Shown here piece after piece: positions 1-64,000 of a stretch of 64,000 nucleotides of DNA. Every line of letters begins with the position of its first letter. Within the stretch, counting starts at the first letter, position 1. The notes under the pieces are model-generated. The model made no database searches, was not told the origin of the DNA, and saw only the letters and a list, made by a program, of their open reading frames with translations. Made by a program: the position numbers and the translations under genes. Origin of the DNA: Thermofilaceae archaeon (GTDB taxonomy: Archaea; Thermoproteota; Thermoprotei; Thermofilales; Thermofilaceae); NCBI GenBank assembly GCA_025057995.1, contig JANXEW010000002.1:1-64000 (forward strand). Reading direction: 5' to 3'.

Positions 1-1397
1 ATAGGATCAAGTCCGGAGTTCTCTGCTAGGCTTCTCGGTATCGACTCTAAAGCAGTGGCGTATGCTTCAATGGCAAGCTGATTTCTGCCGCCAACGCGGG
101 ACGCATAGTTTCTCAACTCTTTGGCTACTTCAGCTTCAGGAGCTCCGCCTCCAGGTACTATATAAGGCTCCTCGAGCACGTCAGCCACTACACTGAGTGC
201 ATCTACAAGATTCCTCTCAGCTTCATCTACGGCCCTTTCTAGACCGCCTCTCACTAGTATGCTGACTGCCTTGGGGTTGGGGCATCCTTCGACGAAGACC
301 ATTTTCTCGTCTGCGACTTTCCTTTCTTCAACGAGGTTAGCGTAGCCTAGGACTTCGGGGCTTAACTCTTCAACGTTCGTAACAATCTTTGCTCCAGTAG
401 CCCTAGCCAACTTCTCCATATCACTCTTCTTAACCCTCCTCACAGCGAGAACTCCAGCCTTCGCCAAGTAATACTGAGCCAAATCATCAATACCCTTCTG
501 ACAGAACACAACATTCGCACCAGAAGCCTTTATCTTATCAACCATGTCTTTTAAGAGTCTAGCTTCTTCGTCTAGGAACATCTTCATCTGATCGGGGCTA
601 TTGATACGTATCTCAGCGTCAATCTCCGTTTTCTCAACCTCTAACGGAGCATCGAGGAGAGCGATGCGAGCCTTTTCTACGCGCTTAGGCATATCTGGAT
701 GGACAACTTCCTTGTCGATTATGACGCCGTATATTAGTTGTGTGTCCAGGAATGAGCCACCCTTCTTCTTTATAATTTGAATGAAATCGGTGTCAGCAAC
801 GATCTTGCCATCTTTCTCTTCAGCTACCTGTTTAACAGCTTTCACCGAAATTTCCGCTAGATGGTCTCTAAATACAGCTACGGCTTTACCTCTCATTGAG
901 GTTGTAGCGACTTTCTTGAGGGTATCGTAGTCGTTGATGTCAACTTTGACGGCCATTTTCCTCAAAACCTCTTCAGCCCTTTCTAGAGCTTTCTTATAAC
1001 CTGAAATAATCACTGTGGGATGAATGTTCTTTTCAAGTAGTTTTTCAGCTTCCTTTATTAGCTCACCGGTTAAGATGACGGTTGTGGTAGTGCCATCGCC
1101 CACCTCGTCGTCCTGAGCTTTCGCGATGGCAACCAATAGCTTAGCAACGGGATGTTGTACATCCATCTCATCTAGTATGGTAGCACCATCGTTGGTAATG
1201 GTAATGTCGCCGAGACTATCGATAAGCATCTTGTCCATGCCACGGGGTCCAAGCGTTGTTTTCACAGTCTCAGCTATCGCTTTAGCTACCATGAAGTTCA
1301 GTGACATAGCCTCCTTTCCGGTTTTCCTGCTTGTCCCCTCTTTCAGGACTAATACCGGTACCCCACCTATTTGTGCTAGCTGGGCTTGAGCCGCCAT
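1..1397 (-). CDS. ths: Thermosome subunit (group II chaperonin), 3' end outside window
   Basis: Subunit of the ATP-driven double-ring chaperonin that folds proteins in the cytosol. About 465 residues are visible; the family is usually about 545-560, so the C-terminal part lies beyond position 1. The N-terminal equatorial domain shows [12 protein letters not shown] (about residues 47-58), NDGATI (69-74) and the nucleotide-binding GDGTT (100-104), followed by the apical domain and the return of the equatorial domain with GGGAPE. The ATG at 1397 gives a normal N-terminus. It lies 33 bases downstream of the histone gene on the same strand, so the two may be co-transcribed. Which paralogue (alpha, beta or gamma) it is cannot be told. 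Confidence 0.97.
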
Positions 1398-1430
1398 GGT
1401 CGCACCAACGTGGGGATTTTTCGCTTCTAT

Positions 1431-1700
1431 TTATACTTTTCCTTGGGTTGTTAGAGAAGCCAGCCATCTGTTGAATGCCACCTTTAGAGCAACATCGATA
1501 TCTTCGGCTTTTATCGTTCTTCTACCTGCATGCTTGCACATTTCGACGGATGTCCGAGCAACTTCTCTAGCAAAATTTTCGATTATTTCATGGAGCCGGA
1601 TAACTGCGTCCTCGCTTACTCTGTAACCTCCTTCCTGATGGAGAATACGCTTTACCGGAGTCAACGGTATTTCATGTGAAGTCTTTCCCTTTCTCCCCAC
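1431..1700 (-). CDS. Archaeal histone with short basic N-terminal tail
   Basis: An 89-residue histone-fold protein that should dimerise and wrap DNA. The core runs from about EIPLTPVKRIL (10-20) through RVSEDAVIRLHEII (27-40) to HAGRRTIKAEDIDVAL (58-72), closely matching HMfB-type histones. A tail of about nine residues with R3, K4 and K6 precedes the core, and about 14 residues follow it; HMfB itself has almost no tail. The start is GTG at 1700; the upstream in-frame stop is near 1731 and no ATG lies between. A TTG at codon 13 is the only alternative I see and would cut into the first helix. Divergent from rps17e and upstream of the thermosome gene. Confidence 0.93.
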   Translation of the reverse strand: MGRKGKTSHEIPLTPVKRILHQEGGYRVSEDAVIRLHEIIENFAREVARTSVEMCKHAGRRTIKAEDIDVALKVAFNRWLASLTTQGKV

Positions 1701-1842
1701 AGCTGGTAACCGGGGTGGCAGGTGAAAAAGTTACCGTTAGTTAAGCGACGGATAACTACTTATTGGGTTTTAACTAAGCTGGATTATGTGCCAGGAGTAG
1801 AAGATAGCAAATTTTAAGTGTTTTCTAGACGGGGGGAGGTTC

Positions 1843-2085
1843 GTGGGTAAAATTAGACCGCTTTACATAAAGAATGTTGGTAGATCACTATTGCAGAAGT
1901 ACCCTGACAAGTTTACGAACGACTTTGAACATAATAAGCAGTCTGTAAACGAACTTATTAAGGTAAGTAAAAGGGTCAGGAACAGGATAGCTGGCTACAT
2001 TACAAGGATGGTTAAAAGACAAGCACGTTTGAAGGCACTAGAAGAAGCCGAAGCTTTAGGCGTTGCTGAAGAGGAAAATTTATGA
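1843..2085 (+). CDS. rps17e: 30S ribosomal protein S17e
   Basis: Small-subunit ribosomal protein shared by archaea and eukaryotes. The 80-residue product starts [16 protein letters not shown] and contains [12 protein letters not shown]-type basic helices ([17 protein letters not shown], about 43-59), as expected for the family, with an acidic C-terminal end. The GTG start at 1843 is fixed by a strong purine-rich ribosome binding site (GGGGGGAGG) a few bases upstream. Its 3' end (about 2070-2082) overlaps a TATA-like element that probably drives the following tRNA-Glu. Confidence 0.96.
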
Positions 2086-2109
2086 GTGTTTAACCTAAGA
2101 CTCCCATGC

Positions 2110-2258
2110 GCCCCGGTCGTATAGCCCGGCCAAGTAACGGTCGCGCTTGGTGTTTACATTGGGCGCGGCAGCCTGAATGCCGGCCTTTCGAGCCGGAGGG
2201 GGTTAACCTAGCGGTTGCCCCACGGAGAACCCGGGTTCAAATCCCGGCCGGGGCACCA
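2110..2258 (+). tRNA. tRNA-Glu (UUC) with two introns
   Basis: Acceptor GCCCCGG (2110-2116) pairs with CCGGGGC (2248-2254), followed by discriminator A and an encoded CCA. The T arm is CCGGG/TTCAAAT/CCCGG. The anticodon arm at 2180-2196 is CCGGC-CTTTCGA-GCCGG with anticodon TTC at 2187-2189. Two stretches do not fit a cloverleaf and are read as introns. Intron 1 is about 41 bases (about 2137-2177), lies in the 3' side of the D stem and contains a CGCGC/GCGCG helix. Intron 2 is about 28-29 bases (about 2197-2225), lies between the anticodon stem and the variable loop and contains a GGGG/CCCC helix. Exact splice sites are uncertain by a few bases. Confidence 0.9.
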
Positions 2259-2318
2259 TAAATATGTTAACTAAAGGTTTGAAAATATAACATCATCTGC
2301 CGCCTGTTTTGTTATGCT

Positions 2319-3191
2319 CTACTGGTTGTGCTCGGGTTTTAGTCTTAACTTAGGTGGGAGATCTACCAGTCTTCGATAAAGTCTTGACCAAGTGTTTTCG
2401 CTTATTGGAAGTTTTATGAACTTCAACTTGGTGGGTGATTCTGAGATGCGTATGCTACATTCTTCAAGCGCGCGTGTATCAAGTCCATCCACTGTTAGTC
2501 TACACTTTTCTGTAGCTTCAATTCTAATATCCTTTTTAGAAGAGATAACTATTGGTTTAGCTAACGCTGTAAATGGAGCAAGTGGGACGAGTGCGAAAGC
2601 TTCGAGCGTTAAGTCAATCACAGGACCTCCAGCTGACAGTGCGTACGCTGTAGAACCCGTGGGTGTGGCAGTTATCAATCCATCTAGTCGACCCATTATG
2701 ATGGGATCATCGTCTACGACCACTTTAAATTGAACAAGTTTATCATGATGTAGGCTAGTGATTACTATCTCATTTAAGAATATTGAATTCCATGAGCCCG
2801 AAGTTGCAAAACCTATCAGTCTTTCTTCAATCTTAAAGTTTTTTGTTAGAACTAACTGTAATGCATATTCAAATTGAGACACAAGAACTTCCATCAAATA
2901 TCCAACGCTGTCACCACTGTTAACCCCAAGCATAGGGATGTGACCTCTTGTTTCATGAAAGGCTTTTAGAAATGTTCCATCACCGCCTATTACTATAGCT
3001 AGATCGGCCCACTTGAGAGCCTCAATTGGCGTTACTCGAGGCAAACTACTTTGGATTGGGTAGGTAGGATTTACAGCTACCTCAAGACCGCTCTCTAAAA
3101 GGGCCTTTTCCACTAGTGTTAATTTGTTAAAATCTATAGTCGCTTTAGCGTAGATCCATGCGCGACGCATAAGTTCCCGAAATTCTTCCAT
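2319..3191 (-). CDS. nadK: NAD kinase
   Basis: Phosphorylates NAD to NADP. The 290-residue protein shows the family's GGDGT (69-73), the NE pair (N140-E141) in FLNEIVI, and DGLITATPTGSTAYALSAGGPV (170-191) that binds NAD. Length is typical of archaeal NAD kinases. ATG at 3191; no strong ribosome binding site. It stands alone, divergent from aIF5A with only about 75 bases between the starts, so the two promoters share that interval. Confidence 0.96.
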   Translation of the reverse strand: MEEFRELMRRAWIYAKATIDFNKLTLVEKALLESGLEVAVNPTYPIQSSLPRVTPIEALKWADLAIVIGGDGTFLKAFHETRGHIPMLGVNSGDSVGYLMEVLVSQFEYALQLVLTKNFKIEERLIGFATSGSWNSIFLNEIVITSLHHDKLVQFKVVVDDDPIIMGRLDGLITATPTGSTAYALSAGGPVIDLTLEAFALVPLAPFTALAKPIVISSKKDIRIEATEKCRLTVDGLDTRALEECSIRISESPTKLKFIKLPISENTWSRLYRRLVDLPPKLRLKPEHNQ

Positions 3192-3265
3192 TTATAAAGA
3201 CAAGTTAGCTTAGCAAAGGAATAAATTTAAGGGTGCCAATAGAACTTGTTGAAGAAGGTGAGATA

Positions 3266-3670
3266 ATGTCTACAAAACCTGTTGATGCCGGATCGCTGAA
3301 GGAGGGATCCTTTGTCGTCATAGATGGACATCCGTGTAGGGTTCTTGAAGTTGAGAGGAGCAAAACGGGAAAGCATGGGTCTGCTAAAGTGAGAATGGTT
3401 GCTGTCGGTATATTTGACGGCGTCAAGAGAACGCTTGTTGTGCCTGCGGACTCTAGAATCGAGACCCCGATGGTTAGGAAGTTCTCTGGACAGGTATTAG
3501 CTACCTTGGGGGATGATACGGTACAGCTCATGAGCATGGAAGATTATTCTACTTTTGAAGCACCGATGCCTGAGGATCCAGATTTGCGAGCGCGAGTTGA
3601 ACCGGGTGTGGAAGTTGAGGTATGGGAAATAATGGGTCGCTATAAAATTATGCGGACTCTAAGGCGATAA
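3266..3670 (+). CDS. eif5A: Translation factor aIF5A (hypusine-containing)
   Basis: Archaeal IF5A, which helps ribosomes form difficult peptide bonds after a lysine is modified to hypusine or deoxyhypusine. The modification loop [10 protein letters not shown] is at about residues 32-41, with K36 the expected site. An N-terminal SH3-like barrel is followed by an OB fold. I chose ATG 3266 (134 residues, the usual length) because it has a GAAGGTGAG ribosome binding site immediately upstream. An in-frame GTG at 3233 would add 11 atypical residues. Confidence 0.96.
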
Positions 3671-3716
3671 GATTAGACCTTAACCATATATTTATAAGTT
3701 CGATTTAGATTATCAA

Positions 3717-3772
3717 TCTAGTGATGAGCCAGGCTTAGCGGAGCTGTGAAGTAGATCTTGAGTGCTGAATCT
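3717..3772 (+). ncRNA. Candidate C/D-box guide sRNA
   Basis: A perfect C box GTGATGA (3721-3727) and a perfect D box CTGA (3765-3768) are 37 bases apart, the spacing of archaeal C/D RNAs. A TATA element (ATATATTTATAAG, about 3686-3697) lies about 25-30 bases upstream and a T run (3773-3777) follows the D box. The internal D'/C' boxes would be poor (CTGT and GTGAAGT near 3744-3752). I did not recognise the rRNA or tRNA target of the segment before the D box. Confidence 0.5.
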
Positions 3773-4011
3773 CTTTTTATATCTTGTAAACGATCTCCAT
3801 GGAGAAATCTTGCTATAATTTAGTCAATAATTATTCTTTTTTTAACTATGAGTTGTTTTACCAAATTTTAATATAAATGAGTAGATAAAATACGTTAATT
3901 TTTATTTTAGGAAAAGGTAGTATGAATGAGAAATCATGCCAGATACCATTATTAAAAGTTTAAATATTATATAGGTCATTCTTTTAAAAAGAACAGAGTG
4001 CGAGACGCTTG
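3773..4011. other. AT-rich intergenic region before the hydrogenase operon
   Basis: After the sRNA candidate, the rest of the roughly 340-base gap between aIF5A and the hydrogenase operon is AT-rich. I see no credible ORF in it. Its last 60 bases hold the operon promoter, annotated separately. Confidence 0.6.
3954..3990 (+). promoter_or_regulatory. BRE/TATA promoter of the hydrogenase operon
   Basis: A purine-rich BRE-like AAAAG (3954-3958) is followed directly by TTTAAATAT (3959-3967), a good archaeal TATA box. Transcription would start near 3988-3992, leaving a leader of about 20 bases before ATG 4012. No clear operator was seen. Confidence 0.55.
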
Positions 4012-4530
4012 ATGGTGGAATCCGAGGGCGGAACTCTCTCTAAAAACTGTTCAGAAGACTTGTTCAAAGGTCTTGCGAGAGCCCCTCATAACTTAATCGA
4101 AGCCTTGAGGAAGGTTCAAGCGGTTTACGGCTATTTACCCCCTGAGGGCATTAAGCTTGCAGCCAATTATGTGGGAGTACCGTTTGCTCAAGCATACAGC
4201 GTAGCAACTTTTTACCATCAGTACAGCCTAGAACCGATAGGTAAGTACCGCATACTTGTGTGCATGGGTACAGCTTGTCATCTCAGTGGAAATAGCTTAA
4301 ACATAGAGTTCCTACGGAATGTTCTGGGGCTCAAGCAGGGACAGAAAACGACAAGAGACAGGTTGTTCTCAGTGGAGGAGGCCAGGTGTTTTGGATGCTG
4401 TGGTTTAGCACCGGTGATTGTGGTTCAAAAACCGGATGGTAGTAACGAGATAATAGGGAGAGCGAATCCCCGGTCCCTGAGAGCTACTTTAGAACGTTAT
4501 CGCAGGCTTGAGGCGGGTGAAAAGAAATGA
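4012..4530 (+). CDS. NuoE/HydE-like [2Fe-2S] subunit of hybrid hydrogenase
   Basis: A thioredoxin-fold [2Fe-2S] protein like NuoE, HoxE and HndA, passing electrons to or from the NuoF-like flavoprotein. Of 172 residues, the first 75 form the helical NuoE N-domain (LIEALRKVQAVYGYLP; VGVPFAQAYSVATFY). The four cluster ligands are C84 and C89 in CMGTAC, and C126 and C130 in CFGCC; C129 is extra. ATG 4012 is preferred over the TTG one codon earlier. First gene of the operon; its end overlaps the next start by four bases, implying translational coupling. Confidence 0.93.
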   Translation: MVESEGGTLSKNCSEDLFKGLARAPHNLIEALRKVQAVYGYLPPEGIKLAANYVGVPFAQAYSVATFYHQYSLEPIGKYRILVCMGTACHLSGNSLNIEFLRNVLGLKQGQKTTRDRLFSVEEARCFGCCGLAPVIVVQKPDGSNEIIGRANPRSLRATLERYRRLEAGEKK

Positions 4531-6506
4531 GTTGCTGGAGTCTTCTAGATCGATGTTGCGAGAAGTGTTCATGTACGTTGAACAATCCGTGTTCTAATTT
4601 CATTGACTGTCGAATCACAGGCCCCTTGTGCCATGACGATGAGCAGTGCAGGGAGCTACGAACGAGGAGGTTTGAGGAATTAAGATATGGTGAAACTGGG
4701 TCCAAAATTAGGGTCCCCATAGCGAGCTGTACTTTAGCCACAGGCTCCGAAGCAGTTTACAACGCTATTAGGGAAGCGGTTGGGAAAATGAGGTTAAAAG
4801 TTACTGTAACCATCACGGGATGCCACGGGCTGGATTTCATAGACCCTTGGGTAGAGTTTACAGCGAAAGATATGCCGACGGCAATTTATGGAAACGTAAA
4901 ACCTGGCGACGTACCTAAGTTAATTGAAGATTACTTCATTAAGCGTGATGTCAGTAAAGCTTTCGTTTTGAGGGATAGGAAGGGAACGGCAGCGGGTGAA
5001 GATAAGGTCCCATTGCTTGAGGAGTTAGATTTCTGGAGGAAGCAGTATAAGTGGGTATCGCGAAACTGTGGCTTCGTAAACCCTGAATCTCTTGAAGAAT
5101 ACATAGCTAATGGAGGGTATAAGGGTTTAAGCAGGGCTCTTAAAGAGGGCCCCGAGAGGGTAATAGACGAAATCCTAAGGAGTGGGTTAAGGGGGAGAGG
5201 GGGAGCAGGCTTTCCAACGGGTATTAAATGGAGGATAGCGAGGCAACAGTCGGCAACCCCTAAGTATGTGGTCGCCAACGCAGATGAGGGAGACCCTGGG
5301 GCTTTCATGAACCGGCTTTTAGCTGAGTCTGACCCCTTCAGAATCGTAGAAGGGTTGACCATTGCCGGTTATACTGTTGGGGCCAGTCAAGGTTACATTT
5401 TTGTCAGAGCAGAGAAACCCCTTATGGCTAGGCGTTTTCAAATAGCCGTTGAAGAAGCTAGGAGACACGGATTGCTCGGTAAGAACATCTTAAATTCTGG
5501 ATTTGATTTTGACATAGAGGTTATTTTGAGTGCTGGAGCGTTCGTTTGTGGTGAGGAAACTGCTATGCTAGCAGCGATCGAAGGAAAAAGAGCATGGCCT
5601 AGGCAGAGACCACCTTACCCTGCCGAAAGAGGTCTATGGAATAAGCCGACGGTCATTAACAATGTTGAGACATTAGCGCACGCTGCTACAATAATGGCTG
5701 AAGGTGCGAATAAGTTTACAGAGGTAGGTACTGAAAAGACAAAGGGTACGAAAATGTTCTGTGTAACTGGGTCCGTACAACGTGTGGGAGCTTATGAAGT
5801 GCCGGTAGGAACTAGTATTAGGTGCCTCGTTGAAGAGCTAGCTGGAGGGGCGATGGGCAACTGTAAAATAAAAGCTGTTCAGATTGGTGGACCGTCTGGC
5901 GGTTGTATACCGGCTAACCTTCTCGATCTACCGATAGACTATGAGACGCTACAAAGCGCTGGAGCAATAATGGGCAGCGGAGGTATAGTGGTGATAAGTG
6001 ACGAGAACTGTATGGTGGATGTAGCTAAATTCTTTCTTACATTTACTTCTGCAGAGTCGTGTGGTAAGTGCGTACCCTGCAGGGTTGGTTTAAGGGTCAT
6101 GTGGAATATACTGAACAAAATAACGAATGGAGAAGGGTCGGAAGAAGATATTGATACCCTAAGACAGTTGGCTGAGACTGTGAGAACTTCCAGCCTATGT
6201 GCATTAGGCGGAACCGCGCCCAATCCTGTTCTATCAACTCTCCGTTACTTCATGGACGAGTACAAGGCGCACATCAAGGATAGGGTGTGCCCAGCCTACG
6301 TCTGTAGTGCGCTTATCAAGTACAGAATTAATGAGGAAAGTTGTATTGCATGTAGACAATGTGCTTTAAACTGTCCTGTGAACGCGATCTTTCGCGTTGA
6401 GGAGAGTGGTAAATATAGAATAGATGAAAAGGCTTGTATTAGTTGCGGGGTCTGTTTTACCGTATGCCCTGTGAAGGCTATTAGTAAGGTTTCCGCCTCA
6501 GGGTGA
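4527..6506 (+). CDS. NuoF/HydB-like flavin-dependent NAD(P)H-reactive subunit
   Basis: A 659-residue diaphorase subunit expected to bind FMN and NAD(P)H. A cysteine-rich N-terminal segment (C3, C10, C11, C14, C16, C22, C28, C35, C41) comes first. Next is a thioredoxin-like domain (about 60-140) that keeps only two cysteines (C68, C99) where four would hold [2Fe-2S]. The NuoF core follows, with GLRGRGGAGFPTGIKW, NADEGDPGAFMNR and FVCGEETAM, then an SLBB domain and the [4Fe-4S] motif ESCGKCVPCRVG with a later SLCALG cysteine. The C-terminus is a two-cluster ferredoxin (CIACRQCALNCP, CISCGVCFTVCP). This order matches HydB/HndC of electron-bifurcating and NAD-linked hydrogenases. Overlaps both neighbours. 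Confidence 0.95.
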   Translation: MSCWSLLDRCCEKCSCTLNNPCSNFIDCRITGPLCHDDEQCRELRTRRFEELRYGETGSKIRVPIASCTLATGSEAVYNAIREAVGKMRLKVTVTITGCHGLDFIDPWVEFTAKDMPTAIYGNVKPGDVPKLIEDYFIKRDVSKAFVLRDRKGTAAGEDKVPLLEELDFWRKQYKWVSRNCGFVNPESLEEYIANGGYKGLSRALKEGPERVIDEILRSGLRGRGGAGFPTGIKWRIARQQSATPKYVVANADEGDPGAFMNRLLAESDPFRIVEGLTIAGYTVGASQGYIFVRAEKPLMARRFQIAVEEARRHGLLGKNILNSGFDFDIEVILSAGAFVCGEETAMLAAIEGKRAWPRQRPPYPAERGLWNKPTVINNVETLAHAATIMAEGANKFTEVGTEKTKGTKMFCVTGSVQRVGAYEVPVGTSIRCLVEELAGGAMGNCKIKAVQIGGPSGGCIPANLLDLPIDYETLQSAGAIMGSGGIVVISDENCMVDVAKFFLTFTSAESCGKCVPCRVGLRVMWNILNKITNGEGSEEDIDTLRQLAETVRTSSLCALGGTAPNPVLSTLRYFMDEYKAHIKDRVCPAYVCSALIKYRINEESCIACRQCALNCPVNAIFRVEESGKYRIDEKACISCGVCFTVCPVKAISKVSASG

Positions 6507-7171
6507 TGGGCTTGGTGAAGGTTAAAATCGACGGGAAGGAGGTGGAAGTCGAGCCGGGCACTACTTTGTTGAGTGCAGCTGAGAAGGTTGGCATCGAAAT
6601 TCCAAGACTTTGTGTAATACCTGGCTTGTACGAGGGATCCAGTTGTAGGGTTTGTTTAGTGAAAACTCCGGCAGGTAGGCTCTTTCCCGCATGCAACTAC
6701 CGGGTGTACAGGGACGAAGAGTTTGTATCCAATTCCTTGGATCTTTGGGAAATGAGGAGGGTAAACTTTGAGCTAATCCTCAAGTTTCACAGGATAGAAT
6801 GTTGGCAGTGTTACAGGAAAGGCCAATGCTCACTTGCGACTCTCTCTAAAGAACTGATGGTTGAAGGGATACCCGTATGTAGCGAGTGTCCGCTATCTCC
6901 GAGCGAGTGTCTCCTTCAGAAGGGTATATTGTGCCTCGGTATGATCACTCAGTCAGGTTGTAGAGCCGAATGTTTATTCAGCGGGGGAGAGTGTTGGGGT
7001 TGCAGGGGTCCGATAAGCCGGAGAGATTTGATAGAGAGAGCCTTCGAACATTATATTGAGCTCGGTTATGACGTTAAAGCTGTGATAAGTAAGGCGGAAA
7101 TATTCTGGAATTCGCTGTCAGAGCTTAAAATTGTTAAGGAGGCGGCGGATAGGGTGGTGGATCGTGAGTAG
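6506..7171 (+). CDS. NuoG-type [2Fe-2S]/[4Fe-4S] subunit fused to the C-terminal cluster segment of a [NiFe] small subunit
   Basis: A 221-residue electron-transfer protein. Residues 1-70 are a plant-type [2Fe-2S] ferredoxin with C36, C47, C50 and C63. Next comes the NuoG motif H-x3-C-x2-C-x5-C (HRIECWQCYRKGQC, about 95-108). The last third contains CSECP, LLQKGILCLGMITQSGC, RAEC and CWGCRGP. This pattern closely resembles the C-terminal cluster region of group 3 [NiFe] small subunits such as MvhG or HydD, and I infer it has moved here from that subunit. ATG 6506 overlaps the upstream stop (TGATG); the GTG one codon earlier is less likely. Confidence 0.88.
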   Translation: MGLVKVKIDGKEVEVEPGTTLLSAAEKVGIEIPRLCVIPGLYEGSSCRVCLVKTPAGRLFPACNYRVYRDEEFVSNSLDLWEMRRVNFELILKFHRIECWQCYRKGQCSLATLSKELMVEGIPVCSECPLSPSECLLQKGILCLGMITQSGCRAECLFSGGECWGCRGPISRRDLIERAFEHYIELGYDVKAVISKAEIFWNSLSELKIVKEAADRVVDRE

Positions 7172-7172
7172 T

Positions 7173-8450
7173 ATGAGACTTGTAATTGAAGAAGTACCCG
7201 CCGTAGCAGGTAAGGTAAATGTCCACGTGGACAGGGATCGGGGCAAAGTGCGGATCGAGTTTGGAGTAGTTCAGGAACCCAGGTTCTTTGAACGCTTCCT
7301 TAAGGGTCGACCAGCCGTACAGGTACCGTATGTCATGTCTAGGATTTGTGGGGTCTGCAGCGTTGTTCACTTAACATGTTCGATAGAAGCTGTAGAGAAG
7401 GCTCTGGGCTTAGTACCAAAACCTGAGATCCACATGCTCAGATCCATAGCCAAGGGATTAGAAATTGTTCAGAACAACTTCATTCACGTTTTAATGGCTT
7501 TACCAGACTTCACCGGACACGGTAATGTGATTACATTCTCGAAGGCATATCCAGGACTATTCAATAGAATGATGGAGACGAATAAAATGATTCTTGAAGC
7601 CTACAACAGGATCGGAGGCAGATTTGTTCACACACCTAGCTTAGGGGTTGCAGTACATGGGAAACCAGTGAGTAGGTATGAACTCCAAACCGCTAGCAGA
7701 TTACTCCGGCAGGTTGCTAGGGAACTCGAGGATTTAACTTTGAACCTCGAGGACATGTGGAAGCCTCTGGCTGAGGGATTTACTGACCCTGCGCCAGAAT
7801 ACTGTTGTCTAAACCCTGTGGAAAATTGGTATCCGTTCTTTTCTGAGGAGTTGCGTTTCTCAGATGGTAATGTCGTCAAGGCTGAAAACTATGGTGAAGT
7901 CTTAAACGAACGTAACGTCTCATACTCTAACTCCCATTACGTACTTTATAGGAACTCTCCCTTCCATGTAGGGTCTAGAGCGAGGCTACAGGCATATGTC
8001 AACATGCTTTCGCAGAGCGTGTTAGAGCTTGAAAAAACTTTACGTTTAGACTTCCTAAACCCCTTTGATAATGTGAAGTCTCAGTATATAGAGGTTGCTT
8101 ATTTAGCTGACATACTTTCTCACTCTCTAGACGAATTAGCTGCGAGTATTCGTGGAAGAATCGAACCTTTCTATACTGAAAGAAGTTTCAACAATAGTGG
8201 TGAGGGAGTAGCTTTGGCCGCTGCTCCCCGAGGAGTGCTTATACATCACTATAAAATTACTAATGGAAGACTTGAATATGCGAACATCATTACGCCTACG
8301 GTTATGAACGCTAGACACATGGAAGTCGCTGGGGAGGCGCTCGTAAAATGGGCATATGATAATGGGATCGAATGTGATGAGCGCGTTAAACATCTTGTTA
8401 GCGCGTTGGTTAGGGCTTATGATCCGTGCCTTCCGTGCTCTGTACACTAG
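7173..8450 (+). CDS. [NiFe]-hydrogenase large subunit (group 3-like), C-terminally pre-trimmed
   Basis: Catalytic subunit that should hold the Ni-Fe(CN)2CO centre. Of 425 residues, the N-terminal ligand motif RICGVCS places C59 and C62, and the C-terminal motif DPCLPCSVH places C419 and C422. The stop codon follows the final His directly. The C-terminal peptide usually removed by a maturation endopeptidase is therefore absent. Length and motifs suit cytosolic group 3 enzymes. ATG 7173 is preferred; an in-frame GTG at 7164 would overlap the upstream gene by eight bases. No Hyp maturation genes are in the window. Confidence 0.95.
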   Translation: MRLVIEEVPAVAGKVNVHVDRDRGKVRIEFGVVQEPRFFERFLKGRPAVQVPYVMSRICGVCSVVHLTCSIEAVEKALGLVPKPEIHMLRSIAKGLEIVQNNFIHVLMALPDFTGHGNVITFSKAYPGLFNRMMETNKMILEAYNRIGGRFVHTPSLGVAVHGKPVSRYELQTASRLLRQVARELEDLTLNLEDMWKPLAEGFTDPAPEYCCLNPVENWYPFFSEELRFSDGNVVKAENYGEVLNERNVSYSNSHYVLYRNSPFHVGSRARLQAYVNMLSQSVLELEKTLRLDFLNPFDNVKSQYIEVAYLADILSHSLDELAASIRGRIEPFYTERSFNNSGEGVALAAAPRGVLIHHYKITNGRLEYANIITPTVMNARHMEVAGEALVKWAYDNGIECDERVKHLVSALVRAYDPCLPCSVH

Positions 8451-8461
8451 GTGGTGAGGGG

Positions 8462-9745
8462 ATGAAAGTCGCATTTTTCTCGTTTGGCGCATGCGAAGGG
8501 TGTAGGTACAGGATAGTTAACGAACTACATAAGCTATTACAGCTTAATGGTATCGAAATTGTAAGAGAGCCGCTTCTAGGTTTATCTTCAGACGTTGAAT
8601 ACGACGTAGCGGTGGTTGAAGGAGCTATTACGCAGCCCGACTTTGAGAAGCTTAAGTTGATTCGAGGAAGGGCGAAAAAATTGTTAGCTTTAGGCAGCTG
8701 TGCTCTTTTAGGGGGAATAACTACCCTCGGATATAGGCTAGGTCTACGTGCGGAAGAGTATGAGTCGAAGGGTTATGTTGATGCACTCCCGCTACATGCT
8801 GTAGTCAAAGTAGACAGTTTTGTTAGGGGATGTCCAGCCAGTGTTGATGAGTTAGTAACAGTTCTAAAATTTCTTTTACTGGATTTACCGCCAACTAAGT
8901 ACGAGCGGCGCTTCGAATATGAACGGTCTTCTGATTTAACTATAAGTGATGACTTCCTTAAGTTAGATCCAGGAAAGTGTATAGTATGCGGTAGGTGTGT
9001 AGAGCTTTGTTCGTACATCGGTGCTCACGCTCTTACACAATCTTTTCGAGGCTACCGAGTCATTGTTACAACACCAGCGCAGCTACAATTCCAGGAAGCA
9101 GGTTGTATAAGGTGCGGACTATGTGCGGCTTACTGTCCTGTCTCAGCTGTCGCTTATAGAAGCGATGTTCAAGCTGCGTTAGATAGCGCTCGAAATGGTG
9201 GTGAGGTAGTTATAGAACCCCTTGCACTCGACATAGCTGCGAGAAGCTTAGGAGTAAGCCCGGGGCGGATCATATCTTTGCTTAAGGAGCTTGGGTTCAG
9301 TAGGATGAATATCGTCGATCCCGACCGCTTAGCGACTGAGATGAAGGGTCTCGTGCCTTGTAGCATAGCAGAGGAGAGATGGGTTGAGCGAGTATTTCCT
9401 GAGGCAAAGGGCGTCCTGAACGAACATGTAAAAATAGTCGGAGGTGAGAATAGTGTAGTTGTCACAGTCTGCGCTGCCAGAAAAGAGGATCACAAGCCCA
9501 CGATCACTGTACATGAGCTGTTGGAGATAGTCGAAGGAGCCAGGATAACTCTCAGCGATCTACCTGAAGAACCTTACTCAGTTAGAGATGTGAAAGACAT
9601 TAAAGTAGCTAAAGGACCCGAGGAATGTACAGTAGCCGTAAAAGAGTACCTCCAGAACCCTTCGGGCACGGTACTGTTACAGATATGTCCCGGCGGTTGT
9701 CAAAGAGGTTCGGGCGCCCCCTATAGATTCCTAGTAACTCGTTAA
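8462..9745 (+). CDS. [NiFe] small-subunit domain fused to 2[4Fe-4S] ferredoxin and compact [FeFe] H-cluster-like domain
   Basis: A 427-residue fusion. Residues 1-140 are the flavodoxin-like [NiFe] small subunit with proximal-cluster ligands C11 and C14 (GACEGC), C80 (GSC) and C124 (GCP). Residues 165-230 are a ferredoxin with C173/176/179/183 and C215/218/221/225. Residues 235-427 follow the order of the [FeFe]-hydrogenase catalytic domain. VVIEPLALDIAARSLG resembles the VQTAPAVRVALGE segment. C300 (VPC) resembles the TSCCP site, C337 (TVCAARKED) the MPCTAKK site, and C409/C413 (ICPGGCQRGSGAP) the ACPGGCxxGGGQP site. The SPQ and FGxxGGVMEAA segments appear to be missing. ATG 8462 follows GGTGAGGGG. 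Last gene of the operon. Confidence 0.88.
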   Translation: MKVAFFSFGACEGCRYRIVNELHKLLQLNGIEIVREPLLGLSSDVEYDVAVVEGAITQPDFEKLKLIRGRAKKLLALGSCALLGGITTLGYRLGLRAEEYESKGYVDALPLHAVVKVDSFVRGCPASVDELVTVLKFLLLDLPPTKYERRFEYERSSDLTISDDFLKLDPGKCIVCGRCVELCSYIGAHALTQSFRGYRVIVTTPAQLQFQEAGCIRCGLCAAYCPVSAVAYRSDVQAALDSARNGGEVVIEPLALDIAARSLGVSPGRIISLLKELGFSRMNIVDPDRLATEMKGLVPCSIAEERWVERVFPEAKGVLNEHVKIVGGENSVVVTVCAARKEDHKPTITVHELLEIVEGARITLSDLPEEPYSVRDVKDIKVAKGPEECTVAVKEYLQNPSGTVLLQICPGGCQRGSGAPYRFLVTR

Positions 9746-9811
9746 TAAATAACTGTCTGCACCTGTTTTACTCAGGATTTCTAGGCAATCTTTATGTCTA
9801 GGCTGCTCTAG

Positions 9812-11209
9812 ATGCTGGCTATGCCCTCTATGCTTGAAGATATTCGTACGGCATCAAGGGGTTACAAGATCAGTGTTGTAGAAGGGGCAATAACGGTGCT
9901 TGGCTCCTCATTGATAAGCCCTATGTCCACGCCGCTTCTTCTCCGCTTAGGTGCAGACGCTAACGTCCTTGGTCTATATACTGCCTTGGTTTCTGTATCC
10001 ACGCCGCCTTTTCAACTTGCGGCAGCTCTCCTACTAGATAAGTTTAGAGAAAAACGTGTTTTAATCATGTGCACATTCGCTGCAGCCAGCAGGGCGATGT
10101 GGCTAGGCGTGCTATTTGCGATATTAGGCTTCGGAGGAGGAATGTGGGAAGTAGTACTGTATCTCTGGCTGTCTAACGTGTTAGGAGTTTTTGCAGGTTT
10201 AGCCTGGACCGATCTGATGGCCGACTTAGTGGAACCAGAGCGTCGTGGACGATTGTTCGCTCTCCGAAATACGGTGCACGGTCTCATCAATATAGCTGGC
10301 TTATTAGCGGCTAAGCTGCTCTACGATAGGTTAGGATACCCCTATGGCTATGTATTAGGGATTGAGATAGGTGCATTTCTAATGCTTGTAGCAGTACCGT
10401 TACTATACCTGTATGGAGATCCATATAGGCCTAAAGGCGTTGGATTAGGGGTTAGGGGAGCTTTAGCTGTCCTTAGGAGAAGAGATATCTTGAGGGATTC
10501 TGCGGCCTTATCCCTTTGGTCTCTATCGGTTAATATAGTCGGCGGAATCTGGAATTACCACATGTATACAGTTTTTGGTGCTGATGAATCTTGGTTTACT
10601 AGTCTAAACTTGGTGGGAGGAATAGTTGGGACGCTCGCTAATCCACCCTGGGGGACATTCTACGATAGATATGGTCCTCGTGCCACTTTCCTCATATCGG
10701 GACTGGGTATTGTAGCTGTCCCCGCTTTCTTCCCGTTTTTACCCAGCCTAGCGGGACAAGCGTCGCTACAAACTTATTCAACTATCCTTTGGACCGGTTT
10801 CAATTTAGCATCGTTCAACTACGCTGTGTCTTACACCGGTGAATACAGGCATGTTTACATAGCAGTCTACAATATTATACCATCACTTGCGTCTGCAGTG
10901 GGGGTTCTTCTAGGCGTTCAATTATACAACGTAATCGGTGTAATTGCCTTTTTTACCTCGTCTGTGGGAAGGTTTATCGCCCTCCTCCTCCTTTATAAGA
11001 TATCTTCGTCACGAGGTGCAACGTATGAGGAACTAAAAGTCTCAAGCCACCTTTATCCTCTCTACATGGCTGGGAAACAGATGGTGGCAGTGACTTACGT
11101 GGAGTTTGTTTATGCGCTTCGCCTATTTTATGCGGCTGTTTTAACGGTGACACTTCTGGCTATGCTAGCCGCTTTATACGCAGTATTATTAAATCTCGTT
11201 AAAGTATAG
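9812..11209 (+). CDS. MFS-type permease
   Basis: A 465-residue polytopic membrane protein with about 12 hydrophobic segments. A signature-like stretch sits after the second helix (LLDKFREKRVLIM, about 74-86), and an LVEPERRGRLFALRNTVHG loop comes mid-sequence, both as in major facilitator superfamily carriers. Substrate unknown. It starts 66 bases after the hydrogenase operon on the same strand. A link to hydrogen metabolism is possible but not supported by any motif. The following membrane gene is only four bases away, so those two are co-transcribed. Confidence 0.85.
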   Translation: MLAMPSMLEDIRTASRGYKISVVEGAITVLGSSLISPMSTPLLLRLGADANVLGLYTALVSVSTPPFQLAAALLLDKFREKRVLIMCTFAAASRAMWLGVLFAILGFGGGMWEVVLYLWLSNVLGVFAGLAWTDLMADLVEPERRGRLFALRNTVHGLINIAGLLAAKLLYDRLGYPYGYVLGIEIGAFLMLVAVPLLYLYGDPYRPKGVGLGVRGALAVLRRRDILRDSAALSLWSLSVNIVGGIWNYHMYTVFGADESWFTSLNLVGGIVGTLANPPWGTFYDRYGPRATFLISGLGIVAVPAFFPFLPSLAGQASLQTYSTILWTGFNLASFNYAVSYTGEYRHVYIAVYNIIPSLASAVGVLLGVQLYNVIGVIAFFTSSVGRFIALLLLYKISSSRGATYEELKVSSHLYPLYMAGKQMVAVTYVEFVYALRLFYAAVLTVTLLAMLAALYAVLLNLVKV

Positions 11210-11213
11210 GCTT

Positions 11214-11915
11214 GTGCAAGATTTACTGCAAGCGATTATAGACAACCTCATAGTTGTGATACAAGAGTACATTGTAGCTCTAACTCACATCTTGCCAAGG
11301 GCTTTGGGCATGATAATGATCTTAGTTTTCGGTTGGTTTCTTGGTCGTGTTCTGGGAAAGGCTACAGCAGCCATAGTAAAGCTGAGTAAAGCTGAGGATG
11401 CGTTAAAAAACACCCCAATCGGTGCGTACATGGTTAAGGCCGGTTACTCCCTCTCCACTTTCATGGATCTTATAGCAAGGATTGTGGTTTACTTATTCAG
11501 CATAGCTTTGGCTATTAGAGTGTTTAATATTCCTGAAGCCATAGAGCTTGCTCAGAACATCTTTGATGTTGTGGAGCGTATAGTCCTTGGTACGGTTATG
11601 GCGGTTATCGGGCTTCTAATAGTTGAAAAATTAGTTGAAATAGCTTCGAGAGTTCTCGATAGCGGCGATAAAGCAGGAACGCTAACATTAAACATAGTGC
11701 ATGGAATCCTTATCCTTCTCGTTGTCGCCGCAGCTTTATCTGCAGCTGGGATAGACCTGACATCATTTACAGTCCTTCTTGCGTCACTCGTGCAGGGTCT
11801 AGGTTTCGGTATAGGGTTGTCGTTAGTGGTTATCGTAATTGCTTTGTTTAGAGAAGACATTCTGAAGTTTATGCATGCTTTTCAAGAAATGAAAGCAGCG
11901 CGGGAGCAGGAATGA
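11214..11915 (+). CDS. Conserved TM-helix membrane protein (MscS-related helices)
   Basis: A 233-residue protein with about five hydrophobic helices. The repeats ALGMIMILVFGWFLGRVLG and VLGTVMAVIGLLIVEKLVE, plus LTSFTVLLASLVQGLGFGIGLSL near the end, resemble the conserved TM-helix repeat (Pfam TM_helix) found beside mechanosensitive channels. It lacks the soluble beta domain of MscS. GTG start at 11214, four bases after the MFS gene. Probably an envelope channel or scaffold; function unproven. Confidence 0.75.
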   Translation: MQDLLQAIIDNLIVVIQEYIVALTHILPRALGMIMILVFGWFLGRVLGKATAAIVKLSKAEDALKNTPIGAYMVKAGYSLSTFMDLIARIVVYLFSIALAIRVFNIPEAIELAQNIFDVVERIVLGTVMAVIGLLIVEKLVEIASRVLDSGDKAGTLTLNIVHGILILLVVAAALSAAGIDLTSFTVLLASLVQGLGFGIGLSLVVIVIALFREDILKFMHAFQEMKAAREQE

Positions 11916-11977
11916 CTTCAGGTGTCGGAAAAGAGGGGTTAAACTTTAAATCATAGACCGGTGATTTCTGAACGGAA

Positions 11978-14338
11978 ATGCGAACAGAATTTTGGTTGCT
12001 AGACGCTAGTTATGATGTCGTGGGAGGAGTTCCTGAGATCAGACTCTGGGGTATCGACGACGAAGGTAGACGTGTAGTAATTCTCGATAGAGGGTTTCGC
12101 CCCTATATATACGTTCTACCTAAGGTTGGATTAGAGGATAAAGCTTCCAAAGCTATCTCGAATGTTGGTACAAAGTACGGTGTACTAGACGTAAGAATTG
12201 TTGAAAAGAAATACTTTGGGAAACCAGTTAAGGCTTTTAAAGTAACCCTGCTGTCTCCTAGGCTGGTACCTCAACTTAGGGAGGCTTTGGCCAAGCTTGA
12301 ATGCGTAGAGAACGTCTTAGAGGCAGATATCCGCTTCTATATGAGGTACATGATAGACAACGACGTATACCCTAGCGGTTGGCACGAGGTTGAAGTTGAA
12401 GAAATAAATAACGAGCACGGTTGGCGTGTTGAGAAGGTTTATCTTGCCAGAGGGCCACTTACATACATCGATGCTAAAACTCCCCCCCATCTCAGGCTTT
12501 ATGCTTTTGACATAGAGTGTTACAATCCTTTTGGTGAGCCTAACCCTGAGAGGGATCCAGTAATAGTCATAGCAGTTAAGCGAGGCGAGGAATCAAAAGT
12601 ATTCGTAACAGAGAACAAAAAAGATAAAGATGCAATTTTAAGTTTCGTCAAAGATCTAGTAAGCTTTGATCCTGATATCGTGACTGGTTATAATATCAAT
12701 AGGTTTGATTGGTTTTATCTTCTTGAACGTAGTAGAATACATGGGATCAAGCTGGATGTATCGAGGGGTGGCGGCGAACCGACCCCCAGCGTCTATGGAC
12801 ATTATTCAATAGTTGGTAGAGCTAATGTAGATCTATATGACTTTGCTGAAGAAGTTTATGAAGTTAAGGTTAAAACTTTAGAAAATATAGCAGATTATCT
12901 TGGAGTTAAAAAGAAAAATGAACGTGTTCTAATAGATGGTTCAAGAATATACGAGTATTGGGATGATCCGAGTAAGAGGGATCTCCTAATCAGGTACGCG
13001 TTAGATGACGTTGAAAGCTCATATGGTTTAGCAGAAAAGTTCATACCCTTCGCTTTACAGCTTTCCAACATAACGGGTTTGACTCTAGATCAGGTAGGAG
13101 CCGCTTCAGTAGGTCACCGTGTTGAATGGTATTTGATAAGAGCCGCCTACAAGTTCAACGAGCTAATACCGAACAGAATTGAACGACCATACGAGCCGTA
13201 TAGGGGAGCGATTGTCCTAAAACCCCTTCCCGGCGTACACAAAAACATAGCGGTTTTGGATTTTTCATCAATGTACCCCAACCTGATGATTAAATGCAAT
13301 ATCTCGCCAGATACGTATGTTGCGCCAGGTGAGCTTAAGGGCGAGGAGGTTAACGTTGCTCCTGAGATAGGGCATGCCTTTAGGAAGGCTCCCCCGGGTT
13401 TTTACAGGAGAATACTAGAAAAACTGCTCGAGGCTAGAAGCTCTGTGAGGGAGAAAATGAAAAACCTCGATCCGACATCCTATGAGTTTAGGCTTTTAGA
13501 CGAAAGACAAAGAGCTCTCAAAATAGTGGCTAATGCAACTTACGGGTACTGTGGTTGGATCGGGGCTAGATGGTATAAACGAGAGGTCGCAGAAGCTACG
13601 ACTGCATGGGGGAGGAGAACGATTGTTGAGACGATCGATATAGCTAAAAAATTGGGATTGAGGGTTATCTACGGTGACACTGACAGCTTGTTTGTTACGT
13701 ACGACCCCCCTCGTGTTGAGGCTTTGATTAAAGCAATAAACGAAAAATTTAATTTAGATATCAAAGTCGATAAGGTATATGTTAAGGTCTTTTTTACGGA
13801 AGCGAAGAAAAGATACTGTGGACTACTAGATGATGGACGTATAGATGTTGTAGGTCTAGAAGCTGTTCGAGGCGATTGGGCGGAGCTTGCAAAGGATGTA
13901 CAAGAGAAGGTGATCAGAATAATTCTGATAGAAGGTGATATTGCAAAGGCCGTAAACTATGTTAGGTCAGTTATAGAAGATCTGAAAAACAGGCGGGTGC
14001 CGCGAGAGGCTCTAATAATATGGAAAACATTGAGCAAATCTATTGAAGACTATGAAGTAGAAGCAGCACATGTTGCAGTCGCTAAAAAAATGATGGAGGC
14101 TGGTTATAAGGTGGTAAAAGGAGGTAAGATCGGTTACGTAGTAGTAAAGGGAAGCGGTAAACTAGCCGAGAAAGCTCTGCCGTATAACTTTGTTGAGGAC
14201 ATGGATTCTTTGGATGTGGATTACTACATTAGAAAACAAGTGGTTCCAGCCGCTCTACGTATACTGGAATATTTTGGTATCAATGAGAATCAGCTCCTGG
14301 AAAGTTCGCAACGTACACTGATGGATTTCTTCGGTTAA
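11978..14338 (+). CDS. polB: Family B DNA polymerase, PolB3-like
   Basis: Replicative or repair DNA polymerase with proofreading. The 786-residue protein has Exo I FDIEC (about 177-181), Exo II GYNINRFDW and Exo III YALDDV. Polymerase motif A is DFSSMYPNLM (about 427), motif B KIVANATYGYCGW (about 516) and motif C YGDTDS (about 565). The GARWYKREVAEATTAWGR segment is typical of PolB3, the Pfu-like clade. All catalytic aspartates are present. A TATA-like AAACTTTAAAT about 30 bases upstream suggests leaderless transcription. The C-terminus ends LMDFFG, probably a PIP-type peptide for PCNA. Convergent with the PhoU-like gene. Confidence 0.96.
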   Translation: MRTEFWLLDASYDVVGGVPEIRLWGIDDEGRRVVILDRGFRPYIYVLPKVGLEDKASKAISNVGTKYGVLDVRIVEKKYFGKPVKAFKVTLLSPRLVPQLREALAKLECVENVLEADIRFYMRYMIDNDVYPSGWHEVEVEEINNEHGWRVEKVYLARGPLTYIDAKTPPHLRLYAFDIECYNPFGEPNPERDPVIVIAVKRGEESKVFVTENKKDKDAILSFVKDLVSFDPDIVTGYNINRFDWFYLLERSRIHGIKLDVSRGGGEPTPSVYGHYSIVGRANVDLYDFAEEVYEVKVKTLENIADYLGVKKKNERVLIDGSRIYEYWDDPSKRDLLIRYALDDVESSYGLAEKFIPFALQLSNITGLTLDQVGAASVGHRVEWYLIRAAYKFNELIPNRIERPYEPYRGAIVLKPLPGVHKNIAVLDFSSMYPNLMIKCNISPDTYVAPGELKGEEVNVAPEIGHAFRKAPPGFYRRILEKLLEARSSVREKMKNLDPTSYEFRLLDERQRALKIVANATYGYCGWIGARWYKREVAEATTAWGRRTIVETIDIAKKLGLRVIYGDTDSLFVTYDPPRVEALIKAINEKFNLDIKVDKVYVKVFFTEAKKRYCGLLDDGRIDVVGLEAVRGDWAELAKDVQEKVIRIILIEGDIAKAVNYVRSVIEDLKNRRVPREALIIWKTLSKSIEDYEVEAAHVAVAKKMMEAGYKVVKGGKIGYVVVKGSGKLAEKALPYNFVEDMDSLDVDYYIRKQVVPAALRILEYFGINENQLLESSQRTLMDFFG

Positions 14339-14345
14339 AATAAAG

Positions 14346-15011
14346 TTAAGTGACTGAAAGGGCAATCAGGTATAGATCATTAGCAGCTGAGTCCAGCAGG
14401 TCAGCCACATCTTCCAACATTTCGGCAATATTGAGCACTAGCAAAATGATGGGTGCGGGGAGGTTTGTTTCAAGTGTCGAGAAGGTGATGGACCTGTAAA
14501 GCGAATCCATCTCCCTTTCAGCGGCAGCTACTTTACTCCTGAACTCGAGAGTTTTCTCGCTATTCGAAAGTACTACGTTTATCATTACGATATATTCATC
14601 AATCATAGAGGAAAGGAGCTCACCCATGCTAATTAACTGGTTTTGAAGCTCTTCTGGAAGCTTCCACGATTTTGTAGTTAAGTATTCTACCCTATAAGCT
14701 ATGCCGCCGAGCTTATCTATTATTCCGCAGAATTTAGAGAATATACCCATCCACTCTTCTTTATTATAGAGAGTTGGTGCGACTTTTGAAAAGTAGCTAA
14801 GAAAATCTTTTTGAATAAGTCCCACTTGATCTTTGTGTCTCTTAATTTCTTGGAATTTATCTCTTAGTTCTGGTCCTTCACCAAGAATTCTTAAACTAAT
14901 AATTAAGATCTTTACAATCTCTTTAGCTTCAATGAATTTGCTTCGTAAAATAGCAGCTAATTTTTCGTCGGCAGGAACCGCTAGACTACGACCGGTAATC
15001 TCGAAACTCAA
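14346..15011 (-). CDS. PhoU/DUF47-family protein
   Basis: A 221-residue all-helical protein similar to the DUF47/PhoU family that accompanies phosphate transporters (AAEREMDSLYRSI; IAEMLEDVADLLDSAANDL). It is soluble and probably regulates a transporter or binds metal-phosphate. TTG start at 15011 overlaps the TGA of the gene before it, so it is the third gene of an operon with the HerA-like ATPase and a small beta-barrel protein. No phosphate transporter is in the window. Confidence 0.75.
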   Translation of the reverse strand: MSFEITGRSLAVPADEKLAAILRSKFIEAKEIVKILIISLRILGEGPELRDKFQEIKRHKDQVGLIQKDFLSYFSKVAPTLYNKEEWMGIFSKFCGIIDKLGGIAYRVEYLTTKSWKLPEELQNQLISMGELLSSMIDEYIVMINVVLSNSEKTLEFRSKVAAAEREMDSLYRSITFSTLETNLPAPIILLVLNIAEMLEDVADLLDSAANDLYLIALSVT

Positions 15012-15358
15012 CTTTCCACCCCTCTGACAGATAGAGGAGCTCTCACAGCCGCTATTGTATTATCAGCTATCCCTAGTTCTCGCATTTCATCTGCATTACA
15101 CCAAACCTCGTTTTCTGGCACTTTATCCAACGCCAACGCATTAAATACAAACTTCCTTTTGCCACCAACTACGACTTCTACCGAATCTTTAATACCGAGG
15201 TACTCCATAGCTTTTGGACTCACTCGGGCTTGTCCATGAGGTACATCGTCTCTTCTACGAATCCTGAGCCTTCGTTCCCTTATGTTTGAGTTCAAGGCAA
15301 CTCCCGGAACTCCGAATATATTGTCTATAATAAGATTTACTGCGGGAGTAATGTACAA
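15008..15358 (-). CDS. Small protein, possible double-psi beta-barrel
   Basis: 116 residues. Two similar segments, HGQARVSPKAMEYLGIKDSVEVVVGGKR and EVWCNADEMRELGIADNTIAAVRAP, have the rhythm of double-psi beta-barrels such as the Cdc48/VAT N-domain. This is inference from pattern only. The start is probably TTG 15358, directly after the ATPase stop; no ATG occurs before residue 50. Sandwiched without gaps between the ATPase and the PhoU-like gene, so it likely works with one of them. Confidence 0.65.
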   Translation of the reverse strand: MYITPAVNLIIDNIFGVPGVALNSNIRERRLRIRRRDDVPHGQARVSPKAMEYLGIKDSVEVVVGGKRKFVFNALALDKVPENEVWCNADEMRELGIADNTIAAVRAPLSVRGVES

Positions 15359-16321
15359 CTACATATTGACGGCTTTTCTTACTTTTACTAGACGTAAGTG
15401 ACCACGCTCAACAACTATAACGTGCCCCCTTTCGAGCGCTAACCCATGAAGCTCTCGAATGCCGAGGACTTCAAACTCGCGTGGTAACATCGCGTGTAGT
15501 AAAAGTACTTCTGCGTTGTTGACAATGCCCCATGCTATCTCGCTGGGATTTTGTGCCACAGCTATAAGGCATTCACCATATTTTCTTAGTTCGGCAAATA
15601 GACGCTCACCTACAGAAGGCTCTGTGTCAAGACGTCGATAAGGAATGACATTCCATGACTCTTCGATGAGTGTAGCATGTCTAATCTCGCTTGTAGTCGG
15701 TCTAGATCTCGCTTCGTCGTACAGTGCTTTCAACAGTAAGAGGGAGAAAAGTCTCTTGATGTATGTACTTCGGAAAACACTCAAATCAATCGAGTAACTA
15801 CTGTTGAAAAAGTCGCTAGGCATTAATCCTCGCCTTAGAGCCCTAGAGGCTCTGCCTTCACTGAGGGGAGCAAGCCTACGTGTCAATGCCGCTTTTACCT
15901 CATGATCATAATATGAACGTGTAGGGATCTCTTCAAGGGCTTCAAGCAAACCCTCTATGCCTGTTAAACTCCTGCTCAAGGCCTGTTTCACAGCTAAGCG
16001 CATAATGTAGAGTTGTGGAGCCGTAAAATGGAATGTGGAATCGAAAAGGTCAACTATCGTGTCTACGGTTTCTGGGTCGTCAGCACCTCCTGTCGACGTT
16101 AAATCTAGAGAAAAGTTGTCACCGGGAATCAGTCTCTCAATGTTACGGTATTCGCCAGCCCAGTCAAGTATTAGAACTGGTATATTCCTCTTTGATAGCT
16201 CTTCTACGAGAACCTTAGCCGTATTACTCTTTCCTGCACCCGAACGTCCTAAGATGAGAATATGTCCCTGTTGTACTCTAATTTTGTTGCGGAATCTACC
16301 TAGCTTCAAACAAATGGCCAT
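15359..16321 (-). CDS. HerA/DUF87-like ATPase
   Basis: A 320-residue P-loop ATPase of the HerA-FtsK superfamily. Walker A GRSGAGKS is at about residues 25-32, WAGEYRNI follows the second strand, and a Walker B-like HATLIEESWNVIP lies near 216. AVAQNPSEIAWGIVNNAEVLLLH resembles the sensor and arginine-finger region. It is shorter than HerA (about 500), and the usual N-terminal HAS barrel is missing. The next gene encodes a small barrel-like protein. No NurA or Mre11 genes are adjacent, so a DNA-repair role is uncertain. Confidence 0.8.
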   Translation of the reverse strand: MAICLKLGRFRNKIRVQQGHILILGRSGAGKSNTAKVLVEELSKRNIPVLILDWAGEYRNIERLIPGDNFSLDLTSTGGADDPETVDTIVDLFDSTFHFTAPQLYIMRLAVKQALSRSLTGIEGLLEALEEIPTRSYYDHEVKAALTRRLAPLSEGRASRALRRGLMPSDFFNSSYSIDLSVFRSTYIKRLFSLLLLKALYDEARSRPTTSEIRHATLIEESWNVIPYRRLDTEPSVGERLFAELRKYGECLIAVAQNPSEIAWGIVNNAEVLLLHAMLPREFEVLGIRELHGLALERGHVIVVERGHLRLVKVRKAVNM

Positions 16322-16455
16322 CTCGATAAAAACCGGAAAGTAATATAAGGTGAAAAGCTGGCATTAAATAAATTGTCTGCTTCAAGGCATACATTTTCGT
16401 CTGAGAGGCCCTTACATGCTAACGTTTATTTGGTGTAAGATGGTTAGTAAGCGTG

Positions 16456-17001
16456 ATGAGTACTGTAGCTACATTGTTAGTAAATAGAATTCTTATATTT
16501 GACAGAGCTAAATCTAGAAACTTCTACTTTAATGAAGGTTTTTATGGTAAGTTTTACATGGTAAGTAAACCGAAAAACTTAAACGTTGAAAGAGAGCTAG
16601 AACTTTCGCTAATTGAAGCACTATATCTTTCCGAGAATGGTAAAATCGAAGTGAGGGACAGGGAAGGCAACCCAATAAATACTGAGGAATTAAGGCGATT
16701 AGGGCGGGAAATGTACGAGAACTTTGATGAAGTATACACGGTTTACAAAGATCTAAGGGAACGGGGATTAGTTGTAAAATCGGGTATGAAGTTTGGCACA
16801 ACTTTTGTCGTGTACAGGTTGGGTCCAGGCTTAGAACATGCACCTTTTCTTGTACACGTACTTCCCTACGAGAGTAAATTGGACCCGATAGAAATAGTGA
16901 GAGCTGGACGACTCTCGCACTCTGTAAGGAAGAAACTAATTTTAGCCTACGTAGATAACAACGGTAGAGTAGGTTACCTTCAGTTCAGATGGTTAATGTA
17001 A
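16456..17001 (+). CDS. endA: tRNA-splicing endonuclease, catalytic subunit
   Basis: Cuts introns from pre-tRNA at bulge-helix-bulge sites. Of 181 residues, the C-terminal catalytic domain shows FVVYRLGPGLEHAPFLVHV and SVRKKLILAYV, giving the triad Y120, H128 and K160. The size fits a single-repeat subunit, which in Thermoproteota pairs with a structural partner; that partner is not in the window. A TATA-like element (about 16423-16434) suggests a leaderless transcript starting at or just before ATG 16456. An adjacent GTG at 16453 is less likely. The intron-rich tRNA genes here are its natural substrates. Confidence 0.93.
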   Translation: MSTVATLLVNRILIFDRAKSRNFYFNEGFYGKFYMVSKPKNLNVERELELSLIEALYLSENGKIEVRDREGNPINTEELRRLGREMYENFDEVYTVYKDLRERGLVVKSGMKFGTTFVVYRLGPGLEHAPFLVHVLPYESKLDPIEIVRAGRLSHSVRKKLILAYVDNNGRVGYLQFRWLM

Positions 17002-17042
17002 TAAACTTAAAAGATAAAAAATGAAAAATAATATTCTTAATC

Positions 17043-18161
17043 TTAATCCTCGCTTTGCTTAAGTCTGTTTCTAAGTTTTTCGAGAACAGCTGGTAGCGTC
17101 GTATATTCCATCTCGTCGGGACCAAGCCTGTGTGGCATGAAGGGTCCATGTCGTCTCAAGTAATCGGCTATCTGTTGAGCTAGAGTTCTGGTATAGTCGA
17201 AGGCGGGGTCGTCGAAAAGGTCATTTGGCCCTTCGAGGAAACCATTGTGAAGTTGAAAACCGAGCGCTACTACTCTTGGTGGACCATCGAATCTTGTACA
17301 TTTAGCCTGTTTCAAGGAGACCGGCATAAGAGGACCGTGATGGCTACCTCTCATCCATCCGGCTACAATGTGCGGGAAGGCGAAAGGTTCTAAGATTTCG
17401 CCGAGTGCGGGGAAGCCGTGTTGTGATCGAACAAGTAGAACTGGATCGTCTTTGCCTACATACCTTCCTGCGATAAGGCTTAGTCTCGTTACACTGGCGG
17501 ATGCACCTATTTCCCTATCTGTTTTCCTTAGAACTCTCCTAACAACATACCTGCCCGGGGTACCGATTAAAGCTAGCAAATCGTAAAGTTCTTCGGGGGT
17601 GTTCATGTGAACATATTTGTGTTCGATGACATCGTATACTTCAAATATGAAACCATCGTGCATGCTGGGATCTATGACTAAGCCTGCGGTATTGAAGGGA
17701 TCCGCAAACATTTTGTAGAGAGGGAAGTTCCAAGCACCCGGCTCTGTCTTATCTGCTGCGAACGCAATAATTGGTTCACTTCGTCTCTCCTCGAACGTCA
17801 TTTCGGCGACTCCGGGACCCATTCCCTTCACGTTGCCGCTAAATGTGTCTTTCAAGAGATCTTGGCCAGCGCCGTACAATTTTAATGGTTTACTAACTTT
17901 CTCCGTAGCTTCTACAAATGTGTCCCAAGCCAGCTTGTGTATTTCCGGGTTGTTGTCCCCTCTTGTGTGGGACATGAGCAACTGTAGGTCGTCGCCACAA
18001 TTGAAAACGTAGTAGTCTATAATGAGTCCGGTCTCTTTAGCTTCCTGTAGCTTTTTCTGTGCATACTCTATCAACTTGGGGTGAACTGTGGAATGTCCAA
18101 CCCAGCCGCCGATATCTGCCTTTATCAAGCTGATAGTTACTTTCATCAAGCGAGTTATCAT
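17043..18161 (-). CDS. fbp: Fructose-1,6-bisphosphate aldolase/phosphatase
   Basis: Bifunctional gluconeogenic enzyme (FBPA/P) that joins triose phosphates and dephosphorylates the product. The 372 residues include ISLIKADIGGWVGHS, HTRGDNN, AFAADKTEPGAWN and GWMRGSHHGPLMPV, all diagnostic. An AGAGGT ribosome binding site favours ATG 18161. Family members usually begin at the internal ATG 18146 (MKVTISLIKADIGG), so the start is uncertain by five codons. Single gene facing tRNA-Asn; convergent with endA. Confidence 0.96.
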   Translation of the reverse strand: MITRLMKVTISLIKADIGGWVGHSTVHPKLIEYAQKKLQEAKETGLIIDYYVFNCGDDLQLLMSHTRGDNNPEIHKLAWDTFVEATEKVSKPLKLYGAGQDLLKDTFSGNVKGMGPGVAEMTFEERRSEPIIAFAADKTEPGAWNFPLYKMFADPFNTAGLVIDPSMHDGFIFEVYDVIEHKYVHMNTPEELYDLLALIGTPGRYVVRRVLRKTDREIGASASVTRLSLIAGRYVGKDDPVLLVRSQHGFPALGEILEPFAFPHIVAGWMRGSHHGPLMPVSLKQAKCTRFDGPPRVVALGFQLHNGFLEGPNDLFDDPAFDYTRTLAQQIADYLRRHGPFMPHRLGPDEMEYTTLPAVLEKLRNRLKQSED

Positions 18162-18268
18162 AGACCTCTTTAAATGTCTTTGCTTATTTCATCATAGACT
18201 TTGTTATTCTTCATCTTTTTTAATAATAAAATAGAAAGGATTAAAAACAAGTGAATAAAGTTAAATAG

Positions 18269-18363
18269 CGCCGGGGCCGGGATTCGAACCCGGGACCTCC
18301 CGGTTTCTTCCCCTAATTAGCGGGTTAACAGCCGGGCGCTCTACCGGGCTAAGCTACCCCGGC
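18269..18363 (-). tRNA. tRNA-Asn (GUU) with canonical intron
   Basis: Acceptor GCCGGGG/CCCCGGC closes the cloverleaf; T arm CCGGG-TTCGAAT-CCCGG. The anticodon stem CCCGG/CCGGG flanks C-T-GTT-A, then about 21 extra bases, then A38. This is a canonical intron at position 37/38. No CCA is encoded. A TATA element (AATTTAAAGATATAAAG) lies about 20-35 bases upstream on the minus strand. Confidence 0.92.
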
Positions 18364-18505
18364 TCCAGGGTTGAAGACTTTATATCTTTAAATTTTATGA
18401 GTGTACGAGAGATAGACAGTCACGTACTTGGCTAAGACGGCTATAGAGTCGAAGGGTTGGACCTTATAGTCTATTAGGATAAATTTGTTAATTTGAATAT
18501 GTAGA

Positions 18506-19999
18506 TTAACCTTGCAATATTTTGGTTAATGTTTGAGTAAGTTCTTTTACTGACACTCTAATTTGTTTACGAGTATCTCTGAATCTTATAGTGACTGTGT
18601 CTTCTTCTAATGTGAGACCGTCAATAGTAACAGCTACCGGGACACCAATTTCATCGGCTTCGTAGTATCTCTTTCCTATTGTTCCCTTCTCTTCATAGAT
18701 TGCCGTAAAGTGTTTCTTCACAAACTTGTAGATCTCTCTGGCTTTCCGTGTAAACTCGGGCTTGTCGACGATGGGGAATACTGCGACTTTTATAGGTGCG
18801 ACTCCAGCGTTGAGAGAAAGGACGGGACGCCCTTGAATAACTTTAAACGCGTCCGTAATAAGTGCAAGCAGTATTCGCTCAAGACCGAAAGAAGGTTCTA
18901 TTACATAAGGTATCACTAGTTCGTCGCCGTCTTCGATGGCCATGCTTCTTCCGCTGAATTCTTGATGACGTTTTAAGTCGTAGCTACCCCGGTTAGATAT
19001 CCCCTCTATTTCTTTCCAACCCATAAACGGGAAGTAGTATTCTATATCGAAAGTCTGTAGTGCATAATGAGCCAACTCCGTTTTCATATGCTCTCTTACT
19101 CTAATCTTCTCAAGGTCGATTCCTATTCGTGTCAACCATCTTAACGATTCTCCGATCCAGTAAGCGTGCCACTTGCTGTGAATGAGGCCCTTTTCCCATG
19201 CTTCCTGAAGCGTTATTCGGACTGGGGTATCAACGCTTTTTTCCTGCAACTCAGCTGGTAGTAGTTGAACAGTGAGAGAAGCTATTTCTTCAAAAAGAGG
19301 GCATTCATCCAATTTGTTGGGATTCACGAAGTATTCTATTTCCATTTGCGTGAATTCTCTGAGTCTAAAGAGGAAACCTCTTGGAGATATTTCGTTTCGG
19401 AATACTTCGCCTATTTGAGCAATACCAAAGGGAAGCTTCATACCCATGGTGTAATACACATCCCTAAAGTTGGTGAAAATTAGTTGTGCTGTCTCAGGTC
19501 TAAGGTAGGCCTCGTTTAACTTATCTCTTTTAGGTCCGATATACGTTGTAAACATTAAGTTGAAGGGGGTTGGAGTACTTAACTCGCCTTCACATTCAGG
19601 GCATTTGATTCCTTTTTCATTAATTAATGAGGAAAGAGCTTCTGCGGTTAAAGTGGAAACTTGTATTCCTATATCCTCCAGTAAGTGATCAGCCCTGTAG
19701 TTCTTTCCACACTTTGAACAAGTAACTAGATAGTCGTAGAAAGCTTCAATATGTCCACTAGCTTCCCACGTCTTTGGATGAGTAATTACGCATCCATGTA
19801 TGCTGACAATATCCTCTCTTTGCCTTATGAAATAATACCACCAATCGTCTAGAACCTCTTTACGTAGCTCAGCTCCCAAAGGACCGTAATCATAGAAACC
19901 CCTTAAACCTCCATAGATTCTCCCGCTAGGAAAAAAGAACCCTCTTCTGACACAGAAGCTTGTTAAATCGTCTAGCGTCAGCGATTTAGTTGTCTGCAT
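18506..19999 (-). CDS. glyS: Glycyl-tRNA synthetase (class II, archaeal type)
   Basis: Charges tRNA-Gly. 497 residues of the homodimeric eukaryote/archaeal-type enzyme. It has RRGFFFPSGRIYGGLRGFYDYGP at the N-terminus, motif 2 GEVFRNEISPRGFLFRLREFTQMEIEYF, and motif 3 EPSFGLERILLAL. An anticodon-binding domain follows (APIKVAVFPIVDK; RYYEADEIGVPVAVTIDG). A CSKCGKNYRADH/CPECEG insertion supplies four cysteines, likely zinc-binding. ATG 19999. Confidence 0.97.
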   Translation of the reverse strand: MQTTKSLTLDDLTSFCVRRGFFFPSGRIYGGLRGFYDYGPLGAELRKEVLDDWWYYFIRQREDIVSIHGCVITHPKTWEASGHIEAFYDYLVTCSKCGKNYRADHLLEDIGIQVSTLTAEALSSLINEKGIKCPECEGELSTPTPFNLMFTTYIGPKRDKLNEAYLRPETAQLIFTNFRDVYYTMGMKLPFGIAQIGEVFRNEISPRGFLFRLREFTQMEIEYFVNPNKLDECPLFEEIASLTVQLLPAELQEKSVDTPVRITLQEAWEKGLIHSKWHAYWIGESLRWLTRIGIDLEKIRVREHMKTELAHYALQTFDIEYYFPFMGWKEIEGISNRGSYDLKRHQEFSGRSMAIEDGDELVIPYVIEPSFGLERILLALITDAFKVIQGRPVLSLNAGVAPIKVAVFPIVDKPEFTRKAREIYKFVKKHFTAIYEEKGTIGKRYYEADEIGVPVAVTIDGLTLEEDTVTIRFRDTRKQIRVSVKELTQTLTKILQG

Positions 20000-20063
20000 A
20001 ACCTTCAGCTAAGCGCTGTCAAAATCTCTTTTTTAAGATTATGCAAGGCACAGGGGAGGAATT

Positions 20064-21338
20064 CTAATTATGAAACAGGAATTTTAAGCGCGGAACGAGA
20101 ATTGGTGCGAGGATAAGCGCTATAGTTGCTAGGGAGACCGCTAGTGTAAAAACGTTAACTATACTCGATCGTCTACTTTCAGGAATTCTGTTAAGCGTAG
20201 CCTCGAGTACAACCTTTAAAGCGGAGCCTCCGTCGAAGGGTACAATAGGTAGAGAATTCGTCAAACCTAGCGCTAAGTTCATCCATGCTATCCAGGCGAG
20301 AGTGTAGAAAAGTTCCCAATCTCCGAAAGGTTGCGGCAAGGCAGCCTCTAAATATTTCATGGTTTCCATATAGAGGGGAAAAGAGATAATTTTTCTTAAA
20401 AAATCGATTGGTTTATCGGATATGGAAAACATTAGGTTTCTTGAAAGTTCATCAACGCCGACGATTTTAACACCTATAAACCCCATTCCTCTCTCACTAT
20501 CATTCTTCGTAAAATAGTACCTGTCTGCCAACGTTACGGTTACTCTACGACCATCGTGAAAGTGCAGGACAATGTTTTCCCCCGCCTTCTTTTCCTTCAT
20601 AAAGGCATGGAAGTCAGACCCGTTCCTTATACTGTGGTTGTTGATTCCAACGATAATATCGCCAGGCTTAATGCTGGCCTGTGCGGCTGGCGTCTCCGGA
20701 GCCACGTAAGTTACTACGATCCCTCGAACAGTCGGGCTAACGTTGATAGATAATGATGAAAGAATGAGAAGAGTTAAAAAGGCTATGAGAAAGTTAGCGA
20801 AGGATCCTGCGGAGAAAACTTTTGTTTTAACTAAAGTTTTAGCGTTTTGAAATTCGTCACTGGGTTCGACAAACGCCCCTAGAGGCATACCGAAATATAC
20901 AATGCCTGCCGATTTCACGGCGAGACCATTAGCCGCTAGAGTTACCCCATGTGCAAGCTCGTGTGCAAAAATCGCGGTTACAAGTCCCATAAGACCATAC
21001 GATAATGGTATCAACGGGTTAATTCCGGGAAGTCCTATCAGAGTAGTTGGTTCAGGAGCCTGTTCCGGTGATAGAGCGAAAGACCCTAGAGCGCTCTGTA
21101 AGAGCAGTACCATGCCGAACAGCATGCTGAATATCCACGTTCCCACAGCCAGCCAAGCTGCATGAGGTAATCCCAGACGTGCGATTTTCTGAATGATCTC
21201 AACACAGCTTCTGCATCTGATGAGAGCCACTGGTCCATAAAACGATATTCTGTTGTCACCTTTCAACCCTTTCCACACTACATATAGGTAGACAAGGAAG
21301 CAAGCTATCAAAACCGTAATCGAAGGGGCCTCTAACAT
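20064..21338 (-). CDS. Site-2 protease family membrane metalloprotease with PDZ domain (M50)
   Basis: Intramembrane zinc protease. 424 residues with several TM segments. The zinc motif HELAH is at 126-130 (FAHELAHG). A PDZ domain (about 200-260) includes VAPETPAAQASIKPGDIIVGINN, and a distal LPIVPFDGGSAL carries the third zinc ligand aspartate. Two N-terminal cysteines (RCRSC, about 41-45) are unusual. Substrate unknown; probably cleaves membrane-anchored regulators or signal peptides. Confidence 0.9.
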   Translation of the reverse strand: MLEAPSITVLIACFLVYLYVVWKGLKGDNRISFYGPVALIRCRSCVEIIQKIARLGLPHAAWLAVGTWIFSMLFGMVLLLQSALGSFALSPEQAPEPTTLIGLPGINPLIPLSYGLMGLVTAIFAHELAHGVTLAANGLAVKSAGIVYFGMPLGAFVEPSDEFQNAKTLVKTKVFSAGSFANFLIAFLTLLILSSLSINVSPTVRGIVVTYVAPETPAAQASIKPGDIIVGINNHSIRNGSDFHAFMKEKKAGENIVLHFHDGRRVTVTLADRYYFTKNDSERGMGFIGVKIVGVDELSRNLMFSISDKPIDFLRKIISFPLYMETMKYLEAALPQPFGDWELFYTLAWIAWMNLALGLTNSLPIVPFDGGSALKVVLEATLNRIPESRRSSIVNVFTLAVSLATIALILAPILVPRLKFLFHN

Positions 21339-21432
21339 ACCTCTTCAATAAGTGGTCTTAACCCAACTTTTAAGCTTGAGTTTGCAGAGTTTAGTTTTGA
21401 GCGGGATGGGTGGATTAGAGTGTGCTTAGCTA

Positions 21433-21831
21433 TTATGAGGGTACCATTGCTCTGATGTTCATGACTACATCAGCTATGACAATCAATGCTCCGACCGTGA
21501 AGTTGAACAGACCATTAATGGAGCTCGACAAGGTTTCAAGGGCTTTATCCGTGACATCAGATGCGTACAGTGGAGGCATCGACTTCACGGCTTCTTGAGC
21601 ACCCCTAACGAAGGAAAGTTCTCTCTCGTACTGCAACAAAATATTCAGAGCCAGCTCCTTTAGAAAAGGATTAGATAAACTCTCTAATACATTTTTTCTT
21701 GTTATAGAAAGTAGTTCTTCTAAAATTTTAACGCCAGTCTCGATAGCCCTCTCGGCATCCCCTTCCTCTAAAACGTTCACATATTCTTTATACAATTCCC
21801 TTAACTTTACATTAATACTTTCAGGCTCCAC
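21433..21831 (-). CDS. Hypothetical helical protein with C-terminal hydrophobic segment
   Basis: Not recognised. 132 residues, mostly helical and charged, resembling TPR-like helices at the N-terminus (VNVLEEGDAERAIETGVKILEELLSI). A C-terminal stretch, GLFNFTVGALIVIADVVMNI (about 107-126), could be a tail anchor. GTG start at 21831. It lies between the M50 protease and the AbrB-like gene on the same strand, about 95 bases from the protease gene. Confidence 0.6.
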   Translation of the reverse strand: MEPESINVKLRELYKEYVNVLEEGDAERAIETGVKILEELLSITRKNVLESLSNPFLKELALNILLQYERELSFVRGAQEAVKSMPPLYASDVTDKALETLSSSINGLFNFTVGALIVIADVVMNIRAMVPS

Positions 21832-21935
21832 AAGTGGTAGAGCTTTCCCTGAATATTATTAGAGCTCGTTGCCATAAGAAGTAATACCTCGGTAGCCTGC
21901 CAACATTAACAACCGATTAATTTCTTACTACTATT

Positions 21936-21991
21936 GAGGTCAGCAGTAGCGGCTTCCGCACATGTCAGTGCTTTGACCCCTCTTCATCCCA
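21936..21991 (-). ncRNA. Probable C/D-box guide sRNA antisense to LSU rRNA
   Basis: On the minus strand, a C box ATGAAGA (21987-21981, one mismatch) is followed after 12 bases by a D' box CTGA (21968-21965). After 21 more bases comes the D box CTGA (21943-21940). The ten bases directly before the D box are the exact complement of CAGUAGCGGC, part of the universally conserved CAGUAGCGGCGAGCGAA of large-subunit rRNA. By the fifth-nucleotide rule the A of the UAG would be 2'-O-methylated. The C' box is weak. The C box overlaps the stop codon of the AbrB-like gene. Confidence 0.58.
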
Positions 21992-22289
21992 CTGGCTCTA
22001 GGGGTTCGATCTTTTTTACTTTAACTATAGATCCGGGCGTAATGCCGCACTCGTCTCTCAAGCTCTTGGGTATTGTAAATTGACGCGAGTCAGTATGGCG
22101 TGTTCTGAGGAGCTTTACATTGATAGATAACTCTTTTCCTCCGTATTCAAGCGTTATCCGTGCATCCCGGGCGTCCCTTAAGTTTAAAGTCTTAACAAGA
22201 TTCGCGGGAATTAACACTTGATTATTCAAGTAAACCTTTGTTTCATAAGGTAATCCTTCGATCTCTCGCGAACTAGCTCGAGGGGGCAT
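21984..22289 (-). CDS. AbrB/SpoVT-type swapped-hairpin protein
   Basis: 101 residues with two AbrB-like half motifs: VYLNNQVLIPANLVKTLNL (about 19-37), and FTIPKSLRDECGITPGSIVKVKKI (about 71-94), the classic consensus. Likely a DNA-binding transcription factor or antitoxin-like protein; no toxin gene is next to it. ATG at 22289 sits about 25 bases after a TATA-like sequence (22310-22322), so it is probably leaderless. Divergent from TrpRS. Its stop codon lies inside a probable guide RNA gene. Confidence 0.78.
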   Translation of the reverse strand: MPPRASSREIEGLPYETKVYLNNQVLIPANLVKTLNLRDARDARITLEYGGKELSINVKLLRTRHTDSRQFTIPKSLRDECGITPGSIVKVKKIEPLEPVG

Positions 22290-22309
22290 CGAATTATTTT
22301 GTCCTTTTC

Positions 22310-22322
22310 CTGTTATATATAC
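22310..22322 (-). promoter_or_regulatory. TATA element between AbrB-like gene and trpS
   Basis: A near-palindromic GTTATATATACC. On the minus strand it lies at the right distance for a leaderless AbrB-like mRNA. On the plus strand it would place the TrpRS transcript start near 22338-22345, which argues for the internal GTG start of trpS. Confidence 0.5.
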
Positions 22323-22375
22323 CTTGTGCGCTGGTGGGAATAAAACTTTATTCGAGCTGTGCGATAATACCTAGC

Positions 22376-23503
22376 GTGGGAGAGGAGGAAGTATTCGTAA
22401 TAGATCCTTGGGGTGTATCACAAGTTAAGGATTACGACAGGTTAATGCGACAATTCGGTATAGAGCCTCTAAGCGAGGAGTTAATTAAGAAGCTTCCTAG
22501 TAAGCATAGGTTGATAAAAAGAGGAATAATATTCGGCCATAGGGATCTCAGCTTGATTTTAAAAGCCATTGAAAATGGGGATGAGTACGCAGTCATGACG
22601 GGGATTAAACCTAGTGGCGAATTCCACCTGGGTACGAAACTTACGTCAGAGGAGTTTATCTACTTCATTTCCCTTTCTTCCAGTGCTAAGGGTTTCTTCG
22701 CAGTAGCTGATTTGGAAGCATATGCCGATAACAAGATACATCTGGAAGAGAGTTACCGTATAGCGATCAGCAACCTTATGGATATGCTTGCGCTAGGCTT
22801 AGATCCTCGTCGTGTTTACGTCTACAGACAATCAGTTGAAATGCCCGTTATGCAACTTGCCTTCATATTCTCTAGGTCAGTTACTTATAACACCCTTGAG
22901 GCGATATATGGGTCAAGACCCTTCGGTCTCTATCTCTCAGCACTTGTTCAGGCTGGAGATATTCTGAACCCCCAGCTCCCACATCACGGGGGACCAAAAC
23001 CTACGCTAGTGCCTGTAGGGGCCGATCAAGATCCGCACATAAGATTGACTCGGGATTTGGCCAGTAGGTATGTTGAGGATTTCGGGTTTATTCCACCTGC
23101 AGCTACATATCATAGATTGCTTAGGGATTTGACTGGTCAGGAGAAGATGTCTAAGAGAAACCCCATGGGTATACTATACCTTAACGAGCCTTTAGATTCT
23201 GCTAGGACTAAAGTGATGAACGCGTTCACCGGCGGTAGAGCGACGGCGGAGGAGCAGAGAAAGCTGGGCGGAGAACCTGAAAAATGTGTTATTTTCGTGG
23301 AGTTGCTTTCGGTACACTTTCAGGATGATGATAATAAACTCGAAGAAGTGTATTGGGATTGTAAGACCGGACGGGTACTATGCGGCGAATGTAAAGCCAA
23401 AGCTTGGGAAATAATAGGGTCTTGGCTTAAAAATCATCAGGAAAAGAGATCCAAGATGAGAGATCTAGCTGAAAAACTCTTGGATAACAAAACACTAGGG
23501 TAG
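22376..23503 (+). CDS. trpS: Tryptophanyl-tRNA synthetase
   Basis: Class Ic synthetase for tRNA-Trp. It shows an HLGT signature (GIKPSGEFHLGT), VPVGADQDPHIRLTRDLA and the KMSKR loop. The archaeal/eukaryotic C-terminal segment FTGGRATAEEQRKLGGEPEKC with CGECK is also present. I prefer GTG 22376 (375 residues): it puts the N-terminus at EEEVFVIDPWGV as in other archaeal TrpRS, and the TATA box lies at about 22310-22322. An in-frame GTG at 22334 would add 14 residues. Its substrate tRNA-Trp is at 55341-55477. Confidence 0.93.
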   Translation: MGEEEVFVIDPWGVSQVKDYDRLMRQFGIEPLSEELIKKLPSKHRLIKRGIIFGHRDLSLILKAIENGDEYAVMTGIKPSGEFHLGTKLTSEEFIYFISLSSSAKGFFAVADLEAYADNKIHLEESYRIAISNLMDMLALGLDPRRVYVYRQSVEMPVMQLAFIFSRSVTYNTLEAIYGSRPFGLYLSALVQAGDILNPQLPHHGGPKPTLVPVGADQDPHIRLTRDLASRYVEDFGFIPPAATYHRLLRDLTGQEKMSKRNPMGILYLNEPLDSARTKVMNAFTGGRATAEEQRKLGGEPEKCVIFVELLSVHFQDDDNKLEEVYWDCKTGRVLCGECKAKAWEIIGSWLKNHQEKRSKMRDLAEKLLDNKTLG

Positions 23504-23522
23504 GAATAACGGCTGATTAGCA

Positions 23523-25676
23523 GTGCGTACTTTATATCTGCTATCACTTTTGACGGTTATTGTCGCCGTAGTAGTAGCTGAGGATGTATCGTTTAAATTG
23601 TTAATCCATGTAAAAGACGCTAGAGGACAGCAACTCATTGGTTTAGCAGGGGATCAACCTGTAGTGACGATAAGTTACCTAATAAATAATACGAAGAGGG
23701 AGGAGAACAGAATTTGTGGTCCCGAGGGTTGTCTCTTTAATATCACACTTCCCATTGGAGTTAACGCTACGGCATTTATAGGTATTAACATATCGGTTTC
23801 ATGGTTGGGTATTCAATTACACAAAGAGAGGTATTTTTTAAATATAGATGAACTGATGAATAGATCCGTTGTAACGAGAATCGTTAGAATAAATTCATCT
23901 ACTGTGAGAGTTATTGGTACAAATGATAACGATGGAGAACTACAAAATTGTGAAGTTTATATAAATGGTTTAAATATACCAATAAGAAATCTTAAAATAG
24001 ACTGCGGAAAGTATATTTCTCTACCATTTGGAAACTACAATACCTCAAGCTCTACCTATAGAATAGCTAATACTTTAGTTAATGTTCCTCCTTTATCAGG
24101 AAGGTTCGAAGTTATTAATGGAACTTCTAATGTAAAAATTAGGTTGGGTATAGTAAACTTGTTTGTCGTAGATTTAAGGAAAGTTGATGGTTCTCCCCTT
24201 CTCGGATCTGAAGTTCAATTAAAATTTCTTGATGCAGGTAACGTTACAGTTTATAGGGGTACTGTACAAGCACTCCCCCTCTACCTAAGAGATTTACCCT
24301 ATGGACAGTATTTCATTGAAGTGAGCTGGAAGGGTGTTCAACTTATCGGTACGAAAGTTACCCTGGGAAGTTTATCTCGCAGCGTCAACCTTTCGACGAA
24401 CCTTATACCGAAGGTCAATCTAGTGGTGGTGGATAAGGATCTCAAGCCGGTAGTGAGTAACCGCTTGAAGATTACGGGTTCCACTCTTAATGTTGAAACC
24501 GTTACGGATGAAAATGGTTATGCCATAGTGTACAACATAATCCCTGGTTCTTACACGGTCACATCGTATTGGAAGAACTATTCTCTAAATACTTTGGTTC
24601 ATGTAAGCTCGAGCGAAGCAAGAGTGGAGCTACCTTTGTGGCGTCCAGAGATAAAAGTGTCTACTGTCCTAGAGTGTGGTGAACGTTGCAGGCTACCTCC
24701 TAACCTCACTGTAGAGCTATTGTATGGTGAGGACATAATAGTTAAAGCATTGACACTTGACGCTATAGAAAACTTGAGCGTATCGTCAGAAAACCCTGTT
24801 TATACGCAGGTCTTTCTTAAGCTTCGTGTAACATTGAACAAGACGTTACTGTACGAAAAAATTGTTTGGGCTGGTGAACGGTCATTTAGTATAAAGTTGC
24901 CGTTTTTCGACTTAAGTATTGAGGTGAAAGACTACTCGGGAAATCCCTTGCCCGATGCTATAGTAATCGTTGAAGACAAGTTGGGTAAAAGAAAAACTAT
25001 AAGCGATTACAATGGAATGGTTGAGTTACCATTTCTTTACGGTAATCAAGTGGATATCGAAGTGTTCTGGGGCAACGTATCTGTGGCCAGAAAAACTACT
25101 CAAGCTACTGCGGAACCTTTCACAATTAGTTCGATGGTTTACCCGCTCAAAGTGGAAGTAAAGGGGGCTCTTGGCCAGCCTGTATCGGATGCAACAGTAT
25201 CCGTTCAAATTAGGGGACTGGGTTATGATTTTAAGCGTAATGTTACTACAAGGGATGATGGTGTCACCGAGATCTTAATTCCAGCCCCTCCGGGGTCTAC
25301 TATTTCTCTCGTAATACGTAAAGGACGTATCAGTCTTGAAAGGCAACTGATAAGCGAAGAAGTAAAGAAAGGGTACACCGTAATTACCTTAGATTTACTC
25401 GTAGACTTTGGGTGGTTGCAAATTAGGACAAGTGAAGCAGCTGCAATGTTTACCGCAACTATAATTTTGACAATAACTATATTTGTTATAATTAAGATTC
25501 AAAAAAATAAGGAAACAAGAGGAGATATATTTAAGATGTACGGAGTTCCGTTAGAGGAAGAAGAGAAAAAGAGTTTTCTAGAAATTATAAGGGATCGCTT
25601 CAGAGAGACTTTTGGAGCTGAGGAAGAAGAAGCAGAAAGTGAGGGGGAGAATGGAGGATTATTTGAAGAGTTCTGA
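23523..25676 (+). CDS. Surface protein with repeated Ig/CarboxypepD_reg-like beta domains and C-terminal anchor
   Basis: 717 residues. A signal peptide (LYLLSLLTVIVAVVVAE) leads into a long extracytoplasmic part with many N-x-S/T sites. Repeated units of the type VVDLRKVDGSPLLGSEVQL, VVDKDLKPV, VKDYSGNPLPDAIVIVE and VKGALGQPVSDATVSV resemble carboxypeptidase-regulatory or CNA-B-like folds. A single TM helix (about 640-662) and an acidic cytoplasmic tail follow. It may be an S-layer-associated or adhesion protein; ligand unknown. GTG start 19 bases after trpS. Its 3' end overlaps the radical SAM gene by 26 bases. Confidence 0.78.
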   Translation: MRTLYLLSLLTVIVAVVVAEDVSFKLLIHVKDARGQQLIGLAGDQPVVTISYLINNTKREENRICGPEGCLFNITLPIGVNATAFIGINISVSWLGIQLHKERYFLNIDELMNRSVVTRIVRINSSTVRVIGTNDNDGELQNCEVYINGLNIPIRNLKIDCGKYISLPFGNYNTSSSTYRIANTLVNVPPLSGRFEVINGTSNVKIRLGIVNLFVVDLRKVDGSPLLGSEVQLKFLDAGNVTVYRGTVQALPLYLRDLPYGQYFIEVSWKGVQLIGTKVTLGSLSRSVNLSTNLIPKVNLVVVDKDLKPVVSNRLKITGSTLNVETVTDENGYAIVYNIIPGSYTVTSYWKNYSLNTLVHVSSSEARVELPLWRPEIKVSTVLECGERCRLPPNLTVELLYGEDIIVKALTLDAIENLSVSSENPVYTQVFLKLRVTLNKTLLYEKIVWAGERSFSIKLPFFDLSIEVKDYSGNPLPDAIVIVEDKLGKRKTISDYNGMVELPFLYGNQVDIEVFWGNVSVARKTTQATAEPFTISSMVYPLKVEVKGALGQPVSDATVSVQIRGLGYDFKRNVTTRDDGVTEILIPAPPGSTISLVIRKGRISLERQLISEEVKKGYTVITLDLLVDFGWLQIRTSEAAAMFTATIILTITIFVIIKIQKNKETRGDIFKMYGVPLEEEEKKSFLEIIRDRFRETFGAEEEEAESEGENGGLFEEF

Positions 25677-26685
25677 TCCGGTGCGTCGGCTTTTTACCGT
25701 GCAAGATTCATTGCCTCTAATAGGGCATATAGCGTTTGGCATTATAGATCGAGGAACAAACCTGTTGCAAATACGACCTACAACGCTTTGTCCTCTTTCA
25801 TGTATTTTTTGTAGCGTTGATGCGGGACCGGCCACGCGAAATAGGATAACAGAGTATGTTGTGGACTTAAACTACTTATTAACATGGTTCAAATGGACCG
25901 TAAAGGAAAAGGGATTGAAATGCGTACACGCATACATAGACGCCGTAGGCGACCCCCTTACTTACAAGTACATAGTCGAGCTTGTTCGAAGGTTGCGTGA
26001 ACTCTCATTTGTTGAAACAATAGCCATGGAAACGCATGGGGCACTGCTCACGGAGAAGGTGGCGGAAGAACTTGATGACGCTGGACTCGACCGTCTGAAC
26101 CTTTCGTTGGATGCTTTGGATTCAATTAAAGCTAAAATGCTGAGTGGTTCGCTTTGGTTTGAAGTGAACAGAGTGGTAAAAGTAGCTGAATACATCACAT
26201 CTTCTCTAAATATGGACTTACTAGTAGCACCCGTTTGGGTTCCTGGTATAAACGATGAGGAAATACCTAAAATTATTGAATGGGCCTTGAGGATAGGAGC
26301 CGGTAAAAGATGGCCCCCTCTCGGTATTCAGAAATTTGAACTTCACAAATACGGACGTAAGCCGAAAGGTGTTAGGGAAATGAAATGGCAGGAATTTTAC
26401 GCAATACTGCGCAAATTGGAGGATAGATATGGGGTGAAACTCATACTTAGACCTGAGGATTTTAACATAAAAAGAACAAAACCTCTACCTTTAACTCTAA
26501 GGAGGTTTGAGAAAGTAAAGGTACGTGTAGTTGGACCAGGCTGGTTGAAAGGTCAGTGGCTGGGAGTGGCTAAGAACAGAGTTGTGACATTGGTTGGCTC
26601 AAGAAGTGAACCCCCTATTGGTCGGAAGGTAAGTGCAACTGTGCTCTCCGCGAAACACAATATTTACGTAGCCCGCGTTACATAG
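25651..26685 (+). CDS. Radical SAM protein with C-terminal TRAM domain
   Basis: 344 residues from ATG 25651, which has a GAGGGGGAG ribosome binding site. The radical SAM [4Fe-4S] motif is CPLSCIFC (C-x3-C-x2-C, about 46-53). The barrel continues with AYIDAVGDP and NLSLDAL. The last 60 residues (KVKVRVVGPGWLKGQWLGVA) look like a TRAM RNA-binding domain. This pairing suggests modification of RNA, but the archaeal family is uncharacterised as far as I know. It overlaps the surface-protein gene and precedes hisS by 14 bases. It is not HydE or HydG. Confidence 0.85.
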   Translation: MEDYLKSSDPVRRLFTVQDSLPLIGHIAFGIIDRGTNLLQIRPTTLCPLSCIFCSVDAGPATRNRITEYVVDLNYLLTWFKWTVKEKGLKCVHAYIDAVGDPLTYKYIVELVRRLRELSFVETIAMETHGALLTEKVAEELDDAGLDRLNLSLDALDSIKAKMLSGSLWFEVNRVVKVAEYITSSLNMDLLVAPVWVPGINDEEIPKIIEWALRIGAGKRWPPLGIQKFELHKYGRKPKGVREMKWQEFYAILRKLEDRYGVKLILRPEDFNIKRTKPLPLTLRRFEKVKVRVVGPGWLKGQWLGVAKNRVVTLVGSRSEPPIGRKVSATVLSAKHNIYVARVT

Positions 26686-26699
26686 CGCAACGAAGCCTA

Positions 26700-27995
26700 A
26701 TGCAGTTCGAACGCCCACGTGGGACAAGAGATTACCTTCCTGAAGAATGTGAAGAACGAAGAATCGTTATCGAGAGGATCAGGCGTGTGTTCGAAAACTA
26801 CGGATATGGCGAAGTTATTACTCCTGCCTTCGAACACCTTGAGTTGCTTACAGCGAAGGCTGGCGAGGAGGTAGTTGACCAGATCTACGCTTTTAATGAT
26901 AAGGCTGGTCGCAAGTTAGGATTGCGTTTTGAGTTGACGACGCCCATAGCGAGGATTGTTGCCGAAAGGATCGACCTACCTAAGCCTATCAAATTCTATT
27001 ACATACAGCCCGTGTGGAGATATGAGGAGCCACAGCGCGGAAGGTTAAGAGAATTCTGGCAAGCTGGTGTGGAGCTGATGGGGGTTTCCGGCGTGCCAGG
27101 TGACGCAGAGGTTATAGCCGTGATGATAAACACCCTAAGGAGGGCTGGCTTGTCTAAGTTTACGGTGCACGTGAACGACAGACGTGTGATTCAGGGCTTG
27201 CTTGACTGGGCTGGGATTAGTTACGAGCAGATGCCGTTAGCCCTTAGGATAATAGATAAGCTCGAGAAATACGGAGTCGAATACGTTGAGAAGGGACTCA
27301 ATGCGTTAGTTAAGGATACCACTCGCCTCAAAGGCTTTATAGAGTATTTAACAAGTAACGACCCTCTAAGTATGACTTATGAAGGCTTAGGTCATACCGC
27401 TAAACAGGGGATTGAATCGTTGAGAGAGTTGCTAGATGAGTTAGACGAAGGTTATGGGCTTTCGAGTTATCTAAAACTCGATTTCAGTATAGTGCGGGGG
27501 CTAGACTACTATACAAGTCTCGTGTACGAGGCTAAAACGCCGCTAGGCGGTGAAATAGGTAGCGTGGCGGGTGGCGGAAGGTATGATGATCTAGTCCAGA
27601 TGATCGGAGGCCCCCCTATCCCTGCAACCGGGATGGCTATAGGTATAGAAAGACTCATCGAAACTTTGAAGGTAGAAAGCAAGCCTAAGGTGCTAGGCAA
27701 CAGGAGAGGGGTCATCCTAATACCGGTAAGCGAAGAGTTTCGAAGGGCAGCCATAACAGTGGCTGAAAAATTGAGGGATCACGATATAATTTCGGTCGTC
27801 GACTTCTCTGGGAGGAGGATTGCATCTTCCCTAGAAATTGCTGATAAACAGGGTTATCGGTACGCGGTGATAGTTGGTAAGCGTGAGATTGAGAGTGGTC
27901 AGTTAACGCTCCGTGACCTAGATAGATGGGTAGAGAAAAAAGTATCTATGGAGCAGCTGCTTAAAGAGCTAGCGAACTGCACAACACTTATCTAA
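26700..27995 (+). CDS. hisS: Histidyl-tRNA synthetase
   Basis: Class II synthetase, 431 residues. It begins PRGTRDYLPEE (about 5-15). Motif 2 is QPVWRYEEPQRGRLREFWQAGVELMG, the HisA motifs are GLDYYTSLVYEA and GSVAGGGRYDDLV, and motif 3 is TGMAIGIERLIE. An anticodon-binding domain forms the C-terminus. ATG 26700, in a run of same-strand genes 22376-29091 that may be one long operon. Confidence 0.97.
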   Translation: MQFERPRGTRDYLPEECEERRIVIERIRRVFENYGYGEVITPAFEHLELLTAKAGEEVVDQIYAFNDKAGRKLGLRFELTTPIARIVAERIDLPKPIKFYYIQPVWRYEEPQRGRLREFWQAGVELMGVSGVPGDAEVIAVMINTLRRAGLSKFTVHVNDRRVIQGLLDWAGISYEQMPLALRIIDKLEKYGVEYVEKGLNALVKDTTRLKGFIEYLTSNDPLSMTYEGLGHTAKQGIESLRELLDELDEGYGLSSYLKLDFSIVRGLDYYTSLVYEAKTPLGGEIGSVAGGGRYDDLVQMIGGPPIPATGMAIGIERLIETLKVESKPKVLGNRRGVILIPVSEEFRRAAITVAEKLRDHDIISVVDFSGRRIASSLEIADKQGYRYAVIVGKREIESGQLTLRDLDRWVEKKVSMEQLLKELANCTTLI

Positions 27996-28014
27996 TAACG
28001 GTCCAGACGCCCTT

Positions 28015-29091
28015 GTGATCGATAAGGACTTGATATCTAAATACGCCTACCTAGATAAAAGTGCGATGCTAGCTCGCGTGTTCTCGTACCCAAACGACTT
28101 GAAGGACGCCGTATCTAGGTATTCAGGGCTTAGGCTTCAATTCGAAGTTCCAAAACCACTCAAAGGTATAACTATAGCAGGCATGGGCGGATCCTTCATA
28201 GGTGCATTCTTCCTTCAAGATCTTCTCCAAGATGAGTGGGAGTTGCCTCTTTTTACAATTAAAGACGTATACCTCCCGGCATTCATCGATAAGCATCACC
28301 TACTAGTCGCCGTAAGTTATTCTGGCAATACGGAGGAGACAATAAGAATCATCGTTGAAGCGCGTAAGAAGGGTGTACCAACTGTAGCTGTAACATCAGG
28401 TGGTCTAATTGCTGAACATGCTGAGAAATTGGGCTATCCGGTCGTCAAACTTCCGCCAGGATTGGCTCCTAGGGCCGCTTTCCCCTATATACTGACAGCC
28501 CTCACGGCTATAGTGGATTCTGTTGTCCCTTCAACAAATCTCACGCAGTCCGTAGCTGAAGCAGCATCTTTTTTAGAGAGACACTGTGACAACTTGCTCC
28601 ATATAGCCTTGGACCTCTCGGAATGGATGTTGCAAAACTATCTTACTAACCGCCTTCTAGTCGTCTATGGGTATAGACCTTATCTCAGTGCCTGCTATAG
28701 GCTGAAGACTCAGATAAACGAGAACGCTAAGTTTCATGTTTTCTTCTCCGAGCTTCCCGAATCGAATCATAACGAGATAATGGGGTGGGAAACTCCCTCC
28801 AACTTGTTTACCTTAACTGTTAGAGCAAATGAAGAGCCCCCTCACCTTAGATACCGAATGGAGTTCCTTCTCAAACTATGGAGCGAGCGGGGAGTGCCGT
28901 TTAGAGAGGTTAAGCCAGCAAAAGGCAATAGGTTAGAGGAGCTTATTTCTCTCTTCTACATATTTGACCTAGCTTCTGTTCTCCTAGCGTTAAAGAGAGG
29001 GGTAGATCCAACACCCGTGGAAACAATATCGCAACTGAAGAAATACCTGGACACTAGGATCAACTTAAGAGACGTTCTAAAACCACAATAA
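28015..29091 (+). CDS. Bifunctional phosphoglucose/phosphomannose isomerase
   Basis: Interconverts glucose-6-P or mannose-6-P with fructose-6-P. 358 residues with two SIS subdomains. Characteristic stretches are GITIAGMGGSFIGA, VAVSYSGNTEET (about 99-110), PPGLAPRAAFPYIL and FSELPESNHNEIMGWE (about 243-258). These carry the Thr, Glu and His residues expected for this crenarchaeal-type PGI/PMI family. GTG start 20 bases after hisS. It fits with FBP aldolase/phosphatase in gluconeogenesis. Confidence 0.94.
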   Translation: MIDKDLISKYAYLDKSAMLARVFSYPNDLKDAVSRYSGLRLQFEVPKPLKGITIAGMGGSFIGAFFLQDLLQDEWELPLFTIKDVYLPAFIDKHHLLVAVSYSGNTEETIRIIVEARKKGVPTVAVTSGGLIAEHAEKLGYPVVKLPPGLAPRAAFPYILTALTAIVDSVVPSTNLTQSVAEAASFLERHCDNLLHIALDLSEWMLQNYLTNRLLVVYGYRPYLSACYRLKTQINENAKFHVFFSELPESNHNEIMGWETPSNLFTLTVRANEEPPHLRYRMEFLLKLWSERGVPFREVKPAKGNRLEELISLFYIFDLASVLLALKRGVDPTPVETISQLKKYLDTRINLRDVLKPQ

Positions 29092-29101
29092 CTTGAGACG
29101 T

Positions 29102-29866
29102 TTAAATAAAGTTTAAACACCTTTCTTGTAGAATCTTTTTGAGACGGACAGCGTCATCAAACATGTGAACATTGTTGAAAAGAACATATGTCGGTACAAT
29201 TTCTGCGTATCGAATAACTATATCGGTCACCTTGTTAAGATCTTCATCAGTGTACTTGTATCGATAGTTTACTTCGCCTGACCCTATTCCGTGTAGCCTA
29301 AAATAGGCGAAACCTGCTAAATGAATAGGTTCTCTTTTAAGAGGATCAACTACGTGAGTGAGATCAAGTTTTTCAAACAGAAGTTTCAAAATGTTAGGGT
29401 TGTTATTCCAGTTTCCGCGTGGCTCCCAACCTAGAGATATACCTTTCCTATTAATAGTTGTGAAGAATGCTTCAACACTACTTGCATTCTCAGGAGTGCA
29501 GCCGAAGCTGGGGGGTGTCTGAAAGATACACACCTTGGCATCGAGAATCTCGCAGATCCGAGATGTTTTTTCCCAAGCGTCAAGAGTTTCATCAGTTACC
29601 CGAAAATAACCGTATTTTTCTTCCACGTTTTTACTAATTTTCAGTCCACTGCGTTTCCATGTAGGCGAAGAGATTGGATGGGTAATCGCTTGCCATGCCT
29701 TCAAGGTGAACTCGAAGTCAGCAGGAGCCCCTTCTCTCCACTTTAGAGCTAGATCCTCTTGCGGGAGCTTATAGAAGGTTTCCTGTAGCTCAATGACCTT
29801 AAAGTATACAAAGTATGCTTTCCGCCCTCCTCGTGCTGACCATCCACAGGTTCCTACTTTTAACAC
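29102..29866 (-). CDS. DUF72 (COG1801) TIM-barrel protein
   Basis: 254 residues. The start LKVGTCGWSARGGRKAYF, KWREGAPADFEFTLKAWQAITH and LGWEPRGNW are typical of DUF72, a TIM-barrel family of unknown activity. The C-terminal part has YFRLHG and YVLFNNVHMFDDAVRLKKIL, also standard. Convergent with the isomerase gene, ten bases apart; divergent from the thioredoxin gene. Confidence 0.9.
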   Translation of the reverse strand: MLKVGTCGWSARGGRKAYFVYFKVIELQETFYKLPQEDLALKWREGAPADFEFTLKAWQAITHPISSPTWKRSGLKISKNVEEKYGYFRVTDETLDAWEKTSRICEILDAKVCIFQTPPSFGCTPENASSVEAFFTTINRKGISLGWEPRGNWNNNPNILKLLFEKLDLTHVVDPLKREPIHLAGFAYFRLHGIGSGEVNYRYKYTDEDLNKVTDIVIRYAEIVPTYVLFNNVHMFDDAVRLKKILQERCLNFI

Positions 29867-29953
29867 AAAATTTCAACTAAGGTACTGATTATTAATCTAT
29901 TGTGTAAGCTTATCAATGGAAAGTTTTTTAGCGTTAAGAGTCCAGGTTTAGGT

Positions 29954-30367
29954 ATGTCAGATAGCGATGAAGATGCAATTATTAGTAAAACAATGGCTGA
30001 AATTATGAAGAAGCGGAAATCTCAAGAGAGCTCTCCCTGCCCTCAGGATGTAGTTTATGCCGACAGAGACTTATTAGAACACTTGGTAAAAGAATGTAGA
30101 GTTGTAGTCGCTGATTTTTGGGCGGAATGGTGTGGACCGTGTAAGATGGTCGCTCCGCTCATAGAAGATGTAGCTAGAAAGTATTCCCCGAGAATAGCCG
30201 TAGCAAAGGTTAACGTAGACGAAAATAGTGATCTTGCTTTAGAATACGGAATAATGAGCATCCCAACCATAATAGTGTTCGATAGGGGAAACGAATTCAG
30301 AAGATTCGTCGGTTACTACCCTGGCTTAGCACGGGAGCTTTTTAAAACGATTGAAAGTCTACTCTAA
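29954..30367 (+). CDS. trx: Thioredoxin with N-terminal extension
   Basis: Disulfide oxidoreductase. The thioredoxin fold has the WCGPC active site (ADFWAEWCGPCKMVAP) and the cis-proline SIPTII. About 30 residues rich in charge (SDSDEDAIISKTMAEIMKKRK) precede the fold and look flexible. From ATG 29954 it has 137 residues; an in-frame start at 29900 would add 18 residues without family support. Its 3' end overlaps the convergent small gene by nine bases. Confidence 0.93.
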   Translation: MSDSDEDAIISKTMAEIMKKRKSQESSPCPQDVVYADRDLLEHLVKECRVVVADFWAEWCGPCKMVAPLIEDVARKYSPRIAVAKVNVDENSDLALEYGIMSIPTIIVFDRGNEFRRFVGYYPGLARELFKTIESLL

Positions 30368-30619
30368 TCTTCCAGTGTCGACAACGTTTAAAACATCGTA
30401 AATTCGACGTTTTTTTACCAAGTATACATATTCATTCCATACCCTTTTTGCACTTACTAAACCAACGTAAAACTTTCGCTTCTCCAACTCCCTTCTTACC
30501 TCTTCTACAAGGTCGTCAGGATGAATAAACGGCTTCAATGCCAAAACGGCGATTATAGCTTCAGCTATGTCGCCTCTCCTCGGGTAAGGTTTCTTTCTAA
30601 AGCCTCGATTACCACGCAT
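30359..30619 (-). CDS. Small basic protein, probable winged-helix
   Basis: 86 residues from ATG 30619, which has a GGTGGG ribosome binding site; a GTG at 30631 would add four codons. A basic leader (RGNRGFRKKPYPRRG) precedes DIAEAIIAVLALKPFIHPDDLVEEVRREL and YVYLVKKRRIYDVLNVV, a pattern compatible with a winged-helix DNA-binding fold. Not recognised further. It is the last of three minus-strand genes (31548 to 30359) that include an RPA32-like OB protein. Confidence 0.65.
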   Translation of the reverse strand: MRGNRGFRKKPYPRRGDIAEAIIAVLALKPFIHPDDLVEEVRRELEKRKFYVGLVSAKRVWNEYVYLVKKRRIYDVLNVVDTGRLE

Positions 30620-30709
30620 CTTATTACCCACCGAAGGTCAGTTCACCTCCTTTTCTTCACGAGTCAGTCAAGGGATCAGCATCATCCCAGTCACACGTCA
30701 ATAGGGATT

Positions 30710-31063
30710 CTAAAAAGTTTCTTTCATGGCCAAACAGTAGACTAGATCCTTTAACTCATCATCGAATCTTTTAATTAAAAAACCTTTCTGAACCATTCTA
30801 AGTAAAGTATCGTGAAGGGTTACTGGTGTTATACCCACCCTCCTGCTCCACTCGTACAGTTCTGACTTAGAGACTTTTCCCCCCTTTTCTTTTAGAAATG
30901 AAAGGATAAGGGCGGAAAGATCAGATGATGCGCTTGTGGGAACGGTACCCCCCTTTTGTATAATTTCCTGAGGCGGCGTAACACTTTCGTTTAAAGATTC
31001 AAGAAAATGCAAGAGGTCGACCTTTTCCTTACGTTCTTCTTTCCTCGCCAGCTTGGAGGGCAC
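30710..31063 (-). CDS. Winged-helix protein downstream of RPA32-like gene
   Basis: 117 residues. A lysine- and glutamate-rich N-terminus leads to a winged-helix at about 50-112 (LSALILSFLKEKGGKVSKSELYEWSRRVGITPVTLHDTLLRMVQKGFLIKRF, given here only as the pattern core). GTG start at 31063, preceded by an AT-rich TATA-like sequence. It sits 30 bases after the OB-fold gene; together they recall the OB plus winged-helix layout of RPA32. Function inferred, not shown. Confidence 0.68.
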   Translation of the reverse strand: MPSKLARKEERKEKVDLLHFLESLNESVTPPQEIIQKGGTVPTSASSDLSALILSFLKEKGGKVSKSELYEWSRRVGITPVTLHDTLLRMVQKGFLIKRFDDELKDLVYCLAMKETF

Positions 31064-31092
31064 GTAAATACACAGTATCGGGATTAATATGA

Positions 31093-31548
31093 TTATTGCT
31101 TGTTAAACTGAAGTAAACCTTTATGCAGAAACTCAACTATTGTTTCTCTGTCCCTTTTAATTAACTTTTTAAACTCACTAAAGTCCTCCTCTCGAATCTT
31201 ACGAAGGAGTTTAAGCGCAACATATAACTCACCTTGGAAGATTCTCAAAAAACCAAAAATCTCTACATAAACACCTCTTTCTAATTCAAAAAGCCTTCGT
31301 GCATCGGACCCCCAAGCTCTCACTAGGACCTTTCCCTCATCATCGCTAATTTTAGCTTCTGCAAGTCTTCCCCTATGCTCTACAGCTTCAACAATTCCAG
31401 CTGTGCGTACGCGCCGCAATTTAAGCCCAAAATGCTCAAAATGAAGTTTAAAGTTAACTTCGGTTTCTGGGCTTTCCACGATAATCTTTGCTATTTCACT
31501 TGGAAGAACCCGAACATAGACGCTTTTAAGATCAACGACAACACTCAA
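31093..31548 (-). CDS. RPA32/Stn1-like OB-fold protein
   Basis: 151 residues. The core VRTAGIVEAVEHRG...AKISDDEGKVLVRAW...GVYVEIFGFLRIFQGELYVAL follows the RPA32 OB-fold consensus, including the basic strand and the G-x-L-R-x-F-Q-G-x turn. A helical C-terminal tail follows (about 120-151). Likely a single-stranded DNA-binding partner of the larger RPA at 51190-52629. Start is TTG 31548 (no ATG or GTG near); divergent from a phosphoribosyltransferase gene 65 bases away. Confidence 0.75.
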   Translation of the reverse strand: MSVVVDLKSVYVRVLPSEIAKIIVESPETEVNFKLHFEHFGLKLRRVRTAGIVEAVEHRGRLAEAKISDDEGKVLVRAWGSDARRLFELERGVYVEIFGFLRIFQGELYVALKLLRKIREEDFSEFKKLIKRDRETIVEFLHKGLLQFNKQ

Positions 31549-31613
31549 TCTTAATCAAATTCCATCCTGTGAAATCCTTTTTAATGATTTCATCACATAC
31601 TCTCTCGACCACT

Positions 31614-32288
31614 ATGCCTCGCGTTAACACCAAGTTGGTTTGCTGGGAGGAGGTGGTGGATTGGTGCCGGAAGCTGGCTGAGGCCGTGGAGGCTTCGGGC
31701 TTTAAACCGGACCTTATAGTCTCGATAGCCCGCGGTGGCTACATCCCGGCCCGCCTATTATGTGACTTCCTAGATGTTCACGACCTAGTAAGTCTTCAAG
31801 TGCTTCACTGGGGCAAAGCAGCTGAAATAACGGCTGTTGCCCACGTCAAGTATCCGTATGATCTGAATTTGTCAGGTAAACGCGTGCTACTGGTTGACGA
31901 CATCCTTGACACGGGGGATTCGGTGATAGTAGCTCGCGATTATATTTTATCGCGCTGGAAACCCGCTGAGCTGAAGATCGCAGCCATGCAGTGGATCTCT
32001 TCAGTCGCTAAAATAAAGCCGGATTTCTACGTGGAAGAGGTTAAGGATTGGATATGGTACCAGTATCCATGGACACGAGCTGAAGACACGACAAACTTCT
32101 TCGAGAAGATAATTTCTGAAAGGGTTAAAGAACAGAAGAGTGAATGGAGTTATGAAGAACTAGTAAACGAGTTTAAGGAGTGGTATGGCATAGATGTTGG
32201 AGACTCCTACTATAAACTAGCTGTTAAAAGGCTAAAGAAAAATGGAAAACTTGAAGAAAAGGAAGGACGCTACAGAGTAAGATATTGA
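31614..32288 (+). CDS. Phosphoribosyltransferase with C-terminal extension
   Basis: 224 residues from ATG 31614. The PRPP-binding loop VLLVDDILDTGDS (about 98-110) and SIARGGYIPARLL near the N-terminus mark a type I PRTase, close to archaeal hypoxanthine/xanthine-type enzymes. The last 60 residues (SYEELVNEFKEWYGIDVGDSYYKLAVKRLKKNG) look like an added winged-helix-like tail. Substrate base unknown. TATA-like CTTTTTAA (about 31576-31583) suggests a leaderless transcript. Directly abuts the MBL gene. Confidence 0.87.
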   Translation: MPRVNTKLVCWEEVVDWCRKLAEAVEASGFKPDLIVSIARGGYIPARLLCDFLDVHDLVSLQVLHWGKAAEITAVAHVKYPYDLNLSGKRVLLVDDILDTGDSVIVARDYILSRWKPAELKIAAMQWISSVAKIKPDFYVEEVKDWIWYQYPWTRAEDTTNFFEKIISERVKEQKSEWSYEELVNEFKEWYGIDVGDSYYKLAVKRLKKNGKLEEKEGRYRVRY

Positions 32289-33224
32289 ATGAGCATTAAA
32301 GTTTACCCTAATGGTGGACTATTAGTTGAAATCAAAGGAAGGAAGATACTGCTAGATCCAACATCTCTTCCCAGCGAAAAACCAGACGCTGTATTTGTTT
32401 CCCATGCACATAGCGATCATTACAATTTTAAGACTTTGCGCATAATGAAAGGTATTCCCAAAGTCATGAGTCAAGCAACTTGGGAACTCATAGATCCAAA
32501 GAGACGTCTAGACAATGTCACTATTGTCGAAAGTGGCGATAGTGTGGAAGTCGCCGGGTTGGCTATGGAAGTCCACGAAGCTGGTCATGTAATAGGTAGC
32601 CTACAGCTGTTAATCGATGCTGGTCTCCGCATGGTTTATACGGGCGACTTCAACCTAGATAGAAGGCTTGTGCTGAAGTCGGCACCTATACTAAAAACAG
32701 ATGTATTGGTGATCGATTCTACATATGGGCATCCTCGTTATACTTTCCCCCCTCGTGCGCAGCTGTATAGGGAAATCCTTCGTACGGTTAGAGCCTTTCT
32801 CGAGGAGAACAAAGGAGTAGCGTTAGCTACAAGGGTTCTTGGCACTGGACAAGAGGTAACAGCATTATTATCACTAGTGGCCAAAGTAGTTCCGTTTGTA
32901 GATAGGAGGGTGGCGGAGAAGAACAGGGTTTATGAAAAGCATGGCGAAATACTAGGTAGCTACGTCGTGAATACTTCTGCGCCACCACGATCTGCAGCAG
33001 CTGTAGTGCCGCTCTCAGCCCGTTACTGTAACAGCATACCTTGTACAGGATGGGCTACAAATAGTGGTTTTCCTCTCTCAAGTCATGCTGGTTTTACGGA
33101 CTTGATTAAGTATGTGTTGGAAAGTGAGGCGAACGAAGTGTTCGCGTTTTGGGGTTTTGCCGAATACTTCGCCGATGTTTTGAGGCGCGAGCTAGGGGTT
33201 CATGCGTACGCTTATCAACATTAA
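32289..33224 (+). CDS. Metallo-beta-lactamase-fold nuclease-like protein
   Basis: 311 residues with the metal motif SHAHSDHYN (about 38-46), EAGHVIGS and YTGDFN, then [10 protein letters not shown] (about 144-153). This set is typical of RNA/DNA-processing MBL proteins (COG1236-like). The full beta-CASP domain seems shortened. Likely a nuclease; substrate unknown. ATG follows the upstream TGA with no gap. The 3' end runs close to the MTA phosphorylase start. Confidence 0.85.
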
Positions 33225-33255
33225 ATTTTTTAACCTCATTTCATTTTTCATATTA

Positions 33256-34056
33256 ATGATAAAAACAGGTGAAAAAGCCGAAGTAGGTGTAATCGGAGGT
33301 TCCGGTTTATACGATCCGGCTATTCTGGAAGATGTTAAAGAAATAAAAGTCTATACGCCTTACGGCCCCCCTTCTGACTTTGTGGCCTTAGGTACTTTGA
33401 AGGGTGTGCGGGTAGCCTTTCTACCTAGACACGGTAGGATGCATAGGATACCCCCTCACATGATCAACTATAGAGCCAATATCTGGGCTTTAAAGGAGCT
33501 TGGTGTTGATCGTTTAATATCAGTCAGCGCAGTCGGCAGCTTGAGGGAAGAGTATAAGCCTGGAGACTTTGTATGTCCCGATCAGTTCATCGATATGACT
33601 AAGAACCGAAACTATACTTTTTTCGATGGTCACACGGTTGCCCACATCAGCATGGCGGATCCTTTCTGCCCTGAGTTACGTACGTTATGTTCCTTCACGG
33701 CTAAGAAGCTCGGCATAGAAATCCATGAAAAAGGAGTTTATGTGTGCATCGAAGGACCTCGTTTCTCTACACGTGCAGAATCTAGGCTTTGGAGACAGTT
33801 TGGTGCAGATATCATAGGCATGACGCTCGTACCAGAAGTAAATCTAGCTAGGGAGGCTGGGATGTGTTTTGTAAACATAGCTATGGTAACCGATTACGAT
33901 GTTTGGGCTGAACGTCCTGTAACAGCACACGAAGTGGCTCGAGTGATGGCTGAGAACGTTGAAAAGGTGAAGAAACTATTGTATGAGCTCATACCGGCGA
34001 TTCCAAAGGTACGACATTGTGAGTGTAGTAAATTCTTAAGCGAGGCTCTCTTATAG
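33256..34056 (+). CDS. mtnP: S-methyl-5'-thioadenosine phosphorylase
   Basis: Cleaves methylthioadenosine to adenine and methylthioribose-1-P for methionine salvage. 266 residues from ATG 33256. [61 protein letters not shown] and [15 protein letters not shown] are all diagnostic. An upstream in-frame start at 33202 would add a non-family leader inside the previous gene. It is followed by SAH hydrolase and MetRS, forming a methionine/SAM group. Confidence 0.96.
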
Positions 34057-34121
34057 AACACTCACCTTAGGTTACGTTTATTTTTGAATTCTTTATAAGG
34101 ATTCAATACACAGGGGCATTG

Positions 34122-35426
34122 ATGACATTCAAAGTTCGAGACCTTGGGCTAGCACCTGAAGGTAGATTAAAAATAGAGTGGGCCGAAGCCCACATGCCCG
34201 TTCTCCAGAAAATAAGGGAGCGATTAGTTAAATCTCGTCCACTCGAGGGGATCCGTATATCCGCTTGTCTTCATGTCACAAAAGAGACAGCGGTGCTTGT
34301 TAGAACATTAATTGATGCTGGCGCCAAGGTATCTCTAGCTGCCAGCAACCCCTTATCAACACAAGATGACGTAGCTGCGGCGCTAGCTGAGGAAGGAGTT
34401 GAGGTCTACGCTTGGAAAGGCATGAACGTTAGAGATTACTATGAGACACTAGCATACGCATTAAAGTCGGAGCCGAGCATAACAATGGATGATGGAGGAG
34501 ATCTAACCGCACTGGTTCATAAGCTTCACTACAAAGAGAGTGGCGAGGATGTTCAGATTGCGAAAAACATTTTAGGAGAAATCAAACTTAAAGATGTAAT
34601 CATAGGAGGAACAGAAGAGACCACTACTGGAGTCCTTAGGCTTAAAGCCCTCAGCGCAGAAAATAAGCTTATCTACCCTGTCATAGCAGTGAATGAGTCT
34701 CAGACTAAATATTTGTTTGATAACAGGTATGGAACAGGTCAAAGTAGTCTTGACGGAGTGATTAGGGCTACAAATTTACTGGTAGCGGGAAAAACAGTAG
34801 TTGTTGCCGGGTACGGTTGGGTGGGAAAGGGAATAGCAATGCGGGCACGCGGTTTAGGTGCGCGTGTTGTCGTGGTTGAGACTGACCCGATTAAGGCGTT
34901 AGAAGCGTATTATGATGGTTTCTACGTTACAAGTATGGATGAGGCCTCCACGATCGGAGATATTTTCATCACAGCTACTGGTAATGTAGACGTTATCAGG
35001 GGCGAGCATATGAAAAAGATGAAGGATTGTGCGGTTCTGTCCAATGCTGGACATTTTAACGTCGAAATTAATATCCAAGATTTAGAGCAACTTGCAGTAG
35101 CTAGTCGTCGAATTAGACCAGAAGTAGATGAGTATAAATTACCCGATGGTCGAAGAATTTACTTGATTAGCGCAGGGCGCCTTGTCAACTTAGCAGCGGC
35201 TGAAGGGCATCCATCGGAGGTCATGGATATGAGCTTCAGCAACCAGGTGTTAGCTGTTTTATATCTCGTAAAACATAAGGGCAAAATGCCTCCTGGAGTT
35301 TACAAACTTCCCAGGAAAATTGACTATCGGATAGCTGAACTAAAGCTTAAAGCATTAAATATTAGGATAGAGAAACTAACCGAGAAACAAAGAAAGTATT
35401 TGCAGTCGTGGCGCCTTGGAACCTAG
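34122..35426 (+). CDS. ahcY: Adenosylhomocysteinase (SAH hydrolase)
   Basis: Hydrolyses S-adenosylhomocysteine to adenosine and homocysteine, keeping methylation running. 434 residues with [45 protein letters not shown], the NAD-binding [21 protein letters not shown], and [13 protein letters not shown]. Length is typical of archaeal forms. A TATA-like CTTTATAAG (34091-34099) lies about 25 bases before the start. ATG 34122 is preferred over the adjacent TTG. Confidence 0.97.
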
Positions 35427-35471
35427 TTACGTCACTAAAGGCTTAAAAGTACATTCATAAAGACGAGTAGG

Positions 35472-37163
35472 GTGGTGGAGCTAAAAAAGAAAGAGAAGTG
35501 GATGGTCTTCTCGGCGTGGCCCTACGTCAATGCTGTTCCCCACTTAGGTAACCTCATAGGATCTGTTCTCTCAGCAGATATAGCAGCTAGGTTCCTGAGG
35601 ATGAAAGGCGCTGATGTAATTTTTGCAAGCGGTTCCGATCAGCATGGTACGCCGATAGAGGTTGAAGCGGTAAAGCGGGGAATGAATCCAAAAGAGATGG
35701 CAGATGAAATGCACATTAGAGTTAAAGATTTATTTGCTAAATGGAATATCTCATTCGACATATATACCAAGACTGATAATCCTACCCATATACACTTTGT
35801 AAGAGATTTCTTCATGAACGTTTATGAAAACGGCTATGTGTTTAGCGACGTCATTCAAACACTATACTGTCCTATTGATAACATATACCTTCCCGATCGA
35901 TTTGTTGAAGGGACTTGTCCATACTGTAGTTACCCCAGAGCCAGGGGCGACCAATGTGACAACTGTGGTAGGTTACTTGATCCCCTGCAGTTGATAGAAC
36001 CTCGTTGTTTTCTTTGTGGTTCAAGGCCGGTGATTAAGGAGAGTAGGCACTGGTTTTTTGATTTGCCTAAATTATCTAAGAAATTAGAAGAATATATCTT
36101 AAATAATCCTAACCTACCTGATAACGCTAAAAATATGAGCCTACAGATGATTTCAGAAGGCTTACGAGCTCGCCCTCTAACTAGAGATAACAAGTGGGGG
36201 ATTCCTTCACCTTTCCCCGGGGCTGAAAACAAAACAATTTACGTCTGGATGGAAGCTGTACTCGGTTATATTTCTGCGGTAAAGGAATACTTCGAAAAAT
36301 TAGGTGAACCAGATAAGTGGAGAGAGTATTGGTTCGATAAGGAAACGAAAAGCGTTTATTTCATCGGAAAGGACAACATACCGTTTCACACAGTGATCCT
36401 CCCAGCGTTGCTTATAGCCTCGGGAGAGGGTTATATTCTACCTTGGACTGTGGCCTCCACGGAATACTTACTCTTTGAGGGAGAAAAATTCTCGAAAAGT
36501 AGAGGAATTGGAATCTGGATAGACGAAGCACTAGAGCTACTTCCAGTCGACTACTGGCGTTTCGTACTAGTATGGACCCGACCGGAGGTTCGAGACACGA
36601 ACTTCACATGGAAGGGACTGCAGGAGATAGTTAATGCCCAGCTTAACGATACGATTGGTAACTTCGTACACAGGACGTTGATTCTCGTGAAGAGGAAGTT
36701 TGATAACGTAATTCCCGATCCTGGTGAACTGCGCGAGCGTGACATTGCTGTCTTAAACACAGCATGGTCGAAGGTAAATGAGGCCGAAAAAGAGATGATG
36801 GAATTTCGTTTTAAACGCGCCCTCGCGTCTATAGTCGACATCGCCGGGCTTGGGAACGCCTACCTGAACGAGACGCGTCCTTGGGATGAGAGCCACTTAG
36901 AGGCTGCAAAAACTCTTTTCACAGCGTGTAGCCTAGTTAAAACGCTAGCCATCACATTAGCGCCTGTGATGCCGGAAAGCTCTCAGAAGATATGGAAACT
37001 TCTAGGCTATAGTGGGAATATTGAGGACGTCGGATGGGATGAAGCATTAAAACCAATTCGGCCTTTGCTGAGGATAGAGGAACCTCAGCCAATATTCAGG
37101 AAAATCAGCGACGAAGAGCTCGAAAGTATACAGGCCAAGCTTTCGGCTTTAAGATTAAGATAG
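35472..37163 (+). CDS. metG: Methionyl-tRNA synthetase
   Basis: Class Ia synthetase, 563 residues. HIGH-like PHLGNLIG (about 24-31), KFSKSRG (about 338-344) and a double zinc knuckle (CPYC...CDNC and CFLCG) are present. There is no C-terminal beta-type tRNA-binding domain, as in many archaea where it is a separate gene. GTG start at 35472, with a second GTG one codon later; promoter-like GGCTTAAAAG about 35 bases upstream. Convergent with the methylthiotransferase gene. Confidence 0.96.
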   Translation: MVELKKKEKWMVFSAWPYVNAVPHLGNLIGSVLSADIAARFLRMKGADVIFASGSDQHGTPIEVEAVKRGMNPKEMADEMHIRVKDLFAKWNISFDIYTKTDNPTHIHFVRDFFMNVYENGYVFSDVIQTLYCPIDNIYLPDRFVEGTCPYCSYPRARGDQCDNCGRLLDPLQLIEPRCFLCGSRPVIKESRHWFFDLPKLSKKLEEYILNNPNLPDNAKNMSLQMISEGLRARPLTRDNKWGIPSPFPGAENKTIYVWMEAVLGYISAVKEYFEKLGEPDKWREYWFDKETKSVYFIGKDNIPFHTVILPALLIASGEGYILPWTVASTEYLLFEGEKFSKSRGIGIWIDEALELLPVDYWRFVLVWTRPEVRDTNFTWKGLQEIVNAQLNDTIGNFVHRTLILVKRKFDNVIPDPGELRERDIAVLNTAWSKVNEAEKEMMEFRFKRALASIVDIAGLGNAYLNETRPWDESHLEAAKTLFTACSLVKTLAITLAPVMPESSQKIWKLLGYSGNIEDVGWDEALKPIRPLLRIEEPQPIFRKISDEELESIQAKLSALRLR

Positions 37164-37192
37164 ACGTATAGACTTCATATTTTTCAGATTAA

Positions 37193-38458
37193 TTAATTGA
37201 CAGGTTCTCCTACTAAATATAAAGGTGAAGAATTAGCAATTTTAACTTCTATCAATTCACCAGGTTTAAAGAGCGCTGGTATTATAACTGGTTTATAGTT
37301 GTTAGTTCTAGCGATCATTGTTCCCTTCTTCTTTTCATCTTCTGTAACTAAAACTTCAATAATTTTACCTACATACTTGGAATTTACCTCAGAAGCGACG
37401 CTTAATGATGCATCAACTAGTAGTTTAGAACGTTTCTTCTTTTCGGGTTCAGATACCGTATTCCCAGCGAGATAGGCGTGTGTGAAGGGTCTGAAAGTGT
37501 ACCGGGCGACATGAACTTTATCAAACTTAAGTTCTCTCACTATTTGAAGGCTCTTCGTAAAGGCTTCCCAACTTTCGCCAGGGTATCCCACTATGATATC
37601 TGTAGCCACGGATACTTCCTTGAGTCCGGTTCTAAAGAACATAATGAGGTCCTTGTACTCAGACGATGTATATTTCCTGCCCATAAGCTTTAGTACTTCA
37701 TCGTCGCCTGATTGTAGCGGTAGATGCAAGTACTTGTATACCCTTTTATCTTTCATTAGCTCAAGGAGATCGCGTGTAATGTTTTTAACCATCCACGGTT
37801 CCATCATACCAAGCCTGATCATGTATTCACCATCAACTTCTGTAAGTATAGCCTTGAGCAAATCCGTTAGCTTTACGCCTTTATCGACCCCATAAGTTGC
37901 CACATCTTGCCCGGTTAGGAATATTTCCTTCGCACCCTTTTTTACGGCATCTGATACTAGATTGACCACAAGGTAAGGATCGAGGCTAACCAAGTTCTTT
38001 CGAACTATGGGTTCCACACAGAAACCGCATGAGCCTAAGCAGCCGACCTGGATAGGCAGAATATATCTGACGCCTCCCCTGTGTTTATATGCATGTATCT
38101 CTAGCTTATACGTGCGTACTAACTGCAAATCCTCTCCCTTAAGAAAGCGATGTAAGTCATCTAGGCTGGAAGGATCGATAAGAGATGCTTGAGGAGCAGC
38201 TTCTAGGATGGAGTAGGGACGAACGTTAACTAGGCATCCGGTGACTGCTACTCGTTTTCCTCTCGAGCTTATTTGCCTTACTCTAGCCAGGATCTTGCGT
38301 TCAGTTTCAGCTCTTACGGCACAAGTGTTGATGACTACGATATCGGCATCCTCTAACGTTGCAGCTAACGTGGTATGTTGAAGTATTATCTGCTTGATAT
38401 ACTCCGTTAAGGCTCTATTCAGCCAACACCCGTAATGTTCAACGTAGACTTTTTGCAT
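37193..38458 (-). CDS. tRNA t6A methylthiotransferase (MtaB/CDKAL1-like)
   Basis: Radical SAM enzyme that adds a methylthio group to t6A37 of tRNA. 421 residues: an N-terminal UPF0004 domain with three conserved cysteines (C11, C46, C80 in YGCWLNRA, NTCAVR and GCLVN), radical SAM motif C-x3-C-x2-C (QVGCLGSCGFC, about 139-146), and a C-terminal TRAM domain. The archaeal/eukaryotic e-MtaB subgroup is most likely. ATG 38458. Confidence 0.93.
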   Translation of the reverse strand: MQKVYVEHYGCWLNRALTEYIKQIILQHTTLAATLEDADIVVINTCAVRAETERKILARVRQISSRGKRVAVTGCLVNVRPYSILEAAPQASLIDPSSLDDLHRFLKGEDLQLVRTYKLEIHAYKHRGGVRYILPIQVGCLGSCGFCVEPIVRKNLVSLDPYLVVNLVSDAVKKGAKEIFLTGQDVATYGVDKGVKLTDLLKAILTEVDGEYMIRLGMMEPWMVKNITRDLLELMKDKRVYKYLHLPLQSGDDEVLKLMGRKYTSSEYKDLIMFFRTGLKEVSVATDIIVGYPGESWEAFTKSLQIVRELKFDKVHVARYTFRPFTHAYLAGNTVSEPEKKKRSKLLVDASLSVASEVNSKYVGKIIEVLVTEDEKKKGTMIARTNNYKPVIIPALFKPGELIEVKIANSSPLYLVGEPVN

Positions 38459-38559
38459 AAGCCATTCCTCTACATCCCTAACAACTGGTGCTTTAAAGTA
38501 GAGCTAACCCTATTGCGAAGGGTATAAAAGAAGTAGCTGCTCAGCCAGCCGAAGCGTAT

Positions 38560-40140
38560 ATGAAGGCTGTAGTACCGTTGGCGGCTATAGTGATTCTAGT
38601 CTCACTTACATGCGCAACAGTACAAGGAGAAAATAATATTGTCGTTAAAGCTCGCTTAGACCCTCCTTTTGTGATTGAGGAGATGACGATAAAGGTAAGC
38701 GAATCTGTTCGAACCTTAACTTTTAATACTAGTCTCTTCACAGATGCTATAGACTATTTCTTCGCCGTTGCGGGCGGTAGAGTATACCGCGGAATCAAAA
38801 ACGATACAACGTTAAGTTTTCAGTTTGAAACTCCAGTTAACGAAGCAAAGGTTTGGATTGTAGTGCGTGCACTAAGCACAGAGGGTCCTTTAACCTCGTT
38901 GACTATGCCCATTACCTTAGTACCGTATGAAGTAAGAGAATGCAACACTAGTTTCCTGCTCTATGATCTTCCCGCTCAACCAGAAATAACCTATTCCCCA
39001 TTCAATCTAAGCTCTGGCTATGATGAAATCTTCAAAAATTTCTTACAAGGTAATAGCTCTGGACGAGCTGGCGAAGCCAGAAATATCACCCTTACCCTAA
39101 CGGGAGCAAGGTTGTCACCAGCTGTGTTAAACCTTACTCGAACAGTGATTCTTGAAGCTAGATCTATAAAACTAATAGATAATTATACGTTTATAGGCTT
39201 GTCCGGTTACAGTACAGCAGACCTTTTTTTCACTTACACCGTTCCTTTGGAATTAGCGAATATTAGAGGACTAACCGGTCCCTATCCTCCCACTCAATAT
39301 ACCGCGGAAAAACTGGGCAATTCAACTGTTCTCAAGATATCGATGTTAGCACCACCCTACCAGAGGGGGGATTCAGCCTATCTTCAATTAGAATTCTTTT
39401 ATCAGAATGGAAATATCGGCGATCGCTACAAGTTACCAATCTTTACGGGCGTAGGACGTTATCTTCAATCGCTTAGGATAATTGTTAAAGTCCGAGGTGA
39501 GATAACCGGTATAGGATCTTTAGAGGGTCGACAAGAGGGGGAGTATAAGGTATACGAAATGGGTACATTCAAGCTAGTAGGCGTTGAAGTAGATCCGATC
39601 GTAGAGGTTGAAGCTAGCTTAGTACCCCATCGTCAGTTCGTATCTATCCTTGGGGCTGTAGCTCTAACTTGCATCGTAGCGGCAAGCTACCTTCTTGTCC
39701 TCAGGCGGAAGAAAGGAGAGGTTCAACCGCTGGTCGAGGAGGTGGAACTGGTTTCCAGTGAACTGAGCAATACGTTAGCGGAAAGACTTTCTAACGTGGA
39801 AGCTATGCTCGAGGCCTGGGAAAGGTTCAGCTCAGGAAGACTAAGCAGGCAAGCCTATCGGCAACTGTCGTCAAGAATAAGAAAACGAGAAATTGAATTG
39901 AAGAAATTAAGCAGAGATCTATCAAAAGATGGTAACATTACTAACATTATTGAAGAAATTGATAAAATAATTCAACAAATTGAGAAGAATATATTAGAAA
40001 TGGAAGATATTCATAGAAATATCGAGCGTGGATTAATACCTAAAAAGGAAGGTAAAGCTAAAATTAATTCCATAGAGCGAACTATAAAAGAATTGAGAAA
40101 TGAACTAGAAGAACTAATAAATAGATTAAGTAGTTCCTAA
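38560..40140 (+). CDS. Membrane-anchored extracytoplasmic protein with cytoplasmic coiled coil
   Basis: Not recognised. 526 residues: a signal peptide (PLAAIVILVSLTCATVQG), an extracytoplasmic beta-rich domain with several N-x-S/T sites (to about 360), a TM helix (SILGAVALTCIVAASYLLVL, about 366-385), and about 130 cytoplasmic residues forming charged helices and coiled coil (IIEEIDKIIQQIEKNILEME). The layout suggests a link between the envelope and an intracellular partner. TATA-like GGGTATAAAAG about 30 bases upstream of ATG. Confidence 0.75.
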   Translation: MKAVVPLAAIVILVSLTCATVQGENNIVVKARLDPPFVIEEMTIKVSESVRTLTFNTSLFTDAIDYFFAVAGGRVYRGIKNDTTLSFQFETPVNEAKVWIVVRALSTEGPLTSLTMPITLVPYEVRECNTSFLLYDLPAQPEITYSPFNLSSGYDEIFKNFLQGNSSGRAGEARNITLTLTGARLSPAVLNLTRTVILEARSIKLIDNYTFIGLSGYSTADLFFTYTVPLELANIRGLTGPYPPTQYTAEKLGNSTVLKISMLAPPYQRGDSAYLQLEFFYQNGNIGDRYKLPIFTGVGRYLQSLRIIVKVRGEITGIGSLEGRQEGEYKVYEMGTFKLVGVEVDPIVEVEASLVPHRQFVSILGAVALTCIVAASYLLVLRRKKGEVQPLVEEVELVSSELSNTLAERLSNVEAMLEAWERFSSGRLSRQAYRQLSSRIRKREIELKKLSRDLSKDGNITNIIEEIDKIIQQIEKNILEMEDIHRNIERGLIPKKEGKAKINSIERTIKELRNELEELINRLSSS

Positions 40141-40152
40141 ACAAAATAGTTT

Positions 40153-40175
40153 AAATACATCATAACTATGTATTT
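40153..40175. terminator. Inverted repeat between convergent transcription units
   Basis: AAATACAT (40153-40160) and ATGTATTT (40168-40175) are perfect inverted arms around a seven-base loop, followed by T-rich sequence. It lies between the convergent membrane-protein gene and tRNA-Leu, so it may help end transcription from either side. Intrinsic hairpin terminators are not firmly established in archaea. Confidence 0.35.
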
Positions 40176-40191
40176 ATTTCAACAAAAGTAG

Positions 40192-40301
40192 TGCGGGGGC
40201 CGGGATTCGAACCCGGGCAGGCCTTCGCCAGCGGAGCCTCAGTTTGAGCCCAGCCTAAAAGAGCTGGACCACCCCCTTTGACCTAGCTCGGGCACCCCCG
40301 C
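40192..40301 (-). tRNA. tRNA-Leu (GAG) with non-canonical intron
   Basis: Acceptor GCGGGGG/CCCCCGC, discriminator A, no encoded CCA, and a long class II variable arm (TGGCGAAGGCCTGC). The only fold I found that restores a full anticodon arm removes about 25 bases between positions 30 and 31. This leaves GTGG-A on the 5' side pairing with T-CCGC, and loop CTGAGGC with anticodon GAG. The removed stretch contains a CCAGC/GCTGG hairpin. A TATA element (AAAATTTATATTTGG) lies upstream on the minus strand. Confidence 0.87.
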
Positions 40302-40351
40302 TCTGAAAAGGGAGCTAATGTACCAAATATAAATTTTGATGCTTGCCTTTA

Positions 40352-41815
40352 CTAGGGCTTCTTTGGTAAGCCTGAGGACACGAAGCTCGTTGCAATTTTT
40401 CTCAATGTATTTATTGGGTCCCTTAGTATGTCATCTTTATTCTCTCTAATCATTTTAAGAGTATTAAAGGCTATACTTTCATACTTTAAGATTGTATTTT
40501 CAGAAAGATTATCGCTTTGTTTCCTTAATTCCTCAAGATCCAGAACATCCACCTCTCCCCCCTCTCTCCATATAACATCCACACAAGCATCAAGATACCA
40601 TAACGCGTTGGGGGGATGTGGTTCTACAGGAGAGTTTACATTAATGTAAATACCTTTTAACTTACCATGACGATTAAAGTAGACATGGGGAATTATATTT
40701 GATAAAAATACAATTATGCTAAGGGCGGTATCCCCTTTCTCTTTTGGTATATCCAATCCATTGTACACTCCTTCCCCCGTTATTTTTCTGGTTAATTTTA
40801 TCGTAAAAGGGTTGGTTGATAAGACTTCGCTCTCTCCTTCGATCACGATAGTCGTTCCATCAATTTTCTCATGTATTAACTTTAAGTACTTATTTCTAGA
40901 AACGTCGGTTTCGATTATCTTGAGAAGGTTTTCTGAAGCGCACTCCATATCGCAGCAATGATAACTATTCTCGAGAAAATCTACTAGAGGGGAATACTTG
41001 TCACCGCAAGTTTTCAGTAAATGATGATATCTAATTGTTGGAACCTGTCTAGCTCTAACATTATCAAGAAGGAGCTTATCATCTAAGGATAGAGGAATGA
41101 AGGCGAGAAGCTCACCAGGGCTCAGCTTTTTAGGCTCTGTTGCGTTCTGAGCTATTTCTTTAACGGAGCGGGCTTTATCCTTAAGGTTTTGAAGCTCTTC
41201 TAGAAGTTCGTTAAGATCGCTCCAGCGTGCCGAACTTCGCCATTTTACACCCCATCCCTCTAGACCAGCTCTCATGGCAATTGAAAGCAGAAGCTCTCTC
41301 CTCATGTCCCTAATGTGTTCGCTTACATCATGAGCTTGACCTTCGACTATCCTAGCGTGGTTTCCTACAACAGCTGCCCCTTTCCGCAGCACAGGTACGC
41401 GGTTACGGTAAGCAACTACGTGGGCAATCACTATGTCTCCAGGTCTTGCCCTATCTTCGTAAATGCCTACTTGCCCTCCCGGTAGCTCTACAATCCCCTC
41501 TCTCAAAACCTTACAGGCATACGTAGCATACAACTCGTAAGGCATTGGATGACAAGGAGATGACTGAAGGGTTTTCTTAAGCACTTCCAAAATCTTAAGC
41601 ACTATATCTCTCTCACCGATTACAACTAATCCCTTGAGATCATCCCTATCCTTTATAGTGGCTAAAGCAATGCCTTTTTCATCCACAATTTCTCCGAAAC
41701 GTTCTTTCAGCGTTTGGCTCGCATCAACGACTTTTATCCCATTATCGATTAGTAACCGCGTCAAGGCCGTTGAGTAAATGCCACGTACTCTTACTCCTTT
41801 GCTTAGCACAGACAA
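40352..41815 (-). CDS. FAU-1-type ribonuclease (RNase E/G-like, DUF402)
   Basis: 487 residues. The start VRVRGIYSTALTRLLID and AHVVAYRNRVPVLRKGAAVVGNHARIVEG form an S1-like N-terminal region of the archaeal FAU-1 family (AU-rich RNA binding, RNase E/G-like). The C-terminal DUF402-like part contains YNGLDIPKEKGD and VYFNRHGKLKGIYINVNSPVE with the typical acidic pairs (LDACVDVIWREGGEVDVLDLEEL). Likely involved in rRNA or mRNA processing. TTG start at 41815, with GTG two codons later as an alternative. Confidence 0.85.
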   Translation of the reverse strand: MSVLSKGVRVRGIYSTALTRLLIDNGIKVVDASQTLKERFGEIVDEKGIALATIKDRDDLKGLVVIGERDIVLKILEVLKKTLQSSPCHPMPYELYATYACKVLREGIVELPGGQVGIYEDRARPGDIVIAHVVAYRNRVPVLRKGAAVVGNHARIVEGQAHDVSEHIRDMRRELLLSIAMRAGLEGWGVKWRSSARWSDLNELLEELQNLKDKARSVKEIAQNATEPKKLSPGELLAFIPLSLDDKLLLDNVRARQVPTIRYHHLLKTCGDKYSPLVDFLENSYHCCDMECASENLLKIIETDVSRNKYLKLIHEKIDGTTIVIEGESEVLSTNPFTIKLTRKITGEGVYNGLDIPKEKGDTALSIIVFLSNIIPHVYFNRHGKLKGIYINVNSPVEPHPPNALWYLDACVDVIWREGGEVDVLDLEELRKQSDNLSENTILKYESIAFNTLKMIRENKDDILRDPINTLRKIATSFVSSGLPKKP

Positions 41816-41964
41816 GCGTCTTGATTAGATCACTTGAAATTTACGGATCATCTAATTGAAATAATTTTACGCTCTGCACTTTTGTGCGGAGGCGGGCTTC
41901 TATAGGGTTTAGGATATCACTAAACGTTTATACGTAACTGGTTTCCTCCTCTTGTGGTGATGCC

Positions 41965-42222
41965 ATGGGCGAAGTCACACAGTTAAAACAGGCGGTAGAT
42001 CTCCTTAGGAAGTTAGCGGAGGATAAAGGTGTGCCACGAAACATAAGGAAACTGGCATCAGAGTCAATTGTAGTGCTAAACGACTCTCGTTTTTCGGTGG
42101 GGCTGCGTGCAGCAAATGTGATCTCCAAGTTAGATGAGGCTTCGCTGGATCCAAATGCTCCGTTATTCGCAAGAACTTTAATATGGCAAATAATAGCCCT
42201 CTTAGAGCAGTTACGAGATTAG
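41965..42222 (+). CDS. UPF0147 family protein
   Basis: 85 residues, all helical: LRKLAEDKGVPRNIRKLASESIVVL, then SVGLRAANVISKLDEASLDPNAPLFARTLIWQIIALLE. This matches the archaeal UPF0147 family of unknown function. A promoter-like ACGTTTATACG lies about 40 bases upstream. Its end overlaps the rimI start by 40 bases, so the two are translationally linked. Confidence 0.9.
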   Translation: MGEVTQLKQAVDLLRKLAEDKGVPRNIRKLASESIVVLNDSRFSVGLRAANVISKLDEASLDPNAPLFARTLIWQIIALLEQLRD

Positions 42223-42656
42223 AAATTAGAGAAGCAAGCAGTAGCGACTTGGAAAAAATATACGAAATCGAGAAACTGTGTTTTGGTAGCTATGCTTATG
42301 ATCGCCAGCTTCTTCAGATGTATCTGTATCTGTCGCCGGATACATTTTTGGTTGTAGAAGATACGGGAATAATAGTTGGCTATATAATTGGATTGCTAAA
42401 GAAATGGGGGGAGGCTCACATAATTTCTCTAGCGGTACATCCTAGCTATAGAAGAAGAGGCGCGGCGACGGTTCTTATGAAAACTCTTCTAGAAAAATTC
42501 AGAATAAAAGGTGCCAAAAGTGTGCGTTTGGAGGTTAGAATTAGTAATATCCCTGCTATTAAATTATATGAAAAATTGGGTTTTAAGGTTGCAGGCTATA
42601 TTAAAAACTATTACCCAGATGGAGAAGATGCTTACTTAATGGTGATACAGTTGTGA
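42183..42656 (+). CDS. rimI: N-terminal protein acetyltransferase RimI-like (GNAT)
   Basis: 157 residues, GNAT fold. IIGLLKKWGEAHIISLAVHPSYRRRGAATVLM gives the acetyl-CoA loop R-R-x-G-A (about 96-101), and SNIPAIKLYEKLGFKVAGYIKNYYPDGEDAYLM is the RimI C-terminal signature. Probably the archaeal N-alpha-acetyltransferase. Overlaps UPF0147 upstream; its stop overlaps the following ATG (TGATG). Confidence 0.93.
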   Translation: MANNSPLRAVTRLEIREASSSDLEKIYEIEKLCFGSYAYDRQLLQMYLYLSPDTFLVVEDTGIIVGYIIGLLKKWGEAHIISLAVHPSYRRRGAATVLMKTLLEKFRIKGAKSVRLEVRISNIPAIKLYEKLGFKVAGYIKNYYPDGEDAYLMVIQL

Positions 42657-43669
42657 TGCGTGTGAAAAGACTGTATACGGGAAACGTAGTATATGGAAGT
42701 CTTCCTGAGGGTTGTAAACTATGTTTGCGAGGTTTGAAAAGTGTTGTTTTCGTTACAGGTATTTGTCCTAGAAGTTGTTTCTACTGTCCTATCAATAATG
42801 AAAAGAAAGGAAGAGATGTTATCTACGTTAACGAGAAACCAGTAGACGACATTAGTAAAATAGTAGTAGAGGTTGCTTTATCCGGTTCACGGGGTATAGG
42901 GCTCACGGGTGGAGATCCGTTATTCAAGCTTGATAGGTTAATCGCGATAGTAAAGACTGTTAAAAAGGTCTTTGGTCCAAAATTTCATGTCCATCTTTAT
43001 ACCACTGGAAAAAACTTGACCCTTAATACTCTCGAATTGCTAGAATCTTTGAACATAGATGAGTTACGTATTCATCCAGACCCTTCAGATATGGAAAGGA
43101 TACTTAATTTAATAGAGAACTACAACAAAGATACACTTAAGATAGGGTTTGAAATACCAATATTCCCAAATAATTTAAATAATTTAATAAACTTAATAGA
43201 TAAAATATCTAGATATAGAAATGTAAATTTCATTAATGTAAATGAACTGGAATTTTCGGAGAGTAATAGTGCTGAGTTGAAAGCCAGGGGTTACAGCATA
43301 TCTGATGATTGGAAAACCGCCGAGGGTAGTCACACAACAGCTATCCAGTTTTTACATGAGATCGAGTTGCGTTCTCCCAAGCTAAACGTGCACTATTGTC
43401 CAGCAAATAGCAAGGACAATTACCAAGTAAGGCTCAGATGGTATCGAAGAGGTATCTTGACAGCGAGATCTCACGAAATCGTTAGTGATGAGGGTACTAT
43501 ACTGAAAGCCATCATATCAGAGACTTGCGAGAGGATCCCAAGCACGCTGGTTGTAAAAGGGCATATAGGATCTGAAACCTCACTGGTTTTAGCGGAAAGC
43601 TATGGAGCAGAATATAGACTAGTGGAGGAACTCCCGGATTATAAGCGTACACTTCTAAACATTTTGTGA
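42656..43669 (+). CDS. Radical SAM protein, COG2108-like
   Basis: 337 residues. CPRSCFYCP (C-x3-C-x2-C, about 39-46) binds the SAM cluster, and the N-terminus has an extra pair GCKLCLRG. LTGGDPLFKLDRL and FHVHLYTTGKN follow as in activating-enzyme-like radical SAM proteins of COG2108. The substrate is unknown. The C-terminal part (about 260-337) is a separate small domain. ATG overlaps the rimI stop. A long inverted repeat begins at its stop codon. Confidence 0.85.
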   Translation: MRVKRLYTGNVVYGSLPEGCKLCLRGLKSVVFVTGICPRSCFYCPINNEKKGRDVIYVNEKPVDDISKIVVEVALSGSRGIGLTGGDPLFKLDRLIAIVKTVKKVFGPKFHVHLYTTGKNLTLNTLELLESLNIDELRIHPDPSDMERILNLIENYNKDTLKIGFEIPIFPNNLNNLINLIDKISRYRNVNFINVNELEFSESNSAELKARGYSISDDWKTAEGSHTTAIQFLHEIELRSPKLNVHYCPANSKDNYQVRLRWYRRGILTARSHEIVSDEGTILKAIISETCERIPSTLVVKGHIGSETSLVLAESYGAEYRLVEELPDYKRTLLNIL

Positions 43670-43723
43670 TATTTGTGAAAATACACATATATCTTCTGTG
43701 TTTTTGAGAATTTTCACAAATAT
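43669..43723. repeat. Long inverted repeat directly after COG2108 gene
   Basis: Perfect 14-base arms ATATTTGTGAAAAT (43669-43682) and ATTTTCACAAATAT (43710-43723). Nested inside is an ACACA/TGTGT pair (43683-43687, 43697-43701). The left arm starts at the last base of the stop codon. It may be a 3'-end hairpin for RNA stability or termination, or an operator. No copy was noticed elsewhere in the window. Confidence 0.7.
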
Positions 43724-43884
43724 AATTGATATTTTCTCTGATTCATAGATTTTCTAGAAACATTATGGACCTAATTATTGCATTTTATCAATTAATAGAT
43801 GTCACAGCTATGGATTCAGTTCAACTTTCAATATTGCAGTGAACTTATATACGGGATATTAACATACATATTCGGTGGGAAAAA

Positions 43885-44061
43885 ATGTCCGAATGGTATG
43901 CTTTTGACGTAAAGGCCAGAAAAAGAGTGCGCATTAAGAACCCTGAGTTCAAACAACTCAAAAACGGTCGATGGGCAGTAACCGGGATTAGCGAGGAAAC
44001 AGGGATTAAAGTCTTCAGATTCCTTAGCAAGGAGGAGGTAGAGAAACACATTAAAAAGTAA
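43885..44061 (+). CDS. DUF5679-like small protein lacking its cysteines
   Basis: 58 residues, read directly from the sequence. The order FDVKARKRVRIKNPEFKQLKNGRWAV, then ETGIKVFRFL, follows DUF5679 zinc-ribbon proteins (YCVKCxxKxxMxNPxxVxxKNGRxAxxGxCPxCGTKMFRI). Every cysteine has been replaced: there is none in the protein. A basic C-terminal helix (SKEEVEKHIKK) is added. A GGTGGGA ribosome binding site and a TATA-like CTTATATACG support expression. Function unknown. Confidence 0.75.
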   Translation: MSEWYAFDVKARKRVRIKNPEFKQLKNGRWAVTGISEETGIKVFRFLSKEEVEKHIKK

Positions 44062-44165
44062 CTAGTGTAATCATTTATCCCTTTTTCTTTATTTCCGTGT
44101 CTACCTGTAAAACCGAGTTATATACAATAAACGTTTAAAACCTCAATTTCCTCGCTGATTGTTGT

Positions 44166-44543
44166 ATGGCTAGTGAGGAAGATATCTTGAAAAGAAGACT
44201 TTTGTTAGATATGCAACGAAGAATGTTAGCTAAACAAGCTAAATTGGAAATTAGAAAACAGCCTGATTATTTTACCGCATTTATAGAAAACTTGAGTGAG
44301 GATGGAAAACAAATGTATAACAAGGCTGTTGAACAATATCCATCTTTAGCTCCTAAAATAGCAGAAGCAATAGGTAAGCTTTACATGGAAGGAAAGATAC
44401 AAGGAACACTGGACGCCGAGGCCGTCTACGGTTTATTTCAGGAAATGGGGTATCCCATTCGAATAGAGACACGAATAGTATATAAAAAGAAAGGCGAAAT
44501 AAAAAGCATAAGTGAACTTTTAAAAGAATCCAAAGAAGATTAA
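44166..44543 (+). CDS. Small charged helical protein, possibly PDCD5-like
   Basis: 125 residues. A basic N-terminal helix (ILKRRLLLDMQRRMLAKQAKLEIRK) is followed by a helical core, LSEDGKQMYNKAVEQYPSLAPKIAEAIGKLYMEGKIQG, and a C-terminal lysine-rich segment. The core rhythm recalls the PDCD5/MTH1615 DNA-binding family (LxPEARxRLxxVxLxKPExAExVExxLIxLxQxGxI), but the match is loose. Promoter-like AAACGTTTAAAAC upstream of ATG 44166. Confidence 0.6.
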   Translation: MASEEDILKRRLLLDMQRRMLAKQAKLEIRKQPDYFTAFIENLSEDGKQMYNKAVEQYPSLAPKIAEAIGKLYMEGKIQGTLDAEAVYGLFQEMGYPIRIETRIVYKKKGEIKSISELLKESKED

Positions 44544-44592
44544 GGGATAAAGGTTATTAGCTCCTTTAAGCGTGCCTTATTGGCGGGAGAGC

Positions 44593-44892
44593 ATGTCCAA
44601 GAAGATAGTTTTAGTAACTACAGATTGGGCTCCCTTTTCTGATAAGTTGGCAAAAATCTGCGAGGAAGAGGCTTCGAAGGCGGGTGTTCCATTTGAGATT
44701 AGAAAGGATGATTGGATCTACCTAACACGTTATGGCGAGGTAGATGAATTTGGCGGGGCCGACGTTCCTCAAGTTTTCGTCGAAACGGAGGGTAAGGTGA
44801 TACACGTCCTAACTAGAATACCCATAGACAGCGGAGGTAAGCCCGACTTTGAGGATGCTAGGCGAAAAATTCTTGAAGCTCTTAAAGATTAA
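44593..44892 (+). CDS. Thioredoxin-fold-like protein without active-site cysteines
   Basis: 99 residues from ATG 44593, chosen for its GGGAGAG ribosome binding site. IVLVTTDWAPFSDKLAKICEEEA has the beta-strand, W-x-P-x and helix layout of thioredoxin with WAPF in place of WCGPC. ADVPQVFV supplies the usual cis-proline. The only cysteine is in the helix. Possibly a chaperone-like or binding protein. Its stop overlaps the convergent PolB1 stop by four bases. Confidence 0.65.
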   Translation: MSKKIVLVTTDWAPFSDKLAKICEEEASKAGVPFEIRKDDWIYLTRYGEVDEFGGADVPQVFVETEGKVIHVLTRIPIDSGGKPDFEDARRKILEALKD

Positions 44893-47381
44893 AGCAGTTG
44901 ACCTCCTGTAATTATTTCTTCAAAGGACGTGCCTAAGGCTTCCAATATTTGTTCTAGAGCTGTTCTAAGGTGTTCAATATACTTTTCAGAGTCTATCTCA
45001 TCTATTCTAGCTAGTTGAACTGCTCTGACACCATCGCCTCCTCTAGTTTTCACGTACGATATTATATCTCCCATCCCCACGCTTTTCCCTATTTTCTGAA
45101 GTTGTCTCGCAGCTTTTACATGCTGTGGTGTATTTTTAATATAGCTGGATAAAGGTTTTGTTAGAGCAACTTTAAAAACTAGCTCATCGAGTGAAACATT
45201 TTTGTTTTTTAGTTTATCATAATAATTATAAGTTATATTTTTCAATTCTTCTATGGCCTGATTTAATTGGTATATGTCTTCAGCCTTACCTAGCAGATCT
45301 ATAACCTGCATTATAAAACCCTTAATAAACTCTGGAGTATTGCGTTTCTTTCCAACTATACCTTTCGCGTCTATGGTAGAATCCTCGAATAAACCGATAT
45401 AATTTTTCTTCCTGCCGCTGAAGGCTACCCATCTATACTTTTTATCTACTTCTATATCCACTTGAAGATCTTTAGCGACCCATGAGGTAAGCTCCTCCAG
45501 CTTTTCGCTTTCTGGGTTCCATAGAAATAGGGAGTCTGTATCTCCATAGAGAACGGATATGTCAAGCTCGAGTGCTCTTTTCAAGGTTGCGGTTAACAAG
45601 TAGCGTCCCAGGGCTGTCGTAGCTTCAGCTACTGGTGGGCAATATAGTGGAAAAGTTTCTGCACCATATACGCCATAACTAGCATTTATGAAGACTTTTA
45701 GGGCACTTTGTACAACGTTGTAGTGATTCCTTTTAATTGAGTCGTTTTCTGTCTTAGATAGTCTCTTGTAAATATAAACTCTAAAGTCCCTCAGGAAGCC
45801 AACAATTTCAGACATTATCCCTTGTTTCTTTGTACAAACCCAGTGACTCAAACCTGGTATTCTGTTACTAGTGCATTCCTTATGGGGGCATCTAATGGTC
45901 TCATACGAGAGATTCCATCGTTTTATAACTGTGGGATATAGTGAGGCAAAATCTATGACGGTAACGTTGAAGAATATACCTGTAAGCGGGTCTATTACAA
46001 CAGCACCCAAATATTTTTTCCCCCTTATTACAGCTTTCGTATCTGTCTGGTTCTTGAGTGATTGTATATCTTGATCGTTTGGTATCAGGTATCCCCTCTT
46101 TCTATGTTCAAAGTAAAGCATGCTTCGAATCCAACTTGAAATATTGTGACGCGCTAGGTCCTCTATACCAAGTTTTGATATTCTCATCATTAACACTATT
46201 AGTTTTAGAACGAGTTCATCATTAAACGATGTTAGCTTGTAAGTAAGTTCAGCATCACGCAAACTGTATTCAACTAACTCCTCGTAGCTAACTTCTGAAA
46301 TGTGTTTTTCTAGCTTAACTTTCCCTTCTCCTATAAGGGGCTCGGATATCTCGTCCAATGAGCGCCCTTCCCTATATTTGCCACCAAAAGCATAGACTCT
46401 CATTGATTTATTTGTAAAGAATTTATATAGGTCGACATGTAGCGCACGTTTCATTCTAGCGTATTCAGCTCCTGGTCTCCACTCAACTGGGATTTCTCCT
46501 TCACTAATACCTAGTTTCAGGGCTCTATTCTTCAAGTAAGGTAAATCGAAAGCGTCTCCATTGAAGGTTAAGACAAGCGGGTAGTTAGATAAGATCTCAA
46601 ATGTTCTCTTCAACATTTCTCTCTCGTTTGTGAATGTCTCTACGTTTTCAAGTTGGGGGGGCTTGTTAAGCTCAGGTCTTTCAAGAAGCATAACTTTCTT
46701 TAAACCATCGGAGGCGTATAATGAGATAGCTAAGATCGGATATGGAGCCTCATCAGGCCTCGGGACTCTATCCGGCTCCGGCGAATAAACCTCAATATCT
46801 AAAGCTATCCTCTTCAGTTTTGGGATAGGTGCTTGGAAAAGTTTTGCCCACTCTAGAGCCCTATTGAAAACATCCCTATCTTTTCCGTAGAGCCTTTCTA
46901 ACTCTTCGATGACGCTCTCTGGCATCTCAGGTTGTACAAGAGAGAAACTGCCACCGGAGGCTAGATACGGCATGCCTGGAATAAAACTTACATCGTATAA
47001 GTAGCAGTGATGATACTTTATTTTTGCTTCCCAAGCATGTCCACGGAGTATTTCTCTAAGCGCATGTCTAGAACCTCCAACAGAGAGCGGATCACGAGCT
47101 ACGATCTTTGTCATTTCAACTTTAGAATCTCTGAGAGCATCATACTTTTCAACTACTTCCATATGGTCAAACCCCTTGTGTTTGATCGCATCTGGGTACT
47201 GCAGCAAAACTCTCTCGGGTGGGAGGTCAGTTAGAAGGTACGGTTTATGTCCTATAGGGTCAGGTATGTCTATGAGTCGCTGCTCTTTTTCATCATAGAA
47301 CCTAAGTATAGCATGACCCGTGTCACCATCATAAACTACTTCCATCAAATATAACGGGTTATCCTTGTGGGAATTGATCAT
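44889..47381 (-). CDS. polB: Family B DNA polymerase, PolB1-like
   Basis: Second replicative-type polymerase of the window, 830 residues. Exo I LDIEVY (about 194), Exo II TFNGDAFDLPYL and Exo III YSLRDAELTYKL are intact. Motif A is DFASLYPTVIKRWNLSYET (about 475), motif B KVFINASYGVYGAETFPLYCPP and motif C YGDTDS (about 612). These resemble Sulfolobus Dpo1. A cysteine set after motif A (CPHKEC, HWVC) may bind metal. ATG 47381. The PolB1 accessory subunits known from Sulfolobus were not seen. Confidence 0.96.
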   Translation of the reverse strand: MINSHKDNPLYLMEVVYDGDTGHAILRFYDEKEQRLIDIPDPIGHKPYLLTDLPPERVLLQYPDAIKHKGFDHMEVVEKYDALRDSKVEMTKIVARDPLSVGGSRHALREILRGHAWEAKIKYHHCYLYDVSFIPGMPYLASGGSFSLVQPEMPESVIEELERLYGKDRDVFNRALEWAKLFQAPIPKLKRIALDIEVYSPEPDRVPRPDEAPYPILAISLYASDGLKKVMLLERPELNKPPQLENVETFTNEREMLKRTFEILSNYPLVLTFNGDAFDLPYLKNRALKLGISEGEIPVEWRPGAEYARMKRALHVDLYKFFTNKSMRVYAFGGKYREGRSLDEISEPLIGEGKVKLEKHISEVSYEELVEYSLRDAELTYKLTSFNDELVLKLIVLMMRISKLGIEDLARHNISSWIRSMLYFEHRKRGYLIPNDQDIQSLKNQTDTKAVIRGKKYLGAVVIDPLTGIFFNVTVIDFASLYPTVIKRWNLSYETIRCPHKECTSNRIPGLSHWVCTKKQGIMSEIVGFLRDFRVYIYKRLSKTENDSIKRNHYNVVQSALKVFINASYGVYGAETFPLYCPPVAEATTALGRYLLTATLKRALELDISVLYGDTDSLFLWNPESEKLEELTSWVAKDLQVDIEVDKKYRWVAFSGRKKNYIGLFEDSTIDAKGIVGKKRNTPEFIKGFIMQVIDLLGKAEDIYQLNQAIEELKNITYNYYDKLKNKNVSLDELVFKVALTKPLSSYIKNTPQHVKAARQLQKIGKSVGMGDIISYVKTRGGDGVRAVQLARIDEIDSEKYIEHLRTALEQILEALGTSFEEIITGGQLL

Positions 47382-47511
47382 CCATTTTACACGTGAAAGG
47401 ATAACATAAAGATGTTGCGTTTAGCTATGGAGTACAACAGCTCATAAGATTGTCGTATTTACATGACACTTATATACTATGTCACCCCCGCACGTTAACC
47501 GGTGACTAGGA

Positions 47512-48777
47512 TTGGGCTCAGGGGAAGTGAAGATAAGTGGTTGGGTTAACAGTCTAAGAATTGTTGGGGCAGTGGCATTCCTTGAGGTGATGGATGGTGG
47601 CAGCCTTCAGTTATACACCGTTGTTATAAAACGGCATGAACATCCAGAGCTGTGGAATTTAGCTACACATATGAAAATAGGGTCAGCAGTCACGGTAAAA
47701 GGGTCTATACCAAGCGGTCAAATAAGTAAAAGAGGCTTAGAGGTGAGGGCGTACGCGCTTAATCTTTTGTCTGAACCAATCGATTTCATGCCGTTAGATC
47801 CCTCAGGCAAGACTCCCGCGTTGCTGGATACAATTCTCGAACATAGGTACGTGGCACTGCGTATACCACGTCAAAGAGCTTTGTTTGCGATAAGAGCACT
47901 AGTAGTGGAGGCGGTGAGGAACTACTTTAAAAGTCTAGGCTTTCTCGAGGTGCATACACCTAAAATTTGCGGAGCTGGTGCGGAAGGGGGAGCTACGCTC
48001 TTTCAACTTGACTACTTTGGTAGAGTAGCGTATCTAGCACAGAGCCCTCAACTCTATAAACAGATGCTCATGTGTGGATTTTCAAGAATTTACGAAATTT
48101 CGCCGTACTTTAGAGCGGAACCCTTTAGTACGGTTCGACATCTTAACGAAAGCTGGGGTATAGATGCCGAAATGGCTTTCATCGAAGGACCTCAAGATGT
48201 TATGCGCGTCCTTGAAGATTTGATAGTACACGTGTTTGAATACTTGAAGGCCAAAGGTCAGCGCGAGTTCAGCGAGTTGGGGATAAACTTACAAGTTCCT
48301 CGAAAGCCTTTCAAACGGGTAACCTATAACGAAGCACTGGAGATTTTAAGAAGCCGAGGTTACAATATCGAGTGGGGACAAGATTTAGGCAGCGATGAAG
48401 AGCGTGTATTAGGGGAATCAATGGTTGAAGAAGGTTATGACGCTTACTTTATTACCGAGTACCCCTGGCATGCTAAACCTTTCTATATAATGAGGAAAAA
48501 GGAAGAAAGCGAGTCTTTCGACCTGGATTACAGGGGGATGGAACTGGCTTCAGGTGGTCAGAGGGAGCATAGGTATGATAAACTAGTGGAGAATTTAAGA
48601 GATAAGGGCTTAAGTATAGAAAACTTCGAGTTTTACTTGAAAGCATTTAAGTATGGGATGCCTCCGCATGGAGGCTTTGGATTAGGTTTAGACAGGTTAG
48701 TCATGACACTAACAGGAGTACAGAATATCAGGGAGGTCGTGTTATTCCCGAGAGACAGGCAAAGGCTCCTTCCTTAA
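47512..48777 (+). CDS. aspS: Aspartyl-tRNA synthetase (archaeal class IIb)
   Basis: 421 residues. An N-terminal OB-fold anticodon domain (KISGWVNSLRIVGAVAFLEVMDG) joins a class II core with motif 2 ISPYFRAEPFSTVRHLNESWGIDAEMAF and motif 3 GFGLGLDRLVMTLTG. QSPQLYKQMLMCGFSRIYEI is typical of archaeal AspRS. Whether it is non-discriminating (also charging tRNA-Asn) cannot be judged here. Start TTG 47512, about 40 bases after a TATA element (ACACTTATATAC). Confidence 0.94.
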   Translation: MGSGEVKISGWVNSLRIVGAVAFLEVMDGGSLQLYTVVIKRHEHPELWNLATHMKIGSAVTVKGSIPSGQISKRGLEVRAYALNLLSEPIDFMPLDPSGKTPALLDTILEHRYVALRIPRQRALFAIRALVVEAVRNYFKSLGFLEVHTPKICGAGAEGGATLFQLDYFGRVAYLAQSPQLYKQMLMCGFSRIYEISPYFRAEPFSTVRHLNESWGIDAEMAFIEGPQDVMRVLEDLIVHVFEYLKAKGQREFSELGINLQVPRKPFKRVTYNEALEILRSRGYNIEWGQDLGSDEERVLGESMVEEGYDAYFITEYPWHAKPFYIMRKKEESESFDLDYRGMELASGGQREHRYDKLVENLRDKGLSIENFEFYLKAFKYGMPPHGGFGLGLDRLVMTLTGVQNIREVVLFPRDRQRLLP

Positions 48778-48815
48778 ACGATAGACAATAGTATTGACAT
48801 GGAAGTTGTTAAGCC

Positions 48816-49319
48816 ATGATTCTAGGTCGGGAAGAGATTCTTAAACTGATAAAGGGTAACCCCCCTCTCATTACTGGTTGGATAAACCTTGACGCTCAGT
48901 TGCAGCCGTCTGGCTTCGACCTATCTTTAATGAAAATCAGCAAGTTTATTGATAGTGGCTTTATAGACTTTAGTAACAGGAAACGGAAAATCCCCAATAC
49001 GATTGAAGTATTTTTCGATCCAGAGGGAAAGGTTAATCTCGAAAAGGGATGCTATTTGTTAACATTTAACGAATATCTAAACCTTCCCTTAGATGTAGCG
49101 GCTATTGCTAAGCCACGCTCAAGCCTCATTAGAAGTGGAGCAACAGTAGAAACCGCCTTATGGGATCCTGGGTACAGAGGACGTAGCAAAGCGTTACTAG
49201 TTGTTTTCAACGAGTATGGTCTCACACTTGAGCAAAATGCGAGGGTTGTTCAGTTGATTTTTATGCGGGTTAGCAATGTAGATAAGGGTTACTGTGGGCT
49301 ATACCAAGGTGAAACGTGA
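48816..49319 (+). CDS. dUTPase / dCTP deaminase-family protein
   Basis: 167 residues of the trimeric dUTPase/Dcd fold. QLQPSGFDLSL, IAKPRSSLIRSGATVETALWDPGYRG (about 92-117) and a late RVVQLIFMRV are the family motifs. The W-D-P-G-Y form fits archaeal dUTP diphosphatase more than bacterial dCTP deaminase. It would keep uracil out of DNA, in line with the archaeal B polymerases nearby. TGATG overlap with the SWIM gene. Confidence 0.87.
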   Translation: MILGREEILKLIKGNPPLITGWINLDAQLQPSGFDLSLMKISKFIDSGFIDFSNRKRKIPNTIEVFFDPEGKVNLEKGCYLLTFNEYLNLPLDVAAIAKPRSSLIRSGATVETALWDPGYRGRSKALLVVFNEYGLTLEQNARVVQLIFMRVSNVDKGYCGLYQGET

Positions 49320-49624
49320 TGGAAAAACAGGCTCTTAGGCTAATAACTGACAATAAGTTACTTAAGTTACGCCTAGAGGAAACGGGTATTGAGATAATCG
49401 TTGCGTATGGAGGCAAGTATGACCGACTTTACCTAGTAGTGCCAGGTAAATACTGTAGCTGTCCCAGTTTTTATTTTAATACCCTTTCAGGGAGAGGTAA
49501 ATCGGGTTGTGTGCACTTAAAGGCCTGTGAGTTAGCCGGGCAAAACATTCCAGAAAATGTCGTAAAATGGGATTATTTCAAAAATAAGATTTTTCCTATG
49601 TTGTTTAAGGGCTTGATCAGCTAA
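49319..49624 (+). CDS. SWIM zinc-finger protein
   Basis: 101 residues. The SWIM motif C-x-C-x(n)-C-x-H appears as YCSCPSFYF...GKSGCVHLKA (about 46-69), with strands before it as in small archaeal SWIM proteins related to Sws1/Shu2. A role with RecA-family or recombination proteins is inference from that family. Coupled to the dUTPase-like gene; its stop overlaps the convergent ABC ATPase stop by four bases. Confidence 0.85.
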   Translation: MEKQALRLITDNKLLKLRLEETGIEIIVAYGGKYDRLYLVVPGKYCSCPSFYFNTLSGRGKSGCVHLKACELAGQNIPENVVKWDYFKNKIFPMLFKGLIS

Positions 49625-50361
49625 AACTCTTCGGCTTCAACTGCTATTTCAGCCCTTGTCTCTATTCTTTCGACTTTTCCGTCGCGTAAGTAAATTATTC
49701 GATCGCTCACATCTATCATCTTTAAGTCATGGGTAGCAGTTACTATCGTTACACCTTTCTCTTTGTTTAATTGTCTCATTAAGTTGATTATCTCGAGTCC
49801 CGTCTGTAGGTCTAGGTTGCCTGTTGGTTCGTCGGCTAGGATTATCGCCGGGTCGTTTGCGAGTGCTCTAGCGATAGCAACTCTCTGCTGCTGACCACCG
49901 CTCAACTCGGTTGGTCTATGATACAAACGCTCGCCAAGCCCCACTCTCTCAAGAAGCTCTCTAGCTCTTCTGATTCGTTCTTCTCTCCTGACACCAGCGA
50001 AAATCATTGGTAACATGACGTTCTCCATAGCTGAGAGCACTGGGATAAGGTTGAAAGTTTGGAAAATATAGCCTATTTTTCTAGCTCTTAACCATGCAAG
50101 CTCATAAGCATCGAGCTTGCTGATATCAACCTCATCGATGTAGACTTTCCCTCGAGTAGGTCTATCAAGCCCACCTATCATGTTGAAAAGTGTAGTCTTT
50201 CCAGCACCTGAAGGTCCCATTATAGAAACATACTCTCCACGTCTGATTTTCAAATTAACTCCATCTAAAGCCTTAACTATATATACACCCATTTTGTAGT
50301 ATTTAGCTAAATCCTCTGTCTCTACAGTGTATTCATATCTTAATGCCATGTTATTCACCAT
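49621..50361 (-). CDS. ABC transporter ATPase (MacB/LolD type)
   Basis: 246 residues. Walker A GPSGAGKTT, Q-loop FQTFNLIPVLSAMENVMLP, signature LSGGQQQRVAIARAL, Walker B AIILADEPTGNLD and the H-loop VTATHDLKM are complete. This subfamily powers FtsX-like permeases that export or extract lipoproteins and peptides. ATG 50361, 35 bases after the permease gene on the same strand. Confidence 0.95.
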   Translation of the reverse strand: MVNNMALRYEYTVETEDLAKYYKMGVYIVKALDGVNLKIRRGEYVSIMGPSGAGKTTLFNMIGGLDRPTRGKVYIDEVDISKLDAYELAWLRARKIGYIFQTFNLIPVLSAMENVMLPMIFAGVRREERIRRARELLERVGLGERLYHRPTELSGGQQQRVAIARALANDPAIILADEPTGNLDLQTGLEIINLMRQLNKEKGVTIVTATHDLKMIDVSDRIIYLRDGKVERIETRAEIAVEAEEF

Positions 50362-50396
50362 TCATGTCATCAAGGGTTTTTATTTTTTGTTAGCAA

Positions 50397-51029
50397 CTAT
50401 ATTTCATATCGTAACGCATCTGCTGGATTTAAGCGGGCAGCGTAATATGCAGGATATAGAGTTGCGATTAAACTGAGTAGTACTGCTATGCCGATACCTA
50501 ATAAAAGAAGACCTAAAGCTACAGGCATCGTCCCGGCTAAAGGTACAGCCGGGTTAGGTTGTGTCAGTGAGCTAAAGGCCGTAGTTATACCTACAGCAGG
50601 GTTAGCGAATGCGTACACTATAGCTGCAACTAATCCTATAATATAACCCGATGTACCCCCTATCCCCCCAACAAGCATGGCTTCAATTAAAAACATTTCA
50701 AGTATGTGTCTATCTAGAGCACCTAAGCACTTGTACGTACCTATCTCCTTGTACCTTTCAGCCACTGCGATTAACATGCTATTGGTAATTCCCACGCCGC
50801 ATACTAGTAGTGAAATAAATAGCAACCAATACATATAAGGCTGAATTCCTGTTCCTCCTGTTTGAGCCTGAAATGACGCCATCATCATAAGTGAAACGAA
50901 GAACGCTATACCCAGCGTTACCGAGGCTGTTGTGATGGCAACCCTTGTAAATCGGCGGCGCACATTCTGAATAGAGATATAAAATGCCTCCGACACGGGG
51001 AGACGAATCTCTCCAATTTCAGCTGTCAT
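50397..51029 (-). CDS. Short FtsX-like ABC permease
   Basis: 210 residues from ATG 51029, which has a GGGAG ribosome binding site; a further ATG at 51074 lies next to a TATA-like sequence and is less likely. Four hydrophobic segments with VAERYKEIGTYKCLGALDRHILEMFLIEAMLVGGIGGTSGYIIG and a final LYPAYYAARLNPADALRYEI are typical of the FtsX/MacB permease core (motifs shortened here). The large extracytoplasmic domain between TM1 and TM2 is missing. Partner of the ATPase downstream. Confidence 0.85.
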   Translation of the reverse strand: MTAEIGEIRLPVSEAFYISIQNVRRRFTRVAITTASVTLGIAFFVSLMMMASFQAQTGGTGIQPYMYWLLFISLLVCGVGITNSMLIAVAERYKEIGTYKCLGALDRHILEMFLIEAMLVGGIGGTSGYIIGLVAAIVYAFANPAVGITTAFSSLTQPNPAVPLAGTMPVALGLLLLGIGIAVLLSLIATLYPAYYAARLNPADALRYEI

Positions 51030-51189
51030 CTGGCTCCCAAGGTTTAAGGTCAACAATGTATAAAACTTTCGCATCTCCCCTTTTATATTACTAGATTACT
51101 AATAAGCATAAATATATCATGAAAAAGATTGCATTTTGAGCGCTACATTTAAACTCTAACTAAGTGTCGATAAGCGTATATACGACTCT

Positions 51190-52629
51190 ATGGTACAGAT
51201 GCGGAATACAGATAAAGACAAAGCAGTTAAGTCGAACGTAGTAGATCATATTCTAACACATAGGCGAGATTTAAGTCGAGAAGACATTGTAAAAATGATT
51301 AAAGAACGTATAAAAGAATTAGAAGGACTAATAGATGAAGATGCGGCAGCGCTTCTAGTTGCTAAGGAGTTAGGAGTTCCCCTCCCCTCATCTTACGTTG
51401 AGTCTGTTGGTGGAAGAATTCTATTAAAGGATCTATTCCCTGGTTTACGAAATGTAAAAGTAAAAGCTAGAGTGCTAAAAGTTTCAAATCTAATAAAGGT
51501 TAATAACGTGGAGATGATGAAAATAATCATCGCAGATGAAAGTGGTTATGTAGAAGCAGTGGCGTGGAACAATGCTGCTAAGGAAATTTTCAACAATTTA
51601 AAAATAGGAGATTGTGTCGTAATAAACAATGCTTCCGTTGTAAAATATAGAGGAAAGATAGAGTTGAAGATTAGTGAACATAGCAAAATAGACGTGTTAG
51701 AAAACTGTGACCTTCCCGAATTCGAGGGGTTATGTAGTCTATATGGAGTTAACGTACTGCCTTTGCACGTGCATGAAGTTATAAGCGGGAAAGGAGGATA
51801 TTGTCTCTATGGATCGAGCCGCACTGATTTAGTCTGCCTTCTTCTCCCATCAGAATTAAGCATACCTGTCCAGAGAGGGGATTATATAGCGATTCAGGAT
51901 CCTAAGAGATTATCTGGATTAACGCAACGGTATAAGTTAACAAAAATTTCTCGAATTTATATGTTATCTAAAAAACCGGTAACTGAAAGTCCCTTTAAAG
52001 TCGTAGACGTTGATGAAGCGTCGGATAATAATGAAAACTTAATCGGCGTTAGGGGACGTTTTGCCGCAGCTTTTCCCTCGAGACATAACTCAGCTACGAC
52101 TATACTCCTCAGCGGTGAAGCAAATAGTGTAGGAATTCTTACATTTGATGACAGGGTAGCTTCTAAGCTAACCGATGTAGAACCCGGTACAGTATGTGAA
52201 GTAAGGGGTATCTACGCTACGATACGAGGTCTCCGACTGAATTCATTCTATTCATTCGAATTTCTTGGTAGGGATAGGATTGAGCAGTATTTCACCACTT
52301 TAGTCGTTCCTAAAGGTTATGTGAGATGCAAGGCTACCATATTATCAGCCTCCTTAAGGTATAGACAACTTAATTCTAGCGACCCCTTAATAGGAGTTTC
52401 TATCAGGGTCGACGATGGCTTAGGTAGCGCTAGAGTCGTCACCTGCTACAAAAAACACGTAACAACCTTCTTAGACTCCGATTGGGAGGAAGTAAAAGAG
52501 TGTGCGGTAGCTGGTACGCTCGATAAAATACTTTCCTATGCTGAAGACTATTTAAAGGGTTTAGATATATGTATCGAAGGTTGGTTAAGCATCGATCGTA
52601 ACCTAATACCGGCCAATGTAGGCATCTAA
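51190..52629 (+). CDS. rpa: Replication protein A-like ssDNA-binding protein (multiple OB folds)
   Basis: 479 residues. At least two and probably three OB folds: KVKARVLKVSNLIKVNNVEMMKIIIADESGYVEAVAW (about 91-127) is the clearest; further OB-like segments lie near 280-350 and 380-460. The first 70 residues are helical (RKDLSREDIVKMIKERIKELEG-type). No C-terminal zinc finger was seen. Likely the main single-stranded DNA-binding protein, alongside the RPA32-like protein at 31093-31548. ATG 51190 follows a TATA-like GCGTATATACG. Confidence 0.82.
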   Translation: MVQMRNTDKDKAVKSNVVDHILTHRRDLSREDIVKMIKERIKELEGLIDEDAAALLVAKELGVPLPSSYVESVGGRILLKDLFPGLRNVKVKARVLKVSNLIKVNNVEMMKIIIADESGYVEAVAWNNAAKEIFNNLKIGDCVVINNASVVKYRGKIELKISEHSKIDVLENCDLPEFEGLCSLYGVNVLPLHVHEVISGKGGYCLYGSSRTDLVCLLLPSELSIPVQRGDYIAIQDPKRLSGLTQRYKLTKISRIYMLSKKPVTESPFKVVDVDEASDNNENLIGVRGRFAAAFPSRHNSATTILLSGEANSVGILTFDDRVASKLTDVEPGTVCEVRGIYATIRGLRLNSFYSFEFLGRDRIEQYFTTLVVPKGYVRCKATILSASLRYRQLNSSDPLIGVSIRVDDGLGSARVVTCYKKHVTTFLDSDWEEVKECAVAGTLDKILSYAEDYLKGLDICIEGWLSIDRNLIPANVGI

Positions 52630-52701
52630 TCGAGCTTTAGACTCAAGAAGCCATCATGTATTTAAGTGACTTTCTAAGCACTAGGCACCGGTGAGCGACC
52701 G

Positions 52702-52950
52702 TTGGGGAGGAGGAAAAGTAGGAAGAAAATTAGAGCTAGACCTCGTAGAACCCTTCCTAAGATATTTCAGTGTCCAAAATGTGGAACTTCAAGTGTTAGT
52801 GTAAATATTGCTAAAAACAAGGAGTCTGTTCAAGTAGTGTGTACGCTATGTGGACTCTTCGCAAATCTTGAATATCGTGAATTTTACCAGACAGTTGACT
52901 ACTACGCCAGGTTTCTTGATTTATACGAGAAACAGATGGCAGAGGTGTAG
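52702..52950 (+). CDS. Elf1-like transcription elongation factor
   Basis: 82 residues. A very basic N-terminus (GRRKSRKKIRARPRR) is followed by the four-cysteine zinc ribbon FQCPKCGTSS...VVCTLCG (C24, C27, C47, C50 approximately) and YREFYQTVDYYARFLDLYE, the order of Elf1. It would bind RNA polymerase during elongation. TTG start at 52702. Five bases before GGGP synthase. Confidence 0.9.
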   Translation: MGRRKSRKKIRARPRRTLPKIFQCPKCGTSSVSVNIAKNKESVQVVCTLCGLFANLEYREFYQTVDYYARFLDLYEKQMAEV

Positions 52951-52955
52951 GTAGC

Positions 52956-53720
52956 ATGGGTAGGGTTGAGAAGTACATCTTAGATAATCTGGCTGAACGC
53001 GGCGCTCTACATATGGTTCTAATAGATCCTGCACGAATGAATGGGAAAGAAGCTAGGGAGGTCGCTAAGGCCGCTGAAAGTGCAGGAACAGCGGCCATAA
53101 TGGTAGGAGGCAGCATAGGCGTGTCTGAAGCAATGGTTGACGATGTGGTTACGGAGATTAAAAACGTATGTGGGCTGCCAGTAATACTTTTTCCTGGAAC
53201 TCCCACCAACTTAAGCAGGTATGCTGATGCGGTGTGGTTCCTATCTGTTCTAAACTCGACAAATCCATACTTTATAGTCATCGGGCAAGCCCAGGGGGCG
53301 CCTATTGTGAAACGTTATGGACTTGAACCACTATCTTTGGCATATCTCGTATTAGGCGTTGGTGGAACCGTAGGATTCGTTAGCCAGGCGCGCCTAATAC
53401 CGTACGATAGACCAGAAATAGCTGCTGCCTTCGCTCTTGCGGCAGAATACATGGGATTCAGGTTCCTGTATCTGGAAGGAGGATCTGGCGGAGAGCCCAT
53501 ACCCCCTCACATAATCCAAGTTGTCGACAATAATGTAAGCTTGCCTATAATAGTTGGGGGTGGTATACGAACGCCTAATCTAGCTGGAATCGCTGTTAGA
53601 GCTGGTGCCGACATAGTGATAACAGGTACTATAGTGGAAGAAGGTGGAGATATACTCTCTAAATTAACCCAGATGGTTAGAGCTATTAATGAAGAGGGAA
53701 GACGTAAACTTAAGCCTTAA
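52956..53720 (+). CDS. Geranylgeranylglyceryl phosphate synthase
   Basis: First committed step of archaeal ether lipids: joins geranylgeranyl-PP to glycerol-1-phosphate. 254-residue TIM barrel with HMVLIDPARM, AIMVGGSIGV, VILFPGTPTNLSRYADAVWFLSVLNS, YLEGGSGGEPIPPHIIQ and PIIVGGGIRTPNLAG, all diagnostic. ATG 52956. Coupled with the Elf1 gene; the stop overlaps that of the KaiC-like gene. Confidence 0.96.
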   Translation: MGRVEKYILDNLAERGALHMVLIDPARMNGKEAREVAKAAESAGTAAIMVGGSIGVSEAMVDDVVTEIKNVCGLPVILFPGTPTNLSRYADAVWFLSVLNSTNPYFIVIGQAQGAPIVKRYGLEPLSLAYLVLGVGGTVGFVSQARLIPYDRPEIAAAFALAAEYMGFRFLYLEGGSGGEPIPPHIIQVVDNNVSLPIIVGGGIRTPNLAGIAVRAGADIVITGTIVEEGGDILSKLTQMVRAINEEGRRKLKP

Positions 53721-54802
53721 CTATAATCACGATAAAAGCCTTTGATTACTATCCCGGCTCCTGGCTCGATATCAAATATAAACTTAACAGGCTTAGCCGG
53801 TGCCCATCGGGCTTTTCTAAGATACATTATTCTCATAACTTCCCCTTTTACTTCCTCTAAACCAAGGACAATAATGCCTGAGGCTAGGAATTCTTCTACG
53901 CCAAACCTGCTCAGAAGCCTACTGCCAGTCGGAACCTCGCTGGTCATAATAGTGGTTAGCGTACCCAGGTTTTCAATAGCGAAAACCATTTCTCTTAGGA
54001 ACTCTCTGACGTATAGCACATCCTCCTGGGAACCTCCGTAAATTAGGGGAGCTATAGGGTCTATAACCAATCTCTTAGCTTTTGTTTTCTTTACAGCATT
54101 AATTATGGACTCGATTATGAAGCGTGGCTCGATCTTCTTTCTTTCTTCACGCAAGTAAATTTTGCTAAAGTGAGTTCGCATATCGAGAAAAGTTAGTTTT
54201 TTCTCTTTTATAAAACTCGCAACATCCCATCCAAATCTCTTTAATCCCTTAAGCAACTGTTCTGTTGGCTCATCTATCGCTATGTAAACGCCTGGCTCAT
54301 CATAATAGTATGCGCCAGTCAAAAGGAACTGAATCGAAAATATCGTCTTACCGGCTCCCGTTTCTCCAGCCACAAGATACGTTTTACCACGGATGAAACC
54401 TCCTCCAAGAGCTCTATCCAGTTCTTCAATGCCTGTGCGAACAAAATCGAAGCTTCCCGCTTCTAAAATTTGACTTTCCATTTGTTCGTCAACGTTCGCC
54501 TGAAAACCGCTAGCTTGTGTGGAGGCAACAGGGTGAATCGCAGTGATGTGAGCTGCCTGCTGAGGGGGAAGCATCACAGCCTGGGAGAGAGTGCCGTCCT
54601 GTACAAAGGTTAAATTAGGTTTATCTGATGCGACAGGCTGTGGAGGTTGCACGATAGGGAGGGGGTTTGAATTATTGTTTCCCTGCGAAGTCTGAACGTT
54701 ACATGCTGGTTGACTAGGATTAGGAACCTTTTTTCCTAAAAGCGCACAGTAGTTACTTTTCTTTAAGTAATAGGGACATCCATCGCAGGATTTTTTCAGC
54801 AT
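53717..54802 (-). CDS. KaiC/RadA-like ATPase with N-terminal cysteine module
   Basis: 361 residues from ATG 54802. The first 35 residues hold four cysteines (C6, C9, C19, C34; CDGCPYYL...C..LG..V..P...PAC). A low-complexity Pro/Gln linker (about 40-110) leads to a KaiC-type ATPase with Walker A AGETGAGKT, VYIAIDEPTEQLL and Walker B KRLVIDPIAPLIYGG. Signalling ATPases of this class are widespread in archaea. A similar cysteine module is found in the coiled-coil protein at 57716-58522. Confidence 0.86.
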   Translation of the reverse strand: MLKKSCDGCPYYLKKSNYCALLGKKVPNPSQPACNVQTSQGNNNSNPLPIVQPPQPVASDKPNLTFVQDGTLSQAVMLPPQQAAHITAIHPVASTQASGFQANVDEQMESQILEAGSFDFVRTGIEELDRALGGGFIRGKTYLVAGETGAGKTIFSIQFLLTGAYYYDEPGVYIAIDEPTEQLLKGLKRFGWDVASFIKEKKLTFLDMRTHFSKIYLREERKKIEPRFIIESIINAVKKTKAKRLVIDPIAPLIYGGSQEDVLYVREFLREMVFAIENLGTLTTIMTSEVPTGSRLLSRFGVEEFLASGIIVLGLEEVKGEVMRIMYLRKARWAPAKPVKFIFDIEPGAGIVIKGFYRDYS

Positions 54803-54905
54803 TACTAGCACCCAAATACTATTCTAAAAAGTAGAACATGCTCTCCTTAAAAGGATACCGCTTAGAAAATTATTGATAACTTGTGCCAGAGGTAAAACAT
54901 TAAAA

Positions 54906-55034
54906 GGCACCGTAGCCTGCACCGGGGTTTCCCGGGGCCGCAGACCCAAGTACTCCCCTCGGCGGATGGTCGCTTAGCTTCCGGGGTCTGACGAGACCGG
55001 GCGTTTCCAACCATCCTATGGCAGGCTCGGTGCC
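54906..55034 (-). rRNA. rrf: 5S ribosomal RNA
   Basis: Terminal helix GGCACCG...(n)...CGGTGCC closes a 129-base RNA. The minus strand carries the conserved GGAAACGCCCGGTCTCGTCAGACC region and CGGAAGCTAAGCGACC, the 5S loop B/C core. It stands alone, with no 16S or 23S in the window, as in many Thermoproteota. Boundaries are taken from the helix and may be off by one or two bases. Confidence 0.93.
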
Positions 55035-55054
55035 CTATTGAAGCCTATGTTTTA

Positions 55055-55070
55055 CTATATATTTAAACAT
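55055..55070 (-). promoter_or_regulatory. Promoter of 5S rRNA
   Basis: On the minus strand, ATGTTTAAATATATAG places a TATA box about 25-30 bases before the 5S start at 55034, the expected archaeal spacing. Confidence 0.6.
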
Positions 55071-55340
55071 TTAGGTACTCTGGTGAAGTCCTCCAGCGAG
55101 TCTCGATGGTTGGTTGATTTCAGAAAAAATTATACCTTGCGGTCCATCGTGTATAATGGTGCTACGTAAAAGTTTAAAAGGATAAATATATTGGTTATAA
55201 GTTTGTAGTACATGAGATCAATAGAATGAGTGTATCATAAAAATATCATAAAGCAAGTATAGACACTATAGAACGTAAGCTGAATATATTATTAGCAACT
55301 TTCAAACTTTAAGTATTTGCAATTACATCGGAAGTTAAAA
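55071..55340. other. AT-rich intergenic region
   Basis: Between the 5S promoter and tRNA-Trp. I see no ORF with a credible start, no C/D boxes at proper spacing and no clear repeat. Confidence 0.5.
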
Positions 55341-55477
55341 TGGTGGGCCCGCCGGGACTCGAACCCGGGACCTCCGTACAGGTCTGACGGAGGCGGTCTC
55401 GTCAGACTTGTTCTACGGGTCTGGAGCCTCGACCACCCATACGTGTCCGCCGCCATACCTTGCTAGGCCACGGGCCC
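55341..55477 (-). tRNA. tRNA-Trp (CCA) with two introns
   Basis: Acceptor GGGCCCG/CGGGCCC, discriminator A and an encoded CCA; T arm CCGGG-TTCGAGT-CCCGG. The anticodon loop CTCCAGA gives CCA. Removing about 19 bases between positions 30 and 31 restores the stem GCGG-G/CCCGT. Removing about 41 bases between the anticodon stem and variable loop leaves AGGTC; that stretch contains a GTCTGAC/GTCAGAC helix. Both introns are at non-canonical sites. The second shares its location, and its ACGG|AG end, with intron 2 of tRNA-Glu. Splice sites are approximate. Confidence 0.87.
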
Positions 55478-55766
55478 GTTGCATAACTTCTTGTTATAAC
55501 TGGGTATAAGCTTTTTGCCTCCTATTTCAAACTTATATTGCCGTCAGCTGCACGTCTGGTTAAGCGTGAGCTTTTTATTGGCAGTTGGCCTTTAGACTGA
55601 TGGACACCGATGCTACCTTATAGCGTATAAGTAGTGCTCGTTAAGGTTAAGTGAACCGACTTATAAGATTTCGAAGGCTAAAAAAGGGGACCTAAAGCGT
55701 GGGCGCAATGCTTATAATATCCAAAAAAAGCAGGGCTTCACTGAAGCTTGGCATCATGGTGTTGAG
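55478..55766. other. Intergenic region upstream of coiled-coil gene
   Basis: Contains the tRNA-Trp promoter on the minus strand (AGCTTATACC, near 55505-55515) and a probable plus-strand TATA (GCTTATAATATCC, near 55710). Nothing else was recognised. Confidence 0.45.
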
Positions 55767-56717
55767 ATGCTAGGGTCAGATCCCGAACTTCTGAGAACTA
55801 GGCTTGAGGAGCTAAAGATTCAGCTAAGGACTTTAGAAAAGGAAGCTGAAGAACTGCGTAATAATAGGGATTCTCTTAACTCTGAGGTTAAAGAAATATC
55901 GACTAAACTAAGGCAGCTGGTGATGGAGTATAAGGAGTTGAAGGATGAATATCTAAAACTAAAAAATCAAAAAGAAGAAATATATAATAATATGCAAAAA
56001 TTGAAAAATAGTAAAAATCAATTAAGAGAGGACCTAAATGCATTGAGCAGTGAAGTGAAAACATTATTGAATGAAATGAAAAACTTTCAAGAAATACTAG
56101 GAAGAAGAAAAGTAAACGTTTTTGAACTTAGAGAAAGACTAGAGCGCTTAGAGTGGGAGTATCAAACCCGTACTTTTAGTGCAGAAGAGGAAAAGAGCTT
56201 TGTTGAACGGATACGCGATACTGAGTCTCTGCTTAGGGCTGCAGAACGTTACAATGAATGTGTGAATCAAGTCAAGGGCATTCGACAACTCATATCAGAG
56301 AAGAGGAAGAAGATAACTGAGTTAAATACACAAATAAAAGAATTGTCCGAACAGTATATGCAAATAAAATCAAAATTTAAGGAAATAAGAGAAAAGTTAA
56401 ATAATCTAAGAACAAATATAACAGAACTAATTGATAAAAAAGAGGCTTTAAGAAGGAAGGCAGATGAGTATCATGGTAAGTTGATCAATAAAACTATTGA
56501 AATTAAGCAAGTAAGAGAAGATGTTGAGAAAACTGCTTTGTTACTTAAGGCTGCCGAGATGTCTCAAACATTGACCAGAAGACGTGCAGAAATGTATGAA
56601 TTAGCTTTGAAAGCGCTTGAAAAGTACAAGCAGGGTGAAAAACTCTCGCTGGATGAATTCAAATTACTCATGGAGTTCAGCTTGATCGAACATGGTGCGG
56701 CTTCAAGTAGCTCTTGA
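55767..56717 (+). CDS. Archaeal coiled-coil protein (COG1340-like)
   Basis: 316 residues, almost entirely heptad coiled coil rich in Glu, Lys and Leu (RLEELKIQLRTLEKEAEELR; ELKDEYLKLKNQKEEIY). A short middle break at about 120-150 holds ERLEWEYQTRTFSAEEEKSFVERI, a conserved-looking hairpin of the COG1340 family. No ATPase domain, so it is not an SMC protein. Overlaps hxlA by 26 bases. The role is unknown; association with ribosomes or chromosomes is speculation. Confidence 0.82.
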   Translation: MLGSDPELLRTRLEELKIQLRTLEKEAEELRNNRDSLNSEVKEISTKLRQLVMEYKELKDEYLKLKNQKEEIYNNMQKLKNSKNQLREDLNALSSEVKTLLNEMKNFQEILGRRKVNVFELRERLERLEWEYQTRTFSAEEEKSFVERIRDTESLLRAAERYNECVNQVKGIRQLISEKRKKITELNTQIKELSEQYMQIKSKFKEIREKLNNLRTNITELIDKKEALRRKADEYHGKLINKTIEIKQVREDVEKTALLLKAAEMSQTLTRRRAEMYELALKALEKYKQGEKLSLDEFKLLMEFSLIEHGAASSSS

Positions 56718-57342
56718 TGTAGTCAGCTTAGAAAAGGCGATTAACGTAGCTTCTAGAGTAGCTGAATTATGCGAACATAGGCATTTAATATTCGAAGCCG
56801 GTACCCCTCTAATCAAATCCGAGGGGATTTTAGCCGTCAGGAGATTGTCATATCTTTTCGAGAATATTCCAGTTGTGGCTGATATGAAAACAGCTGACGT
56901 AGGTGAGCTAGAGGCGGAGCTAGCTATAAAAAATGGGGCTCAGTACACAACTGTACTTGCTTTAGCCAGTGATGAGACCATATCAGCTGTAGTTAGGACA
57001 GCTCATGCCTTAGGCGGTAAAACGATTGCGGATTTAATGAACGTTGAGAATCTCATATCGAGAGCTATCAGGTTAGATGAGCTAGGTGTAGATGTCCTAT
57101 GTTACCATGTCCCAATAGATGTACAAGCGGCGGGAAAGCTTGACCGTCGTGTAGTAACCAGAATGATAGCCGAAATTAAAAACTCTGTAAAAGCTAAGGT
57201 AGCTGTGGCAGGAGGGGTAAACGTTGAAACAGCAAGGCTTTACGCAGACGCAGGAGCAGATATTCTCGTGGTTGGAAGGTATATATATGCTGCAGCGGAT
57301 CCTGGTAAAGCGGCAAAAGACATTTTACTTAACGTAGTCTAA
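56692..57342 (+). CDS. hxlA: 3-Hexulose-6-phosphate synthase
   Basis: 216-residue member of the OMP decarboxylase superfamily: LQVALDVVSLEKAI, EAGTPLIKSEGILAV, VVADMKTADVGELEAELAIKNGA (D-x-K-T-x-D catalytic pattern) and VAVAGGVNVETARLYADAGADILVVGRYI. In archaea without the oxidative pentose phosphate route this enzyme runs in reverse with Phi to make ribulose-5-P from fructose-6-P. No hxlB (isomerase) is nearby. Confidence 0.93.
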   Translation: MVRLQVALDVVSLEKAINVASRVAELCEHRHLIFEAGTPLIKSEGILAVRRLSYLFENIPVVADMKTADVGELEAELAIKNGAQYTTVLALASDETISAVVRTAHALGGKTIADLMNVENLISRAIRLDELGVDVLCYHVPIDVQAAGKLDRRVVTRMIAEIKNSVKAKVAVAGGVNVETARLYADAGADILVVGRYIYAAADPGKAAKDILLNVV

Positions 57343-57719
57343 ATATCCTTTAACCTTTCCCCATGTTCTAGAACCTGTCCCTCTATGCTTTCCAAGAATT
57401 CTTGTAGAGCCTTGAGACGTGCTTCGAGAAGAGATTTTCTCTCTTCTAGTTTACTTTTTTCATCCTTTTTTTCATCTTCGTTAGCTAAACCAAGTACGAT
57501 TTCAAGATTAAGTTTTTCAAGTTCTTCGTTCACAGAACTCAGTAAACTCTCAGTTCTAGAAATTTTTTCTAAAAGTTTCACTTTTACCTTTTCCCACTCA
57601 TCCATCAAAGCCCTTGCATGGTCCACATAATTTCTCCAAATAACATTTAACTCATCTAACTTGGTCTGTATAGCTCTACGATTTTCTACTTCGGATGGAA
57701 GCAGGGGTTCCAGGCTCAT
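57339..57719 (-). CDS. Coiled-coil protein, second of a pair
   Basis: 126 residues, nearly all helical coiled coil (LLEKISRTESLLSSVNEELEKLNLEI; LEARLKALQEFLESIEGQVLEHGE). Not recognised. Start overlaps the stop of the upstream coiled-coil gene (ATGA), so the two are translationally coupled and may form a hetero-oligomer. Confidence 0.68.
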   Translation of the reverse strand: MSLEPLLPSEVENRRAIQTKLDELNVIWRNYVDHARALMDEWEKVKVKLLEKISRTESLLSSVNEELEKLNLEIVLGLANEDEKKDEKSKLEERKSLLEARLKALQEFLESIEGQVLEHGERLKDI

Positions 57720-58522
57720 TGGGCTTCACCTACAAGTTGTTCTAGCCAGCGGATCTTAGCTGCTAATTCATTCCTCATTTTCTCGAATACCTCTTGGCTT
57801 ACCTTACCTTCCTTGTATAATTGTTCAAGTTTCATAAGACTTAATCTTAGTTTACCTAACTCGGGTCTGGCTTCCGCTACCTTTATGCGCTGAATATGAG
57901 GTATAACTAGGCGTTCGGCGTTCTTTAAGGCTTGTCCAATATTGTTTCTTATTGTTTTGTAGTTTTCTAAATTATTTTCTAAATCTTTTTTTAATGTTTC
58001 ATAGGATTTGTCAGATATTCTTTTATTTTGTAAAAGAATATTTAAATTATCTAATAGCTTCTCATATAATTCAATTACGTTATTTAAAGCTCTAAGAGTG
58101 TGGTTACCGTTGGTTGAAACGTCTTCCCAAGTTTTCATTAGTTTCTTTGCATCTTCCTCATAAATTTTCCATTTTTCATCAAGATCTGACGCTGCAATTT
58201 CAATAGCTTTAATCCTTTGAGCGACCTCCTCTTCCATCTCTTCTACTCCTTTCTCAAGGGATGCTGGAATCTCAAGCCGTGATGTCACTTCACGCTCTGT
58301 TAAATACAATGGTGCTTCCCCAGGAGGAGCGACTTCAGGGGTGTGTGGCCTTAAGGTTGTTGTCGTAGCTGTTTTAGCTCGAGCATATAAAGGGCATTCT
58401 CTAAAATTTGCTAAACATGGCATTAAGCCTGGGTCGACGAATTCTCCTGATACATCACACTTGAATTTACCTTCCCTGTCCCTATATAAGTAAGGACAAA
58501 CCGCACTCACATTAGCCCCCAT
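57716..58522 (-). CDS. Cysteine-module coiled-coil protein
   Basis: 268 residues from ATG 58522, just downstream of a TATA-like CTAATAAAG; the open frame extends upstream but over the divergent gene. Residues 9-43 hold C9, C22, C36 and C43 (CPYLYRD...C..SGEFVDPGLMPC). A disordered Pro/Thr segment (about 48-75) follows, then about 190 residues of helices and coiled coil ending KLEQLYKEGKVSQEVFEKMRNEL. The cysteine module resembles that of the KaiC-like ATPase at 53717-54802. Function unknown. Confidence 0.72.
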   Translation of the reverse strand: MGANVSAVCPYLYRDREGKFKCDVSGEFVDPGLMPCLANFRECPLYARAKTATTTTLRPHTPEVAPPGEAPLYLTEREVTSRLEIPASLEKGVEEMEEEVAQRIKAIEIAASDLDEKWKIYEEDAKKLMKTWEDVSTNGNHTLRALNNVIELYEKLLDNLNILLQNKRISDKSYETLKKDLENNLENYKTIRNNIGQALKNAERLVIPHIQRIKVAEARPELGKLRLSLMKLEQLYKEGKVSQEVFEKMRNELAAKIRWLEQLVGEAQ

Positions 58523-58622
58523 AAAAGCTGAGGAAGGCTCTTTATTAGCTTTAACTTGTAGGCAACATAACGGTAGGCTTATACTGGAAGATTTTAACGT
58601 AACTGTCGTGCAGAGGGTTATC

Positions 58623-58982
58623 ATGTTAAAAGAGGCGCTGGAAGATTTCCTCAAAGATGCTGGATTAGAGTTAGACGATGTCCTATCAGTTATGGACGAA
58701 AACCCTAAAGGTATTCTTGAGTCTCTTCTCTTAAGAGTAGACATAAGTGAAGAAGAAGCCCGAAAACTAGAGACTGTACTATCAGCTAAGCAGTTAAATC
58801 TGTTAATCTTAGTGTTGCATATATTCTATTACGCAAATCCTAGCGGATACTATAAGGGACGCTTAATCTACCCACCTCGTTATCAAGTAATAGGTCCCGA
58901 TAGTAAAGTTACACATGAAGGGTTGTATATTATAATAAAAAGTTTAGGATTAACACCTCATGGTTTCACAAATAAATTTTGA
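58623..58982 (+). CDS. Hypothetical protein
   Basis: 119 residues from ATG 58623 (CAGAGGG ribosome binding site). An acidic helical first half (LKEALEDFLKDAGLELDDVLSVMDENPKGILESLL) leads to LNLLILVLHIFYYANPSGYYKGRLIYPPRYQVIGPDSKVTHEGLYIIIKSLGLTPHG-like hydrophobic and Tyr-rich sequence (motif abbreviated). No family recognised. Divergent from the cysteine-module coiled-coil gene with about 100 bases between starts. Confidence 0.55.
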   Translation: MLKEALEDFLKDAGLELDDVLSVMDENPKGILESLLLRVDISEEEARKLETVLSAKQLNLLILVLHIFYYANPSGYYKGRLIYPPRYQVIGPDSKVTHEGLYIIIKSLGLTPHGFTNKF

Positions 58983-59153
58983 TAGTTAGTAGAAATTTAA
59001 ACACGGTAATTAAAACTTTTAAATAATATCGTAAAATTGTTAATTAATAGAAATTTTTCATTATATAACTGCATTTTTACATCTTAATATAAATATATAG
59101 TTTGTAAAATGATATTTTATATTTTTACTGAAGTATAATTTAGAAAAATTTAG

Positions 59154-59238
59154 CGCCGGGGCCGGGATTCGAACCCGGGCACCTCGGAGAGGTATCGGCT
59201 CTCAAGGCCGACGCCTTGGTCCACTCGGCCACCCCGGC
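59154..59238 (-). tRNA. tRNA-Ser (UGA), no intron
   Basis: Acceptor GCCGGGG/CCCCGGC, discriminator G. The anticodon arm TCGGC-CTTGAGA-GCCGA gives TGA. A long variable arm (ACCTCTCCGAGGT region) marks class II. T arm CCGGG-TTCGAAT-CCCGG. No CCA encoded. The only tRNA gene of the window without an intron. Confidence 0.95.
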
Positions 59239-59414
59239 TCAATTGTACTTTCTCACCGGTGTAGCTTTAAAGCATAACTGTTCCTTTTTAGTCCCGTTTA
59301 TGTTTTACGTCGCGAATAGAGTTAACATTTTTAACTATATACTAAAAATCCTCGGTAGTGTGGGATATACAGTCATAAAAAACATTCCAATTTTTGATTT
59401 CAAAAACTCCAAAT

Positions 59415-59723
59415 TTATTTAATTTCTATTTCAACTCTTACATTTTTTGGCACTCGAATTCTCATGAGTTGTCTCATGGCGCGTTCGTCAGCATCCATAT
59501 CGATGATTCGTTTATGAATACGCATTTCCCAATGGTCAAAAGTGTGGTAGCCCTGACCACTTGGTGCTTTACGCACAGTTACAGCCAGCCGTTTAGTTGG
59601 AAGAGGAATTGGTCCACGCATTTTAATACCTGTTTTTCTAGCAATAGTCTTAATTTCTTCGCACACCGTGTTTAGATCTTCGACGGAAGTTCCAGAGAGT
59701 TTGATGCGTACAATACGTGGCAT
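59415..59723 (-). CDS. rps10: 30S ribosomal protein S10
   Basis: 102 residues: [23 protein letters not shown], then [42 protein letters not shown] with the loop that inserts into the 30S head (motifs abbreviated). Follows EF-1alpha by 16 bases on the same strand, the conserved archaeal pairing. Confidence 0.97.
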
Positions 59724-59739
59724 TACTTCTTACCTCTCT

Positions 59740-61053
59740 TTACTGAACCTTAGCTGGTACTACATCAATTACTACTCCAGCAGCGATTGTCCTACCGGAG
59801 TCTCTTATGGCAAAACGTCCGATTTGCGGTAGCTCAGAGTACTTTTCTAGCACTACAGGTTTCAACGGCTTAAATCGTACTATAGCAGCATCACCTTGTT
59901 TTATGAATGGTGGGTTCTCCTCGACAGCAGCCCCACTTCTAGGATCAAGTTTCTTTTCAATGGCCTCAAACTTAACTGGTATGGTAGCAGTGTGTATGTG
60001 CAGAACCGGAGTGTAGCCAACAGCTACCGCGGTCGGATGGAAGAGAACAAATACTCTTCCAACAAATTCTTCAACCACGGTTGGCGGGTTGTTCGGGTGT
60101 CCTGCTACGTCTCCACGCCTCAGCTGTGCGCGCTCAACGCCCTTGACGTTAAAGCCAATGTTGTCGCCTGGAATTGCTTGATCAATCCTTGTGTGGTGCG
60201 TCTCTATAGACTTTACCTCACCTTTCACGTTCGGGGGCATGAAAACAACGGTATCACCCGTTTTGAGGACGCCAGTCTCTACTCTTCCAACAGGTACTGT
60301 ACCGACACCTCTTATAGAGTAGACATCCTGCAAAGGTATTCTTAGCGGTTTATCGATAGGTCGAGATGGTTCTTCAAAAGAGTCGAACGCCTCATAGAGT
60401 GTGGGACCATTATACCATGGTGTTTTATCTGGGCTTACCTTCGTCACATTGACCCCTTCCCATGCTGAAGTGGGTATGAATTGCACCTTGTTTATGTTGT
60501 ACCCGACCATTCTGAGAAGTCTGGCTACGCCGTTTTTCACTTCTTCGTACCTCTGCTGGCTATAATTCACGGTGTCCATTTTGTTAATTGCAACATTTAT
60601 TTGGTCTACTCCCATCGTCTTAGCTAAGAATGCATGTTCTCTTGTTTGACCGCCCGGGCTCATTCCAGCCTCATACTCACCCTCCTTAGCGCTGACTACA
60701 AGTAAAGCACAGTCGGCTTGGCTTGCTCCAGTGACCATGTTCTTAACGAAGTCTCTGTGACCTGGAGCATCAATTAGGGTGAAGAAGTATTTTTTTGATT
60801 CAAATTTGTAAAATCCTAAATCAATCGTTATGCCTCTCTCGCGCTCTTCTTTCAACCTATCAAGAACCCATGCATATTTAAAGCTTTCCTTTCCGATTTT
60901 TTTAGCTTCTTCTTCGTATTCTTTTATTACTCTTTCATCAATGGCACCCACTTCGTAAAGAAAACGTCCCATGAGTGTTGACTTACCGTGATCAATATGA
61001 CCTATCACTACTAGATTCAGGTGTGGTTTTTTAGATGCACTCGTCGAGCTCAT
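59740..61053 (-). CDS. tuf: Translation elongation factor EF-1alpha
   Basis: GTPase that brings aminoacyl-tRNA to the ribosome. 437 residues with P-loop GHIDHGKST (about 17-25), DAPGHRDFVKNM, NKMD and TSAWEGVNV in the G domain, then two beta-barrel domains. MSPGGQTREHAFLA is typical of archaeal/eukaryotic forms. Upstream of rps10 in one operon. Confidence 0.98.
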   Translation of the reverse strand: MSSTSASKKPHLNLVVIGHIDHGKSTLMGRFLYEVGAIDERVIKEYEEEAKKIGKESFKYAWVLDRLKEERERGITIDLGFYKFESKKYFFTLIDAPGHRDFVKNMVTGASQADCALLVVSAKEGEYEAGMSPGGQTREHAFLAKTMGVDQINVAINKMDTVNYSQQRYEEVKNGVARLLRMVGYNINKVQFIPTSAWEGVNVTKVSPDKTPWYNGPTLYEAFDSFEEPSRPIDKPLRIPLQDVYSIRGVGTVPVGRVETGVLKTGDTVVFMPPNVKGEVKSIETHHTRIDQAIPGDNIGFNVKGVERAQLRRGDVAGHPNNPPTVVEEFVGRVFVLFHPTAVAVGYTPVLHIHTATIPVKFEAIEKKLDPRSGAAVEENPPFIKQGDAAIVRFKPLKPVVLEKYSELPQIGRFAIRDSGRTIAAGVVIDVVPAKVQ

Positions 61054-61129
61054 TTTCTCACCTGCGCAAGGGTAGGCGTTTTTAAGCGCTTATAAAACTT
61101 GCGACCAGTTTCTACCGACTTAAGGGATT

Positions 61130-61636
61130 CTATGCTCTGGCTCTTCGTAGAAAGTTTATGAAATTCACAATCCGGTTTAGAAGAGGTGTTGCCCATATGC
61201 TGTTTAGAAGGAACCACATAGAGAAAGAAGCTTTCACGTATCCCATCGGTAAGGGTATCTGTACAACGGTGAAGTGGCCTACGGCGTCCCATAAGATTTT
61301 GAAAAGAATTATCCATGATACAAAAGTAACAACTGAGGCTTTCAACCGCTCAACTTCCATCTCTCTTTTCAGTTTTTCAATTCGTGCTTTTTCACGCATG
61401 ATTCTATTGTATGATTTTAAATTTCTTGTTTCTAAAGCTTTACTTCTTTTAATTTCCCAGCTCTGTATTTCTGCTTCTATCCTTTTCATTTTCCTCTTAT
61501 TTACGGACAAGTAACCAATACCTCTTAATGTGCCGATCATAGCGTATGCTAGAATGGTGGAATTAACAGCTGAGAGCGATCCCTGTAATAAATTACCTAG
61601 AGTTTCACGTAAAAAGGTCACAGCATTTTCATACAT
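61130..61636 (-). CDS. DUF106 membrane protein (Oxa1/EMC3/Get1 superfamily)
   Basis: 168 residues. TM1 (about 20-40), a positively charged coiled coil (KRKMKRIEAEIQSWEIKRSKAL...LKREMEVERL), then TM2 and TM3 (VVTFVSWIILFKILWDAV; FSMWFLLNSIWATPLLNRIV). This is the fold of archaeal DUF106, the membrane protein insertase relative of YidC and EMC3. It is divergent from the L34e and cmk genes, which usually neighbour it in archaeal genomes. Confidence 0.88.
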   Translation of the reverse strand: MYENAVTFLRETLGNLLQGSLSAVNSTILAYAMIGTLRGIGYLSVNKRKMKRIEAEIQSWEIKRSKALETRNLKSYNRIMREKARIEKLKREMEVERLKASVVTFVSWIILFKILWDAVGHFTVVQIPLPMGYVKASFSMWFLLNSIWATPLLNRIVNFINFLRRARA

Positions 61637-61718
61637 CGTAGAGTTGACAAAGCTACCTTATATTACCCTTTTCCTTCCTTTCGCTAAACTTTTAAGCAGA
61701 ATTCTGACAGGCTTAAAG

Positions 61719-61997
61719 ATGCCTAGCCCCCCTCTACGATCGCGAACTGTTAAGAGAAAAACAGTCCGAACTCCCGGAGGTAAAGTTACGTTACACACTA
61801 TAAGCAAGAAACATGATTACCCGAAGTGCGCTATGTGTAAGCGCCCCCTTCATGGTTATCCTAGATTGACTGCAAGGGAAGAGCATAGGGGGCACCGCCC
61901 CCCTACCAGGATATATGGTGGCTATGTTTGCTCCACTTGTTTGAGAAAAGGCTTGAAAGCTGCCGTTGAATTGCTCTATAAAATAGATCAAACATGA
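61719..61997 (+). CDS. rpl34e: 50S ribosomal protein L34e
   Basis: 92 residues from ATG 61719: PSPPLRSRTVKRKTVRTPGGKVTLH, then the zinc pair CAMCKRPLHG and CSTCLRKGLKAAV. Upstream in-frame codons would add about 60 non-family residues. The ATG overlaps nothing; its stop overlaps the cmk start (ATGA). Confidence 0.96.
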   Translation: MPSPPLRSRTVKRKTVRTPGGKVTLHTISKKHDYPKCAMCKRPLHGYPRLTAREEHRGHRPPTRIYGGYVCSTCLRKGLKAAVELLYKIDQT

Positions 61998-62551
61998 AGA
62001 AAAGGTTAACGATTGCAATTAGTGGAAAACCTGGCGCTGGTAAAACAACGTATGCCAAACATCTAGCCAACACTTTTAAGTTACGGTACGTCTCAAACGG
62101 AGAGCTTTTCCGAAGAATCGCCGAAGAAAGGAACATTGATTTAATTGAACTGCATAAAGTTGCTGAACTGGATGATAGTATAGATTTAGAAGTTGACCGA
62201 AGAGCGGCAGAAGAGGCAAAACGGGGCGGGGTCGTGATTGAAGGGCATCTCGCAGCTTGGGTTCTGAAAGACCTCGCCGACCTAAAGATACTCCTCACAG
62301 CCCCATTAAGTGTACGAGCGGATAGAATAGCTAAACGTGAACAAAAAAGCTTGGAGGATGCACTTAGGGAGGTTAAAGCTAGGGAGGAGAGTAATAGGAT
62401 GAGGGCTTTAAAATATTACAACATAGATATAGAGGACTTATCAGGGATTGATCTAATAATTAATACTTCGATATTAGATATTGAAGGTATTAACAAGATT
62501 TTAGAAGTTTTTGTAACTGAATATTTAAAGATTAATCCTGAGAAAACTTGA
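61994..62551 (+). CDS. cmk: Cytidylate kinase (archaeal type)
   Basis: Phosphorylates CMP to CDP. 185 residues: P-loop ISGKPGAGKTT (about 9-19), YVSNGELFRRIAEE, VVIEGHLAAWV, and a lid region with RADRIAKREQKSLEDALREVKAREESNRMRALKYYNID. Coupled to rpl34e, the usual archaeal arrangement. Confidence 0.95.
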   Translation: MKKRLTIAISGKPGAGKTTYAKHLANTFKLRYVSNGELFRRIAEERNIDLIELHKVAELDDSIDLEVDRRAAEEAKRGGVVIEGHLAAWVLKDLADLKILLTAPLSVRADRIAKREQKSLEDALREVKAREESNRMRALKYYNIDIEDLSGIDLIINTSILDIEGINKILEVFVTEYLKINPEKT

Positions 62552-62645
62552 TCGTGAATTATCATATTTCGTGTTTCCCGTTTTTACTCATAACCTCGCG
62601 GAAGCCTTAAAAAGGCTGATCGAGTGCGCGAAACGGGGGCTATAA

Positions 62646-64000
62646 ATGGTCCGCTTTAAGCAGGTAGAAGATATCGCTAAAATAATGAAGAACGTCGAGC
62701 AGGTGAGGAATATAGGTACGCTAGCTCACGTGGATCACGGCAAAACCACTACGTCGGATTCTCTGCTCATGGCTGCAGGGTTGCTCAGCCCTAAAGTAGC
62801 CGGTAAGGCTTTAGCTCTGGATTACGTGGAAATAGAGCAATTAAGGCAGATGACTGTGAAAGCCGCTAATGTTTCACTTTACCACGAGTGGAGAGGTAAA
62901 TCCTATGTCGTTAACCTTGTCGATACTCCCGGGCATGTTGACTTCACTGGTCATGTGACAAGGAGTCTTAGGATGATGGACGGAGGATTGGTCGTCGTTG
63001 ATGCCGTAGAGGGCGTAATGACACAAACAGAGACCGTGCTTCGGCAAGGTCTCAATGAGTATGTGAGACCCTTACTTTTCATAAATAAAGTCGATAGGCT
63101 TATCAGAGAGCTTAGGCTGAGCCCTCAAGAAGTTCAACAGAGATTTATAGAGATCGTTAAAGAATTTAACACATTAGTTGAGCTTTACGCTGATCCTGAG
63201 TTCAAAGATCGATGGAAAGTTGACTTCAGGAAGGGTCAAGTAGCCTTCGGTAGTGCCTTACACAAGTGGGGTCTTACAGTACCGATAGCGGTTGAGAAGG
63301 GTGTCAAATTCGATTATATCGTGGACATTTACGAAAGGGGTAACCAAGAAGAGCTCTCGAAGGATTTTCCACTTCATGTAGCATTGCTTGACATGATCGT
63401 TGAGCATGTGCCCAACCCTAAGGAAGCTCAGAGATACAGAGTTCCCAAGCTTTGGAAAGGTGACTTAAATAGTGAGGTAGGCAAGGCAATGCTAGAATGT
63501 GATCCTGAGGGTCCACTAGTTATAGCCGCAAGCAAAGTAGTAGCAGACCCACATGCAGGTTTTGTAGTAACTGGTCGAGTATTTAGTGGAACAGTTAGGC
63601 AGGGAGATGAGGTTTGGTTACTCAACACGCGCACTAGTGGTAAGATACTTCAAGTAAGCTTGTACATGGGTCCCTATAGGGAGAAAGTTGACGACGTCAG
63701 TGCAGGAAACATTGTAGCTGTTCTAGGTCTCGAAAAAGCTAGGGCTGGAGAAACAGTTGTCGACTTCAGGTACAAGGACGCTATGGTACCCTTCGAACGT
63801 ATGAGCTACATTAGCGAACCAGTAGTTACGATAGCAGTTGAGCCGAGGAAAAGCGGTGATCTTCCCAAACTTGTTGATGCTCTCAGAAAACTTGCAATAG
63901 AAGATCCGACTCTTAGAGTCTACATAAATGAAGAGACGGGCGAGTATCTTGTCAGCGGTATGGGGACTCTACATTTGGAAATTGTCCTCTGGGATCTTAA
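62646..64000 (+). CDS. fusA: Translation elongation factor EF-2, 3' end outside window
   Basis: Ribosomal translocase. About 451 residues are visible of about 730-740 expected; the frame stays open to the window end. [18 protein letters not shown] (P-loop), [26 protein letters not shown], and the start of domains II and III are present. The diphthamide histidine lies beyond the window. ATG 62646; a TATA-like CCTTAAAAAGG (62606-62616) lies about 35 bases upstream within a short palindrome. Confidence 0.97.

Follow-up and report, generated by a model that had tools for sequence, protein, structure and literature searches.

Identification and anatomy of the tRNA-Trp gene

The stretch of DNA analysed (the window) comprises 64,000 nucleotides from the genome of a Thermofilaceae archaeon, referred to as G000. 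A tRNA-Trp gene with the anticodon CCA was identified on its minus strand, divided into three exons by two introns (Table 1). The gene starts GGGCCCG TG GCC... on that strand, and the T arm and acceptor at its 3' end are perfect. Removal of both introns (19 nt and 41 nt) gives a 74-nt tRNA, called as tRNA-Trp(cca) by ARAGORN.

Table 1. Features of the tRNA-Trp gene, the tRNA-Glu gene used for comparison and a splicing endonuclease gene in the window
Feature	Coordinates	Strand	Basis
tRNA-Trp(CCA) gene, read 55477 to 55344	55344..55477	-	
Exon 1, tRNA positions 1-30 (acceptor 5' strand, D arm, first four bases of anticodon stem)	55447..55477	-	sequence, parser, ARAGORN on spliced product
Intron 1, 19 nt, site 30/31	55428..55446	-	BHB; same site in 12/13 complete family tRNA-Trp genes
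Exon 2, positions 31-45, anticodon loop CTCCAGA, anticodon CCA	55413..55427	-	parser, ARAGORN
Intron 2, 41 nt, site 45/46	55372..55412	-	BHB
Exon 3, positions 46-73 (T arm, acceptor 3' strand, discriminator A)	55344..55371	-	sequence, parser
Encoded CCA end	55341..55343	-	sequence
BRE/TATA-like AAAAAGCTTATAC, ~30 nt upstream of tRNA-Trp	55504..55516	-	by eye, unscored
tRNA-Glu(TTC), comparison gene	2110..2255	+	parser; spliced form is tRNA-Glu(ttc) by ARAGORN
tRNA-Glu(TTC) intron at 24/25, 41 nt	2137-2177	+	parser
tRNA-Glu(TTC) intron at 45/46, 29 nt, end ACGGAG	2199-2227	+	parser
EndA tRNA-splicing endonuclease domain (PF01974, 113.5 bits)	16723..16977	+	profile match

An in-house parser, the score of which adds a tRNA cloverleaf score to a BHB score, placed unaided a 19-nt intron at 30/31 and a 41-nt intron at 45/46, with a 74-nt product, the anticodon CCA and a score of 65 (scores are comparable within one parser version only, later versions having looser thresholds and a penalty for a variable arm of the wrong length). 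The runner-up for the same precursor scored 62 and is ruled out by its product, which is 89 nt in length and has a long variable arm. In a scan of the entire window on both strands, the two-intron tRNA-Trp is the top-scoring tRNA call; six calls reach 45 or more, namely tRNA-Trp, tRNA-Ser, tRNA-Leu, tRNA-Asn, tRNA-Glu and a weak, false-looking one at 5386-5514. When only the middle of the gene was dinucleotide-shuffled and the D arm, T arm and acceptor were left unchanged, none of 1000 shuffles reached the real score of 65 and two reached 60. An earlier, sequence-only reading of this DNA had placed a tRNA-Trp gene with two introns at 55341-55477; ARAGORN, the parser and the shuffle control bear out both the coordinates and the number of introns.

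That reading had named a fold with a single canonical intron as the result that would overturn it. When one deletion was allowed and no BHB was demanded, the best model scored 54 (62 being reached by the two-intron model after splicing) and carried a meaningless class II anticodon CGT; the best class I model scored 49 and has a 12-nt D loop and the anticodon ATG. Neither is a sensible tRNA. ARAGORN in intron mode (-i) does read the precursor differently, as tRNA-Val(gac) with one 39-nt intron, but with CCA that product is 98 nt, far over the length of a tRNA-Val. A proper tRNA-Val(GAC) gene is present elsewhere in the genome (L027), a tRNA-Val identity would leave tRNA-Trp absent, and an almost identical exon 1 belongs to a clear tRNA-Trp gene in each of the relatives G002, G004 and G006. 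The single-deletion test and the relatives refute a one-intron or tRNA-Val reading, and the probability that the gene has one canonical intron or encodes another tRNA is negligible.

The gene is not detected by ARAGORN with default settings or by Rfam at the gathering threshold; with loose thresholds, Rfam gives a partial match of 20 bits, which is below the gathering score. General tRNA finders thus overlook this two-intron tRNA-Trp gene. Such poor detection might also be expected of a decayed or non-functional copy, but the low Rfam score is explained by the introns, the exons retain stems, anticodon and CCA, and this is the sole tRNA-Trp gene found in the assembly, no second one being present among the 44 tRNA genes called. 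It would be most surprising if the gene were a relic.

Splice motifs and splicing machinery

Both introns possess a BHB motif with a 4-bp core, two 3-nt bulges and an inner helix of at least three pairs, all four core positions being paired in each. In intron 1, exon positions 25-28 (CGGC, 55452-55449) pair with GTCG (55433-55430), including one G-U pair, and the inner helix is CAC/GTG. In intron 2, exon positions 40-43 (CCGT, 55418-55415) form four Watson-Crick pairs with ACGG (55377-55374); the inner helix consists of three plus eight pairs with one A-C mismatch, and the bulges are AG|A and AG|G. The outer helix has two pairs for intron 1 and none for intron 2, which makes the latter a relaxed motif without an outer helix. 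The BHB modelling suggested as a check by the sequence-only reading yields a core and bulges for both introns, and that reading's placement of one intron at 30/31 is confirmed.

Its second intron is likewise real, but was put two bases away, at 43/44 on the boundary between anticodon stem and variable loop. Since AG stands at both edges of intron 2, the sequence alone permits splicing at 43/44, 44/45 or 45/46 with an identical product. Only 45/46 positions the perfect 4-bp core and the 3-nt bulges properly; a hand check at 43/44 revealed no BHB core, and the parser also favours 45/46.

Unconstrained folding of the precursor at 37 °C gave a different structure as the minimum free energy (MFE) fold (-62.4 kcal/mol). 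This is better by 5.3 kcal/mol than the fold with both BHBs forced (-57.1 kcal/mol) and by 1.2 kcal/mol than that with the second BHB alone (-61.2 kcal/mol). This discrepancy counts against the two-BHB fold, although energies computed at 37 °C are probably a poor guide for a hyperthermophile whose tRNA is modified.

A second EndA gene (PF01974) is located on contig 44, giving two PF01974 genes in the genome. In excerpts of two reviews (PMC4090602, PMC4033280), the alpha2-beta2 form of EndA is linked to relaxed, non-canonical BHBs. The two EndA genes found here probably fit such an alpha2-beta2 enzyme. Introns whose removal restores a normal tRNA occur here in a genome that encodes EndA.

Distribution of tRNA-Trp introns among relatives

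A complete tRNA-Trp gene is present in 13 of the 17 genomes of the family sample; none was found in G005, G007 or G008, and the contig of G003 ends at gene position 30. Four genes share the arrangement 30/31 plus 45/46 (G000, G010, G011 and G013), three possess 30/31 plus 37/38 (G002, G004 and G006), five 30/31 alone (G009, G012, G014, G015 and G016), and one a D-loop intron plus 37/38 (G001). Site 30/31 is accordingly occupied in 12 of the 13, 37/38 in four, 45/46 in four and the D loop in one, with 37/38 and 45/46 together in none of the 13. Among six other members of the order with a complete tRNA-Trp gene, four have an intron at 37/38 (15-22 nt), one of these having another at 26/27, and two are intronless.

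Base 43 and its partner covary in the core of the 45/46 tRNA-Trp introns, being U43-A in G000 and A43-U in G011; G013 has a U43-G wobble and G010 a C43-A mismatch. G000 and the other three 45/46 carriers (G010, G011 and G013) are placed in two different supported clades by an EF-1alpha tree built from 25 genomes, the order of branching within the clade of G000 being without support. The history of the 45/46 intron of tRNA-Trp needs at least two gains, or one gain and many losses. Compared with its congeners, G000 differs in its intron set from G001 at both sites and from G002 at one of two. The tRNA-Trp gene, which is essential and single-copy, offers a clean case of rapid turnover of introns between archaea of one genus.

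The gene lies next to a coiled-coil ORF (55767-56714), from which tRNA-Trp (55344-55477) is divergent here and with which it is co-directed in G006 (L342). In G001 (L340), a tRNA-Ile gene takes its place beside this ORF.

Origin of the shared ACGGAG intron end

The sequence-only reading had noted that intron 2 shares its site and the end ACGG|AG with an intron of tRNA-Glu, and took this as a sign of intron spread between tRNA genes. The sharing is real and extends to three tRNA-Gly genes and the other tRNA-Glu gene. In G000, 44 tRNA genes with 57 introns were called, at least one intron being present in 41 of the 44 (parser calls are less certain for tRNA-Cys, one tRNA-Thr and the 24/25 intron of tRNA-Glu(TTC)). 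Ten of these introns are at 45/46, in tRNA-Trp, two tRNA-Glu, three tRNA-Gly and four tRNA-Arg genes. All ten end ACGGA(G/T/A): ACGGAG in the Trp, Glu and Gly genes, and ACGGA(T/A) in the four Arg genes.

The CGG of this end complements exon positions 40-42 (CCG), and in tRNA-Trp the first A of ACGG pairs with U43. An A stands two bases before the 3' splice site in 54 of the 57 introns, and in 44 of the 47 outside 45/46. Because of the CGG pairing, the A-U43 pair and this preference for A in the bulge, an unrelated tRNA-Trp intron would often end alike. Agreement in site and in the last six bases is weak evidence that an intron has been transposed, since both are imposed by BHB pairing together with a constant base in the bulge.

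The interior of the intron has no convincing match. Without its last six bases, intron 2 was compared with 54 introns called in G000, after removal of repeated loci of a single gene and of calls scoring below 36, and with 102 introns of a wider set. The best hits were to tRNA-Gly (p=0.04) and tRNA-Leu (p=0.02), neither of which survives correction, so that no similar intron was recognised in another isotype; a pattern search allowing up to three mismatches found no other copy of this interior in 27 genomes of the order. Spread of an intron between tRNA-Trp and tRNA-Glu is not supported by these sequence comparisons.

It could still be argued that a tRNA-Glu, tRNA-Gly or tRNA-Arg gene in G000 was the donor of the 45/46 intron of tRNA-Trp, through recombination between tRNA genes or through reverse splicing and reverse transcription, and that the interior of the intron later diverged beyond recognition. 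This would accord with the site and end shared with two Glu and three Gly genes, with a Gly 45/46 intron having the closest same-genome interior (p about 0.04), and with the 45/46 introns shared by tRNA-Asp and tRNA-Glu(CTC) in the sister species G002 and G003, which show that exchange at this site does occur in the genus. However, pairing and bulge preference predict the common end, the interior p value is not significant across 54 tests, the candidate donors have G43 and other flanking exon bases than tRNA-Trp, and gene conversion alone suffices for the Asp and Glu genes, which share their flanking exons. Such a transfer is considered unlikely, if worth keeping in view. Within the Arg/Asp/Glu/Gly set itself, 16 of 18 introns (one of the 18 being of unresolved isotype) have A opposite G43 in the 45/46 core, where C would pair. 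Pairing does not account for this G43-A mismatch, and the introns of the set may have a common origin.

Exchange between other tRNA genes

A comparison of tRNA introns across the genome and its relatives, which had been proposed to reveal transposition, left the tRNA-Trp interior without a convincing counterpart and uncovered exchange elsewhere. Between tRNA-Asp and tRNA-Glu(CTC), the 45/46 introns agree at every position in G002 (19/19; L174 and L176) and at 19/20 positions in G003 (L168 and L172), an alternative register being possible for the latter pair. Interior identity is 1.0 and 0.93, respectively, for these cross-isotype pairs and at most 0.77 for the same isotype across genomes, in a comparison that left out the isotype-unresolved L180 and identical copies of Arg(GCG) and Gly(TCC). 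On sequence grounds, the Asp and Glu(CTC) introns appear to evolve in concert between isotypes in both genomes; gene conversion of 3' halves would be enough, as the flanking exons are also shared.

Exchange between tRNA-Trp and tRNA-Lys is possible, but the similarities are suggestive only: the 45/46 introns of Trp and Lys in G013 gave p 0.018, and the Trp intron of G010 gave p 0.0096 and 0.0042 with the Lys introns of G005 and G009, all uncorrected for 21 pairs. The introns of Gln(CTG) at 36/37 and Ala(CGC) at 22/23 in G000 looked like a transposed pair but are not taken as one: they agree at 15 of 17 bases (p 0.00045), which is near chance over 1596 intron pairs, same-isotype pairs included. 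The Trp and Lys(CTT) genes of G013, G010, G005 and G009 (L108, L154, L152, L153 and L166) have nearly the same 5' half where both could be read, which together with the partial likeness of their 45/46 introns is the ground for a possible Trp-Lys exchange.

Proposed splicing and history of the gene

Taken jointly, the findings are very probably best explained by an ordinary two-intron tRNA-Trp gene spliced by EndA, with an old intron 1 and an intron 2 gained within the lineage, the ACGGAG end of which does not come from tRNA-Glu. The precursor would form two BHBs, exon positions 25-28 pairing with intron 1 and 40-43 with intron 2. The two-gene EndA, probably alpha2-beta2, would cleave within the 3-nt bulges, and ligation of the exons would give a normal tRNA-Trp; we infer these steps, as well as expression of the precursor, from the gene and its relatives. 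Intron 1 would be an old feature of the family, vertically inherited. Intron 2 would be a lineage-specific gain in a gene with fast turnover of its intron set, its end arising from pairing with its own exon together with the genome-wide bulge preference, rather than by descent from tRNA-Glu.

A more speculative proposal, with a slim chance of being correct, is that tRNA-Trp of Thermofilaceae is a hot spot of intron swapping in which new introns are born by palindrome target duplication. Introns would here be swapped and not piled up, the canonical intron being lost while a new one arises in the D loop or, on at least two occasions, at 45/46. Insertion of a short hairpin that duplicates a self-complementary exon tetramer may make a new intron spliceable from birth, the duplication providing the BHB core at once. 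The 38-nt D-loop intron of tRNA-Trp in G001 (L370, contig 86, minus strand) is bounded by the 8-bp direct repeat GCCTAGCA, the copies of which lie exactly one intron length (38) from each other, and its exon core CTAG is self-complementary, so that target duplication at CTAG would create a BHB. CCGG at 45/46 is possibly alike: in Glu and Gly, exon and intron both end CGGAG.

Comparison with known tRNA introns

Sugahara et al. (2008) reportedly described non-canonical BHB tRNA introns of Thermoproteales, and Fujishima et al. (2010, MBE) are said to have described tRNA intron transposition in the same group. Excerpts of PMC4090602 list 30/31 and 45/46 among the known non-canonical sites and report several introns per tRNA gene, as well as intron transposition, in Thermoproteales. 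Multiple non-canonical introns and their transposition are thus known there, and the present gene adds an instance. It resembles those described (in PMC4090602, in part) in its sites, in possessing several introns, in EndA-removed BHB motifs and in the crenarchaeal alpha2-beta2 EndA, and differs in particulars only (the gene, its sequences and the lineage). The reported transposition likewise concerns the same broad group as then defined and one site in many isotypes (PMC4090602 and PMC4033280, in the portions available); unlike in those reports, similar introns in different tRNAs are absent for the tRNA-Trp intron here, but are seen for Asp and Glu in G002 and G003. A figure of 0.84 introns per tRNA gene is given for Thermoproteales with tRNAscan-SE 2.0 in an excerpt of PMC8450103, and G000 has 57 introns in 44 genes. 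No description of this tRNA-Trp gene was found in open-licence papers.

The Haloferax-type canonical intron with its C/D box guide RNA is found in the same tRNA (PMC4090602, in part), but at 37/38, where neither intron of the present gene lies. No C box (RTGATGA) is present in the precursor, and its one CTGA is inside a stem. The statement that tRNA-Trp of many archaea carries a long canonical C/D intron holds, as regards length and site and leaving C/D boxes aside, for several Desulfurococcales (37/38, 57-67 nt) among the matches listed (at least 120, six without a call), obtained with a pattern that favours Trp and Lys genes and is no census; it fails in the present order, where these introns are short (15-22 nt). 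In Caldiarchaeum, a tRNA-Thr intron gained via integration of a mobile element is also a recent non-canonical gain in one lineage, according to part of PMC3293823, but no integrase or tRNA fragment was seen beside tRNA-Trp here when the ORF list was inspected by eye.

Putatively permuted tRNA genes

A locus on contig 44 of G000 (L036, about 75,165-75,636, minus strand) can be read as an initiator tRNA-Met gene in circularly permuted order, an arrangement resembling that of T. pendens as given in an excerpt of PMC3218864. The 3' acceptor strand with CCA (CCCCGCTACCA) immediately precedes the 5' one (AGCGGGG); the flanks are complementary over 11 bp, and the gene is broken within the T loop. Neither tRNA-Tyr nor tRNA-Asp is represented by a linear gene among those called in this assembly, which is 90.8% complete. 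The other permuted tRNA gene of T. pendens is that of tRNA-Tyr, and by analogy tRNA-Tyr of G000 may be permuted too.
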